Part shown: piece after piece, positions 1-49,688 of the stretch | How positions within the stretch are numbered: the stretch's first letter is position 1 | How the letters are laid out: every line of letters starts with the position of its first letter | NCBI GenBank assembly: GCA_016929295.1 | Contig: JAFGJB010000234.1 | Location: 1-49,688 of the forward strand | Direction of reading: 5' to 3' | Source: Candidatus Zhuqueibacterota bacterium | GTDB taxonomy: Bacteria > Zhuqueibacterota > Zhuqueibacteria > Residuimicrobiales > Krinioviventaceae | DNA: 49,688 nt | Program-made: the position numbers and the translations under genes | The notes under the pieces: model-generated | What the model was told of the DNA's origin: nothing | Databases searched by the model: none | The model's input: only the letters and a program-made list of their open reading frames with translations

Positions 1-477
1 GTCCTTTTTGAAAAATGGGATGGCGTCACAGGAGGTCTGAGCGGCCTGTTAAATAATTCGAGATATCCGGACAGCCCGACCAGTAGCATAGAAATCACTT
101 CGTGGGAAATACCAACGGATGTCGGCGACAGCTACGGCACGAGAATACGCGGCTATTTGCACCCGCCGGCAACAGGCAAGTATATCTTTTGGATCTCCAG
201 CGATGACCAATCTCAATTATTCCTGAGCAGTGATGGTGACCCCGCCAACAAGGCGAAAATCTGTGAAGTCACGAGTTGGACAAATTCGAAAGAATGGGGC
301 AAAGAGACCAATCAGAAATCTGCTGCCATATCACTGGAAGTTGGCAAACATTATTACATGGAAACCATTCACATTGAGGGCAGTGGCGGTGACAATCTCG
401 CTGTTGCCTGGCAGCTGGAAGGTGGTAGCCGCGAAGTCATCAGCGGGGATTATCTATCACTCTATTTAGGTGACTGA
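1..477 (+). CDS. C-terminal end of a secreted PA14-domain protein (5' truncated)
   Basis: The frame is open from the first base of the window, so the gene begins upstream and only the last 158 residues are seen. They read as a PA14 domain, a carbohydrate-binding beta-sandwich found in secreted adhesins and glycosidases. Visible marks are a WDGVTG-like opening, the stretch GYLHPPATGKYIFWISSDD typical of the 'fluid drop' strand, a later GKHYYMETIHIEG strand and the AVAWQ strand near the end. Nothing follows the domain, so any sorting tail is absent. A strong terminator lies 20 bases downstream. The parent protein is probably large and extracellular, but its enzymatic part, if any, is outside the window. 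Confidence 0.8.
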   Translation, partial: VLFEKWDGVTGGLSGLLNNSRYPDSPTSSIEITSWEIPTDVGDSYGTRIRGYLHPPATGKYIFWISSDDQSQLFLSSDGDPANKAKICEVTSWTNSKEWGKETNQKSAAISLEVGKHYYMETIHIEGSGGDNLAVAWQLEGGSREVISGDYLSLYLGD

Positions 478-497
478 ACTATCAGTTCATTTTTGCA

Positions 498-528
498 CGC
501 CCGAGAAAAATTCTCGGGCGTTTTTTCT
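498..528 (+). terminator. Rho-independent terminator after the PA14 gene
   Basis: A perfect 10-bp stem, CGCCCGAGAA / TTCTCGGGCG, encloses an AAA loop and is followed directly by six T residues. It begins 20 bases after the PA14 stop codon and separates that gene from the membrane protein that follows. Confidence 0.93.
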
Positions 529-557
529 TATCTCCCCTGTCAGATATCTGATCATTC

Positions 558-1289
558 ATGGATTATTATTGCGCCAAGGATTTTGCCGGACCATCGTTTG
601 AGCTGTTTCAAATGCCGCATCTAATGGCCCTGGCCGTCGTTCTCCTCTTTACATCATTTGTCATATTCCTACGATGGCGTCAGAATCAAATACTGAACGA
701 TACATTCCGCACATCGCTCGCTGTTTTGTTAATTCTGCAAGAAATCTCTTATCACCTGTGGAATATCTACATCGATGAGTGGACGCTGCAAAAGATGCTG
801 CCCCTGCATTTGTGCAGTGCCTTTGTGTGGCTGAGTGCGGTCATGCTGATCACCAGGAGTCGCTCCATTTACGAATTCAGCTTTTTTCTCGGCACAGCCG
901 GCGCCTTGCAGGCATTATTGACCCCGGACATTGCTGACTATGGTTTTCCGCACTATCGCTTTTTCCACGTCTTCATCTCGCACGGCGCCATCATCATCGC
1001 GGCAGTCTATATGACGATCGTCGAGGGCTATCGGCCGACATGGCGGTCGATGCGCAGAGTTTTTCTCTGGTTGAATGTTTATGCCGTTTTCGTCTACTTG
1101 ATCAACATGCTGATCGGCAGCAATTATATGTATGTGACGCACAAGCCGGAAACCGCCAGTCTGCTCGATGTATTGGGACCGTGGCCGATTTACATTTTGG
1201 CCGGAGAAGCCATGGCTCTCGTCATGTTCCTCCTCCTCTACCTGCCATTCGCGCTCTCCGACCGAAGAACAGCCAGAAATACCGGATGA
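558..1289 (+). CDS. YwaF-like (TIGR02206) integral membrane protein
   Basis: A 243-residue protein with about seven hydrophobic helices. It resembles the YwaF/TMEM164-like family of integral membrane proteins, whose bacterial function is not established. Supporting marks are an N-terminal FELFQMPHL segment leading into helix 1, an acidic/aromatic segment before helix 3, the LPLHLCSAF motif around residues 81-89 and a PHYRFFHVFISHG segment near 135-147. The ATG at 558 is the first start after the upstream terminator. The gene stands alone, and convergent hairpins follow it. The family call is fairly firm, the function unknown. Confidence 0.75.
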   Translation: MDYYCAKDFAGPSFELFQMPHLMALAVVLLFTSFVIFLRWRQNQILNDTFRTSLAVLLILQEISYHLWNIYIDEWTLQKMLPLHLCSAFVWLSAVMLITRSRSIYEFSFFLGTAGALQALLTPDIADYGFPHYRFFHVFISHGAIIIAAVYMTIVEGYRPTWRSMRRVFLWLNVYAVFVYLINMLIGSNYMYVTHKPETASLLDVLGPWPIYILAGEAMALVMFLLLYLPFALSDRRTARNTG

Positions 1290-1298
1290 GAAAAAATT

Positions 1299-1416
1299 CG
1301 CCGAGGATTTCCTAGTCATCGGCGTTAAATGGGTAAGGACTTGTAGTCCGTATAGCGCTTAAAGCCCTCAGACATTCCACGTCCAGGGAATGAATCCCTG
1401 GACGATCGATCTTTTT
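1299..1416. repeat. Cluster of three hairpins in a convergent intergenic region
   Basis: Three inverted repeats follow one another: CGCCGA (1299-1304) with TCGGCG (1319-1324); GGACT-TGT-AGTCC (1337-1349); and the perfect 10-bp stem CGTCCAGGGA (1380-1389) / TCCCTGGACG (1395-1404) with a 5-base loop. The last is followed by GATCGATC and five T residues. It may be a bidirectional terminator between the two convergent genes, a REP/BIME-like extragenic repeat, or both. Whether copies exist elsewhere in the genome cannot be seen here. Confidence 0.6.
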
Positions 1417-1524
1417 CAAACCGCTGCTTACTGATTTTATTGTCGTTCCTGAGCTAACTGTATAGGCAAGCTCAAACAATATTTTTTGATAAAAAATGCT
1501 CAGTTCATCGAACCTTATGTTTTT

Positions 1525-1567
1525 TATAATCTTCGTGCTTCGTGTGCTCCGTGGTGAATAATCCAGG
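1525..1567 (-). repeat. Degenerate 'ttcaccacggag...cacgaag' interspersed-repeat remnant
   Basis: On the minus strand this reads TTCACCACGGAGCACACGAA followed by GCACGAAG. It encodes a short His/Glu/Lys-rich string (FTTEHTKHED) before a stop. From memory, runs of this type recur between genes of many environmental bacteria, often near GxxExxY-family genes. No such gene is present here, so this would be a remnant. The rest of the gene-free stretch 1417-1524 shows nothing I recognise. Confidence 0.35.
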
Positions 1568-2926
1568 CTAGATGATATAATCTGTCCCATAAGGCCAGCG
1601 CTGCGGTCGCGACAGCATGGCGTTCGCTTCGTCATCATTGATAAAGCGCTCTTTTTGTGCATCCCAATAGAGCTTGCGCGGCAGCTTCATGGCGATGTGG
1701 CTGATAAGGCAATTGGTGCAGGCGCGATGCCCGACTTCTGCCGGTGCGATGGGTGGTTTACGCGTCACAATGCTGTTGAGCCAGTCGCCGTGCTGTTCCT
1801 CGCTGATGGGCAGATGAATTTCATCAGCGCCGATCTCTGATGTGAGAATTTTAGGATCACTCGCCTCCAGAGCCTGCGCATTCAGACCACGCCTGATCGG
1901 ATCCGTCGCCGTGACAGTATAGTCGCCGCGCGTGACAAAAATCCAGCCCTCATCGCCTTCAAAGCGAACGCCATTGGGAAAGTCACCGCTGATCTGCATG
2001 GTGGCGCCGTTGGCAAATGTTGCTTCGACATAGAAAGGACCATGCACGTCCCACAAACCGGAGGTCGGAAACTCCGCTCGGGCTTCCACGGCAATCGGAC
2101 CCGTATATTCTGTGCCCATACCCCAGTTTGCTGTATCGAGATGGTGCGCCCCCCACCCGGTGATCATGCCGGCGCCGAACTGCTCACAGCGCAGCCAACC
2201 GGGACGCGAATAGTCGTTCTGGGGATGCACGCGCTTTTCCGTATAGTAAACATATTCAGTGGCGCCAAGCCACATGTCGTAATTCAGGTTCGGCGGTACG
2301 GGCATTTCCGCTTCTTCCGGGCCGGACGGATCGCCAGGCAAACCGATCTTTATATTTTTCACCTGGCCGATGCGGCCATTGCGAACCAGTTCGCAGGCGA
2401 TGCGAAATTGCGGCATGGAACGCTGCTGACTGCCGATTTGCAGGATGCGCCCTGTTCGATGAATCACATCGCTCATCAGACGGCCTTCCGCCACCGTGAG
2501 CGACGCCGGTTTTTGCAGATAGATGTCTTTGCCGGCCAATGCTGCCTCGATAGCCGGCTGTGCATGCCAATGATCCGGCGTACTGATGATGACGGCGTCG
2601 ATCTCCTTGTCAGCAAGGAGATCTTTATAGTCAGCATATGTTTTTATATCGCTGATCTTTTTGTTTTTATTTTTTTCATACCACGTCGCAATAAACTGCT
2701 TGCCTTCTTCGAGACGCTTGACATCCAGATCGCTGACCGCCATGACCCGGGCATTGTCGTATTTCATCGTTTCCGGCAGGTCATGATCGCGCGCGATGCG
2801 ACCGCAACCAATCTGGCCGACATTGATCCTGTTGCTCGGCGCATTTTTGCCAAGGACAAAAGACGGGACGATCATCGGTGCTGCGATGGCAGCTGTCGTC
2901 CTTTTGATAAAATCTCTTCTTTTCAT
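1568..2926 (-). CDS. Tat-exported Gfo/Idh/MocA family oxidoreductase
   Basis: A 452-residue NAD(P)-dependent dehydrogenase-like protein. It opens with a twin-arginine signal (MKRRDFIKRTTAA) and a hydrophobic run ending near SFVLG, so it is probably exported folded to the periplasm. The Rossmann part follows (VGQIGCGRIARDHDLPE), then the EKP-like motif as LQKPAS and a large C-terminal sugar-binding alpha/beta domain. The ATG at 2926 is preferred over a GTG at 2932 because CGGAG lies five bases upstream of the ATG and would overlap the GTG. It starts 17 bases after the stop of pepD and is probably in one operon with it. Such exported members often act on sugars or inositols. The substrate cannot be told here. 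Confidence 0.88.
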   Translation of the reverse strand: MKRRDFIKRTTAAIAAPMIVPSFVLGKNAPSNRINVGQIGCGRIARDHDLPETMKYDNARVMAVSDLDVKRLEEGKQFIATWYEKNKNKKISDIKTYADYKDLLADKEIDAVIISTPDHWHAQPAIEAALAGKDIYLQKPASLTVAEGRLMSDVIHRTGRILQIGSQQRSMPQFRIACELVRNGRIGQVKNIKIGLPGDPSGPEEAEMPVPPNLNYDMWLGATEYVYYTEKRVHPQNDYSRPGWLRCEQFGAGMITGWGAHHLDTANWGMGTEYTGPIAVEARAEFPTSGLWDVHGPFYVEATFANGATMQISGDFPNGVRFEGDEGWIFVTRGDYTVTATDPIRRGLNAQALEASDPKILTSEIGADEIHLPISEEQHGDWLNSIVTRKPPIAPAEVGHRACTNCLISHIAMKLPRKLYWDAQKERFINDDEANAMLSRPQRWPYGTDYII

Positions 2927-2942
2927 AATCACTCCGTTTCGA

Positions 2943-4394
2943 TCAGGCCAAAGCCTCCAGCATTTTGACGATATGCTTATAAAACACCGCCACAGAGCCG
3001 ATGTGAACGCGTTCCTCAGGCGAGTGCGGGTACTTGATCGTCGGGCCTACAGAGATCATATCCATGCCGGGAAATTTTTCACCGATGAGCCCGCACTCGA
3101 GTCCGGCGTGGATGGCCTGATATTGCGCTCGTTTTCCGGTCACCTCTTTATAAGTGGCGAGCGCCACCTTGAGCAACTCGGAGTCGAGATTGGGCATCCA
3201 GCCGGGGTATCCCTTTGGCTGCTCGACGGATGCGCCGGCCAGTCCGGCGATGGCAGCGAGCTTGTCAAGGGTTGCCCCAAGTGCTTTCATATTGGAGCTG
3301 CGACTGCTCATCAGCACGTTGAACGCTTTCGAATCACAAGTGACTGCTGCGACATTATTGGATGTTTCGACGAGATTTTTAATTGTCCGGCTCATTGCCA
3401 GCGGGCCGTGCGGCAATGCGAACAGCAATGACAGCAATCTTGCCTGGGATTTTTCATCGAGAACCTTGCAGTCCGTTTTGGCAATTTCCTCAACCGAGAT
3501 CTGCATGGCCTGCTCTATCGGGCTGAACTCTTGCTGGATATCCTGAAGCGCTGAATTCAATTGCGATTTGAATTTACGAAGTTCGCTGCCATTGATGACG
3601 AGTTGTGCTGAGGCTTCTCGCGGAATGGCGTTATGTTTATCACCGCCATGAAAACAGGCCACCTCGATGGGCATAATTTGACTGAGCTGATAAAGCAGTC
3701 GGTTCAATATTTTCAAGGCATTGCCGCGCCCTTCATGGATGTCAATGCCGGAGTGGCCGCCGCGCAGGCCTGTGAGTTTTACGAGCAGCGCTTTGTTTCC
3801 CTTGGCGGAGGTGCGTTTGACCGGAAGGGTCAGATTGGTATCGCGCCCGCCCGCGCAGCCAACCGAAAATACGCCGATCTCCTCGCTGTCCAAATTGATC
3901 ATCATTTGGCCATGCAGCCATTTCCTGGACACTGACCTGGCGCCATTGAGACCGCGTTCTTCATCAACGGTGAACAATCCTTCCAGCGGACCGTGCACCA
4001 GATTATCATCCGCGAAAATTGCGCAGATCGCTGCCACACCAATGCCATTGTCAGCGCCGAGCGTCGTTCCATCGGCTTGCAGCCAGTCGCCACGGCGCAC
4101 GAGTTGAATGGCGTCGGAATCGAAATCAAACTCTTTTGTTGAATTTTTTACGCACACCATATCAAGATGGCCTTGCAGGGCAATCGTCCTGGCATCCCGG
4201 TGTCCCGGCGAGGCGGATTTGCGCACAATGACATTGCCGGTCTTGTCTTTTTCGTACTCACATCCCAATTCTTTTGCAACGGAAATGACCCATTCTGCAG
4301 CAACTTTTTCATTTCCGGATGCGCGCGGGATTTTACGGATGGCGTCAAAATAGTGCCAAAGCAGTTTGGGCTCAACATTTTCAATAACAGACAT
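2943..4394 (-). CDS. pepD: Aminoacyl-histidine dipeptidase (peptidase M20C)
   Basis: A 483-residue cytosolic di-zinc peptidase of the PepD type, which cleaves Xaa-His dipeptides such as carnosine and other unspecific dipeptides. Metal-site motifs are visible: LQGHLDMVC (His76, Asp78), LGADNGIGVA (Asp115, bridging), DEERGLNGA (catalytic and metal Glu pair at 145-146) and a C-terminal YPHSPEERV with the last His. The length fits the family. The start is the ATG at 4394, which has GGAGG seven bases upstream; the longer open frame to 4460 has no ribosome-binding site. It is the first gene of a two-gene minus-strand unit with the Tat oxidoreductase. Confidence 0.93.
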   Translation of the reverse strand: MSVIENVEPKLLWHYFDAIRKIPRASGNEKVAAEWVISVAKELGCEYEKDKTGNVIVRKSASPGHRDARTIALQGHLDMVCVKNSTKEFDFDSDAIQLVRRGDWLQADGTTLGADNGIGVAAICAIFADDNLVHGPLEGLFTVDEERGLNGARSVSRKWLHGQMMINLDSEEIGVFSVGCAGGRDTNLTLPVKRTSAKGNKALLVKLTGLRGGHSGIDIHEGRGNALKILNRLLYQLSQIMPIEVACFHGGDKHNAIPREASAQLVINGSELRKFKSQLNSALQDIQQEFSPIEQAMQISVEEIAKTDCKVLDEKSQARLLSLLFALPHGPLAMSRTIKNLVETSNNVAAVTCDSKAFNVLMSSRSSNMKALGATLDKLAAIAGLAGASVEQPKGYPGWMPNLDSELLKVALATYKEVTGKRAQYQAIHAGLECGLIGEKFPGMDMISVGPTIKYPHSPEERVHIGSVAVFYKHIVKMLEALA

Positions 4395-4538
4395 TGCTAC
4401 CTCCTGATCATGACTTGCTCTGATTTTTAGAAATATACAAGAAGGGTGAATGAATAGCAAGCAAAGACTGAAAGGAATCGAAATTTATCCCCCATTTGAA
4501 AACATGTCGACTGGCCGGTGCGGCAGAGTTTTTGCAGC

Positions 4539-5330
4539 TCAGCGTTCTATGATGGACACGCTGCCATTGACAGTTTCAAGCTCGATGAGCTCACCGCCAC
4601 CATTTATTTCGCCGCTGACGTTTTTGGGTCCCCATTTTCCTCTCACTTCAAGCGGGAAATCGGTGTTGATGCTGCCGTTGACCGTCGAAATTTCAACGTC
4701 CGCTGCAATGTCTCCATCAAGCGCAAGTTTAACGCTGCCATTTACCGTGTTCAGGCTGACGCCGTCCATCAAATCGCTTGTGCTGATATCAACATAAATG
4801 CTGCCATTCGTAGTGCTGGCCTCAACAGCTCCGGCAATTGCCTCGGCAGTTATCTTGCCATTTGTCGTAGAGAGGGACAGCTTGCCCTCGACGCCGACCA
4901 CGTCGACGGCGCCATTTACCGACGATGCTTCAATATTCATCTCTTCGGGCACCTTGATCGCAAAGTTCACCGTCACGTTCGGTTTGCCGACACCGGAAAT
5001 CCAGTCCCAGAAGCCGCCGCTTCCATCATGAGGCTTTTCAACGCGGATATCCAGCCGGTCATTTCGTTTTCGCACGACGATCTCGACGTTTTCCATAAAG
5101 TCGCGCGCATCCCTTTTGTTGCTGGCGCGAACCTGGATTTCGGCATACACATCAACACCATCCTCGTCCCAGGTCTCGATGAATATTTTACCGTTGACGG
5201 TTTCGACAGAAACCTCGTCGCCGTCAAATTCATGTTGCTTGTGATATTCGCGCGTGATCGTCCCGCTGAAACAGGCTGCCAGCCCCACAAGCAGAAAAAG
5301 TACGAAAGATACTGTAATTTTTTTTGGCAT
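4539..5330 (-). CDS. DUF4097-type lipoprotein with NG-repeat beta structure
   Basis: A 263-residue lipoprotein. The signal peptide MPKKITVSFVLFLLVG ends in the lipobox LAAC, with Cys20 as lipid anchor. The rest is a DUF4097-like repeat region. A short strand-turn motif, (E/S/N)(T/S)(V/T)NG(K/S/A), recurs seven times as ETVNGKI, SSVNGAV, STTNGKI, STTNGSI, NTVNGSV, STVNGSI and ETVNGSV, which suggests a right-handed beta-solenoid. The ATG at 5330 is chosen over 5369 because the signal peptide starts there and GGAG lies upstream. The role is unknown; family members are commonly envelope proteins, and some are linked to stress regulators, which are not seen here. It is transcribed away from the polyprenyl synthase gene. 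Confidence 0.82.
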   Translation of the reverse strand: MPKKITVSFVLFLLVGLAACFSGTITREYHKQHEFDGDEVSVETVNGKIFIETWDEDGVDVYAEIQVRASNKRDARDFMENVEIVVRKRNDRLDIRVEKPHDGSGGFWDWISGVGKPNVTVNFAIKVPEEMNIEASSVNGAVDVVGVEGKLSLSTTNGKITAEAIAGAVEASTTNGSIYVDISTSDLMDGVSLNTVNGSVKLALDGDIAADVEISTVNGSINTDFPLEVRGKWGPKNVSGEINGGGELIELETVNGSVSIIER

Positions 5331-5493
5331 ATTTATTTGCTCTCCTCGGAAATAGATTTGCCCTTTCAATCCTCTCTACGGAATTGCGTCAAAAAATGTT
5401 CCAGAAAATATTGGCAGGCCTGGCGCCGCTGATGCCTGACCAGAGGAGGCGATAATTGCAGATGTAACAGGAATTTATTGAAGGACTTAACTG

Positions 5494-5522
5494 TTGACAG
5501 TAAGTTTTATAATTGGTAAATT
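5494..5522 (+). promoter_or_regulatory. Possible sigma70-type promoter for the polyprenyl synthase run
   Basis: TTGACA at 5494-5499 is followed after 17 bases by TAAATT (5517-5522), about 47 bases before the GTG start at 5570. The -35 is perfect and the -10 matches four of six positions. It lies in the 239-base gap between the divergent lipoprotein and synthase genes. A weak hairpin, CAGGC (5415-5419) / GCCTG (5434-5438), is the only other structure seen in the gap. Confidence 0.45.
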
Positions 5523-5569
5523 GAATTTTGCAAAACCATGATCATGCAGGAATTTGATAAAGGATATTT

Positions 5570-6544
5570 GTGAACATAAGCGAGATTGCCGAGCCTGTCA
5601 AGGAATATTTTGAAAATTTCGATTCAGTCTTTATAAAAAAATTTCATTCGCAGGTGCCGCTTGTTGATAAAGTGGTCAACTATATTGCCGGCAAAAGAGG
5701 AAAGCGCTTGCGCCCGCTTCTCGTTTTTTTAACAGCGCAGCTTCATGGCAGTGTCCTGGCAAAAACCATGAATGCGGCGATTGTGGTTGAGATGTTTCAC
5801 ACTGCCACCCTTGTGCATGACGATGTCGTCGATGGTTCAAACATGCGTCGAGGCTCCCGGACCGTCAACGATATTTGGGACAACAAAATTTCCATCCTCA
5901 TTGGTGATCTTTTGTTTTCCAAAACTTTGGCCGCCATAGTTGACTTGCAAGATAATCACGCTGTCGCCATTCTGTCTGCCGCTGCTGAACGTATTACGGA
6001 AGGGGAATTGCTGCAGATTGCTTTCACAACCAAATCAAACGTCAGCGAAGCAGATTATTTCGATCTCATCAACAAAAAAACAGCGGCGCTTTTCAGCGCT
6101 GCGTGTCAGATGGGAGCGCTGTCCGTGAGGGACGATGCAACGGCGTTGCAGAACATGTCGGGCTTTGGCGAAAACTATGGCATTGCCTTTCAGATAATGG
6201 ATGACCTCCTCGATTACCTCGGTGATACGCACACGCTTGGCAAGCCGACGGGAAATGATTTACGTGAAGGGAAAGTGACGCTGCCACTCATTCATGCCCT
6301 CAGCACTGCGCATGCAGACGCGCGTGCCGAAATATTGAGTGTGCTTGAGCGCGGCGTCGAGTCCAGCGAAGAGATCGCATCTATCGTCAAATTTATCTCG
6401 ACCTACAGTGGCGTCGATTACGCGTTGAGCGAGGCAAAAAAATATGCGGCGCGAGCGCTTGAATTCCTTCAATCCTACCCGGACTCACCTGCAAAAAAGA
6501 GTTTGATAGAACTGGTTGATCATTCAATAAGTAGAGAAAAATAG
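5570..6544 (+). CDS. Polyprenyl (long-chain isoprenyl) diphosphate synthase
   Basis: A 324-residue trans-isoprenyl diphosphate synthase that condenses isopentenyl units onto an allylic diphosphate, giving quinone side chains or related lipids. Both aspartate-rich motifs are intact: HDDVVD at residues 83-88 and MDDLLD at 210-215. GKRGKRLRP (41-49) binds diphosphate. No bulky residue pair precedes the first DDxxD motif (MFHTATLVHDD), which is compatible with a long-chain product, so an octaprenyl- or heptaprenyl-type enzyme is likely. The start is GTG at 5570 with AAAGGA about eight bases before it. It heads a plus-strand run; the next gene begins 21 bases after its stop. Confidence 0.9.
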   Translation: MNISEIAEPVKEYFENFDSVFIKKFHSQVPLVDKVVNYIAGKRGKRLRPLLVFLTAQLHGSVLAKTMNAAIVVEMFHTATLVHDDVVDGSNMRRGSRTVNDIWDNKISILIGDLLFSKTLAAIVDLQDNHAVAILSAAAERITEGELLQIAFTTKSNVSEADYFDLINKKTAALFSAACQMGALSVRDDATALQNMSGFGENYGIAFQIMDDLLDYLGDTHTLGKPTGNDLREGKVTLPLIHALSTAHADARAEILSVLERGVESSEEIASIVKFISTYSGVDYALSEAKKYAARALEFLQSYPDSPAKKSLIELVDHSISREK

Positions 6545-6565
6545 CCCCTGGTCTCGCCCCTGCGC

Positions 6566-7609
6566 ATGAATATTAATAAAATATTGATCATTCGCTCGAG
6601 CTCTATTGGCGATATTTTACTGGCAACGCCGTTGCTGCGACTCTTGCGGCACAGATTTCAGACCGCACGCATCGATTTCATCATAAAAACGCAATTTCAT
6701 GATCTCCTGCGCATGAATCCCCTCATCGATCATATTTATACTCTCGACACGCGAGAGGGCATCTCGGCACTCATCCGCTTGCGCAAAGAGGCAAGGGAGC
6801 AGGGGTATGATCTCGTCATTGACATCCATAATAATATTCGCAGCCACTATCTGCGCAGAATACCGCATGCGCATATTGTCAAGATAAAAAAATACAAATG
6901 GTCTCGTTTCTTTCTGGTTGCGTTCGGCTGGAATTTCTATCGGGCTATTGTGCCGGTGCATCAACGCTATATCGACACGGTCGCCCATTTGGGAATTGTC
7001 GATGACGGACGCGGACTAGAGTTCTACCCGGATCCCGCCGTCCAAACATCCATGCACAGCAGACTCGGCGAGGCGGGATTTGATTTTGATCGACCGACAG
7101 TCGGCGTCGCCCCGGGCGCCAGCTTTGCCACGAAAAGGTGGCCGGTTGAAAATTTCGCCCAGGTGGTGAAGCGAATGGTGGATGAACTAAAGGTGCAGAT
7201 CCTGCTTTTTGGAGACACATCCGATGCGCAGTTAACCCAATACATCGCGCGCGCGGCAGAGCACTCTGTATTCGATCTTGCCGGCAAACTAACGCTCATG
7301 GAATCCGCCTGTGCCCTGGCATATTCCAATGTTGTGCTGACCAATGACACCGGGCTCATGCATCTGGCTACGGCATTTAAAATATCGACGGTGGCGATCT
7401 TTGGTCCAACGGTCAGGGAACTCGGTTTTTTCCCTGTCGGCGCCAACACATCGGTCATTGAAAATATCGGTTTGTCCTGCAGGCCGTGCACCCATACCGG
7501 CCGGAAAACCTGTCCGAAAAAGCACTTTCAGTGCATGCGAGAGATAAAACCGGATCAGGTATTTGTGAGCGTGTGCGGTGCGCTCAAAGGGCAATCTCGA
7601 GGTTGCTAA
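6566..7609 (+). CDS. Glycosyltransferase family 9 (heptosyltransferase-like)
   Basis: A 347-residue GT-B glycosyltransferase of family 9, which adds heptose or related sugars to the lipopolysaccharide core at the inner face of the cytoplasmic membrane. Marks are the N-terminal SSIGDILLATPLLR loop, VGVAPGASFATKRWP at the start of the second Rossmann half, and VLTNDTGLMHLA for donor binding followed by AIFGPT. The C-terminal Cys cluster (CRPC...CPKKHFQC) is usual in this family. It fits a diderm envelope. The sugar donor cannot be deduced. It lies between isoprenoid and translation genes without other core-synthesis genes nearby. Confidence 0.9.
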   Translation: MNINKILIIRSSSIGDILLATPLLRLLRHRFQTARIDFIIKTQFHDLLRMNPLIDHIYTLDTREGISALIRLRKEAREQGYDLVIDIHNNIRSHYLRRIPHAHIVKIKKYKWSRFFLVAFGWNFYRAIVPVHQRYIDTVAHLGIVDDGRGLEFYPDPAVQTSMHSRLGEAGFDFDRPTVGVAPGASFATKRWPVENFAQVVKRMVDELKVQILLFGDTSDAQLTQYIARAAEHSVFDLAGKLTLMESACALAYSNVVLTNDTGLMHLATAFKISTVAIFGPTVRELGFFPVGANTSVIENIGLSCRPCTHTGRKTCPKKHFQCMREIKPDQVFVSVCGALKGQSRGC

Positions 7610-7640
7610 AGAGCAGCAAAAACTGTATATTCAGGTGTTC

Positions 7641-7781
7641 ATGGTGAAACCAAGATTCTGTGTCGACCGGGCGTTGGCGACCGTCTTCATTCTCTTGGCG
7701 AGCCTCATATTTCTCGATATCATTCTGACACAAAATCCGGGTGAAAGGCGACAGTGTGCAAGGACAAGAGTTAGCATATAA
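7641..7781 (+). CDS. Possible 46-residue single-helix membrane protein
   Basis: A short frame with one clear hydrophobic helix (ALATVFILLASLIFLDIIL, about residues 11-29) between a basic N-terminus and a basic tail. It fills the 146 bases between the GT9 gene and rsfS and overlaps the rsfS start by 26 bases. In FCB-group genomes a membrane protein with a LytR C-terminal domain often precedes rsfS, so this may be its truncated remainder. That is inference, and no LytR-like residues are left. The start has only a weak ribosome-binding site. It could also be chance. Confidence 0.35.
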   Translation: MVKPRFCVDRALATVFILLASLIFLDIILTQNPGERRQCARTRVSI

Positions 7782-8148
7782 AATTGCCGATCTGATCCTC
7801 GAAAAAAAAGGCGAGGATATCGTCATTCAGGATTTGCGCGAGGTTACGTCGATGACCGACTTTTTTGTCCTGTGCAGTGTCGATGTGGATGTGCAGGCAA
7901 AAGCCATAATGGACCATATCAAAGACCAGCTCCTTTATCAAAGCATAAAACCCTGGCACACCGAAGGTAACGCCCACAGCAGCTGGATATTGCTTGATTT
8001 CGTCGATGTTGTTGTCCATATATTCAGAAAAGAAGCGCGCACTTTTTATGGTCTGGAACAGCTGTGGGGAGATGCAAAAACTGAAGAAATCAAGGAAAAA
8101 GATGACACCGCAGGAACACATACAAAGCGTACTGAGCAAGACTCTTGA
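7756..8148 (+). CDS. rsfS: Ribosomal silencing factor RsfS
   Basis: A 130-residue protein of the RsfS/DUF143 (Iojap) family, which binds ribosomal protein uL14 and blocks subunit joining when nutrients are scarce. The core is visible: DLREVTSMTDFFVLCS, an Ala/Lys helix, WHTEGNAHSSWILLDFVDVVVHIF and the closing FYGLEQLWGDA. The start chosen is the GTG at 7756, with AAAGG seven bases upstream; a GTG at 7741 is in frame but poorly spaced. The Lys/Glu/Thr-rich tail after DAKTEE overlaps the argS start by 47 bases, so translation of the two genes is probably coupled. Confidence 0.9.
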   Translation: MQGQELAYKIADLILEKKGEDIVIQDLREVTSMTDFFVLCSVDVDVQAKAIMDHIKDQLLYQSIKPWHTEGNAHSSWILLDFVDVVVHIFRKEARTFYGLEQLWGDAKTEEIKEKDDTAGTHTKRTEQDS

Positions 8149-9790
8149 GACGTTGGGCTTTGAGACGATTGATCCCAGGCTGTTGCTCCTTGAAAAACCA
8201 AAGCAGGAAAATTTTGGTGATATCGCCTCCACGGCGGCGATGAATCTGGCTAGAGAGGCAAAGAGGGCGCCGCGCGTTATCGCTCAGGAAATTATTGATC
8301 ATTTTGAGATCGATCCTTTTTATATCGATAAAATTGAAATAGCCGGCCCGGGATATATCAACTTTTATCTAGCGCCGGCCTGCTTGCAAGCCATGATCGC
8401 CGACATCCGACGTGCGGGTGAGAATTACGGCAAAAGCGATATCGGCCGGGGACAGCGTATCCAGCTTGAATTTGTCAGCGCCAATCCGACGGGGCCGTTG
8501 AACGTCGTGAGCGCCCGGGCTGCCAGCGTTGGCGATGTACTGGCCAATCTTTTCTCCGCCATCGGATTCGCCGTGGCGCGCGAATATTACGTCAATGATG
8601 CCGGGCGACAGGTCAAATTACTGGGAGAATCGCTGGCCGCTCGATACCTCACAGCTTTGGGGCGGCCAACGCCGGTGCCGGCAGATGGTTATCATGGCGA
8701 CTATTTGAATCATTTGGCAATGCAAATCATTGCGACCAGAGGCGAAGCCTTTTTAGCAATGGCGGAGGAGGAACGCGACAATTCTTTGGGCGAGATGGCG
8801 CTTGAACACATGCTGCAACGTCACAGAAAAAGCCTGGAGACTTTTGGCGTCCATTTCGACGTCTGGTTCCGCGAGAGCACCCTGCGCGAGAGTGAGGAAC
8901 ATCTCGCCATCCTGGACAGGTTGAAGAGCTCCGGCCATACTTTTGAAAAAGATGAGGCTGTCTGGTTCAGATCGAGTGAATTTGGCGATGAAAAAGATAG
9001 AGTCCTCATCACAAGCGATGGGCGCCCAACCTACTTCCTCGTCGATGTGGCCTATCACGAAAACAAGTACAACCGGGGTTTTGATCGACTGATCGATTTT
9101 TGGGGACCTGATCATCACGGCTATATCCCGCGCATGAGCGCAGCGCTGCAAGCGCTCGGACACCCGAAGGAAAAATTCGAGGTCAGCATCATCCAGCAGG
9201 TGAATTTATTACGAGATGGCAGGCAGTTTAAAATGAGCAAACGCGCCGGGGAGATCATCGAGATGGACGAACTGATCGACGAAGTGGGCGTCGATGCTTC
9301 GCGCTTTTTCTTCGTCGATCGCCGTACATCGCAGCAGCTCGATTTTGATATTGAACTCGCCAAAGAAGAAGGACAAAACAATCCGGTGTGGTATGTGCAG
9401 ATGGCTCATGCTCGAGCCTGCAATATTTTCAAAAAAGCCCTGGAAAAGGGATATTCCACGTCGAACCTGAAGGATACGTCACGATTGACCGATGATTATG
9501 AACTGGCGCTCATCAAAAAGCTGATCGAGTTCCCGGAAACTGTCGCCCAGGCAGCATTGAACAGTGAACCCCATCGCCTTCCCGGCTACTTGAAAGAATT
9601 GGCCACAGCACTGCACCGATTCTACCACCAGAACATTGTCCTCATAGACGATGAAGCGATCAGGGAATCTCGACTTTTATTGACCGATGCCACGCGTCAG
9701 GTTCTGAAAAACGGCCTCGCTCTCCTCGGAATCTCCGCGCCGGAATACATGGCTAAACTGGACAGCGTCGAAGAGGTCGAGATTGGGTGA
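8102..9790 (+). CDS. argS: Arginyl-tRNA synthetase (atypical HIGH motif)
   Basis: A 562-residue class I synthetase charging tRNA-Arg. In order: the N-terminal additional domain (about 1-110), FVSANPTGP before the active site, the catalytic Rossmann domain with YYVNDAGRQ, the KMSKR loop at 377-381, and an anticodon-binding helical domain (DALR type) at the C-terminus ending near GISAPEYMAKL. The usual HIGH-type sequence after NPTGPL (HVGH or HIGN) reads NVVS here (residues 134-137), so both motif histidines are missing. The KMSKS side is intact and the gene otherwise looks functional. The ATG at 8102 is the first start at which the family's N-terminus begins, and it lies inside the end of rsfS. 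Confidence 0.95.
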   Translation: MTPQEHIQSVLSKTLETLGFETIDPRLLLLEKPKQENFGDIASTAAMNLAREAKRAPRVIAQEIIDHFEIDPFYIDKIEIAGPGYINFYLAPACLQAMIADIRRAGENYGKSDIGRGQRIQLEFVSANPTGPLNVVSARAASVGDVLANLFSAIGFAVAREYYVNDAGRQVKLLGESLAARYLTALGRPTPVPADGYHGDYLNHLAMQIIATRGEAFLAMAEEERDNSLGEMALEHMLQRHRKSLETFGVHFDVWFRESTLRESEEHLAILDRLKSSGHTFEKDEAVWFRSSEFGDEKDRVLITSDGRPTYFLVDVAYHENKYNRGFDRLIDFWGPDHHGYIPRMSAALQALGHPKEKFEVSIIQQVNLLRDGRQFKMSKRAGEIIEMDELIDEVGVDASRFFFVDRRTSQQLDFDIELAKEEGQNNPVWYVQMAHARACNIFKKALEKGYSTSNLKDTSRLTDDYELALIKKLIEFPETVAQAALNSEPHRLPGYLKELATALHRFYHQNIVLIDDEAIRESRLLLTDATRQVLKNGLALLGISAPEYMAKLDSVEEVEIG

Positions 9791-9822
9791 GAAAAAGTGA
9801 CAAGAGTTTAAGGGAAAAGACG

Positions 9823-10752
9823 ATGAGTTTACTGGTTGTTGGGAGCATGGCCTACGATGCGGTGGAAACGCCGTTCGATAAAATAGAAAAAGCGCTTGGC
9901 GGTTCGGCGATGTTTTTTGCGGCCGCCGCGAGCTATTTCACCCGCGTGAATCTCGTCGCGGTCGTCGGCGACGATTTTGATCATGATGACATTCGTTTTT
10001 TGCGCCAGAAAAATGTTGATCTTCAGGGGCTGAAGACTGAGAGGGGCGACACCTTTCGCTGGGCGGGCAGATATCACGATAATATGATAGACCGCGACAC
10101 CCTCTACACGCGACTGGGCGTGTTTGAAAACTTTCATCCGCTGCTGCCGGAACAGTATAAATCGAGCGATTTTGTTTTCCTGGCCAATATACAGCCAGAC
10201 CTGCAATACAATGTCATCCGCCAGATAACAAAGCCGATGTTCGTTGCCATGGATACGATGAATTTTTGGATAAGCGGCGCCCCTGACGATTTGAGAAGGA
10301 CATTGTCGGTTGTCGATTGTCTCATCATCAACGACTCTGAGGTGCGTCTGCTCTCCGGCATGTACAATATTTATGCCGGTGCAAAAGTGATTCAGGAGAT
10401 GGGGCCAAAGACGCTGATCATTAAAAAGGGGGAACACGGCGCCATCCTCGCGCACAAAGATTTCTATTTTGCCTGTCCAGCCCTGCCGATCGAAAAGGTC
10501 TTTGATCCAACCGGAGCGGGCGACACATTTGCCGGCGGCTTTATGGGCTACCTCGCCCAAACAGATGAAATAAACGACTCAAACCTTCGTCGCGCCATGG
10601 TGATGGGAGCTGTCATGGCCTCATTTTGTGTCGAAGGTTTTGGCGCCGACTGTTTGAAAGCACTGACGAAAGAGAGCATAAAAAAACGCGCCAGCCAATT
10701 AATGGCGCTCATCAAAGTGGATGCTGATCATCAATGGCTGATCGCGGAATAG
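9823..10752 (+). CDS. PfkB-family carbohydrate/nucleoside kinase
   Basis: A 309-residue ribokinase-fold kinase. The N-terminal substrate loop GGSAMFFAAAA and the C-terminal signature DPTGAGDTFAGGF (228-240, catalytic Asp234) are both present, so it should phosphorylate a sugar or nucleoside with ATP. It resembles the group often annotated as 'sugar kinase, ribokinase-like' without known substrate. The ATG at 9823 is chosen because AAGGG lies upstream; a GTG at 9787 overlapping the argS stop is also in frame and would add 12 residues. It belongs to the plus-strand run between argS and the ECF ATPase. Confidence 0.87.
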   Translation: MSLLVVGSMAYDAVETPFDKIEKALGGSAMFFAAAASYFTRVNLVAVVGDDFDHDDIRFLRQKNVDLQGLKTERGDTFRWAGRYHDNMIDRDTLYTRLGVFENFHPLLPEQYKSSDFVFLANIQPDLQYNVIRQITKPMFVAMDTMNFWISGAPDDLRRTLSVVDCLIINDSEVRLLSGMYNIYAGAKVIQEMGPKTLIIKKGEHGAILAHKDFYFACPALPIEKVFDPTGAGDTFAGGFMGYLAQTDEINDSNLRRAMVMGAVMASFCVEGFGADCLKALTKESIKKRASQLMALIKVDADHQWLIAE

Positions 10753-10795
10753 ACAGAGGCAAGAACAATATTCGCATGCGGGGGCTGTCTTTAAC

Positions 10796-11581
10796 ATGAT
10801 CACCGTTGAACACATCTCGTTCGCCTATCCCTCGCATGGTGATAGCCCCAGAAACATTTTGACAGATGTATCCATCGATATTCGACCGGGAGAATCCATT
10901 GCCATCATGGGACACAATGGCTCGGGGAAAACCACATTTGCGCGCTGTCTCAACGGGCTGCTGATACCATCCTCAGGCGCAGTTGTCGTGGACGAGCTCG
11001 ATACGGCCGAGCAAAAGAACCTTGTCGATGTGAGACGACGAGTCGGGATGGTCTTTCAAAATCCGGATAATCAAATTGTATCGACTACGGTCGAGCGAGA
11101 GATCGCATTTGGTCTGGAAAATCTGGGCATACCATACGAGCAGATGCATGCCATCGTCGATGAGATGCTGGAAAAGTTCAATTTGCTCCGATATCGTCTG
11201 CACCCCCCTCACTATCTTTCGGGAGGTGAAAAACAGCGACTTGCCCTCGCGGCTGTTATGGCCATGAAACCGCGCTATCTTGTACTGGACGAGCCCACAT
11301 CCCTGCTGGACCCGATAAATCGAAAAGAGATCCTCAATATAGTCAAAGCGTTGCATGATCAGACCATGAGCGCAGAGCCCATCACGACCATTCTCATCAC
11401 CCAGTTTCCGGAGGAGGCTCTCTTTATCGACAGGTTGTTGATTTTCAACCAGGGCCAATTGATCATGGATGACGATCCGCGCACTGTCTTCCAATCCAGC
11501 GAGGCGCTCGATCATCTCGGACTTGAACCGCCAGTGACAATCAAGGTGCACAAAATGCTTGACGAATGCATCAAATATTGA
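10796..11581 (+). CDS. ECF-type ABC transporter ATP-binding subunit (EcfA/CbiO-like)
   Basis: A 261-residue ATPase of the energy-coupling-factor type, powering vitamin or metal uptake together with T and S membrane subunits. Walker A is GHNGSGKTT (39-47), the Q-loop is MVFQNPDNQIV, the signature is LSGGE (141-145), and Walker B runs into LDEPTSLLDP with Asp165-Glu166. The H-loop position, normally His, is Gln203 (ITQFPEEAL). The DNQ after the Q-loop is typical of CbiO/EcfA. No T-component gene is in the window. A candidate S component lies 1.8 kb away on the other strand. Start ATG at 10796. Confidence 0.88.
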   Translation: MITVEHISFAYPSHGDSPRNILTDVSIDIRPGESIAIMGHNGSGKTTFARCLNGLLIPSSGAVVVDELDTAEQKNLVDVRRRVGMVFQNPDNQIVSTTVEREIAFGLENLGIPYEQMHAIVDEMLEKFNLLRYRLHPPHYLSGGEKQRLALAAVMAMKPRYLVLDEPTSLLDPINRKEILNIVKALHDQTMSAEPITTILITQFPEEALFIDRLLIFNQGQLIMDDDPRTVFQSSEALDHLGLEPPVTIKVHKMLDECIKY

Positions 11582-11629
11582 CATTTGCAGATATTTGAAA
11601 TATATTCGAAAGCGCACGTGCCAAAACAA

Positions 11630-11709
11630 CCATTTGTGAACATTGACAAATGGCAAAAACCCCTGTTGCCTGTTCCAGTTGAAGAAATCCTTCAGCACAC
11701 AAAAACTGG
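11630..11709 (+). repeat. Inverted repeats in the leader of the Na/Pi cotransporter gene
   Basis: In the 164-base gap before the cotransporter there is a perfect 8-bp inverted repeat CCATTTGT (11630-11637) / ACAAATGG (11646-11653) with an 8-base spacer. A second pair follows, CCAGTT (11675-11680) / AACTGG (11704-11709), with a nested GAAG/CTTC. Neither is followed by a T-tract. They could be an operator and an mRNA leader structure; phosphate control is only a guess from the gene they precede. Confidence 0.4.
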
Positions 11710-11745
11710 TCGACAAGATAATTCATATCAAAAAAGGAAAATAAT

Positions 11746-13380
11746 TTGCATGGACACCTGATCTTTGAAATGATCATAAAGGCAGTTGGAGGCCTGGGGG
11801 TATTTCTACTGGGCATGAAACAAATGTCCGATGGCATGCAGGCCATAGCCGGTGAAAAATTCCGCAATCTCATTCGCAAGGTGACCGATAACCGTTTCAT
11901 CGCAACCGGAATTGGGGCGAGCATCACGGCACTTATCCAGTCCAGTTCAGTCACAACAGTGATGGTGGTGGGCATGGTGAACGCCGGGATTATGAACTTG
12001 CAGCAAAGCATCGGCGTCATTCTCGGTGCAGACATCGGCACGACAATTACGGCCTGGATCGTGAGTCTAAAGATAGCTGATTATGGTTTGCCTTTATTAG
12101 GATTTTCCGCCTTTGTCTATCTCTTTGCTAAATCCGATCGCGTTCGATATACCGCAACTTTTGCACTCGGCCTGGGGATGATATTCTTCGGACTGGAGAT
12201 TATGAAATCCGGTTTTTATCCTCTGCGCAATGATGAAAATTTTATTTCTCTTTTGACAAAATTTTCTCCGACGACTCTGTGGGGGTTGATAAAATGCGTT
12301 CTGGTGGGAGCCTTTGTCACAGCGGTGATCCAATCCTCTTCTGCGACAGTGGCGATCACCATCACGCTGGCGCAGACAGGCATCATTGATTACCAGACCG
12401 CTGTTGCCCTGGTCCTTGGCGAGAACATTGGCACAACAATTACTGCCTACCTGGCCTCACTCGGCGCCACAACCTGGGCAAAAAGGGCAGCCTATGCACA
12501 TATTTCAATAAAAATAATGGGCGTCATGTTGATGTTGCCGCTGTTTCACATTTACGTCAAATTTTTGCAGATCGTCTTGCCAGAAACGTTCAATATAGGT
12601 CATCGAATCGCTGTCGCGCACTCCGGATTTAACATTTTGCTGGTGAGCGTTTTTATCTGGTTCATTAAACCGCTCACCACCTTCCTTGTCACACTTGTTC
12701 GAGAGAAAAATCTGCCACAATCACGGCAATTATTTCTCGATGTGCGGACGTTTGAAGTTCCCTTCATAGCAGTACAACAATCTTTTGAGGGTGTCGCTAA
12801 AATGGCTCAATCTGTTGGAGAAATGAATGAATGGCTGGAAAACGCCTTGACAAAACCAAATGACGAAATTGATCAAAAGCTTATGCGAAAAGAAGTGGAA
12901 CTTGATGTCATGCAGAAGGATATAGTCGAATATATTGGTGCTCTCATGGCTCACACCCTGTCGCATGAAGATACCATAGAGCTGCGCAAGCAATTGCGCC
13001 TGGCAGACGAGTATGAATCCATAAGCGACTATTTAATTGTCCTGCTAAAATTGCGCAACAAAATCAGAAAAAATGGTTTAAAATTTTCTGACCAAGATAA
13101 AACACATCTTTCTGAACTGCACAACTTTGTTAGCGCCTACATCGGAAGCATAAGTGAGGCGATGGAAAATAAAGATCGCGCTATATTGAAAAAAGCCATG
13201 AGCGATGGCAAGATCGTCAATCAAAAAATAAAACAATATCGCACCGATCATCTCAACAGACTGGGCACCCGGCATGGTTCTCCGCTGCTGAGCTTGTTTT
13301 ACACCGACATGCTCAGCGCTTATCGGCGCATAAAAGATCATGCGTTCAATATTGCCGAGGTTGTCGCCGGAGAAAAATGA
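11746..13380 (+). CDS. Na/Pi-cotransporter family protein with PhoU-like tail
   Basis: A 544-residue membrane transporter of the Na/Pi cotransporter family (NptA/YjbB type). Two inverted membrane repeats carry the signature QSSS motifs, IQSSSVTT near residue 66 and IQSSSATVAITI near 196. About eight to nine helices are followed by a soluble helical region (about 350-544) resembling PhoU. The family moves phosphate with sodium. The start is a TTG at 11746 with AAGGA seven bases upstream; the nearby ATG at 11750 is in another frame and stops after three codons. It is convergent with the ECF S-component gene. Confidence 0.88.
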   Translation: MHGHLIFEMIIKAVGGLGVFLLGMKQMSDGMQAIAGEKFRNLIRKVTDNRFIATGIGASITALIQSSSVTTVMVVGMVNAGIMNLQQSIGVILGADIGTTITAWIVSLKIADYGLPLLGFSAFVYLFAKSDRVRYTATFALGLGMIFFGLEIMKSGFYPLRNDENFISLLTKFSPTTLWGLIKCVLVGAFVTAVIQSSSATVAITITLAQTGIIDYQTAVALVLGENIGTTITAYLASLGATTWAKRAAYAHISIKIMGVMLMLPLFHIYVKFLQIVLPETFNIGHRIAVAHSGFNILLVSVFIWFIKPLTTFLVTLVREKNLPQSRQLFLDVRTFEVPFIAVQQSFEGVAKMAQSVGEMNEWLENALTKPNDEIDQKLMRKEVELDVMQKDIVEYIGALMAHTLSHEDTIELRKQLRLADEYESISDYLIVLLKLRNKIRKNGLKFSDQDKTHLSELHNFVSAYIGSISEAMENKDRAILKKAMSDGKIVNQKIKQYRTDHLNRLGTRHGSPLLSLFYTDMLSAYRRIKDHAFNIAEVVAGEK

Positions 13381-13429
13381 TATCGAAGGTCTATTCTTTT
13401 GCCTGTGAAAAGTGGACCATCTTGTCATC

Positions 13430-13960
13430 CTATTTAAAATGAAGGCGAACCCGTAACATATTATAGACGAGGAATGCGAAAGCACCGCCTGCGACAGCTG
13501 TGAAGAATTGTGGCAAAGACATCATCGCCAGGAGCTTGGCCGAGACGTTTGCACCCATGACGATGGGCAGGATAAATCGCGTTGTGTAATACAGAACAAG
13601 AAATTTGACCAGCGCTCCGCAAAGCAGTCCGAGCCAGGCGGCAGCGGAGGTCAAGACGTTCACATCCCGTAAACGCCGCGATTGCAGAAGCGAGAATATC
13701 ATGACAAATAGAATGTTGGCGACGATGATGAACGGAATCATGGGCATCAAAAAACTGGGCAGTTGACCACGAACAACTGCAACGACCGGGGTGATGGCGC
13801 CCAGAAGCGCGCCAGCCGCAGGCGTGATGACCAATGACGTGAGAATGAGCATCATATTCACCAACGGCCCGGTGAACAGTTGCGGAAGTCCAATCATCTC
13901 AAAAACCAATGTGAGAGCAATCAAAAAAATAAAACGACTGATATTTTGGCTCGAAGACAA
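13430..13960 (-). CDS. ECF transporter S component (substrate-binding membrane subunit)
   Basis: A 176-residue protein with five to six hydrophobic helices, resembling substrate-specific S subunits of ECF transporters. Typical marks are GPLVNMMLILTSLVITPAAG leading into LLGAITPVVAVVRGQLP, and the following PFIIVANILFVMIF helix. The vitamin bound is not evident and no riboswitch is recognisable upstream. The start chosen is the TTG at 13960 with GAGG eight bases upstream; a TTG at 13966 lies too close to that site. It is divergent from the protease gene and convergent with the cotransporter. The ATPase at 10796 may be its partner. Confidence 0.78.
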   Translation of the reverse strand: MSSSQNISRFIFLIALTLVFEMIGLPQLFTGPLVNMMLILTSLVITPAAGALLGAITPVVAVVRGQLPSFLMPMIPFIIVANILFVMIFSLLQSRRLRDVNVLTSAAAWLGLLCGALVKFLVLYYTTRFILPIVMGANVSAKLLAMMSLPQFFTAVAGGAFAFLVYNMLRVRLHFK

Positions 13961-13968
13961 ATGCAAAT

Positions 13969-13972
13969 CCTC
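13969..13972 (-). promoter_or_regulatory. Ribosome-binding site deciding the TTG start of the ECF S component
   Basis: GAGG on the minus strand lies eight bases before the TTG at 13960 but only two before the alternative TTG at 13966, which favours the shorter protein. Confidence 0.6.
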
Positions 13973-14026
13973 GGTCAGATTTTCCGTGAATGGCGGATTT
14001 TATTTGTATTTCTATGTGTTTAATTT

Positions 14027-14041
14027 ACTTGTTAGACAAGT
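14027..14041. promoter_or_regulatory. Palindromic possible operator between divergent genes
   Basis: ACTTGT-TAG-ACAAGT is a perfect 6-bp inverted repeat with a 3-base centre, in the 173-base A+T-rich gap between the divergent ECF S-component and protease genes. It could be a dimeric repressor site. No regulator gene is adjacent except the NtrC-type protein downstream. Confidence 0.4.
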
Positions 14042-14133
14042 TTTATAACTGTATTTTAATCACTGCAACTTTTATATACAACTCGTTTTTTTCCTGTTTC
14101 AGAGAATAGAAACTTTATTATCGGGAGGCAAAC

Positions 14134-15135
14134 ATGGCGGACGTACAGACCATATCCAACTTGCGGCAAAAAACACAAAAAGAGATATTGAAAAAAGCTA
14201 ACGTCATTGGCGTCGGCGTTGGCCGCAAAGAAACGGCAGGCAAGAAAGCGGAGGAGCTATCGCTGAAAGTGTTTGTTCAGGAAAAAGTTGCAGTATCCGC
14301 TCTTTTATCAAAAGATCTCATCCCGAAAGAGATAGACGGCATCAGTACGGACGTTACAGCTGTAGGTGAAATCTATTCATTTCAAAATCCACAAAGCCGA
14401 CATCGCCCTGCAATGCCTGGTATCAGCATTGGTCACTATGCGATCAGTGCCGGCACATTCGGCGCTGTTGTGAGAGATGCGACGACAAATGAGCGTCTGA
14501 TTTTGTCGAACAATCATGTCCTGGCAAACAGCAACAGCGCCGCAAAGGGTGACACGATCCTGCAACCGGGTCGCGCCGATGGCGGAAAAGATCCACAGGA
14601 TCGGATTGCCGATCTTGAACGTTTTGTGAAAATTAACTGGAAAGACGGCGGTGGCGATGACAATTGCCCGATCGCCACTTTTTTCGAATCCTTGCTCAAT
14701 TTATTCGCAGCCTTGACGGGATCCGGCACTCGACTCAAACAGGTCAGAGCGAATGCGATCAACCTCATCGATGCTGCTGTCGCAAAACCGGTAAATAATG
14801 AGATTATCGAGGATCAGATTTTAAAAATTGGCGCCGTCTCCGGCACAGCGGAGGCAGCGATTGGCATGACGGTGAAGAAAAGTGGCCGCACGACGGGATA
14901 TACCGAAGGCGTCATCAATACGCTGGATGCGACAGTGGAGGTCAGCTACGGCAGCACGACCGCAATCTTTGAGCAGCAGATTTTCACCAATTATATGTCT
15001 GATCCTGGCGATTCGGGTTCGCTCATTGTCAGCGAAGACAATAAAGCGGTGGGGCTGCTATTCGCCGGCTCGTCGACGGTGACGGTGATAAATCCCATCG
15101 CCGCTGTGCTGGCGGGATTAAATATTGTTATTTAG
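14134..15135 (+). CDS. Trypsin-like serine protease without a signal peptide (Nal1-like family)
   Basis: A 333-residue protein of a bacterial chymotrypsin-fold family related to plant NAL1-like proteins. A complete triad can be proposed: His128 in LSNNHVLA, Asp213 in NLIDAAVAKP and Ser294 in DPGDSGSL. The N-terminal 100 residues carry the family's VIGVGVG and LSLKVFVQEK elements and end in RPAMPGISIGH. No signal peptide or lipobox is present, so it appears cytosolic unless exported by a non-classical route. The start is well supported by GGGAGG seven bases upstream. The histidine-kinase gene follows after 15 bases, so the two are probably co-transcribed. The substrate is unknown. Confidence 0.82.
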   Translation: MADVQTISNLRQKTQKEILKKANVIGVGVGRKETAGKKAEELSLKVFVQEKVAVSALLSKDLIPKEIDGISTDVTAVGEIYSFQNPQSRHRPAMPGISIGHYAISAGTFGAVVRDATTNERLILSNNHVLANSNSAAKGDTILQPGRADGGKDPQDRIADLERFVKINWKDGGGDDNCPIATFFESLLNLFAALTGSGTRLKQVRANAINLIDAAVAKPVNNEIIEDQILKIGAVSGTAEAAIGMTVKKSGRTTGYTEGVINTLDATVEVSYGSTTAIFEQQIFTNYMSDPGDSGSLIVSEDNKAVGLLFAGSSTVTVINPIAAVLAGLNIVI

Positions 15136-15150
15136 TGCAAGACAGACAGC

Positions 15151-17304
15151 ATGCCGTTTTACGATATTGTCACACTCATAGGCTTCGGATTTGGCGTTGC
15201 ACTGTCAATCACACTATTCAGTCTCTCCCTGCAACGGACGCCAAGGCGCGCTATCGACAGAGCCTTTGGCATTCTTTTTTTATCATTCACACTCTGGTTT
15301 GGCGGACATTTTTTATCTCTGCTTCTCGATCTTTTGTTTGGCTCGGTTGTACAACTCGAGGTCAAGGCGCTGGTGATCCTGGCGTACGTCGGTCTTGCCA
15401 TGACGCCCTCCTCGCTGCTGCACATTCAACTGGCAAGCCTGCAGAGCGCTCGCGGTCACGACAGACAACTCGGCCTCAAACATATTTTCATCATCCTGTT
15501 GTTTTATTGCCCTTTCATCATCTTTGTCGCCAGGAATGCCACAGCACTGCTGCACGACAACAGTTTCGATCCAGGTCGCAGTGAGATCGTCGATATTCCT
15601 TTCGCCCTGTGGATGATTTTTGCCATCACAATGTCCGTGACATTCTCCGAAAAACTGATTGAAACTGTGCGATACGAAGCAGATCGCCGATTTTATCGAG
15701 ATATCAGCTATGTACTCGCAGCCATTGGCCTGGGAATCATTGTCGTGTATGTCTTTTCGTTTTATCGTCTACCCTACGTAGGCCAATATCTCGATCTGTT
15801 TATGCTGCTTTCGCCCGCGGTTCCCATGGCTGTTTTTCTCTATTACGTCTATCGATATAACTTTTATCGACTGGTGATAAAGCCGAGCCTGGTCTACTCG
15901 CTCATCTATGGCTCGGTGATGGCGATTTATCTGGTCGGCATCCGAAGATTCGGCGAATACCTGGCGCAATTTCCTGATGTGAATGAGGAACTGGTCGAGG
16001 GTTTGCTGCTCATTGCGCTGGTCTTTGCCTTTCAGCCTTTCCGATCATTGCTGCAGAACAGACTCGACAAAATATTCTTCAAAGATCGATACTATTACCA
16101 GCAATTTTTACGAGAATTATCGGACAGCATTAGCGGCATCGTTGACATGGAGCAACTCCTGAAGACAATTCGACACTCTCTGGAGAGCACGCTCAAGGTC
16201 ACAAAGTGCACGATCATTATTTTCCAAAAAGACAACGATCATGTTGCCGTCATTAAAAAATGTGGCGACGCAGAATTTCCCTATTTCACTCTGTTAATCA
16301 ACGCATTGCAGGACACGCAACATTTTCATCCGCGACGGCAGCTCAATGATCATCGCGTGTTCACAGCGCTCAAAAATAATGATCTGGCGCTGGCGATGCC
16401 CGTTTATTTCGAGCAGGATATTCGCGGGCTCATTGCTCTGTCTGAAAAAGCAAGCGGCAATCCATTTTCGGATGAAGAACTGGCGGTGCTGCATACTTTT
16501 GCCAACCAAATTGGTCTGGCAATCGAAAATGCCCGACTGGTGCAAGAGCGCCTCGAATTGATCGAACGGATTCATCAGGCGGAAAAATCAAATTCGCTGG
16601 GACAGCTCGCCACCACCATGTCGCACGAAATAAAAAATCCGCTCACTTCGATTAAAACGATTGTCCAGGTGCTGCACGAAAAGGCTGATGGAGAGGAGAA
16701 AAACGATCTAGGACTGGTCATTAACGAGATCAATCGGTTGCATGGCATTCTGGAAAAATTGCTCAGTTTTGCTCGACCGGCTGAGTCATCGACGGAACGG
16801 GTGGACGCATCCGTCATCATCGAGGATGCAGCTGCATTATTGCGACATCAGGCACAACAAAATAACATAACACTGGATTTCCGGCCGCCCGATGGCATAC
16901 CGGCGATCATCGCCAAAAGGCAATCCATTCGTGAGATTGTTTTCAACCTCATGCTGAATGCCATACAGGCTGTCGGCTCAAATGGCGTTGTACACATGTC
17001 ATTATCGGTTGGCAATGTCCCTGTCTCAATTGCCCGGCATCACAAGGTCAAGGATATCCCCCATTTGATCTTTGTCTGTCGGGATGATGGGCCCGGCATC
17101 GCCAAAGAGATTCGTGCGATGATATTCGAGCCGTTTTACACATCAAAGACCGTCGGCACCGGGCTGGGACTCGCCATTGTCAAACGCAATGTTGACGAAC
17201 TTGGCGGTGTTATAGATGTCGAATCAAATACAACATCAGGAACGACGTTCACAATCTACTTGCCCCTCATGTCGAAAAAGCATCATGATGAAAGCAAAGA
17301 ATAG
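15151..17304 (+). CDS. Membrane sensor histidine kinase with GAF domain
   Basis: A 717-residue sensor kinase. Residues 1 to about 310 form seven or eight membrane helices, followed by a GAF domain (about 325-470, closing with FANQIGLAIENARLV). Next come the HisKA dimerisation helix with phospho-acceptor His492 in MSHEIKNPLTSIK, and an HATPase domain with the N box (NLMLNAIQA), G1 (DDGPGIA), F box (FEPFYTSK) and G2 (GTGLGLAI). The layout resembles PrsK-type kinases, but no exosortase genes are present to support that name. The regulator gene follows after three bases, so they form a two-component pair. The stimulus is unknown; the membrane part itself may be the sensor. Confidence 0.9.
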   Translation: MPFYDIVTLIGFGFGVALSITLFSLSLQRTPRRAIDRAFGILFLSFTLWFGGHFLSLLLDLLFGSVVQLEVKALVILAYVGLAMTPSSLLHIQLASLQSARGHDRQLGLKHIFIILLFYCPFIIFVARNATALLHDNSFDPGRSEIVDIPFALWMIFAITMSVTFSEKLIETVRYEADRRFYRDISYVLAAIGLGIIVVYVFSFYRLPYVGQYLDLFMLLSPAVPMAVFLYYVYRYNFYRLVIKPSLVYSLIYGSVMAIYLVGIRRFGEYLAQFPDVNEELVEGLLLIALVFAFQPFRSLLQNRLDKIFFKDRYYYQQFLRELSDSISGIVDMEQLLKTIRHSLESTLKVTKCTIIIFQKDNDHVAVIKKCGDAEFPYFTLLINALQDTQHFHPRRQLNDHRVFTALKNNDLALAMPVYFEQDIRGLIALSEKASGNPFSDEELAVLHTFANQIGLAIENARLVQERLELIERIHQAEKSNSLGQLATTMSHEIKNPLTSIKTIVQVLHEKADGEEKNDLGLVINEINRLHGILEKLLSFARPAESSTERVDASVIIEDAAALLRHQAQQNNITLDFRPPDGIPAIIAKRQSIREIVFNLMLNAIQAVGSNGVVHMSLSVGNVPVSIARHHKVKDIPHLIFVCRDDGPGIAKEIRAMIFEPFYTSKTVGTGLGLAIVKRNVDELGGVIDVESNTTSGTTFTIYLPLMSKKHHDESKE

Positions 17305-17307
17305 AAC

Positions 17308-18726
17308 ATGCAAACGTCCAAGGCCAAAATACTCATCGTCGATGATGAAGATACCGCGCGTTACGCCATGCGCAGGGCGCTTCAGCCCATTGCAGCTGAT
17401 ATCAGAGAAGCGGAAGATGGTCGATCAGCTCTCGAATTCATTCAATCATTTCAGCCGGATGTGGTGCTGTGCGATATGAACATGCCCAAAATGACCGGCA
17501 TGGAGTTGCTCAAAACGCTCGCATCGATTCCATCAGGACAAGTTATTCCACCTCTCATTATTGCCGTCACCGCTTACGGTTCGGAAAAAATCGCCGTTGA
17601 AGCGATGAAAGCCGGAGCATATGACTATCTCAGCAAGCCGTATGATATTGATGAGCTTCGCCTGCTGGTCAAAAAAATGCTGGAACAAATTGCGCTCAAG
17701 CGCGAAAACATCAGGCTCAAAGAGGAAATGGCGATTCCGGCGGCGGACATCATCGGCGAGAGTCCGGCCATTCAACAGATTCATCGGCTCGTGCATAAAG
17801 TGGCGCCCACGGATGTCACGGTTTTAATTACCGGCGAAAGCGGCACCGGCAAAGAACTGCTGGCGCGCACCATTCACCGCGCCAGTGGGCGCGCAGACGG
17901 TCCCTATATAACGATGAATTGCGCCGCTATTCCCAAAGATCTGGTTGAGAGCGAGCTTTTTGGTCACGAGAAAGGCGCCTTCACCGGCGCCATTGACCGG
18001 CGACCGGGCAAATTTGAGCTGGCGCATCGCGGCACATTATTCCTCGATGAAATCGCAGACATGAGCCTCGACACGCAGGCAAAAATCCTGCGAGTCCTGG
18101 AAGACAAATCTTTCATCCGCCTCGGCGGCAAGGAAGTGATTCACGCGGATGTCCGCCTGATCAGCGCGACAAACAAAAACCTGGAAAACGAAATCGAGAG
18201 CGGTGCTTTTCGCCGCGATCTCTATTATCGCCTCAAAGTCATAGAACTCAAGCTGCCACCTCTGCGTCAGCGACGCGAAGATATACCGATGCTGGCAAAC
18301 TTTTATCTCAACAAATTTGCCTCGCGACACAGCAAACCAATCAAACGCATCGGTTCACAAGCGATGAAAATTCTCTACCACTATGATTGGCCCGGCAATA
18401 TTCGGCAACTCATTCACGTGATTGAGCAGAGCGTTGTGCTGGCCGAGGGAGACAACCTGACGATCGAGGATTTGCCCTTTGAGTTGCAGCAGACACAAGA
18501 ATCGCCAGCCTCCGAGACGATTGGAATTCACAAACTCGGCGCCGCGTCCTTTACACAGATGAAAGAGGAGGTCATCGCCGATTTTGAGCGAAGGATCATT
18601 GCAGAAACGCTTGGCCAGACAAATGGCAATGTCAGCCAGGCTGCCCGCTTGCTGCAGATGAAGCGACAGTTTTTGCAGACAAAAATGAAGAAATTGGGGA
18701 TAGAGGGAGCACTGTTTAGGAAATAG
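17308..18726 (+). CDS. NtrC-family sigma-54-dependent response regulator
   Basis: A 472-residue activator. The receiver domain holds the acidic pair DDE at 12-14, phospho-acceptor Asp56 (VLCDMNMP) and a Lys in LSKPYD. The AAA+ domain has Walker A GESGTGKE near 176, the sigma-54 contact loop GAFTGA, a Walker B ending FLDEIADM and the arginine-finger region. A Fis-type helix-turn-helix closes the protein (NGNVSQAARLLQMKRQFLQ). It should activate sigma-54 promoters when phosphorylated by the kinase encoded just before it. Targets are not visible; the flanking protease and symporter genes are candidates. Confidence 0.93.
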   Translation: MQTSKAKILIVDDEDTARYAMRRALQPIAADIREAEDGRSALEFIQSFQPDVVLCDMNMPKMTGMELLKTLASIPSGQVIPPLIIAVTAYGSEKIAVEAMKAGAYDYLSKPYDIDELRLLVKKMLEQIALKRENIRLKEEMAIPAADIIGESPAIQQIHRLVHKVAPTDVTVLITGESGTGKELLARTIHRASGRADGPYITMNCAAIPKDLVESELFGHEKGAFTGAIDRRPGKFELAHRGTLFLDEIADMSLDTQAKILRVLEDKSFIRLGGKEVIHADVRLISATNKNLENEIESGAFRRDLYYRLKVIELKLPPLRQRREDIPMLANFYLNKFASRHSKPIKRIGSQAMKILYHYDWPGNIRQLIHVIEQSVVLAEGDNLTIEDLPFELQQTQESPASETIGIHKLGAASFTQMKEEVIADFERRIIAETLGQTNGNVSQAARLLQMKRQFLQTKMKKLGIEGALFRK

Positions 18727-18875
18727 AACAAAATCCTCCCGGCATATACTTCGAGCGCCATTCTGAGTGACACCTGGTATTTTCCAGCGAAAAATCAACA
18801 TGCTGTATTTTTTCTTGCTTTCCGCATTAGTATATACTATTTTGGCCGAAGAAAAAAAACCAGTGCGAGGACTCT

Positions 18876-20411
18876 ATGCTAAACGGCATCGATTATACCA
18901 TCGTTCTCCTCTACTTTGCCGGCATCCTGTGGATGGGCTACTATTTTAAAAATTTTGTTCACACATCGACGGATTACTTTCTCGCCGGCAAAACGCTGCC
19001 TTTCTGGGCGATCGGCATGTCGATTGTTGTGACTGACATCGGCGCAGTCGATTTTATCGGGCTCACGGGCCAAGCTTACCGCTATGGCATCGTTGTCGGC
19101 AACTTTGACTGGATCGGCTCTGTTCCAGCCATGATTCTGGCCGCACTGGTATTTGTGCCCTATTATTGGCGGGCGGGTGTCTTTACCATTCCCGAGTATT
19201 TGGGACGACGTTACAATATATATGTCCGGACCATTCATGCGTGTGTGTGGCTGCTGATTCTGACGCTGAATTTGGGCATCATTCTCTGGGCCAGCGGCGT
19301 TTTGCTGAGCGAACTCATGGGGTGGTCCATCATGGCATCCATCGTCTTGACCGCCGTGGTCGTTGGCCTCTATACGATTCTCGGTGGCTTGTCCGCTGTC
19401 GTCATGACCGATGTCATTCAGCTGGTCGTCATGTTCATCGGCGCCATCGCTGTCTTGATCCTTGGCTTGTGGCAGCTCGGTGGCTGGGGCGCCATGGTCG
19501 ACAAAATATCAAGTCTTGGGCCGCAATACGCCGATCATTTCTCGCTCATACTGTCGCCAAATAAAAACACACCCTACCCATGGACCGGCATCTTTTTTGG
19601 TCTGGCGCTGGTGCTGGCCCCCGCCTACTTTATTGCCAACCAGGCCATTGTGCAGCGATCCCTCGGCGCCATCAACGAATGGCACGCCAAAGCGAGCGTG
19701 TTGTGGGGCGCTTTCCTGAAAATGTTCATTCCAATTCTCTTCGTCGTCCCGGGACTCATCGCGCTCGGTCTCATCCCTGGCATTGAGGATGGCGATCGTG
19801 CGTTTCCGGCACTCATCAGACAGTTATTGCCACCGGGCATGACGGGTCTGGTGTTTGCCGCCTTTTTCGCCGGTCTGATGTCCAGTGTTGACTCTGCACT
19901 CAATTCCGCTGCAACGATATGGACCAAGGACATCTATGAACGTTTCATCAAACGCGATGCAACCGATTTGCACTATTTGCGCGTCGGACGGCTTTTTACC
20001 GGCGTGCTGATCATCTTTGCCGTCTTGTCAGCGCCCATAAGCGACCTTTTTGAAGGAATCTATCTCTACATCCAGACCATATTCTCCATCTTCCAGGGAC
20101 CAACGCTGGCGATCCTCTTGCTCGGCATGTTTTGGCGTCGCACAACCCAATGGGGAGGTCTCGCCGGTCTGGTCGGCGGCATATGTGTCGCGACCATATT
20201 ATATCTGTTGAAATCGACGCTCTTTACAATTGACGATCCGTTCCTCTACATCGCCTGGTGGAGTTTCATGAGCGGTATGATAATCGCCGTCGTCGTGAGT
20301 CTCGTCACCGCGCCCGAACCGTTGGACAAAATTCGCGGACTCGTTTATGGCATGGTGCTGCATGACGTAGAGATGCAGAACAAATTACAGGACAAACTGG
20401 CTGAGGAGTAA
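18876..20411 (+). CDS. Sodium:solute symporter (SSS family)
   Basis: A 511-residue transporter with about 13 membrane helices. It carries the SSS features: TDYFLAGKTLPFWAIG in the first loop, DFIGLTGQAYRYG, the GLSAVVMTDVIQ helix and the conserved GLMSSVDSALNSAATIWTKDIY segment bearing the second sodium-site serines. It imports an organic solute with Na+; sugar, inositol or amino acid cannot be separated by eye. The start ATG has GAGGA upstream at a good distance. A small two-helix protein and an unknown protein follow within three bases, forming a three-gene unit. The 149-base gap before it shows no convincing promoter or terminator. Confidence 0.92.
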   Translation: MLNGIDYTIVLLYFAGILWMGYYFKNFVHTSTDYFLAGKTLPFWAIGMSIVVTDIGAVDFIGLTGQAYRYGIVVGNFDWIGSVPAMILAALVFVPYYWRAGVFTIPEYLGRRYNIYVRTIHACVWLLILTLNLGIILWASGVLLSELMGWSIMASIVLTAVVVGLYTILGGLSAVVMTDVIQLVVMFIGAIAVLILGLWQLGGWGAMVDKISSLGPQYADHFSLILSPNKNTPYPWTGIFFGLALVLAPAYFIANQAIVQRSLGAINEWHAKASVLWGAFLKMFIPILFVVPGLIALGLIPGIEDGDRAFPALIRQLLPPGMTGLVFAAFFAGLMSSVDSALNSAATIWTKDIYERFIKRDATDLHYLRVGRLFTGVLIIFAVLSAPISDLFEGIYLYIQTIFSIFQGPTLAILLLGMFWRRTTQWGGLAGLVGGICVATILYLLKSTLFTIDDPFLYIAWWSFMSGMIIAVVVSLVTAPEPLDKIRGLVYGMVLHDVEMQNKLQDKLAEE

Positions 20412-20413
20412 AC

Positions 20414-20623
20414 ATGTTCAACTTTAATTGGTTGAGTGGCGTATCGGTTGCCTGGGGCAAATTTATCACCATCATGGCATTCATTGCACCCATGATCTTC
20501 GCCTTGACGATGAAAAAAAAGTACATTTACCAGGGTGCTGACGATGGCGTCTGGTGGCGAAATTTGAAAATATGGGTTGTCGTCATTGTCGCAGTTCAAG
20601 TCGCCATTTATCTCTTTTTTTGA
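20414..20623 (+). CDS. Small two-helix membrane protein next to the symporter
   Basis: A 69-residue protein with two hydrophobic segments (about 13-33 and 50-69) around a short basic/aromatic loop (KKKYIYQGADDGVWWRN). It follows the symporter stop by two bases, has GAGGAG five bases before its ATG, and its stop overlaps the next start (TGATG). Some SSS transporters have small accessory membrane subunits, and the context suggests such a role here. I do not recognise the family from sequence. Confidence 0.7.
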   Translation: MFNFNWLSGVSVAWGKFITIMAFIAPMIFALTMKKKYIYQGADDGVWWRNLKIWVVVIVAVQVAIYLFF

Positions 20624-21174
20624 TGCCCAACTGTATCGTTGCAAAAATTTCGCCAGGCCGGGCTCGCCACATCTTGAACTCGCCTCCCGGCTTGCTGAAG
20701 AAGAAAAAAAACATCGAGAAAATCGAAATGTTTTATTTGCCGAGCTATATTGTCGATGTCCAGGTCAGGACGAAAAAAGTGGTCAGAATCCAATCGCTCT
20801 GCATTGATGCGGTGCTCGGCAGTTTTGCATTTTTTCAGCTCTCGGAAAGCGTTCCTTCACCTCCGCCCAAATTTGCCACTTGTCCGTTTGTCCTGTCCGA
20901 GACCGATATTCACAGCAAAGCCATTGACGAATACCGCAGACACTTGCTCCACATCGGTCTGAAAATGCGCTATCAATTTCAGATCGAAAAAATAGTCTCC
21001 TGTCACCCCATTTATTATCCGTTTTGGATCGGCTATTTTCATCGCAAAGGGAGCATAGACTTTGACGTCATCGATGCGGTGGGCGGTGAGCACCAGGGTG
21101 CGGCGATGCGGCCGGTTTTCATGCAAGCGCTGCTGCACGAACAGCACCGCGCTGGAAAAAATGGACCTGCTTAG
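20623..21174 (+). CDS. Conserved-looking hypothetical protein, 183 residues
   Basis: No family recognised. The start overlaps the stop of the small membrane protein (TGATG), indicating coupled translation. The sequence looks like genuine protein: a basic N-terminus, a segment FYLPSYIVDVQVRTKKVVR followed by SLCIDAVLG, and near the C-terminus HPIYYPFWIGYFHRKG then IDFDVIDAVGGEHQG. The two halves look alike (aromatic-Pro-aromatic, beta strand, then a D-A-V-x-G turn), so the protein may be an internal duplication. No signal peptide or clear membrane helix is seen. It faces the S9-type hydrolase gene, with stop codons 31 bases apart. Confidence 0.65.
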   Translation: MPNCIVAKISPGRARHILNSPPGLLKKKKNIEKIEMFYLPSYIVDVQVRTKKVVRIQSLCIDAVLGSFAFFQLSESVPSPPPKFATCPFVLSETDIHSKAIDEYRRHLLHIGLKMRYQFQIEKIVSCHPIYYPFWIGYFHRKGSIDFDVIDAVGGEHQGAAMRPVFMQALLHEQHRAGKNGPA

Positions 21175-21205
21175 CACGCTCGATCAGGCATCAAGCGGTG
21201 CGTCA

Positions 21206-22297
21206 TCATCGATAGGCAGCTCTGTTTATATCATTCACCGATTTGAACGGTTTTGGCGGATGTAAATAGCGCGCCAGAAAGACATAAATTTTCAAGCGGA
21301 TTTCCCTGGCTTTTTTAGTATCCAGGCGATCAAATGAATGACCGCCAGGCAGATCTTGAAAAATCTCGTACTCGAACTCTTTGCCCGCAGCTTTGAGCGA
21401 TTTGATCAGGTGCTCCACTTCAAGGACATTGACGTCCTCGTCATTGGTGTTAGTATGGATGAGCAAAGGCGTTGCCAGCTTGTGTGCGTTCCATGCCGGT
21501 GAACGGCGGCGATATTCATTGACATCCTGGTGCGCCGTCTTGCCGATATGATAGTCCGCTGAATAGAGATCGCGATAATCATCCTCATAATACCCCATAC
21601 GGGCCACCAGATCGCTGACCGGCACACCGGCAAACGCCACCTGATACTCTTTTGGATGGGCAAAGATATTCATCAAAGCGATCAAACCACCATGACTCCA
21701 GCCGATGATGCCAACGCGGTCATTATCAATGAATGGATAGTTCTCAACCATATAATCGCGACTTGCTTTGACATCCTCTACCTCCAAGCCGCCATAGTCT
21801 ATTTTTTCGTAAAATGACTTGCCGTAACCTGTACTCCCTCTATACTCGGCTGCGACGACGATGTATTGCTGCGCTATGAGCTCTTTGATGATATGCGTAT
21901 AATAGGTTGAAAAGTTGCTGTGCACGCCGCCATGCGGCAATACGATGAGCGGATAGCGAGACGCACCGTCGATGTCTCTTGGTATAAAGACATAGGCCCA
22001 AAACTTGACCGGATTGCCGGCGCCAAGAGCGGTGGGATTCTCTTCCCTGGCCAACGGCGGGCCGGTCAAATAGACCTTGTCAACAGAGGCGACATCACCA
22101 AGTCGCTGATACCACATCAGATCATCGATCGCCTTTTCCAGCTCATCGAGCCTGTGCTCCATATCGCGATAGCGTGTCTTCAATGAATCAATCTTGAGCA
22201 CGAGATCGGATGATTGCGAGAAACCAATGGCGCCCGCCATGCAGAAGAAGCATACGACAGCGGCCATAAACGACTTTTTTCTTGCACAGAATTTCAC
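21206..22297 (-). CDS. Secreted S9-type alpha/beta hydrolase (prolyl-oligopeptidase-like)
   Basis: A 363-residue hydrolase with a Sec signal peptide (hydrophobic FMAAVVCFFCMAGAIGFS, cleavage near FSQ-SS). A short coiled coil (about 33-62) comes before the catalytic domain. The fold marks are VLPHGGVHSNF (oxyanion loop), nucleophile Ser in GWSHGG, acid in HTNTNDEDV and His in PGGHSFDR. It is close to the peptidase S9 catalytic domain but lacks the beta-propeller, so an esterase/acyl-peptidase role is as likely as peptidase. The GTG start overlaps the stop of the upstream oxidoreductase by four bases, so the two are co-translated. It probably acts in the periplasm. Confidence 0.85.
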   Translation of the reverse strand: MKFCARKKSFMAAVVCFFCMAGAIGFSQSSDLVLKIDSLKTRYRDMEHRLDELEKAIDDLMWYQRLGDVASVDKVYLTGPPLAREENPTALGAGNPVKFWAYVFIPRDIDGASRYPLIVLPHGGVHSNFSTYYTHIIKELIAQQYIVVAAEYRGSTGYGKSFYEKIDYGGLEVEDVKASRDYMVENYPFIDNDRVGIIGWSHGGLIALMNIFAHPKEYQVAFAGVPVSDLVARMGYYEDDYRDLYSADYHIGKTAHQDVNEYRRRSPAWNAHKLATPLLIHTNTNDEDVNVLEVEHLIKSLKAAGKEFEYEIFQDLPGGHSFDRLDTKKAREIRLKIYVFLARYLHPPKPFKSVNDINRAAYR

Positions 22298-23298
22298 AGC
22301 TCGATGATCCTCCCCTCACTTATCGATTTGCTCTCAGCCAATGCCAATTCGATGCTCAAGCGAGTGCTCTCGGGAAGAACAGCTTTCGGCGCTTGGCCGT
22401 TTTCCAGGCAATCGATAAAATAGTTGTACTGCTCCACATATCCATCCGTGTTCGCAACGCTCAATATCTCCGGCGCACTCGCGCCATTTTTCCACAACTT
22501 GAGTGCGGGTGACTGCGTCGAATCATATTCGACCTGACCCTTCTCATAGACAGCGGCATAACTCATTTTAAAGCCGGAAAAATAGAGCCAGCTTCCTTCA
22601 AGTGTGCACAGCATGCCGTTTTCATAATGATATTGTGATACCACTGCGGCATTGGTGTTATTTGCCAGCTTGATGCCGCGGGCGAACAGCGCGCGTGGTT
22701 TGCCGAGCAGGTAGTTTGCATAATCGATATCGTGAACATGCAGATCAAACAAACAGCCGCCGCTTTTATCTTGCTGAAAAAACCAGCTGTTCTCGCCACC
22801 CCAACTCGGCATCCCGCTCAACCGATGCAATCGCAAGGAGAGAGGCGCTCCCAACAGACCAGCATCGTGGATTTTTTTCAGCTCGGCATATTCGGGCCAA
22901 AAACGGATGCATTGCGCGATGAAAAGCTGCTTGCCGGACCGGCGTGCTGCAGCGATCATGGCATCGCAATCATTCACTGTCAGCGCCATCGGTTTCTCGC
23001 ACACCACGTGCAGGCCCGCGGCGAACGCTTGTTCGGCGAACGAGCGATGTAAATAGGTCGGCAGACAAATAGAGATACAGTCGACCTCCAGCTCGTTTTG
23101 CATCCGCTCAATCGATTCGTAAAAGGGCACATCCAACGATCCCATGCCGTCGACATCGATATTGCCTCTGGTGACCCCGCTCCATTTGCTCCGGTCATTT
23201 TCAATGACCGCAACGAGTTCGGCACCTTGCACTTTTTTCAGCGTCGCAGCATGAACGGCACCGATGAAACCATAACCAAGAATCGCACATTTGATCAT
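22294..23298 (-). CDS. Gfo/Idh/MocA family oxidoreductase (cytosolic)
   Basis: A 334-residue NAD(P)-dependent sugar-type dehydrogenase without a signal peptide. The Rossmann fold opens with KCAILGYGFIGAVHAATL; the EKP motif is CEKPMALTV; the HxxD-type motif is seen in LFDLHVHDIDYANY, whose His and Asp are likely active-site residues. Of two adjacent ATGs the second (23298) is preferred, with GGAG five bases upstream. It differs from the Tat-exported homologue at 1568 in location and length. The overlap with the secreted hydrolase suggests a shared, probably carbohydrate-related, process. The gap 23299-23487 upstream shows only a weak 5-bp hairpin. Confidence 0.88.
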   Translation of the reverse strand: MIKCAILGYGFIGAVHAATLKKVQGAELVAVIENDRSKWSGVTRGNIDVDGMGSLDVPFYESIERMQNELEVDCISICLPTYLHRSFAEQAFAAGLHVVCEKPMALTVNDCDAMIAAARRSGKQLFIAQCIRFWPEYAELKKIHDAGLLGAPLSLRLHRLSGMPSWGGENSWFFQQDKSGGCLFDLHVHDIDYANYLLGKPRALFARGIKLANNTNAAVVSQYHYENGMLCTLEGSWLYFSGFKMSYAAVYEKGQVEYDSTQSPALKLWKNGASAPEILSVANTDGYVEQYNYFIDCLENGQAPKAVLPESTRLSIELALAESKSISEGRIIEL

Positions 23299-23487
23299 CA
23301 TATCTCCATGAAAATTAATCTTTTGCGTCTTTGCCAGAGCCTGACGTTTTACCGCCAACAAGACAATATGCTAGCATCCAAAAGCTGCGTTATTGTTTTC
23401 CCGCTTCTGGTCACATTTATTCATAAGCCTTGAGAGGCTCATTTTTAAGCTGTCGGATTTGTCTTTAGCCGTTCGCAATTCTTCGCA

Positions 23488-24861
23488 TCACCACCCATAT
23501 TTTTGCGACCCCCACTGTCGCGTGATCTGTTCCTGCCTGGTGTACAACAGCGTATGATCGGGCACATCGTCACTCACCACGGTGCCGGCGCCAATGACGG
23601 AGTAGGATCCAATTTTGATGCCTGGCATGATGATCGCATTGACGCCGGTGCGCACAAAATCGCCAAGATAGGCGGCGTTGGCCCCAAAAGCCGGCGTTTC
23701 CCGTCGCCCGTCTAGCAGATGAACGGAGTTCTGGTCATCAAAGCGAAGATTGCCGCAGACAGTGGCGGCGCCGAGATCGCAGTTATCGCCGAGAATGCCC
23801 CAATACTCGCCATAGTGATAGGCGAAGGCGCGATGCAGAAACAAGCCGGAGACTTCGGCGCCATGACCGACGTAGCCATCCGAGCCGATGGTTGAATTCC
23901 GCTCAATCTGGCAATAGCGTCGAATGGTGCAACATTTTCCCACAATCACATTGGCATCGAGAATCGCGCCCTGGACTATTTTGGTATCCGCGCCAATGAC
24001 GAGATTGCCCTCCACAATGACGCCTTTGCCGATTTCCACACGTTCGCCGGCAACGACCTTGCCATTGATGTCCGCGCCATCGGATATCTTTGCGCCCGCC
24101 CCTATGACATTCTGCTCAATTTTACTGCAGATATATTCATTCCAGTGATAGCTCGCTTCGAGATAATGCCAGGGCTTGTCGAGATCAAAGGCGATGCCCG
24201 TTGTCTCCACAGCGAACACCTCCTTGCCGTCCTCAATGGTCGCCTGAATCGAGTCCTCCAGATGCGGTTCGTCCGGCGGCATCATGCCAACCTGAACCGA
24301 CCGCATGGGGCCGATATTCTGTTTTAGATAAGGGATGAATGATTTTGTCAAAGCAAACAAGCCGGCGATGCGGTGCGTCACCGCATCGCGCGGATGACCG
24401 ATGACAGCGTCGACTCGGTCGTTATTTATCCTGGCGCACATCCAATCCTGGGGACGATCCGTGCCCAGCGGATGAACAAGTGCCGAGCAAATAGCATCCG
24501 CATTATTTTGCTCACTGATAAAATTTGCGAGCGTGTCGTAATTGAGCAAGACATCGCCGTAAAGCACCGCAAAGCGATCCTCGTCGACAAGATCGACGGC
24601 TGACAACAGCGCGCCAACAGTGCCCGCGTCTTTCTGCTCGATATAATCGACGTTATCAATATCGGCAAGCGCATTCATCACCTGCTCTTTGCGATAGCCG
24701 ACAACGACGACAAGGCGTTCGATGCCGGCGCGACAAAGCTTTTCCGCACTCCAGCGCACCAGGGGTTTATTGGCCAGAGGCAGCGCCGCCTTTTGACGCG
24801 TGGAACTATAGGGCCATATTTTTGTGCCGCGGCCGGCAGCGAGAATGATGGCGGTTTTCAT
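23488..24861 (-). CDS. Bifunctional-type sugar nucleotidyltransferase with left-handed beta-helix (GlmU-like)
   Basis: A 457-residue protein with an N-terminal nucleotidyltransferase domain (1 to about 230) and a hexapeptide-repeat beta-helix (about 245-450). The opening MKTAIILAAGRGTKIWPYSS is the nucleotide-binding loop; the usual Arg of GxGTR is Lys here, and the downstream KAALPLANKP Lys is present. The hexapeptide part shows repeated I/V-G-x-x-x-x steps (VIGAGAKIS, VIEGNLVIGADTKIV). The family makes NDP-sugars; some archaeal and bacterial members also acetylate amino sugars. The exact sugar is unclear. The start is the ATG at 24861, where the family N-terminus begins; its ribosome-binding site is weak. 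Confidence 0.87.
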   Translation of the reverse strand: MKTAIILAAGRGTKIWPYSSTRQKAALPLANKPLVRWSAEKLCRAGIERLVVVVGYRKEQVMNALADIDNVDYIEQKDAGTVGALLSAVDLVDEDRFAVLYGDVLLNYDTLANFISEQNNADAICSALVHPLGTDRPQDWMCARINNDRVDAVIGHPRDAVTHRIAGLFALTKSFIPYLKQNIGPMRSVQVGMMPPDEPHLEDSIQATIEDGKEVFAVETTGIAFDLDKPWHYLEASYHWNEYICSKIEQNVIGAGAKISDGADINGKVVAGERVEIGKGVIVEGNLVIGADTKIVQGAILDANVIVGKCCTIRRYCQIERNSTIGSDGYVGHGAEVSGLFLHRAFAYHYGEYWGILGDNCDLGAATVCGNLRFDDQNSVHLLDGRRETPAFGANAAYLGDFVRTGVNAIIMPGIKIGSYSVIGAGTVVSDDVPDHTLLYTRQEQITRQWGSQKYGW

Positions 24862-24936
24862 ATTGCTGGTCACCCGTGTTAATTGTTTAAATGGTAGCAA
24901 TCATGATATTTTTAGAAAAGTTAGTAAAAGTCCTTA

Positions 24937-25857
24937 TCATAATAAGCTAAGTTTTAGGGTATTTTGCCCGAATAAATCGATTTCGTTGCCTAGTCGAATA
25001 AACGCCGAGTTCGCATATTGTTTGTCAATCTCAATGCCAATCGAATTTCTTCCCGATTTTATAGCTGCGACCATGGTTGTTCCAGAACCCAAAAATGGAT
25101 CCAAAACTGTATCATCAACAAAACTGAACATACGAACAATACGTTCTGCCAATTCCTCCGGGTATGGAGCCGGATGATTACGTGTTGACGTTCCGTTTAA
25201 TGACCAAATTTGCGTATACCACTTGTTAAACTCAACCTCTGAAATGACCGACAACTTGCGCTGTTCTGGCGTTGGTTTTCTATAGCTTCCTGGTTTTCTT
25301 AGCATGAGTAAATATTCTATGTCGTGTTTGATGATGCCGTTGGGTTCATAGGGCTTCCCTAAAAACTTTGAGTTGCCCTTAACCTCAAAATTTGCGTTTG
25401 AAATTTTATACCAGAATATTGGCGCCAGGTTGTCAAAGCCGATTGCTTCACATCTCACCTGTATATCTGCGTGAAGAGGTATTACTTTGTGTCGACCAAA
25501 CTGTCGACGGGATAACAAAACGTCGCCAACTACGACGACCATACGTCCGCCTGCCACAAGCTTTTCATAGCACTGCTGCCATATAGTGTCAAGTTGTATT
25601 AAAAACTCGTGGTAATCATCGATATGCCCCATTTGCTGAGGGTGCTCATTGTATCTCTTTAGATTCCAGTATGGAGGAGACGTCAGAACCAAATGAATGG
25701 AACCTTTTTCAATAATCGAAAGATCACGCGCATCTCCAATAAAAATTTGATGTCGAGTTTCACGAGACGCAACGACTTGTCGTAAACGCTCGATCTCAGC
25801 TTTATCTTTGGCAATCTGAGGGATTACTTTATCTAAATTTTCAATATCCATGTGCAT
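24937..25857 (-). CDS. Orphan DNA methyltransferase (N4-cytosine/N6-adenine type)
   Basis: A 306-residue S-adenosylmethionine-dependent DNA methyltransferase of the N6/N4 family. Catalytic motif IV is TSPPYW at 59-64 and the SAM-binding motif I is DPFLGSGTT at 253-261. This IV-before-I order marks the beta class, and SPPY favours N4-cytosine. A coiled coil (about 5-32) precedes the domain. Two sample lines of the gene run near 40% G+C against about 50% in its upstream neighbour, a sign of transfer. No restriction endonuclease, Vsr nuclease or specificity subunit is nearby, so it is an orphan. The ATG at 25857 lacks a clear ribosome-binding site; ATG 25851 is an alternative. Confidence 0.9.
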   Translation of the reverse strand: MHMDIENLDKVIPQIAKDKAEIERLRQVVASRETRHQIFIGDARDLSIIEKGSIHLVLTSPPYWNLKRYNEHPQQMGHIDDYHEFLIQLDTIWQQCYEKLVAGGRMVVVVGDVLLSRRQFGRHKVIPLHADIQVRCEAIGFDNLAPIFWYKISNANFEVKGNSKFLGKPYEPNGIIKHDIEYLLMLRKPGSYRKPTPEQRKLSVISEVEFNKWYTQIWSLNGTSTRNHPAPYPEELAERIVRMFSFVDDTVLDPFLGSGTTMVAAIKSGRNSIGIEIDKQYANSAFIRLGNEIDLFGQNTLKLSLL

Positions 25858-25917
25858 TTTTTAAAATGACTATATATTCCATTCTATAGAGTCGCGTTCA
25901 TGTATTTTTCTTTCAGC

Positions 25918-26073
25918 TCATTCCTCAACTTGGGTTCTAAAGCTGTATCTCACAATCGCCATATCATACAAAAACCAAAGCAAAATAAAAACAATAATTA
26001 TCGTCACGACACTTGGCAGCAAGCTGTCGCTGAGGAAACTGCTATGACGCCAAGAGATAGTGAAGGCCTTCAT
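25918..26073 (-). CDS. Possible 51-residue membrane protein or gene remnant downstream of lysE-like gene
   Basis: A short frame begins inside the 3' end of the LysE-like gene and fills most of the 184-base gap to the methyltransferase. It contains a strong hydrophobic helix (VVTIIIVFILLWFLYDMAIV) followed by a basic end. A different frame continues past its stop with a charged helix-like string (ALEPKLRNELKEKYMNATL), so one base change could join them into a small membrane protein with a cytosolic helix. The ribosome-binding site is poor. It may be a decayed or chance frame; nothing is recognised. The remaining gap bases are A+T-rich and unremarkable. Confidence 0.3.
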   Translation of the reverse strand: MKAFTISWRHSSFLSDSLLPSVVTIIIVFILLWFLYDMAIVRYSFRTQVEE

Positions 26074-26659
26074 AAAACAAGAATCCCGCAAATAGAATCA
26101 AAATGGCACCCAGAGCATTATTGATGACGATGAAAATTCGGTTCGATAAAAAGCGTCGTGATGCGCCGACAAGCATGGCCAGGACGATTTTTGCGCCCAC
26201 GAGACAGAAATAAAATCCAGCAAGAAATAATGCAAGTGCGCCAGGGTGAACATCAAGCGCCTTGATCATCGTTGTGGAGCCGATCGAAAGCCAAAATATG
26301 TAGGGATGCGGATTGAGCGCGTTCGTCAGGATTCCCTTCATGAGTGAATGCGAATGATCGATTTCAGCATCAATGACAAAATGGTCGAGGCGGATGCTTT
26401 TTATGCCCAGGTAAAAAATATAGAAAGCCCCGACCAGCGATACAATTCCGAACACCAACGGCAGGTTGGAAAATTGCGCGAGCAGAAAAAAACAGCAAAG
26501 AATAATTGGACCATCCGTAATCAGCGGAGCGAATGCTACTTTTATTCCTGCCCGTGTCCTGTGCATCAAAGTCTCCGAAACCAGCAGCGTTGTCAGAGGT
26601 CCCGGGCTTATACCGGATGACAGGCCAAAGATAAGACCCTTGGCAAGAAACACGAACAC
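26042..26659 (-). CDS. LysE-family amino-acid exporter
   Basis: A 205-residue inner-membrane protein with about six helices, of the LysE/RhtB exporter type. The N-terminal GLSSGISPGPLTTLL is the family signature, and NALNPHPYIFWL in the fourth helix region corresponds to the conserved NP motif. Substrates in the family are amino acids such as lysine, threonine or leucine; the one here is unknown. The start is a GTG at 26659 with GAGGAG about 11 bases upstream; a GTG two codons later is also possible. Confidence 0.87.
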   Translation of the reverse strand: MFVFLAKGLIFGLSSGISPGPLTTLLVSETLMHRTRAGIKVAFAPLITDGPIILCCFFLLAQFSNLPLVFGIVSLVGAFYIFYLGIKSIRLDHFVIDAEIDHSHSLMKGILTNALNPHPYIFWLSIGSTTMIKALDVHPGALALFLAGFYFCLVGAKIVLAMLVGASRRFLSNRIFIVINNALGAILILFAGFLFYEGLHYLLAS

Positions 26660-26834
26660 TATAAAAAGATCTCCTCGGTTTTTAACGCGTCAAATATATC
26701 TATCTTGCCCGTCGATTGCAAAATATTTCGCTGCCTTTTTCTGCTAGGTAAAAAAGATCAATTTTTAAAATTCAATCGCCTCCGCGGCAGGGACATTAAA
26801 GAGAACCCGGCGGCAGCCAGTATTTTGATTCAAA

Positions 26835-26870
26835 GAGCACGCAGCACTCTGAAGGAGCACGCAGCGCTCT
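26835..26870 (-). repeat. Tandem near-identical hairpins after the GT2 gene
   Basis: A 16-base unit, GAGCACGCAGCACTCT (26835-26850), repeats as GAGCACGCAGCGCTCT (26855-26870), one mismatch, 20-base period. Each unit can fold on itself through GAGC/GCTC or AGAG/CTCT pairs. It lies directly after the stop of the GT2 glycosyltransferase (minus strand), so it is probably a duplicated weak terminator. The rest of 26660-26834 shows nothing recognisable. Confidence 0.5.
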
Positions 26871-26872
26871 TT

Positions 26873-28018
26873 TCATCGAATTCGCCCCTTGGTATATTTC
26901 CTTCCTTTCCACGTATAGGTTCCCCACAATCCCCATACGCCGCCGAGCACTACATAGGCCATTTGCAGCCATTCGGTCGTGAACAGGATGAACGGATTGA
27001 TATTGTGCTGCAACTTGCGCGCAGCCAGGCGCATGAAGACAAAATCTGCGAAAAATTTTACCGCCAGAGGGAGGAGCATATACAGATTGCCAAATCCGCC
27101 CAGAAGGAACAGGATCGTCGTCGCAATGAGCGAAAGATAATACAAGTAAATGGCACTCTCCAGGAGAAATAATTTTTTAGGATAGACTCGTCCTTTTGAA
27201 GCCCATCGAAAACGTTGTTGAAAAAATCCTCGCCAGGTTTTACATGGCCGTGTTACAACCGCACATTGTACATCAGAGGCAAAGGCGCATCTCCAATTGC
27301 GCGAGGCATGAATTTTTTGTAATAATAAATCATCATCGCCGGACACATAAGCATCTACGCCGGCGAATCCATTGAGCTCATCGTAGACCTGACGTCGATA
27401 CGCGAAATTGGCGCCATTCGCCATGAAAGGCATTTTCAATCCAAAACCGGCGGCGCCAATAAAAGAGAGGGCGAGTGAATCGAGTCTTTCCAGCTTGCTG
27501 AGCACATGCTCATTTTCTTCAACATAGAGCCAGGAGGCGACAGCGCCGGTTTTGTCATCGAAATACTTGACAATCGTTGCAATCCAGGTTGGTGAGGTCC
27601 GACAGTCGGCATCCGTTGTCAGGATGATGTCGCCTCGACTCGCCTTGATACCTTGATGGAGCGCTGCTTTTTTTGGTGACATGCCGTCAATATCAGTCAG
27701 GGACAACAGGATGACATTTTCTTTCTTGCATGATTCCGCGATGGAATAGGTGTTGTCATCTGAATGATCATCCACAACAATCACCTCGTACTTGTCTCGT
27801 GGATATTGTTGTCGGTCCAGGTGCTGCAGGCAGGCGCTGATATTCTCTTCCTCATTCCGCGCCGCGACCACCACTGATACGAAGGGACAGCCATTGTTCG
27901 TTGGATGAGCATGAATTCTCCTCAGCCCGATAGTGCATTTCAGCAGCAGAAAGAGATAAAGGAGGGTGGCAGACACCTGAAAAAGAAATAGAAGGTCAAG
28001 CAGAACGAGTTTTTCCAT
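26873..28018 (-). CDS. Membrane glycosyltransferase family 2
   Basis: A 381-residue processive-type GT2 enzyme. An N-terminal helix (LVLLDLLFLFQVSATLLYLFL) comes before the GT-A domain: VVVAARNEEEN, the VVDDHSDDNT strand, the DxD-like TTDADC, an acidic SGDDDLLLQK acceptor motif and QRFRWASKG (QxxRW). Two or three helices follow at the C-terminus. It probably transfers a sugar to a lipid or polysaccharide at the cytoplasmic membrane. The ATG at 28018 is chosen; a GTG at 28030 is also in frame. It overlaps the end of the upstream flippase-like gene by 23 bases, suggesting that the two work together. Confidence 0.88.
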   Translation of the reverse strand: MEKLVLLDLLFLFQVSATLLYLFLLLKCTIGLRRIHAHPTNNGCPFVSVVVAARNEEENISACLQHLDRQQYPRDKYEVIVVDDHSDDNTYSIAESCKKENVILLSLTDIDGMSPKKAALHQGIKASRGDIILTTDADCRTSPTWIATIVKYFDDKTGAVASWLYVEENEHVLSKLERLDSLALSFIGAAGFGLKMPFMANGANFAYRRQVYDELNGFAGVDAYVSGDDDLLLQKIHASRNWRCAFASDVQCAVVTRPCKTWRGFFQQRFRWASKGRVYPKKLFLLESAIYLYYLSLIATTILFLLGGFGNLYMLLPLAVKFFADFVFMRLAARKLQHNINPFILFTTEWLQMAYVVLGGVWGLWGTYTWKGRKYTKGRIR

Positions 28019-28994
28019 TCGACTTTGCACTGTTTTGGCGTTTGAACAAGAAGAGTCCGAGTCCCAGAATGCTAGGCATCAGGATATTAACTGTGAACAG
28101 CAAAAAAGATGCATTGAATGCAGCAGCCTCGGGCACATGAAGCTGCGCCAGGAAGAATATGGCAGCACTTTCACGCACACCCAGATCCCCGAGAGAAATG
28201 GGCAAAAGAGATTTTGTGAACATGACGGCAAAAGTCGCGAGATAGCCATTGATGAGTGAAATGTCATTAAAAGCTCGTACGAGCAGAACAAATTGTGAAC
28301 AGTATGTCACTGTCTGCAGAATTGTCCAGGCCAGTAATTGCAGGATGAGGGCAGGTTTGGCCGACTCGATGCCGTCAATGAATCTATCGATGGCCGGATG
28401 GCGTGAAAAGAGGCGATGATAGCGCGCCAAAATTCTGCGCACCCATGCAGGCCTTGACAAAAGAACTAAAAACAGCAACAGTGCGAGTGTCAAGATAAAG
28501 ACAGACGTCCAGATATAGGGATGCATGCCCATGGAAATGAAATGAGACAATCCCAGGATGCCGATGAAATAGAGAACCGCCAATGTGATCAGCTTGTCTA
28601 TCAACAGCAAGGCCAGCATGCCGGCATGTTGAACATCTTTGATGAAGAACGTTCGCGCAAAATCGCCGAGGCGGCCTGGCGTCACCAATCCCAACGCCAA
28701 TCCGATGAACAGAGAATACAATATCTGCCTATTTTTCACAGAAGGATAGTCGCGATGGACGATGAGCTGCCATTTGCGATACTGAAAAAAAATATTAACA
28801 GCCAAAAGTGCGGCAGCAGCGGCGATGAATTTGGTCTCTGCCTGGGTGAATGCCGTTAACAACTGTTGGCAACTTATTTTTCGAACCAGCAATGATATCG
28901 CCAGGATGGTGACGAGAATTTTGAGACCAAAGAGCAGCCGCTTTTGAATGGCGGGATCGAAAAGTTTTCGTTTATCGGAAAGAGTGAACGGCAT
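27996..28994 (-). CDS. Lysylphosphatidylglycerol synthase-like transmembrane (flippase-like) protein
   Basis: A 332-residue polytopic protein with about eight helices, matching the LPG_synthase_TM/AglD-like family. Recognisable parts are the YRKWQLIV loop after helix 2, GLALGLVTPGRLGDFAR and, near the C-terminus, SLLPISLGDLGVRESAAIFFL. These proteins move lipid-linked compounds across the membrane. There is no aminoacyl-transferase domain, so lysylation is unlikely. The overlap with the GT2 gene suggests glycolipid synthesis and export. Start ATG at 28994 with GAGAG upstream. Confidence 0.87.
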   Translation of the reverse strand: MPFTLSDKRKLFDPAIQKRLLFGLKILVTILAISLLVRKISCQQLLTAFTQAETKFIAAAAALLAVNIFFQYRKWQLIVHRDYPSVKNRQILYSLFIGLALGLVTPGRLGDFARTFFIKDVQHAGMLALLLIDKLITLAVLYFIGILGLSHFISMGMHPYIWTSVFILTLALLLFLVLLSRPAWVRRILARYHRLFSRHPAIDRFIDGIESAKPALILQLLAWTILQTVTYCSQFVLLVRAFNDISLINGYLATFAVMFTKSLLPISLGDLGVRESAAIFFLAQLHVPEAAAFNASFLLFTVNILMPSILGLGLFLFKRQNSAKSNGKTRSA

Positions 28995-29091
28995 TTATCT
29001 CTCGCAGTGTATCAAAACAGATGCAAAAGATAGAGTGAGAAAAAGAGAAAACCAAGCAAAATAATGAAGAGAGGATGTTTGTCATGCTGAA

Positions 29092-29118
29092 AAAAAGCCT
29101 CGGATCACATCCGAGGCT
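29092..29118 (-). terminator. Rho-independent terminator after the MinD-like gene
   Basis: On the minus strand an 8-bp stem, AGCCTCGG / CCGAGGCT, encloses a 7-base loop and is followed by a T-run. It lies seven bases after the stop of the GYF_2/MinD-like gene. The gap 28995-29091 beyond it holds no other clear signal. Confidence 0.9.
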
Positions 29119-29125
29119 GCTTCGC

Positions 29126-30421
29126 TCAACCATGCCGTTTGAAGATGGGATCAAGATTACGAATGGGACAGGGGAAGCCGCCTTGCTGATAGTCACAGTC
29201 ACCCCAGTAGAAACAGTTGACCGAGCATATGGTGTCGCTTTCCTGTAGATTGGCATCAGGATAGTCGACCGATTCGGCACGGAAATTCTGCAATACTTGT
29301 CTCTTCTCTTTGAGGCCCGCCCAGCCACTCTTTTTCAGCATGCCAATGGCAATCAGCTTGGCCAGGCTTTTTGAGGCCTTTGAGCGGGGATTATTGAGCA
29401 CAAACGGCTTCAATTCTTTGACGGATTTGCGGACGCTTTCATCGAATTCGACAAAACCCATGTAATCGACATCGACGTTTAGAATATCGTGCGCAGCTGT
29501 TCGAAACGAATCGCCCTCGCGAATTTCTTTGCCAGAGTGCACCATGTTGAGTATGAGACGAGGATGATAATTCGCCAGATAGTTTTCGATAAAAAAGGAC
29601 GCTTCATCATCAATTTCTTTCACATCCTTGATGATATCGTCCATGGTGAATTGCATCTTTCCCGGTTCAGAATACATATATTGATCAATGATACTCAACA
29701 CAGCGGGCTTTTTGCGAAACTCGCGCACAAAACGGCGCATAATGGCAATTTTTAAAAAATTAAAAGTCTCCTGAATAGCCATCGGATCGGGCGTTGTCAC
29801 CAAGACGCCCTCATCAGCGGCGAGAAAAAAATCGATGACGTTATAGGATGAGCCGGCGCCCAGATCCAGCAAGATATAATCCGCGTCGAGCTGGTGGAGT
29901 TGATGGATAAAGCGGACTTTTTGCGAGAAACGCGGATTAGCCAGCCCAAGGGTGCCGCACGCGCCGCTGATCAATTTCAGGTTATCGACCGGCGTCTCAA
30001 GGCAGATGTCCTCGAGATTTTCCCGCTGCAGCGTGTAAAAGTGATAAAACGTGTATTCGGGTTCCAGTATACCCATGCACGTATGCAGATTGGCGCCGCC
30101 CAGATCAGCATCGACAACAACAACCTGATAATCATATGTGGCCAAGCCGATTCCCAGAGAAGCGCACAGCACGGTCTTGCCGACGCCACCTTTTCCTCCG
30201 CCAATGGCGTACACGGTTTTTCGTCGCTGTTGCTGCTGCTGGCCCTGACTGAACATTGGGCGCAATTCATCAATCTGATTTGCTGCCACCCACTCCTGGG
30301 AGTCCTCGTGATAGACGAGATCGTCTTGAGAAAATTCACCATTGACGACCAGATTTTTAATTTCCCGTCTATTTAACGGTCCCAGCTGCCTGTTATTAAT
30401 CTTTACAAAAACTTCTGACAT
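29126..30421 (-). CDS. GYF_2 plus MinD/ParA-like ATPase with C-terminal Cys4 cluster
   Basis: A 431-residue cytosolic protein with three parts. Residues 1-57 form a GYF_2 (DUF4339) domain (QLGPLNRREI, then DLVYHEDSQEWV). A Gln-rich linker (about 58-68) leads to a deviant Walker A ATPase, GGGKGGVGKT near 74-83, with VVVDADLGGANLH and a Walker B/switch stretch DYILLDLGAGSSYNV. The tail carries CSVNCFYWGDC...GFPC, four Cys at 399, 403, 409 and 418 (Cx3Cx5Cx8C), a likely metal or Fe-S site. MinD/FlhG-type ATPases position machinery at the membrane or poles; no partner system is adjacent. The start is the ATG at 30421, where GAGG is well spaced. A terminator follows. Confidence 0.88.
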   Translation of the reverse strand: MSEVFVKINNRQLGPLNRREIKNLVVNGEFSQDDLVYHEDSQEWVAANQIDELRPMFSQGQQQQQRRKTVYAIGGGKGGVGKTVLCASLGIGLATYDYQVVVVDADLGGANLHTCMGILEPEYTFYHFYTLQRENLEDICLETPVDNLKLISGACGTLGLANPRFSQKVRFIHQLHQLDADYILLDLGAGSSYNVIDFFLAADEGVLVTTPDPMAIQETFNFLKIAIMRRFVREFRKKPAVLSIIDQYMYSEPGKMQFTMDDIIKDVKEIDDEASFFIENYLANYHPRLILNMVHSGKEIREGDSFRTAAHDILNVDVDYMGFVEFDESVRKSVKELKPFVLNNPRSKASKSLAKLIAIGMLKKSGWAGLKEKRQVLQNFRAESVDYPDANLQESDTICSVNCFYWGDCDYQQGGFPCPIRNLDPIFKRHG

Positions 30422-30486
30422 GTTCATGCCTCATCCATCATTGAATCCATTTCAGTTGCTGCATCCGGACAACTCCCATTCACAGC

Positions 30487-30690
30487 TCATGCCTTGCGAA
30501 CGTTTACGGCTTTATCGCCGCGAATGTCACTTTTCACATCAAATTTGATCCGCAAGCCTTCCCGCACATTCTCAGGTCGTAAATTGATCGCCAGATCATC
30601 CGCGTGCAAAAAGAGCTCTTCATCATCGTCGGTCGTGACAAAACCAAAGCCTTTTGCGGCCTGCCAATATTTGACAATTCCAAACTTCAT
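30487..30690 (-). CDS. Cold-shock-domain protein
   Basis: A 67-residue CspA-type nucleic-acid-binding OB fold, acting as RNA chaperone or anti-terminator. RNP1 is KGFGFVTT and RNP2 corresponds to ELFLHADDL; the usual VFVH is changed to LFLH. The first strand has GIVKYWQAAKG, close to the family's G-x-V-K-W-F. The length is standard. The start has GGAGG nine bases upstream. It sits ahead of the MinD-like gene on the same strand (65 bases between), so both could be read from one promoter, but a separate one is not excluded. Confidence 0.9.
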   Translation of the reverse strand: MKFGIVKYWQAAKGFGFVTTDDDEELFLHADDLAINLRPENVREGLRIKFDVKSDIRGDKAVNVRKA

Positions 30691-30832
30691 AGATATATAC
30701 CTCCATATCGGTTTTTTGCGAACAAGGAAATCATTCTGCCGGCTCGTTCAAGAAAGGGCAGGAAAAACAAAGTTGGGCGATCATTCCCCGTTATTGTCAA
30801 AGCTTGGATTGTGCTGCAATCAAGAGGGGGCG

Positions 30833-30868
30833 CCGGCCACTGGCTCGCCACTGGCCGGATGCGCATCC
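30833..30868. repeat. Overlapping hairpin and 12-bp palindrome
   Basis: A 7-bp stem CCGGCCA (30833-30839) / TGGCCGG (30852-30858) is followed by the palindrome GGATGCGCATCC (30857-30868), which shares its first two bases with the stem. Within the loop, GCCACTGGC occurs twice as a direct repeat. It lies in the 217-base gap between the membrane-protein stop and the cold-shock gene. No T-tract follows on either strand, so it is not a standard terminator. Confidence 0.5.
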
Positions 30869-30907
30869 TCTCTAATGATGAAAAACGAACTGTTTTCCCA
30901 AACGCCG

Positions 30908-32080
30908 TTATTCTTCCTTTTGCTGTGCTTCATCCTCGCCTGCAACCGCAACCTCAACATCGTCACTTTCACCACTCTCTTCCTCAAGATCTTGACGTTC
31001 CAGCAAGTTCTCTTCATCCTTTCTGTATCTGAGGACGAGAAAAGAGATGGTTGTGCCGGCGGTGAATGTTGAAATCCCGTAGCTGATCACCCATCCACCG
31101 ACAAACAGGAGAGCCAGGGCATAGAAATAGGATGACAGAACGACTGATGCGGGCAGATCGCCGAACGGAATGATGACAAACTGCCGGCTGAAAAACAGAA
31201 ACTCGGAAAAATTCCGATAAACAGATTCGATCACACTTTGAGCTGGCAAGGTCCAGCCTTGCAGCAATGCCTGCCCGTTGTTGGCCAGATTGGCGAAATC
31301 AGCGCCCATGAAGGCGCTCAGCAAGGCATTCATGATCACGACTGACTCTTTGATGAAGAACGCCAGCACGCCCAGCGCCAAAAATGCTAATAGAGCGACG
31401 ATTCCCTCGTAGAAAAGAAAACGCCACGGCTGAGTCCAGGCGACAGAAAAAGCCTGAAATATTGCCTCAAAAGCATCCTCATCGGTGGTAGCGATGATGC
31501 TCGGCACCAGTGTAATCGCGACAATTGTGACGAGCAACAAAAACAAGATCAAAAGCGAACCGAGCACCCAGATGACCGTAAAAAAGCTGACGCCAATCTC
31601 GCCGATGACGGGGATCTTGCCGAGTAAACCGACGACGAGTGCGCCCAAAACAAGCAATCCGATGAGAATGAGCAGTGCCAGGGGGGTTAATACAATAGAG
31701 AAAAATTTATGCAATGAGAACCTGAACGCCTGCTTCCATGAGTAGAATGCGTTGCCCTTCATCGCCATGTAAACAGCTCGTGAAACAGCGGTATTGGTGA
31801 CGAGATACGCCAATAACAGCAAAAAGCTGCCGAGCCCGCTGAGCAGCCAACTGAACCATGGATAACTATCGCCCATCGTGAAAAGACATGGCAACAGGCC
31901 AAATTGAGACCAGGACAGTTTCAGGTCATATCCGGCCAGGACAAGCGCCAGATAAGAGAGAGCCACATAGAAAATATAACCTACGGACAGTCCGATCAAT
32001 TGAATCCACATTCGCTGCAAACCGAGTGCTAAACGCGGCGCAGCGATGATATCACGCCAGTTGAATCTGAGTTTCCGCAT
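30908..32080 (-). CDS. Polytopic membrane protein of unknown function
   Basis: A 390-residue protein with about six to seven long hydrophobic segments and an acidic, low-complexity C-terminal tail (Glu/Asp-rich from about residue 360). The N-terminus (MRKLRFNWRDIIAAPRLALG) looks like an amphipathic lead into the first helix, as in membrane proteins related to YIP1 or DUF975-type groups, but I cannot assign it to one. There is no signal peptide. Start ATG at 32080 with AAGGAG well spaced. It stands between the CNNM gene and the cold-shock gene, all on the minus strand. Confidence 0.75.
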   Translation of the reverse strand: MRKLRFNWRDIIAAPRLALGLQRMWIQLIGLSVGYIFYVALSYLALVLAGYDLKLSWSQFGLLPCLFTMGDSYPWFSWLLSGLGSFLLLLAYLVTNTAVSRAVYMAMKGNAFYSWKQAFRFSLHKFFSIVLTPLALLILIGLLVLGALVVGLLGKIPVIGEIGVSFFTVIWVLGSLLILFLLLVTIVAITLVPSIIATTDEDAFEAIFQAFSVAWTQPWRFLFYEGIVALLAFLALGVLAFFIKESVVIMNALLSAFMGADFANLANNGQALLQGWTLPAQSVIESVYRNFSEFLFFSRQFVIIPFGDLPASVVLSSYFYALALLFVGGWVISYGISTFTAGTTISFLVLRYRKDEENLLERQDLEEESGESDDVEVAVAGEDEAQQKEE

Positions 32081-32146
32081 TCTCTTTCTCCTTTCATCTA
32101 TTTCGCCTCTGCGACAAACTTATCATAAAAGCAAAAGATAATCAAG

Positions 32147-33457
32147 TCAATTTTCGAAAATCCCTTGCGATTCGCGGAGAAGGGGTTCATAAGATATGCG
32201 AACGAGAACGATTCTGTTTTTTTCGACTGTCTCCATTTTAAGAACATAGTCCTCAAATCGAATGGCCTCACCTTCTTTAGGCAATGAGCCCGTCTGTTCT
32301 AAAATGTAGCCGCCAACTGTCTCGTATTCGTCCGATTCGGGCAACCTTATATTCATCAGCTCGTTTAGTGATTCGATGTCCATCTTGGCATTGACGATGA
32401 ACGTTTCGTCATCGATTTTTCGATAGAGCGAGGTTTCCTTGTCGTACTCGTCACGGATCTCGCCAACAATTTCCTCGATGATATCTTCCAGCGTGACAAT
32501 GCCGGATGTGCCGCCATACTCATCGACCACAATAGCCAGGTGCTGCCGCTCCTTCTGGAACAGCCGCAGGAGGTCATCAATCTTTTTGCTCTCCGGAACA
32601 TAGATGGGCGGTCGAGCCAATTCGAGAATATCAATCTTTTCATCTCGTTGCGGCGTCAGAGATAATAGATCCTTGGCGTTGATAATTCCCTGAATCTGAT
32701 CGATCGTCTCCGCATACACGGGAATACGAGTGTGTCCCTTGCTCTTGATGACCTCGACGAGTTCCGACAATGTGATGTCTTTCGCCACGCAGACGACATC
32801 GGTGCGCGGAATCATGATCTCACGGACGGTGGTGGCGCCAAATTCAAAAATCGAATGCAGCATCTCCTTCTCATCTTCTTCAAGTGCGCCTTGCTCTTCG
32901 CCAATATCAAGGAGAGTTTGAAATTCGTCGACGTCCAGCAGTCGTTCTTTTTCATGTTCTCTGAGGCCAAACAACGATGTCATGAATTCCATGAATTTAT
33001 CAAGGATGAAAGAGACGGGCAAGAAAAGGTAATTGATGAATTGCAGGAGGAGCGCCGTTAATTTTGCGAACTGCTGCGGATTTTTCACCGCGAGAACTTT
33101 GGGGGTTATCTCGCCGAGGATCAAAATCAGGAATGTCACAACGCCGACATTGAGCAGCACGGCCACACCCTGGCTCAGGCCGACCACTCTGGCAATTTGC
33201 AGAAAAAGGATTGTCGCCACAGAAGCTGCCGTCACATTCACAAGTGTGTTGCACAGGAGAATGGTGATGAGCAATCGTCTTGGATGCTTGAGCAGCGCCA
33301 ATATTCTCCGCCCGGCTGACGAGTTTTCATCTTGAAGCTTTTGCGATAACAGCTTGTTGATGGAAAAAAAGGCGGCTTCTGAACCGGAAAAAAAGGCTGA
33401 CAGGAAAAGAAGGAGAAAGAATACGATGATGAAATGGGTATCAAGGCCAGAGTCCAA
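32147..33457 (-). CDS. CNNM/CorC-type transporter with CBS pair (hemolysin-C family)
   Basis: A 436-residue membrane protein. It has a DUF21/CNNM membrane domain (about 1-190, including FLSAFFSGSEAAFFS and GEITPKVLAV), then two CBS domains (about 205-330, with IMIPRTDVVCV and VVDEYGGTSGIVTLEDIIEEIVGEI), and a CorC/HlyC-associated domain at the C-terminus. The family exports Mg2+ or Co2+. The start chosen is the TTG at 33457, with GGAGG (33466-33470) eight bases upstream; the TTG at 33463 is only two bases away. It follows ybeY after 24 bases in a conserved gene order. Confidence 0.92.
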   Translation of the reverse strand: MDSGLDTHFIIVFFLLLFLSAFFSGSEAAFFSINKLLSQKLQDENSSAGRRILALLKHPRRLLITILLCNTLVNVTAASVATILFLQIARVVGLSQGVAVLLNVGVVTFLILILGEITPKVLAVKNPQQFAKLTALLLQFINYLFLPVSFILDKFMEFMTSLFGLREHEKERLLDVDEFQTLLDIGEEQGALEEDEKEMLHSIFEFGATTVREIMIPRTDVVCVAKDITLSELVEVIKSKGHTRIPVYAETIDQIQGIINAKDLLSLTPQRDEKIDILELARPPIYVPESKKIDDLLRLFQKERQHLAIVVDEYGGTSGIVTLEDIIEEIVGEIRDEYDKETSLYRKIDDETFIVNAKMDIESLNELMNIRLPESDEYETVGGYILEQTGSLPKEGEAIRFEDYVLKMETVEKNRIVLVRISYEPLLRESQGIFEN

Positions 33458-33465
33458 AGACAATT

Positions 33466-33470
33466 CCTCC
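33466..33470 (-). promoter_or_regulatory. Ribosome-binding site deciding the CNNM TTG start
   Basis: GGAGG on the minus strand lies eight bases before the TTG at 33457 and two before the TTG at 33463. No ATG or GTG is available in frame nearby. Confidence 0.65.
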
Positions 33471-33481
33471 GATTCATTTTA

Positions 33482-33916
33482 TTAAATGTCAACGGCAGAA
33501 TAGATATACTCAAGCGCCTTGTTTTCCAGGGCCGTCATGAGGCGCTTGCCCTCCTCCGTCGTATCATCATAATCCAGCAGATGATAGACGCCATGGGCAA
33601 CAAGACGGTAAAGCTCGTCTTCGAGCGTCACACCAAAGTACTGTGAATTCATTCTCGCCGTATCGATTGAAATGTATATTTCGCCTTCAGCATTTTTCGC
33701 ATCAGACAAATTAAAAGAGATGACATCCGTGGTCCCCGATTTATGTAAAAAGCGCTCGTTCAGATCGGTCATATATTCATCGTTGACAAAAACGACTGTC
33801 ACTCGCCATGGCGGCTGTTTCGCACATCCGAGCATCCATTTGACCAGCCGCAATATGGCTGATTCTTTGAGATCGACATATCCGAACGGATTTTCCATTG
33901 TGATGACATCTCTCAT
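33482..33916 (-). CDS. ybeY: Endoribonuclease YbeY (rRNA maturation factor)
   Basis: A 144-residue metal-dependent RNase involved in 16S rRNA 3'-end processing and ribosome quality control. The metal site is HGVYHLLDYDD: His108, His112 and, where most bacteria have His, Asp118 as third ligand. Bacteroidota YbeY proteins have a similar Asp, so this is a lineage marker rather than damage. Upstream GTTDVISFNL is typical. The start overlaps the stop of the 7TM-HD gene by four bases (ATGA), so translation is coupled. Confidence 0.93.
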   Translation of the reverse strand: MRDVITMENPFGYVDLKESAILRLVKWMLGCAKQPPWRVTVVFVNDEYMTDLNERFLHKSGTTDVISFNLSDAKNAEGEIYISIDTARMNSQYFGVTLEDELYRLVAHGVYHLLDYDDTTEEGKRLMTALENKALEYIYSAVDI

Positions 33917-36213
33917 CTTTTTGCTTCTTTATGCGATGACTTGGGGTATTCAATTCGTCCATGAAACCTGGCATTCAGTATCTTTTGAAAGGCGATGGAG
34001 ACCTTGGAGAGGTCCTGCAATGTCAAAGGCGATTCATCCAGTTCACCGCTTTTAAAACGCTCGTCGATGATTTGTTCGACCAGTCCTTTAATACGACTCG
34101 GCGTCGGGTCCTTCAGGGTTCTCGAGCTGGCCTCAATGGCATCCGCCATCATCACAATGGCAGTTTCACGAGATTGAGGACGAGGACCGGGATAGCGAAA
34201 TTCATCTTCTGATATGGAATCATCGTTGCTTTGCTCCAATGCTTTCTGATAAAAGTAGGCCATGAGCGATGTGCCATGATGCTGATAGATGAACGCTTCG
34301 ATTTCTTTGGGTAAACCGTATTCGCGAGCGACTTCGGCGCCGCGGCGAACGTGGTTTGCTAGTATGAGCGAGCTCATCGTGGGAGTCAATTTTTCCTGCG
34401 GATTTCTTCCTTTTGTCTGATTCTCAACAAAATACTCCGGCTTTTCCAATTTGCCAATATCGTGGTAATATGCGCCGACGCGCGCCAACAGCGCGTTGCC
34501 GCCGAGCGCCTCAGTGGCGGCTTCGGCAAGCATGCCGACCAGATAGCTGTGGTGATATGTCCCTGGTGCTTCCAAATGCAATTGGCGCAATAAAGGATGA
34601 TTAAAATCGGACAACTCTAGCAGCGTCATATCGGTTGTCAAATCAAATACCGATTCCAAAATGATGATGAGCAGATAGGCGATTCCGGGTGACAGGAATC
34701 CATTCAGCACACCAATCCACCAGTTACGCCACGTGGCAGAAAAATCAACATAGGAGACCAAACCATTGGCCAGGATGGCGAAAAGATACGCCGCGCTGAT
34801 GATCAATCCTGATCGCACGATCCAGATCCGAGTGCGCACCTTGCGCACTGTTTGTACAGCGATGGCGCCGACAAAGATGGATATGAAAGTGATTGCATAT
34901 TCGTTTCCCCTCAGGGCGCCAACCAGCAGAGCAACCGTGAGCGTGACAATCAATCCCACTCTGGTGTCAAAAAAGATGGTGATAATGAGTGACAGCGCCG
35001 AGACCGGCACAAAATAGGCGGTGTTATAGAGCGATGATTGAAATCGGTTCGATATAAAAGTCAGGATCGACAGAAGCAAAATATTCAAGCCAATCAATAA
35101 AAGTTTTTTGCGGTCGTTAAAGATTGCCGGTCGATCGCTAAAAAGATAGATGGCAAGCACAGCCAGGATGGAGAGCACGAGGAAGAATTTTCCGATGTTT
35201 GGCGGCAATTTTCGCCAGACCCCCTCCATTTCAATCCTCTCCGCTTTGGCCACGGCATAAGAGTTTAACTTTTCAATATGAGATCTGGTCACAACTTCGT
35301 GGCTATTGATAATCCGTTCCCCGTCAAGCACCTGATCTTTTGCGAGAGGTACGTTTGCTTCGGCCTGTTGAATGCGCGCTGCTGTTTCAGCTTGATCATA
35401 AATTACATTTGCACGAATGAAATGCTGACCAATGGCATAGGCAATTTTCACCTCTCGTTCATCCAGGTCCTCGTCTTCGCGCAGCATCTCGAGCAGCATC
35501 GCAGCGGCTTCGTTGCTATCGAGATAATACTGCAAAAGCTCCTCTTCCTCGATTCCACTGCTCCGGCGCACACTAATTTTATTCACATAGCTCGGGAAAC
35601 GTGCTTTCGATTGATCGAGGATTCCCGCTGCGTAGAGTTCCTGAAGAAGAGCAATGACTTTTTGTGTCACTTTTTCAAACTTTGCAACTCGCGGACCTGT
35701 CTCTTTGCTTTTGCCGGTATTCGCGGTGGATTCGAAAGCGTTCAATAACAGATTTACATCTTCATCTGAAATGACAATGCCGGCCTGAATGTAATGAGCC
35801 TTTATATTCTCGATTGCTGTCACTTTTCCCTTCAGGCTCACTTTGATGCGGCCGGCAAAATCCGATAATTCACTCAGTTGCCTGACTTGTACATCGCTAT
35901 CGACGACAAAGACGGGGACGACGCTTTCTCGCGCACTTTTTTTATCGTTCTCGTACTCTTCCGGGCTTTTCAACACCGGAAATGTGAAAGTGGCGATAAC
36001 CTGTTCATCGAGATATACCTGGCCTTCGCGCAAATCGGCATATTGAAACGACTTGCCTCTTGGGAACAGGAAAGTGATGATGAGGGCGAGAGCGAAAATG
36101 AGGATAATCTCGATATAATATCGCTTAACAAAGGCTCTTATGAGCGGATTTGTTGTATTCGAGACCAATCGATCCGAGGCGCTATTTCTTCTAAATCTTT
36201 TCAGAATATTCAA
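33913..36213 (-). CDS. 7TM-HD phosphohydrolase (PgpH-like cyclic-di-AMP phosphodiesterase)
   Basis: A 766-residue protein of the 7TMR-HD/YqfF family. An N-terminal helix (about 34-50) leads to an extracellular domain (about 55-325) and seven helices (about 340-530). The HD domain follows, with YHHSYLVGML, HD doublet at 584-585 (YYHDIGKLEKP), LANHVRRGAEVA and the later FIYQHHG. PgpH members degrade cyclic di-AMP to 5'-pApA and sense signals with the external domain. Neighbours phoH and ybeY are the usual companions. Start ATG at 36213, 27 bases after the phoH stop. Confidence 0.9.
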   Translation of the reverse strand: MNILKRFRRNSASDRLVSNTTNPLIRAFVKRYYIEIILIFALALIITFLFPRGKSFQYADLREGQVYLDEQVIATFTFPVLKSPEEYENDKKSARESVVPVFVVDSDVQVRQLSELSDFAGRIKVSLKGKVTAIENIKAHYIQAGIVISDEDVNLLLNAFESTANTGKSKETGPRVAKFEKVTQKVIALLQELYAAGILDQSKARFPSYVNKISVRRSSGIEEEELLQYYLDSNEAAAMLLEMLREDEDLDEREVKIAYAIGQHFIRANVIYDQAETAARIQQAEANVPLAKDQVLDGERIINSHEVVTRSHIEKLNSYAVAKAERIEMEGVWRKLPPNIGKFFLVLSILAVLAIYLFSDRPAIFNDRKKLLLIGLNILLLSILTFISNRFQSSLYNTAYFVPVSALSLIITIFFDTRVGLIVTLTVALLVGALRGNEYAITFISIFVGAIAVQTVRKVRTRIWIVRSGLIISAAYLFAILANGLVSYVDFSATWRNWWIGVLNGFLSPGIAYLLIIILESVFDLTTDMTLLELSDFNHPLLRQLHLEAPGTYHHSYLVGMLAEAATEALGGNALLARVGAYYHDIGKLEKPEYFVENQTKGRNPQEKLTPTMSSLILANHVRRGAEVAREYGLPKEIEAFIYQHHGTSLMAYFYQKALEQSNDDSISEDEFRYPGPRPQSRETAIVMMADAIEASSRTLKDPTPSRIKGLVEQIIDERFKSGELDESPLTLQDLSKVSIAFQKILNARFHGRIEYPKSSHKEAKR

Positions 36214-36240
36214 CGTTGCATCCTCAAACAGGCCAGGTAA

Positions 36241-37215
36241 TTATGGAATTTCTGTGCCGCTATAAGATTCATATGCTTTAATAATCCGGCGAACCAATCG
36301 GTGTCGCACAACATCTTTATCCGTCAGGTAGACGAAATCGATGCCATCAATCCCCTTCAGGATATCCTGGATTTCGACCAGGCCTGAAATGGTGTTATGG
36401 GGCAGATCTATTTGCGTCACGTCTCCGGTTATGATGGCCTTTGAATTTGGACCAAGCCGGGTCAGGAACATCTTCATTTGGGCGGAGGTGGCATTTTGCG
36501 CCTCGTCAAGGATGACAAAGCTGTTATTGAGCGTTCGGCCGCGCATATAGGCGAGGGGCACGACTTCCACTAGTCGTCCTTGAAACTGCTTTTTCAATTT
36601 TTCGCCCGGCACCATATCAAACAAGGCATCATACAAAGGCCTCAGGTAGGGATCAACTTTTTCCTGCAAATCCCCGGGCAAAAAACCCAAATTTTCGCCC
36701 GCTTCAACTGCCGGACGGCACAGAATAATTCTGTCGACAACTTTATCGCGCAATCGAGCCAGCGCGATAGCAACGGCCAGAAATGTCTTTCCTGTACCGG
36801 CAGGGCCGATGACAAAAAGGATATCGTTATGCCGGGCTGAGGTCCAGTAGGTCTCCTGACCGTCCGTTTTTGGCTTCACCACCCCGCGTTTTGTATACAA
36901 GATTGCCGAATCTGGTTCCGGCGCCTCGAGCTTATCCGCTTGCCAGTCTGCGAGCCGCACAACCGTCTCTATATCATCGTGATCAACAGCGCCTTTTTTA
37001 TTGATCATAAAAATGAGTTCGTTGACGACCTTTTCAGCGCGTGCAACCTGTTCTTCACTCCCCCGTAGAATGACTTCACCCCCCCGAGCAACGACCTTCG
37101 CGTCTAAAAAATTTGTGAGAAATCGAATATTAGCATCCTGAGCGCCGTAGAATGCGAGTGGATCAACACCTTTTATCAGAATTCTTTTCTCTACGGTTTC
37201 CGTCTCTACCCTCAA
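36241..37215 (-). CDS. phoH: PhoH-family ATPase
   Basis: A 324-residue PhoH-like P-loop protein, probably an RNA-associated ATPase. An N-terminal KH-like region (about 10-75) is followed by Walker A GPAGTGKT (137-144), DRIILCRPAVEAGENLGFLPG, Walker B VILDEAQ with Asp237-Glu238, and GDVTQIDLP. It starts with TTG at 37215; GGAG at 37226-37229 is ten bases upstream. An ATG nearer the site is in another frame and is rejected. It heads the phoH / 7TM-HD / ybeY / CNNM run, a widely conserved order linked to rRNA maturation. Confidence 0.92.
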   Translation of the reverse strand: MRVETETVEKRILIKGVDPLAFYGAQDANIRFLTNFLDAKVVARGGEVILRGSEEQVARAEKVVNELIFMINKKGAVDHDDIETVVRLADWQADKLEAPEPDSAILYTKRGVVKPKTDGQETYWTSARHNDILFVIGPAGTGKTFLAVAIALARLRDKVVDRIILCRPAVEAGENLGFLPGDLQEKVDPYLRPLYDALFDMVPGEKLKKQFQGRLVEVVPLAYMRGRTLNNSFVILDEAQNATSAQMKMFLTRLGPNSKAIITGDVTQIDLPHNTISGLVEIQDILKGIDGIDFVYLTDKDVVRHRLVRRIIKAYESYSGTEIP

Positions 37216-37230
37216 ATTTCACCATCTCCA

Positions 37231-37269
37231 ATAAAAAACTCTCAGCCCGAAAGAATCAGACCGAGAGTT
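37231..37269 (-). terminator. Rho-independent terminator after the LysM gene
   Basis: On the minus strand AACTCTC ... GAGAGTT pairs, and the inside extends to about 15 bp with GU pairs around a short loop. A T-rich run follows. It lies about 28 bases after the LysM gene stop and ends just before the ribosome-binding site of phoH, so it insulates the two units. Confidence 0.85.
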
Positions 37270-37297
37270 ACAGGTAAAAAACTATAGAAAAAGCCGA

Positions 37298-38137
37298 CTA
37301 TTCTGTGGGAATGACAAGGACAGTGTGGGGGAAGATCAAGTTAGGATCGTTCCCGATGATGCCTTTGTTCTTCTCATAGATTTTAGTCCAGGAACTTGGG
37401 TCGCCAAGAACTTGCGGATTTTGAGCAATCTTTTGTAGATAGTCACCTTTGGCAACGAGGTACTCATCCGCACCGACTTCGCGCTGGATTTTCAGCACCC
37501 AGTCGGGATAAATCAAATCAGGATCCTTGATCTGATCTAAATTGTACGAGTAAATTCTCATCCAATGGGTTGGATCACCGTAAATCTGGTCTTTGCCGGA
37601 AATTTTCCAGAGATAATCGCCAACAATGACTGTATACTCATCATAGACAGCCTTTGGCATCTTGTTGTTAATCTGGGTGAGCTTGCCTTCGATGGTGGCA
37701 ATCAAGTTTTGCATTTCAGTCAAAGCCGCGATTCTGTTGCCTTTCGCGGCAGCGAGATCTGCTGCGATTGCCTCAACTTCGTCGCGTTTCTTGAAAAGCT
37801 CTTCAGGCGTCAACGCCAGGAGTCCATCGCATCTTGCATTCAACGCTTCGAGATCCTTGCGGAATGCATCAACACCAGCTTGATCGGTGCCGATCTCTTC
37901 CAAAATAGCAGCCCAAACTTTATCAGTTTCAGCTTGTACAGCCTCCATCTCGCTTGTCAAAGCTTCGTTTGCTGTACCACAATCAGCCTTGCCCTTATCA
38001 GCGGCATCCAATCGTTGTTGCCACTCGGCCAGTTGCTTCTCATACTCTTCCATCGTCACTTTATCCTGAGCGAAGGAGAGGGAAGCAGCAAGCAAAACAA
38101 GGCTTAATACAATCGTCAGAAGTGGTTTATTTGTCAC
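37298..38137 (-). CDS. Exported LysM protein with coiled coil
   Basis: A 279-residue exported protein. The signal peptide TNKPLLTIVLSLVLLAASLSFAQ is cleaved near FAQ-DK. A long Glu/Ala-rich coiled coil (about 23-155, two Cys) comes next, and then two LysM domains: YTVIVGDYLWKIS (about 165-215) and YLVAKGDYLQKIA (about 225-275). LysM binds peptidoglycan, so it probably ties the wall to the membrane. The GTG at 38137 is preferred, with GGAGG (38146-38150) eight bases upstream; a TTG at 38152 overlaps that site. It follows the lipoprotein gene after 46 bases in the same unit. Confidence 0.88.
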   Translation of the reverse strand: MTNKPLLTIVLSLVLLAASLSFAQDKVTMEEYEKQLAEWQQRLDAADKGKADCGTANEALTSEMEAVQAETDKVWAAILEEIGTDQAGVDAFRKDLEALNARCDGLLALTPEELFKKRDEVEAIAADLAAAKGNRIAALTEMQNLIATIEGKLTQINNKMPKAVYDEYTVIVGDYLWKISGKDQIYGDPTHWMRIYSYNLDQIKDPDLIYPDWVLKIQREVGADEYLVAKGDYLQKIAQNPQVLGDPSSWTKIYEKNKGIIGNDPNLIFPHTVLVIPTE

Positions 38138-38183
38138 TTTGGTTCCCTCCAAGGGTTTTCAGGGTGATGACTGTTCATAGACT

Positions 38184-38453
38184 TTACATGGTGGCAAGAC
38201 GTTGGGAGACAGCCTGTTGTTCTTTCTTCATGTCTTCCAATGCTTGTTTCTTCTCAGCCAACTGGCCTTCAAGTGATGCTGTTTCGCTCTTGCAATCTGC
38301 CAATGCTTTTTCTGCAGCTTGTGCAGCAGCCTTGGTTTCTTCAAGAGCCTGAAGCTGTTGTTCATTGGCATGTTTTGTACAGCCGGTAAATGCCATTAAA
38401 ATCAATAGCATTGCAGCCATGACGACGACGCAAGTTCTCACTGCTTTTCTCAT
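38184..38453 (-). CDS. Small coiled-coil lipoprotein (Lpp-like)
   Basis: An 89-residue lipoprotein. The signal peptide (MRKAVRTCVVVMAAMLLILMAF) ends in a lipobox FTGC with the anchor Cys at 25. The mature part is a continuous charged coiled coil (about 29-89) rich in Ala, Glu, Lys and Gln, similar in style to Braun-type lipoproteins but without their terminal Lys. The ATG has GGAGG ten bases upstream. With the LysM protein it probably forms an envelope-stabilising pair, expressed from the strong promoter upstream. Confidence 0.82.
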   Translation of the reverse strand: MRKAVRTCVVVMAAMLLILMAFTGCTKHANEQQLQALEETKAAAQAAEKALADCKSETASLEGQLAEKKQALEDMKKEQQAVSQRLATM

Positions 38454-38545
38454 CTATGTAACACCTCCTTTCTAATCCTTTTTTCTTTTTGAGTTGTATT
38501 GAACGTGTTTAAGGTCTTTTAAATTACTACTTTAAAATCAAAATC

Positions 38546-38574
38546 ATATTAATAAAAAATCGACTAATTGTCAA
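38546..38574 (-). promoter_or_regulatory. Near-consensus sigma70 promoter for the lipoprotein/LysM unit
   Basis: On the minus strand TTGACA (38574-38569), a 17-base A+T-rich spacer and TAATAT (38551-38546) lie about 93 bases before the lipoprotein start. All six -35 bases and four of six -10 bases match, and spacing is ideal. A constitutive, strong promoter is likely, with a leader of roughly 85 bases. Confidence 0.75.
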
Positions 38575-38675
38575 GCGGAAAATGGATTTCGCGCAACAGT
38601 TGTTCATCAACTTTTCTGGCAGTGTCTTGAAGACTTGGCAACATTCATTTCCGGTTCATCTCACATAATGGAATG

Positions 38676-40433
38676 TTATTTCTTTATTTGTAGACCCAAC
38701 TCAATCAGCTGATCAATGTCGACTTCAGAAGGCGCCCCATCCATCAGCGATGTCGCGCTGGCCGTTTTTGGAAAAGCGATGACATCCCGTATCGATTGGC
38801 ATCCGGCCAGGACCATAATCAGTCGGTCAAATCCAAATGCAATGCCGCCATGCGGTGGTGCGCCATATTTGAGCGCTTCAAGCAAAAAACCAAATTTACT
38901 CTCGGCTTCTGCCGGCGATATTCGCAGCGCCTCAAACATTTTTTGTTGAACATGCTGCTGTGAAATTCTGATGCTGCCGCCAGCGATCTCCAGGCCATTC
39001 AGCACGAGATCATAAGCCCGAGCCCGAACGTGCTCCGGATCCGTGGTCATCTTTTCTTCATCTTGCGGCAATGGTGAGGTGAAAGGATGGTGCAGTGCGA
39101 CATAGCGATCGCGCTCGGGGCTCCATTCGAACAGGGGAAAATCGACAACCCACGTCAGGCTCATCCTTTTCTCATCGATGAGACCGAGCCGTTTTGCCAT
39201 CTCAATCCGCAGCTCGGCCAATATCTGTCGAGTCAGATCGCGCTCATCGCCGCAGATAAACAGCATATCGCCCTCGCGTGCATCAAAAGCCTCGATCATC
39301 GCGCGCGCCTGCTCTTCAGTGAAAAACTTTGCTGCCGATCCTTCGAGCACGCCGGCGCCGATCTTGATGGCGATCAAACCGCTGGCGCCACGCTGACGAG
39401 CCCAGGCTGCCAGATCATCTTGCTGCTTGCGCGAATAGCCGGCGCAACCGGGCGCACAGATGCCGGCGACAATCTTGCCGGCATGGACCGCCTGCACCAG
39501 GATATTAAAGTCACTGAATTTGACAATATTGGAGACATCGACGAGCTTTAAGACAAAGCGCAAATCAGGGCGGTCACTGCCATATTGGCGCATGGCCTCA
39601 TCATATGAGATCCGTGGAAATGGTCTTTCAATCTCGATGTCGAGCGTTTCCCGCAAAACGCGCGCCATCAATCCTTCCATGATCTCAAATATATCCTCTT
39701 CATCCACGAAGGACATTTCAATATCAATTTGGGTGAATTCCGGTTGCCTGTCGGCGCGCAAATCCTCATCTCTGAAACAGCGAACAATTTGGAAATATCG
39801 ATCAAAACCGGCAATCATGAGCAATTGCTTGTAGGTTTGTGGCGACTGGGGCAATGCATAAAATTTGCCACGCCACAGACGACTGGGCACGAGAAAATCG
39901 CGCGCTCCTTCCGGAGTGCTTTTCATGAGGAAAGGAGTTTCAATTTCCAAAAATCCTTGTTCTGAAAAATAGGTACGAACAAGCTGCGCAACGCGATGCC
40001 GCAAGATCAGGTTGTCTTGCATCTCCTGACGGCGAAGGTCCAGATAGCGATATTTTAGTCGAATATCTTCAGATGCGACGTTCTCGGCAAAAACATTAAA
40101 GGGCGGCGCTGATGCGGCGTTCAACACTTCCAGCTCCGTCGCCAAAACTTCAATCTCGCCGGTGGCGAGATTTTTGTTCATCATACCCTCCGGCCGTGAT
40201 TCCACAACGCCTTTAAAAGCCACTACCCACTCATTGCGCAGCTTTTTTGCCTCCTCGTATACCGCCGATTCCGGTCGAATGTTAATTTGCGTCAGTCCCC
40301 AGCGATCGCGCAAATCAATGAATATGATGCCGCCATGATCCCGGCGGCTCGCGACCCATCCCATGAGAACGACATGTTGATCAATATTTTGTGATGAGAG
40401 TGCACCGCAATTGTGAGTTCTTTTCCATTTCAT
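38676..40433 (-). CDS. aspS: Aspartyl-tRNA synthetase (bacterial type)
   Basis: A 585-residue class II synthetase. An OB-fold anticodon domain (about 1-110, VVLMGWVASRRDHGG) is followed by the catalytic core with FLEIETPFLMKSTPEGARDFLV and SPQTYKQLLMIAGFDRYFQI. A GAD insertion (about 280-420) is typical of bacterial enzymes, and motif 3 is GIAFGFDRLIMVL. The length fits the family. The start is the ATG at 40433 with AGGA eight bases upstream. Whether it also charges tRNA-Asn cannot be told. It is preceded, after 86 bases, by a GT9-like gene, and the strong lipoprotein promoter lies after it. Confidence 0.96.
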   Translation of the reverse strand: MKWKRTHNCGALSSQNIDQHVVLMGWVASRRDHGGIIFIDLRDRWGLTQINIRPESAVYEEAKKLRNEWVVAFKGVVESRPEGMMNKNLATGEIEVLATELEVLNAASAPPFNVFAENVASEDIRLKYRYLDLRRQEMQDNLILRHRVAQLVRTYFSEQGFLEIETPFLMKSTPEGARDFLVPSRLWRGKFYALPQSPQTYKQLLMIAGFDRYFQIVRCFRDEDLRADRQPEFTQIDIEMSFVDEEDIFEIMEGLMARVLRETLDIEIERPFPRISYDEAMRQYGSDRPDLRFVLKLVDVSNIVKFSDFNILVQAVHAGKIVAGICAPGCAGYSRKQQDDLAAWARQRGASGLIAIKIGAGVLEGSAAKFFTEEQARAMIEAFDAREGDMLFICGDERDLTRQILAELRIEMAKRLGLIDEKRMSLTWVVDFPLFEWSPERDRYVALHHPFTSPLPQDEEKMTTDPEHVRARAYDLVLNGLEIAGGSIRISQQHVQQKMFEALRISPAEAESKFGFLLEALKYGAPPHGGIAFGFDRLIMVLAGCQSIRDVIAFPKTASATSLMDGAPSEVDIDQLIELGLQIKK

Positions 40434-40519
40434 AGGGGACATCCTGTTTAGCGTTCCATTCAACTCTTGCATCGATCGGGGAATGAATTTATTACTATAT
40501 GAAAAAAAAGCAACGTCGA

Positions 40520-41071
40520 TCATTTGAACGAAAGAAGATAGTTCACGAGGGATTCATATGCGTATTCCGGCGGCGCTTCGGCTTTTTGGCGGAGCATAAA
40601 ATTATAAAATGCTTCACGATCCGGATGGTAAAAACCCACTCGCAAGCCGGCGCCAGACGTCCATGTGATGAGGACGTTGTTGAAATGAAAAGGAATGCTC
40701 AGATCCATGACCAGATCAAATGAAGCAGCTGCCAGTTTATGCTGAAAGCCCTTTTTCAGCGTGCAGAATCGCGATATATCCGCCAGCGAATATGTCATGA
40801 CGTCAATATCGGGGAGATCGACAACAGGCAGGCCGCCCTTCATCTCCTGCACGACAGTAATCTCGCATTGCCCAAATCTGGTCTTGAACGCTGGAATGAG
40901 CCGGCATGCCAAAATCGCTTCTGACGGCTCGGCCGGAAGGCAGACGAGCAATCTGTGCGTTTGCTGCAGTCGCTGCGAAACATCAAATGGCAGATTCTCT
41001 TTTTTATATCGCCCAGACTTTTTTATCCTGAACAACTGCAATGATTGTGCAAATTTCACTTGCGAGCTCAT
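40520..41071 (-). CDS. GT9-like fragment or DUF6913-like hypothetical protein
   Basis: A 183-residue protein resembling the N-terminal half of GT9 glycosyltransferases or the related short DUF6913-like proteins of Bacteroidota. LLVCLPAEPSEAILACRLIPAF corresponds to a Rossmann opening, and FDLVMDLSIPFHFNNVLITW followed by GAGLRVGFYHPDREAFYNFML matches the second half. No nucleotide-sugar binding C-terminal domain is present, so catalysis is doubtful. It may be a specialised short family rather than a truncation, since the end is clean. The start at 41071 has a GA-rich region upstream. Confidence 0.6.
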   Translation of the reverse strand: MSSQVKFAQSLQLFRIKKSGRYKKENLPFDVSQRLQQTHRLLVCLPAEPSEAILACRLIPAFKTRFGQCEITVVQEMKGGLPVVDLPDIDVMTYSLADISRFCTLKKGFQHKLAAASFDLVMDLSIPFHFNNVLITWTSGAGLRVGFYHPDREAFYNFMLRQKAEAPPEYAYESLVNYLLSFK

Positions 41072-41155
41072 TCTCTTCGCCTGACAATGCCAAGTCTATC
41101 AAAATTTAATATACTCATCCATTTGATGAAATTCAATCCTATTCTTCAGACAGCA

Positions 41156-43129
41156 TTAAAAATGCCATTCAAATTGAAATGAAAAATGGTTCTCACAGGG
41201 GCTGTAGACAATATCGTTTCCAGAGCCGATTGTCTCTTTATCATCGTACCAGGTGTTCGCATATTTCAAGTGTGTTCTGAGGTGTTGTGACAGCCAACAG
41301 GATAACAGCAAACAGGATCGCTTGCCGCGTCCGTTGAGCATCTTCAATCCCATGACTCCCGGGAGATCATTTTCATATTGATAAAATCGGTGTTCATAGG
41401 ACGGCACATCAAAAATCGAGCAGCGTATCTGCAGAGACCAGATGCGGCCGGGCCGCCAGCGAACATCCTGTGAGATCAAGGCGCCCAGTTGTCGCGGAGT
41501 CCTCGATAGACTTTGGTTATCAGCAAAAGAGGAGAACTCTATTCGTGAACGCAACCGTATTGATTTTGTCGGATCAATCGTCAGCTGTAATCGAACATTC
41601 GAACGATGTGGTCGCTGAATCCGCGGCGCCGCATTTCCATATTCATCGAGCTCGCTTACCCCTTTTTCCTTGTTCTCGGCGCGAAAACGAATGGCAACGG
41701 ATAAAATATCGGAAAACCGCCGTTCAATTGATCCCAGCAGTTCGACCCCCGAGCTCGGCATCGGGCATGATGTGTACGGCCAGGCAAAAAAGTACTGATC
41801 GAGAAAAAAGGAGAGGGTGGTATGATCATCCAGGTGATAACGCAGGCCAAAATAGACTCCTTTTTCATTGCGCGTGCCGTCACGCTCGGCGAAGCCAACA
41901 GCATAAAAATTATGAAAATGTCGATCATAGTGGCGAAAAAGGCCCGCGACTTCAATTTCCCCCAGGTCATACCACAGTCCGGCGACATACGCACGTCCGC
42001 CGGATTGCGATTGCGCAGCTTCTCCGAAAACATTCCACGATCCAGTCGCGAGATCATAATGAATGCCCGCCACTGTATTGTGGTCGCCGGAAAAATCAAA
42101 CTGATGAATGCCATCGTGGGGCGGGAATCGACTAGCGTAGCGTGAACCTTGCCAACTGCAGCCGATTCGCCCGCATTGTCTGGTGCCCACCTGGATGGAG
42201 GCGCCGCACACGAATTCCTCCAGCCGATCATATGTGGCGATTTCACCGGCGGTGCGATGCAAGCCCGAGGACGTGAGAGCCATGACGACGCCATCGTCAA
42301 TGCGGGCATCTTTATGAGTGTGGCTTGAAAAAACATGCATCTCGACCATCCCCAAACGCGCAGAAATGCCCACACCGCAAAAACCGTCATTCTCGGCCGC
42401 CGAGAGGTAAGGATAGAGGCCGCGACTGCGTTGCTTTGCCGGCGTGACCGGATCGCTTCCTTTGCTCATTTTACAGGATCCCCAGAAGACCAGGCCTTGC
42501 CCAAAGGAGGCTGAGAAGGACCCGGCAATGACGCGGGCGGCAATGAAGGGCAGCTCAATCATCACATAGCCGGCGCGAAAATCATCCCATGATCTCTCGC
42601 CGGCGTCTTTTTCACCGACAGCACCCACATGAACATTATCGGTGATCGAGCATCGCAGTCGATTGACGATCTTGAACCTGGAGCCCGAATAAAGTTGTTG
42701 CTGGAAAGCTCGTGAATCTTCGACTTGCCAAAACAGGCAATGCCGCCCTTGGGCGTGAAAAGGCAGAGAAATCCGACGTTTCCCAACCGTCAAAAACGGG
42801 CTGATTTTGTCATAGACGTGGCTAAAACCGCTCACTTTTTTGATGTCCTCGAGATTGTCAAATGGGCCATGTCGATATCGATGATGAACCAGACGGACGG
42901 CAAGCGTGGGCGATATCCACGGGATCGTGCACAACTGCTGCACCGACGCGTCATTGACATTCAACGGCGAATCCATGAGGGAATCGAGATATTCGAGCAC
43001 GGCTGCTTGCTCGTCCACTTGACCTTCAATGTCGATTATTTTTTCGACATCGATATCTCCTGCCTGTAGAAAACAGGCTGCCATCACAATCGCCCATGGC
43101 GCTCTGCTGATCGACAACAGCGATTTCAA
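41156..43129 (-). CDS. Helix-hairpin-helix protein with probable outer-membrane beta-barrel
   Basis: A 657-residue exported protein. The start is a TTG overlapping the stop of the upstream gene by four bases. A signal sequence (SLLSISRAPWAIVMAACFLQAG) precedes a HhH segment near residues 48-110 (SPLNVNDASVQQLCTIPWIS, then GPFDNLEDIKKVSGF), as in ComEA-type proteins. From about 115 to the end there are alternating aromatic/polar strands and the C-terminus is FSFQFEWHF, a usual pattern for an outer-membrane barrel with terminal Phe. I know of similar HhH-barrel architectures in FCB genomes, but their function is unknown to me. It is transcribed with the PorV-like gene. Confidence 0.75.
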   Translation of the reverse strand: MKSLLSISRAPWAIVMAACFLQAGDIDVEKIIDIEGQVDEQAAVLEYLDSLMDSPLNVNDASVQQLCTIPWISPTLAVRLVHHRYRHGPFDNLEDIKKVSGFSHVYDKISPFLTVGKRRISLPFHAQGRHCLFWQVEDSRAFQQQLYSGSRFKIVNRLRCSITDNVHVGAVGEKDAGERSWDDFRAGYVMIELPFIAARVIAGSFSASFGQGLVFWGSCKMSKGSDPVTPAKQRSRGLYPYLSAAENDGFCGVGISARLGMVEMHVFSSHTHKDARIDDGVVMALTSSGLHRTAGEIATYDRLEEFVCGASIQVGTRQCGRIGCSWQGSRYASRFPPHDGIHQFDFSGDHNTVAGIHYDLATGSWNVFGEAAQSQSGGRAYVAGLWYDLGEIEVAGLFRHYDRHFHNFYAVGFAERDGTRNEKGVYFGLRYHLDDHTTLSFFLDQYFFAWPYTSCPMPSSGVELLGSIERRFSDILSVAIRFRAENKEKGVSELDEYGNAAPRIQRPHRSNVRLQLTIDPTKSIRLRSRIEFSSFADNQSLSRTPRQLGALISQDVRWRPGRIWSLQIRCSIFDVPSYEHRFYQYENDLPGVMGLKMLNGRGKRSCLLLSCWLSQHLRTHLKYANTWYDDKETIGSGNDIVYSPCENHFSFQFEWHF

Positions 43130-43998
43130 AAGATCCCTAACGAGAATAGATGAGTCAATCCCAACTCAACATGAGTCGAGAGGGCATATTCGATTCGAAA
43201 TCGAGCGAGAGAGAGGGTGAAACCGGCGCACAGGCGTGACGGCGCGCTGCCCACCCCCGTTCTCAAAGTGAGAACGGAAAATATCATGCAGCTGATGCCG
43301 CAGCGCACGTCCAATGGAAAACGAATATCTTTGTGCAGATCAAAGTCAATCACACAATGACGAAGCGGCGTCATGTGCATCCCCACCGTCAGACAGCTGG
43401 GGAGCGGCTCCCGCTCGACGCCCACTTTCGCGTTAGTGACATTTGCCGCGGAGAAGCCAAAGGCCGCTTTTTCGCCTAGCCGGACGACCAGTCCGATATC
43501 GAGCAAAAAAGAATCGGCTTGACCATAGCGTTGAATAGTCACAAGACCATAGCGGCTGGCGAGACCGATCAGGAGCGCAGGTGACAGCTCGATTGCCAGG
43601 GCAGCCAGAAACTGATTTTCATGATAAAGTTCGTTGCCAAAGTATTGGATGCCGATGCCGCATGAATAGCGTCGGCGGCGATGGCGACCAGCCACATTGC
43701 CGACGTTGAGATCCTGCAGATCATATGGCTTTGCATAAAAAAAATGTACATCAAAGCTGGGCGCGCCATGGAGCGCCGCAGGATTGACATAGATGGCATC
43801 TGCACCGGAGCGCCACCCCACGCCGGCGCCGGCCAATGCAGCGTAGCGAGCGCTTGCGGGCATGAGATCAAAGCTGGCGAACGAAGAATCCGCTGCCACC
43901 CAGAGTGCGAAAAAACAGGAACGAAAAATGGCGCTGCGACGTTTAGTAAATTGAACTATTGGCTTGATATTTTGTTGAAAAACTTTCATATTGGCCAT
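43126..43998 (-). CDS. PorV/PorQ-like outer-membrane barrel protein
   Basis: About 290 residues, with a signal segment (KRRSAIFRSCFFALWVAADSS) and then FDLMPASARYAALAGAG, the start typical of PorV/PorQ-type barrels, where an A-R-x-x-A-L-A/G-G-A-G motif begins strand 1 and GADAIYVNPAAL comes soon after. The remainder has repeated beta strands ending in a Phe. These proteins are related to FadL and to type IX secretion shuttle parts, but no T9SS core genes are in the window. The ATG at 43998 is chosen; 43989 is also possible. The longer frame to 44199 is antisense to the DUF4835 gene and is rejected. Confidence 0.75.
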   Translation of the reverse strand: MANMKVFQQNIKPIVQFTKRRSAIFRSCFFALWVAADSSFASFDLMPASARYAALAGAGVGWRSGADAIYVNPAALHGAPSFDVHFFYAKPYDLQDLNVGNVAGRHRRRRYSCGIGIQYFGNELYHENQFLAALAIELSPALLIGLASRYGLVTIQRYGQADSFLLDIGLVVRLGEKAAFGFSAANVTNAKVGVEREPLPSCLTVGMHMTPLRHCVIDFDLHKDIRFPLDVRCGISCMIFSVLTLRTGVGSAPSRLCAGFTLSLARFRIEYALSTHVELGLTHLFSLGIF

Positions 43999-44019
43999 TG
44001 CATTCCAATCAGGTATATC

Positions 44020-44892
44020 ATGGAGATTCACAGGGTGCTCGGGAAACATCTGCTTCAGTGCGCAGTCGTAGCCATCATCGTCTGGGCAGTCCAACCGATA
44101 TTTGCACAGCGTATCGAGTCGGAAGTCGAGACGGACTTGCGAACACTGCCCCAGGAAAAACAGGACAAGCTCATCGATTTTGCCGACCGCGTGCGGCAAT
44201 TTCTCGATAGCACGCCATGGTGTGATGATCCATGGAACACCCCGGTATTTCTGACCGTCACGCTTCGCCTTGAAGACATGAGCACCGGGGCAGAAGAACG
44301 ATACAAAGGCACGATCATCATCAGCAACAGCTACGATATTCAGTTTTCTGATCTGCGCTGGCGATTCGCCTATCAGAGCGGCGATCCTATTTTATATGCG
44401 GAAAACAATCTTGATTCCTTCACCAGCGTCCTGGCATTTTATGTGAACATGATCCTGGGTGGCGAATTTGATAAATGGGGAACTCTCGCCGGCGCCGCTT
44501 ACTATGAAAAAGCGCGCAATATCGCCGAACAGAGCAAATTTGGCCTGGGTCGATTCATCGAGGGCTGGGATCGACGCCTCGACCTGATAAACTATTTTTT
44601 GAGCGACATCCACAAACCATTCCGCGAGATGGTCGACTATTATTTCTATGGTCTCTCTTATGTCGGCGAAGACAACGAAAGAGCCAGAAAACATTGCGCT
44701 TCAGCAATCTCAATGCTGGACAGAATCGTTGCGAAAGATCCGGAAAATGAATACGCCAAAGGCTTTATCAACGCCCATTACCAGGAGATTGTTGAAATTT
44801 ACCGACGAGCTCTCAACAAGGAGCCACTCAGGCAGATGCTGGTGCTCGACCCGGATCACGAACGAGTCTATCGCGATATCATTGACAGGTAG
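44020..44892 (+). CDS. DUF4835 family secreted protein
   Basis: A 290-residue protein with a Sec signal peptide (hydrophobic LLQCAVVAIIVWAVQ, cleavage near FAQ-RI). It matches the DUF4835 family of FCB bacteria in its order: RQFLDSTPWCDD early, VTLRLEDMSTGAEERYKGT, DIQFSDLRWRFAYQ, then SFTSVLAFYVNMILG and AYYEKARNIAEQS, and a helical C-terminus. Function unknown, periplasmic or outer-membrane associated. Its ATG is only 21 bases from the divergent PorV-like ATG, so the two genes have no room for separate intergenic promoters. It is convergent with the antiporter gene; the 62-base gap shows no clear terminator. Confidence 0.83.
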   Translation: MEIHRVLGKHLLQCAVVAIIVWAVQPIFAQRIESEVETDLRTLPQEKQDKLIDFADRVRQFLDSTPWCDDPWNTPVFLTVTLRLEDMSTGAEERYKGTIIISNSYDIQFSDLRWRFAYQSGDPILYAENNLDSFTSVLAFYVNMILGGEFDKWGTLAGAAYYEKARNIAEQSKFGLGRFIEGWDRRLDLINYFLSDIHKPFREMVDYYFYGLSYVGEDNERARKHCASAISMLDRIVAKDPENEYAKGFINAHYQEIVEIYRRALNKEPLRQMLVLDPDHERVYRDIIDR

Positions 44893-44954
44893 ACCGCGAG
44901 ACACTTTAGAAGAGACGTCCTCTGATTAAAATCTCTCACCTGATCAGCAAAGTT

Positions 44955-45911
44955 TTACATCCCCTTGAATAACAAGCCCAAAAAGAGCAGATAAACAACA
45001 AATAATATAATCCCTTCCCAGCGACTCAGACGAAAGCGCGACAGGAGCATTGGTATACTGATAAAGGTAAATCCTATCATAAAAGGATAATGCAGCTTGA
45101 ACAGAGAGCGGTCCACAGGAATAGGCGTGATGGCGGCGACGATCGCAATGACAAAGAGGATGTTAAAAATATTGCTGCCGATCACATTGCCGACGGCGAT
45201 ATCCACGCGCCCGCGCGCCGCGCTGACAGCCGAAATCGCCAGTTCAGGCAATGATGTACCGACGGCAACAACACTCATTCCAATGACAACCCGACTGACA
45301 TTATAGTACTCTGCGATGAATTCGGCTGAGCCGACAATAAAATAGGATCCACCAACCAATCCCGCTAATCCGGTAAGGACATAGAACAGATTTTTGAAAA
45401 AAAGTTTGGGATGATGTTTGATATCGACAAAATCCTCCTGGGCCTTCGCTTCATGCCTGTCGCGCCGTGACATGCGAATGATGAAAAATAGAAAAGCGAC
45501 AAAGCCGCCGATGAGCATAAAGCCATCGGCTGTGCCAAGTTCGCCATCCCAGCTCATCAGACTGAATGCCACTGTGCCCAACAGCAGGATGGGAATTTCC
45601 TGGCGAAACATGGATTTGGCAATTTTCAGAGGTCTGATCATGGCGCTCAGGCTGATGACAAGCCCGATATTTGCAATATTGCTGCCGATAATATTGCCGA
45701 GCGATAAATCTTTCGTGCCGCGCAACGCTGCAAACAGCGATACCGCTAATTCGGGTGAAGAGGTGCCCATCGCCACAATTGTCAAACCAACAATGAGAGG
45801 ACGGATGCCAAAACCGATGGCCAGGTTCGCCGAGCCCCGGACTAACAACTCGGCGCCACCCCACAGGGTGATCAAACCCAGAAAAAGTAAGACAATTTTT
45901 ATCATTAACAT
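44955..45911 (-). CDS. Calcium/sodium antiporter (CaCA family)
   Basis: A 318-residue inner-membrane antiporter with ten helices in two inverted repeats. The alpha motifs are VAMGTSSPELAVSL with GSNIANIGLV in the first half and VAVGTSLPELAISA with GSNIFNILFV in the second, the signature of YrbG-type Ca2+/Na+ exchangers. An acidic/basic loop (RRDRHEAKAQEDF) lies between halves. The start is ATG 45911 (45905 is an alternative). It follows pyrE after 12 bases and may be read with the pyrimidine genes. Confidence 0.92.
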   Translation of the reverse strand: MLMIKIVLLFLGLITLWGGAELLVRGSANLAIGFGIRPLIVGLTIVAMGTSSPELAVSLFAALRGTKDLSLGNIIGSNIANIGLVISLSAMIRPLKIAKSMFRQEIPILLLGTVAFSLMSWDGELGTADGFMLIGGFVAFLFFIIRMSRRDRHEAKAQEDFVDIKHHPKLFFKNLFYVLTGLAGLVGGSYFIVGSAEFIAEYYNVSRVVIGMSVVAVGTSLPELAISAVSAARGRVDIAVGNVIGSNIFNILFVIAIVAAITPIPVDRSLFKLHYPFMIGFTFISIPMLLSRFRLSRWEGIILFVVYLLFLGLLFKGM

Positions 45912-45923
45912 GGCAGTGATCCG

Positions 45924-46499
45924 CTATTGAATATCGCGACTCCCGGGTTTGACAACCGGGATGTCATTCTCGCACAAGGGACATTTTTCCGCTTCATAGG
46001 TGACAACATCCATGCGAAACACTGAAAAGACGCGCTCATCGAAGAGCTGGATCCCCTTGCTGCGGTCGACGATGAAACCGACTCCGACGACCTTGGCGCC
46101 AGCTCCTTTTGTCAGCTCGATTATTTCCCGCACCGAGCCGCCTGTTGTCACCACATCCTCCACGACGAGCAGTCGTTCATCACGGCCTATTTCAAAACCG
46201 CGCCGAAGTTTCATGATCCCATTTTCTCGTTCGGCAAAGATGGCCCGGCAGCCAAGCAGTCGTGCACACTCTTGCCCGACTATGATTCCGCCAACGGCGG
46301 GAGAAATGACGCAATCAATCTCCTCATCCCGAACATTTTGCACAATCTCCCGGCAGAACAACTCTGTATAGCGGGGATATTGCAGGACGCGAGCGCACTG
46401 AAAGTATTGCGGGCTGTGCAATCCGGAGGTCAACAAAAAGTGACCATGCAGCAGCGCCCCTGTCGATTCGAAAATCTTTAACGCCTCTTCATTATCCAT
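45924..46499 (-). CDS. pyrE: Orotate phosphoribosyltransferase
   Basis: A 191-residue enzyme forming OMP from orotate and PRPP. The PRPP motif is RLLVVEDVVTTGGSV, and the orotate/flexible loop region includes GHFLLTSGLHSP near the N-terminus. Four Cys-rich residues near the C-terminus (AEKCPLCEN) are an unusual small addition. The ATG at 46499 is chosen because GGA is spaced eight bases upstream; the ATG at 46508, three bases after the pyrF stop, is also possible. It is followed closely by the antiporter. Confidence 0.93.
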   Translation of the reverse strand: MDNEEALKIFESTGALLHGHFLLTSGLHSPQYFQCARVLQYPRYTELFCREIVQNVRDEEIDCVISPAVGGIIVGQECARLLGCRAIFAERENGIMKLRRGFEIGRDERLLVVEDVVTTGGSVREIIELTKGAGAKVVGVGFIVDRSKGIQLFDERVFSVFRMDVVTYEAEKCPLCENDIPVVKPGSRDIQ

Positions 46500-46511
46500 G
46501 CTGTTCATCCA

Positions 46512-47327
46512 CTATATTGATAATCGCGCTTGATTTAATTGCAACATTGTCGCTTGCGCTGTCTTTTGCGCTGCCTGGGCGAAATCGCTATTTTGTGATG
46601 CGTAAATGATTGCCCGGCTGGAGTTAAAGAGCGCCAGCGATCCTTTGGCATCGATGCCATTTCGAACAGCGATCGCCAGATCTCCGCCCTGCGTTCCAAT
46701 ACCCGGGATGAGAAACGGCAATTCCGGCGACATTTTTCTTACAGCTGTCAGTTCATCCGGATGCGTCGCGCCGACAACCAGGCCGCAGTTATGGCGTGTA
46801 TTCCAGGCATTGACCATAGTGGCCACTCGTTCATACAGGCACTGCTTGCCGTTTGAGAAATATTGAAAATCCCGCGATCCCGGATTCGAGGTGAGACAGA
46901 GGAAAAACACACCTTTTGTCTCGTCCGTTAAAAATGGCGCCGCCGAATCAAATCCCATGTAAGGATTCACGGTCACGCAATCCGCATGCAGGAGATCAAA
47001 AACGGCTTTGGAATACATGGCGGCGGTGTTGCCAATATCACCACGTTTGGCATCGGCAATTTTAATCACATCATCCGGCAGGCAGGCAAAGGTATCAAAG
47101 AGAGCTTGCCATCCCGCCACGCCGTGGGCTTCGTAAAAAGCCACATTCACCTTGAATGCGGCAGCATAGTCCGCTGTCGCCTCAATGATGGCCTTGTTAA
47201 AGTCTAACAGCGGATTTTTTGATGTCCGGATTGCTCTCGGCACTTTTTCAATCACCGTATCTAATCCGACGCACAAGAGCGAATTTTTCTTTGCAATGAT
47301 TTGTTGAACTCTATCGTGAAAATTCAT
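46512..47327 (-). CDS. pyrF: Orotidine 5'-phosphate decarboxylase, type 2
   Basis: A 271-residue TIM-barrel enzyme converting OMP to UMP. The catalytic stretch IKIADAKRGDIGNT and the later GLVVGATHPDE and IPGIGTQGGD (phosphate loop) identify the longer type 2 form (about 270 residues) seen in mycobacteria, Bacteroidota and others. An early LLCVGLDT is the substrate strand. It precedes pyrE by three bases or so, so the last two steps of UMP synthesis are co-expressed. Start ATG at 47327. Confidence 0.95.
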   Translation of the reverse strand: MNFHDRVQQIIAKKNSLLCVGLDTVIEKVPRAIRTSKNPLLDFNKAIIEATADYAAAFKVNVAFYEAHGVAGWQALFDTFACLPDDVIKIADAKRGDIGNTAAMYSKAVFDLLHADCVTVNPYMGFDSAAPFLTDETKGVFFLCLTSNPGSRDFQYFSNGKQCLYERVATMVNAWNTRHNCGLVVGATHPDELTAVRKMSPELPFLIPGIGTQGGDLAIAVRNGIDAKGSLALFNSSRAIIYASQNSDFAQAAQKTAQATMLQLNQARLSI

Positions 47328-47368
47328 TCTCGTTTCATCCTTTTGAAATTTCTCGAGCAGGACATGCC

Positions 47369-47824
47369 CTAGAAATAGAGAATTTCAGCGTGCGCTTCAG
47401 CCGTTTTCGCTAAAACCAACATGGCCACGCTTGGTGGCGACGAACCGGGAGGTCGCGACGCTGAGCCGGGATTAATGGTCATGCACTGATCTTTTTGCCT
47501 GACGCACGGCCTGTGCGTGTGTCCATTAATTTGAATTGTCGGTTTGTCAGCTGTAAATAGATGTCCCGGGATGTGCGTGACAATGAAATCAAATCCATCA
47601 AGATGAAAATCTAGCCGCTCCGGCAGTTTCTCGGCAAACGGCGACATATCCATGTTGCCGCGGACGGCATCAACCGGCGCGATAAAATGCAACTGGCGCA
47701 GAATTCGCTCGTGTCCAATATCACCGGCATGTATGATGCGGTCCACATTGTCGAACAGCTCAAAAACCTTTGCCGGCAAAACGCCGTGTGTATCCGAAAT
47801 TATTCCTATTTTATACACAGTCAT
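47369..47824 (-). CDS. YfcE-type metallophosphoesterase
   Basis: A 151-residue calcineurin-fold phosphodiesterase. Metal motifs are ISDTHG, HAGDIGH, RGNMD (Asn-Asp variant of GNCD), VTHIPGH and INGHTHRP, all present, so it should be active on phosphodiesters. The ATG at 47824 is preferred to the GTG one codon before. It follows serS after 12 bases, suggesting cotranscription; the relation in function is unclear. Confidence 0.92.
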   Translation of the reverse strand: MTVYKIGIISDTHGVLPAKVFELFDNVDRIIHAGDIGHERILRQLHFIAPVDAVRGNMDMSPFAEKLPERLDFHLDGFDFIVTHIPGHLFTADKPTIQINGHTHRPCVRQKDQCMTINPGSASRPPGSSPPSVAMLVLAKTAEAHAEILYF

Positions 47825-47836
47825 CACCCAATTGGG

Positions 47837-49099
47837 CTATTTGATGATATCAACACCCATGTATTTCTGCAGCACTGTCGGAACTTTTATCGTTCCTTCA
47901 TCTGTCTGGTAATTTTCCAAAATAGCGATGACCGTACGGGGCAATGCCAGTCCTGATCCGTTCAACGTATGCACATATTCCGGCTTGGCGCCCCGTTGCC
48001 GCCGAAAGCGTATATTCGCGCGGCGCGCCTGAAAATCGCCAAAGTTGCTGCACGAAGACACCTCGAGCCATTTTTCGATGCCCTTGGCATAGACTTCAAT
48101 GTCATAGCATTTTGCCGCGGCAAAACTCAAATCACCTGTCGCCAGCGTCAAGACGCGATAGGGCAATTCAAGCGCCTGCAGCACATCTTCGGCGTTTTGC
48201 AGCAGTGATTCCAATTCATCCCACGAGTTTTCCGGCTTGACAAACTTGACCATCTCGACTTTGTCAAACTGATGAATTCGAACGAGGCCGCGAGTTTCTT
48301 TGCCATAAGCGCCGGCCTCGCGCCTGAAGCAGGGTGTGTAGGCGGTGTATTTTATCGGCAAATCATCGCCATTGAGCATTTCTTCGCGATGCAGATTGGT
48401 GACCGGCACTTCGGCCGTCGGAATGAGAAAGAGATCGTCAATCTCGCAGCGATACATATCTTCTTCCAGTTTTGGCAGCTGCCCGGTGCCGAACATGGCT
48501 TCGCGTTTGGTGACAAACGGCGGCAGTATTTCCGTGTAACCGTGCTTATCGACATGGAGTTCTATCATGAAATTGATCAGCGCTCTTTCCAGTCTGGCGC
48601 CCAATCCTCGATAGCTGACGAAAAATGAACCTGACATGCGCGAGGCACGGGCGAAATCGATGATGCCAAGCCTTTCGGCGATCTCATAATGAGGGAGCGG
48701 CTGAAAATCCGCCGCCGGGTCACCCCACGTTTTGAGGACGACATTGTCCCCTTCGCCGCCCACCGGCACTGACTCGTGGGGAATGTTGGGGATGCGGATG
48801 AGCAACTGATAGATCTGATCCTCAATGACCTTGAGCTCATCATCTTGCTGCTTAATCTCCTCGGCCAAACGCCGCATGTCGGCGATGGCGACTGTTGTCT
48901 CTTTGCCAGCTTTTTTCATTTCCGCAATCTTGAGCGTCGCTCTGTTTTGCTCTGCTCTGGCCGATTCGACCTCGCCTATGATCGTCCGGCGCTTGATATC
49001 CAGATCAAGCAGCGCATCGACATCCGCCTTTTCACGCTTGTGCGCGATCGCTTTTCTGACGACATCGACATTCTCTCGAATATACTTTAGATCCAGCAT
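47837..49099 (-). CDS. serS: Seryl-tRNA synthetase
   Basis: A 420-residue class II synthetase. An N-terminal coiled-coil tRNA-binding arm (about 30-100, E/K/A-rich) precedes the catalytic core: TAEVPVTNLHREEML, motif 2 FRREAGAYGKETRGLVRIHQ and motif 3 NGSGLALPRTVIAILEN. The SSCSNFGDFQARRANIRFR segment is typical. Length is standard. Start ATG at 49099, 26 bases after the sugar-transferase stop. Confidence 0.97.
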   Translation of the reverse strand: MLDLKYIRENVDVVRKAIAHKREKADVDALLDLDIKRRTIIGEVESARAEQNRATLKIAEMKKAGKETTVAIADMRRLAEEIKQQDDELKVIEDQIYQLLIRIPNIPHESVPVGGEGDNVVLKTWGDPAADFQPLPHYEIAERLGIIDFARASRMSGSFFVSYRGLGARLERALINFMIELHVDKHGYTEILPPFVTKREAMFGTGQLPKLEEDMYRCEIDDLFLIPTAEVPVTNLHREEMLNGDDLPIKYTAYTPCFRREAGAYGKETRGLVRIHQFDKVEMVKFVKPENSWDELESLLQNAEDVLQALELPYRVLTLATGDLSFAAAKCYDIEVYAKGIEKWLEVSSCSNFGDFQARRANIRFRRQRGAKPEYVHTLNGSGLALPRTVIAILENYQTDEGTIKVPTVLQKYMGVDIIK

Positions 49100-49125
49100 C
49101 TTCTTTCACCTTTATTATAGTTGTA

Positions 49126-49688
49126 TTACTGTCCCTTAAAACGCAACATGACATATACGGTATAGAACATGATGCGAAAATCGAGCCGCAGCGAGATATT
49201 GTCTATATAGTACAAATCGTAATCCAGCTTTTCCTTCACATCCTCGATGGTCGTATCATATTTGCCTTTCACCTGCGCCCAGCCGGTCACGCCCGGTTTC
49301 ACCCTGAGGCGGCGCGTGTAGAGAGGGTATTCCCGCTTGAGCTTGTCGACGAAATAGGGGCGTTCGGGTCGCGGACCGACGAGGCTCATATCGCCATTCA
49401 AGACATTGATCAACTGCGGGAACTCGTCGATGCGAACCTTGCGGATGAACCGGCCGATGCGCGTAATGCGCGGATCCGTTTTTCCCGCCCACACCGGCCC
49501 GGTGTAGCGTTCGGCATCCTGGATCATGGAGCGAAATTTATAGACGGTGAAATTCCGGCCGTTTTTGCCGACGCGCTTTTGTTTATAGAACACCGGACCA
49601 GGAGAATCGATCTTGATCAAAATAGCGAATAAAACCAGGACCGGTGACAAAATGAGCAAGCCGCACAGAGAAAACAGGATATCGATGA
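49126..49688 (-). CDS. Polyprenyl-phosphate sugar-1-phosphate transferase (5' truncated by window end)
   Basis: The frame is open to the last base, so the N-terminus lies beyond the window; 187 residues are visible. They form the catalytic domain of the WcaJ/PglC-type initiating transferase, which attaches a sugar-1-phosphate to undecaprenyl phosphate. Marks are the membrane segment before DSPGPVFYKQKRVG, VYKFRSM, RIGRFIRKVRIDEFPQLIN, SLVGPRPERPYFV and KPGVTGWAQVKGKY. The protein probably begins surface polysaccharide synthesis, matching the glycosyltransferase and nucleotidyltransferase genes elsewhere in the window. Full-length members usually have further N-terminal helices. Confidence 0.93.
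   Translation of the reverse strand, partial: IDILFSLCGLLILSPVLVLFAILIKIDSPGPVFYKQKRVGKNGRNFTVYKFRSMIQDAERYTGPVWAGKTDPRITRIGRFIRKVRIDEFPQLINVLNGDMSLVGPRPERPYFVDKLKREYPLYTRRLRVKPGVTGWAQVKGKYDTTIEDVKEKLDYDLYYIDNISLRLDFRIMFYTVYVMLRFKGQ

Follow-up and report, generated by a model that had tools for sequence, protein, structure and literature searches.

A GYF_2-MinD/FlhG-like ATPase with a conserved four-cysteine tail in Zhuqueibacterota

In a multi-cargo survey, each MinD/ParA ATPase studied served one cargo, and gene neighbourhood was the first pointer (PMC10241942). The window analysed here is a stretch of 49,688 nucleotides from a bacterium of the former candidate phylum KSB1, now named Zhuqueibacterota (PMC11683472, PMC9012183). 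It encodes a protein in which an ATPase of the MinD/FlhG kind follows a GYF_2 domain and precedes a tail with four cysteines, and the question raised by this locus is what such a protein would serve and whether the cysteines are a functional part of it. No description of this family was found in the literature on GYF with MinD, GltJ or FlhG, nor in that on DUF4339, which we take to be the older name of GYF_2.

Three parts in one reading frame

The gene and its parts are laid out as follows.

29126..30421, minus strand: gene for the GYF_2, MinD/FlhG-like ATPase and Cys4 tail protein (open reading frame of 431 amino acids; Pfam matches)
30257..30421, minus strand: GYF_2 domain, residues 1-55 (PF14237 match at residues 5-53, E 2.5e-9)
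29387..30220, minus strand: deviant Walker A ATPase domain, residues 68-345 (PF01656, PF13614, and PF10609; invariant columns; FleN/FlhG as best PDB folds)
29147..29236, minus strand: Cys4 tail, residues 396-425, with C399, C403, C409, C418, W406, and G414-G415 (conservation; tail profile A3)

The ATG at 30421 is preferred as the start over an alternative in-frame ATG at 30427, 6 nt upstream, because a GAGG motif lies 7 nt ahead of the former. In the resulting 431-amino acid protein, the GYF_2 domain scores 37.2 bits against a Pfam cut-off of 25.8 and is matched in 21/21 aligned orthologues. ParA, CbiA, and AAA_31 matches in Pfam begin at approximately residue 68 and are all above cut-off; the top Pfam ATPase match is PF10609, the NUBPL iron-transfer P-loop NTPase (E 4.7e-15). 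The Walker A sequence, G76-K-G-G-V-G-K82-T (G76-T83), contains K77, the signature lysine of the deviant class, and is followed by D104/D106 and by the switch II sequence D186-L-G-A-G190. With a KGGxGK[ST] motif bearing the signature lysine, an aspartate after beta-2, and a switch II, the domain belongs to the deviant Walker A (SIMIBI) ATPases, and G76, K77, G78, G79, G81, K82, D106, D186, L187, A189, and G190 are invariant among the 21 aligned orthologues.

The initial annotation had described three unlike parts in one chain, and the Pfam matches and residue positions bear this out, down to the cysteines at 399, 403, 409, and 418 with the spacing Cx3Cx5Cx8C. Its assignment of the ATPase to the MinD/FlhG kind also agrees with the structure models. 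The AlphaFold2 model from a single sequence was poor outside the GYF domain, while that from 37 rows gave the ATPase a pLDDT of mostly 90-98; the GYF domain had values of 79-88 across the two models and of 82-88 in the 37-row one. The Cys tail had a pLDDT of 30-52 in the 37-row model, in which just two rows besides the query carry the tail. The top PDB folds found by Foldseek were those of FleN and FlhG (5j1j, 7ejw, 8p53, 4rz2, and 4rz3; target TM-score 0.80-0.89, E 8.8e-21), followed by MinD, and the best matches in a PDB sequence search were likewise FleN and FlhG. An amphipathic membrane helix was sought before the tail by hydrophobic moment, and the stretches there are basic, with a moment of 0.4-0.7 and low hydrophobicity.

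Conservation and distribution of the four-cysteine tail

Conservation was assessed in an alignment of 46 sequences, comprising the window protein and 45 full-length orthologues of the same class with 43-93% identity to it. A check proposed in the initial annotation was whether all four cysteines are shared by homologues or most of them missing; they are invariant in 46/46. Because the four are identical in every orthologue at 43-93% identity, the pattern is, on sequence grounds, far beyond chance. I398, S400, F404-W406, the G414-G415 pair, and R421 are kept in at least 97% of the same alignment, and the tail has the consensus signature C-S-x2-C-x-Y-W-x2-C-x4-G-G-x-P-C. By mean column identity the tail is the most conserved region of the protein (81%, compared with 79% for the ATPase core, 54% for the GYF domain, 54% for residues 346-396, and 32% for the linker), so that a metal-type tail not described before is about as conserved as the ATP site. 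Between the window gene and a same-genus orthologue, differences at codon positions 1, 2, and 3 number 27, 14, and 159, and strong purifying selection on the protein follows. Among 76 family sequences, all four cysteines are present in 72, none in 3, and part of them in 1; ligands gained or lost together are the pattern expected of a metal site. Judged by its conservation, the Cys4 cluster is functional and behaves as a unit, and metal binding by the tail is likely.

The window protein was matched in 57/60 genomes including its own, and 52 of the 60, again counting its own, have a near-full-length copy with GYF domain, ATPase, and tail at 34-100% identity. As three genomes in the class do not have it, some members may be able to dispense with it. 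The related genomes come from an uncultured phylum and appear to have been assembled from metagenomes. A tail profile of 46 columns (A3) likewise matches 57/60 relatives, and all strong matches with an examined reading frame are MinD-like ATPases. Within the phylum, A3 matches 68/82 genomes, divided into 60/63 in the class and 8/19 outside it; it matches 0/61 genomes of Bacteroidota, and the 24 genomes reached through other loci gave three matches, all from the same phylum. The tail has no match worth the name in Pfam, none in NCBIfam, and no homologue of known structure in the PDB. Its signature identifies proteins for which the best label from current models would be MinD-like.

Paralogues without the GYF domain keep Cx3Cx5Cx8C. 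For example, the genome of the window has a second Cys4-tailed MinD-like ATPase that lacks GYF, is 29% identical, and retains the spacing (G000:C145:1944-2996, L002). A divergent third subfamily, approximately 24-26% identical, occurs in three genomes of the order (L228-L230); its alignment begins at about residue 11, inside the GYF region, and its tail reads C-G-x-W-C-x2-[AS]-W-x2-C-N-F-Q-x2-G-x2-C, which also keeps the spacing. Tail-less proteins with GYF_2 and MinD parts are found in the same phylum as well (L094 659-1972 and L088 8702-9883) and offer a natural comparison for the role of the tail. In a maximum-likelihood tree the GYF-Cys4 proteins cluster together apart from one divergent row, and the deep order among this family, FlhG, and the homologues outside the phylum is not resolved. 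Orphan MinD/FlhG-like ATPases of this kind form a family at the level of the phylum, with the GYF-MinD-Cys4 protein as its main type. Nearly all genomes examined in the class encode a member, in most cases with no flagellum and no MinC for it to serve.

Gene neighbourhoods in the window and in relatives

Two genes precede the GYF-MinD gene in the window.

30487..30690, minus strand: cold-shock-domain protein of 67 amino acids, directly upstream (PF00313, E 1.6e-12)
30908..32080, minus strand: multi-pass membrane protein whose C-terminal tail is acidic (no Pfam match)

Further upstream are CorC-, YbeY-, PgpH-, and PhoH-like genes, and downstream are genes for an LPG_synthase_TM protein and a GT2 protein; the ATPase gene has no min, flh or pil gene next to it, as had been noted from the window. 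The names of the cold-shock, LPG_synthase_TM, GT2, TrkA, Hsp20, Lon, DksA/TraR, DnaJ, and HTH_25 neighbours come from Pfam, while the remaining names (for example GroES, Tol-Pal, AmiC, and the CorC-, YbeY-, PgpH-, and PhoH-like genes) were read from sequences and are less sure. The cold-shock gene lies upstream on the same strand in 11 loci, and co-transcription is possible. The membrane-protein gene directly precedes the GYF-MinD gene, or an intervening cold-shock gene, on the same strand in 17 loci, which makes its product a candidate partner of the GYF-MinD protein.

The earlier interpretation is supported in part, namely for the three parts, a cysteine cluster functional by conservation, and the kind of ATPase. 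It took in the neighbours of the window alone; many relatives have a conserved block with Hsp20 and Lon. In families f2-f5 and in some of f1, GYF-MinD is followed by two, one or no TrkA genes and then by Hsp20, Lon, and a UDP-sugar-pyrophosphorylase-like gene; nearly all lie on the same strand, and the Lon C-terminal domain is 2.5-4.9 kb from the GYF-MinD gene. Three genomes of other families from the rest of the phylum (f14 and f16) have GYF-MinD, a DksA/TraR zinc finger, in some cases TrkA, Hsp20, and Lon. In f8, the distance to Lon is 3.9 kb in one genome and 9.4 kb in a second, where TrkA-TrkA precedes Lon. No such linkage is seen in the sublineage of the window (G000, G001, G004, G005, and G007), where Lon is on another contig. 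The order GYF-MinD, DksA/TraR or TrkA, Hsp20, Lon, which is a new finding here, is apparently ancestral, and the linkage to Hsp20 and Lon is lost in the window's own sublineage. Genomes of about 4-5 Mb have one to three Lon genes each, so a Lon gene within 5 kb across many families is not chance; the neighbourhood counts are not independent of each other, and the proximity may be an old linkage of housekeeping genes. The intergenic gaps, approximately 40-470 bp, are no proof of an operon.

In loci L036-L047 and L233, the MinD-like gene is separated from hsp20-lon by one or two stand-alone TrkA (RCK) genes, and a PgpH-like 7TM-HD gene occurs upstream within the same block; neither TrkH nor KtrB is among the conserved neighbours. 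Other families show other contexts. GroES starts 15-53 bp downstream of the GYF-MinD gene in f6, f10, and f11, and an AmiC-type amidase is directly upstream in f9 and f11. In f10 the gene is ahead of tolQ-tolR-tolA-tolB-pal-cpoB and divergent from MltD, and five f10 loci have a second GYF gene between GYF-MinD and tolQ. The second genes form a reduction series, from a full copy (L066) through a copy without the Cys tail (L071) to GYF_2-only reading frames of 70-79 amino acids (L074, L076, and L077). A conserved ligand of the PPG type, as for GYF domains, was not found among the conserved neighbours, where the sole frequent PPG is that of the Lon Walker A.

Known ATPase families and candidate functions

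By its anatomy the protein should act as a MinD/FlhG-type switch, yet it falls outside both families. The NCBIfam models minD_arch (E 1.7e-24) and minD_bact (E 1.6e-17) match residues 70-225, but the window protein differs from MinD in its two added domains, and identity with MinD was rejected on scores of 63.7 bits against a cut-off of 212.9 (TIGR01968) and 86.3 against 201.75 (TIGR01969). MinC_C was not found in the window's own genome, which is 96% complete, and control genomes match. MinC is present in 2/60 relatives and absent from 58/60, compared with 57/60 that have the Cys4-tail protein. These numbers would suit the main rival to a role in protein quality control, namely an envelope or division positioning ATPase that replaces MinCD in the phylum and marks septal or Tol-Pal sites, its GYF_2 domain binding a membrane partner such as the product of the membrane-protein gene upstream in 17 loci. 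The Tol-Pal genes and divergent MltD in f10 and the AmiC gene in f9 and f11 also fit such a role. However, the two genomes with a true MinD gene after minC (G025 and G038) have the GYF-MinD-Cys4 gene too, the genes downstream in f2-f5, part of f1, f14, and f16 are Hsp20 and Lon and not division genes, and the conserved neighbours yielded no MinE-like partner. A division or envelope role is a serious contender but, on balance, an unlikely one.

FlhG and FleN share with the window protein the ATPase fold, the deviant Walker A, and the D-x-G-A-G switch II, and they have an N-terminal DQAxxLR activation motif. The window family differs in its GYF_2 N-terminus and C-terminal Cys4 tail and in its occurrence in 35 genomes that lack FlhA; a DQAxxL sequence occurs in the first 80 residues of 0/46 orthologues, which have GYF_2 there instead. 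Identity with FlhG/FleN was rejected on the missing motif, on the failure to find FlhA in the window's own genome, and on the coexistence of separate FlhG-type genes: FlhA is present in 22/60 relatives, and in flagellated relatives an FlhG-type gene adjoins flhA alongside the GYF-MinD-Cys4 gene. The GYF-MinD-Cys4 family is independent of flagella and MinC. The same observations speak against an FlhG-like regulator, in which an ATP-controlled dimer would restrain a transcription factor or machine part, as FleN does by binding the AAA+ domain of FleQ, and GYF_2 would stand where FlhG has its FlhF-activating helix. Although FleN and FlhG are the best PDB matches by sequence and fold, and the cold-shock and DksA/TraR neighbours hint at gene regulation, such a regulator seems rather improbable. 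The PF10609 match and four invariant cysteines that may bind metal are points in common with the Mrp/ApbC/NUBPL Fe-S carriers, and a carrier or maturation ATPase of that kind would hold a transferable cluster in its tail. The scores are far under the equivalog cut-offs, however (25.2 against 348 bits for ApbC and 40.4 against 450 for MrpORP, on which identity was rejected), the Cys motif is in a separate tail, and the conserved neighbours include no Fe-S genes, so that Fe-S delivery is a very improbable function.

The conserved Hsp20 and Lon block in many relatives points to protein quality control and not to a division or flagellar machine. The preferred reading is therefore an ATP-switched factor for organisation or targeting in protein quality control or the stress response, to which we give a probability of roughly one in three, the role being read from gene neighbourhood only. 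In addition to the Hsp20/Lon order, the intact ATP-site signature, the Cys4 tail, GroES in f6, f10, and f11, and J-domain neighbours outside the phylum speak for it; against it, the linkage is not universal, and other families have AmiC upstream or Tol-Pal downstream. To our knowledge, the organisation of protein quality control is not a known task of any ATPase in the MinD/ParA family. If the link to Hsp20 and Lon is functional, this task would join those of the MinD/ParA ATPases, and a redox-sensing MinD would become testable.

A quality-control organiser of this type would be expected to bind ATP and form the usual sandwich dimer via K77, K82, and D106, and to follow a SIMIBI-like cycle in which the dimer is on until partner-stimulated hydrolysis turns it off. 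GYF_2 would dock a partner peptide, controlling hydrolysis or place, in keeping with the earlier suggestion that this domain chooses a partner. The four cysteines would hold one metal per chain in a short C-terminal knuckle, Zn2+ being more likely than Fe-S. Oxidation of the Cys4 site is perhaps an input comparable to that in Get3, a deviant Walker A ATPase that carries CXC and CXXC motifs and turns into a holdase when oxidised (PMC11664415), and by this analogy the redox control suggested in the initial annotation may operate through Cys4. The fuller scheme, in which a GYF-steered MinD-type switch gated by metal or redox state at Cys4 delivers or places aggregates or clients at the Hsp20-Lon or GroES machinery, is a long shot. 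Get3/ArsA and the window protein have in common the deviant Walker A, metal-capable cysteines, and a chaperone link, which here is one of gene neighbourhood only; the cysteine motif is a different one, and the analogy is hypothetical. Get3/ArsA identity was rejected at 20.4 against 135 bits (GET3_arsA_TRC40), with a match to the P-loop region, residues 75-106, alone.

Among the matches listed, the nearest outside the phylum are MinD-like ATPases of Bacteriovoracales, Deltaproteobacteria, and Nitrospirota with 35-40% identity over the ATPase, which differ in their reading frames of 315-353 amino acids without GYF_2 and without Cys4. The gene after the nearest outside homologue, in Bacteriovoracales as in a deltaproteobacterium-like genome, encodes a protein that combines a J-domain with a RodZ-type HTH_25 domain (L096 7920-9607, L104 7965-9702, and L100 7872-9625).
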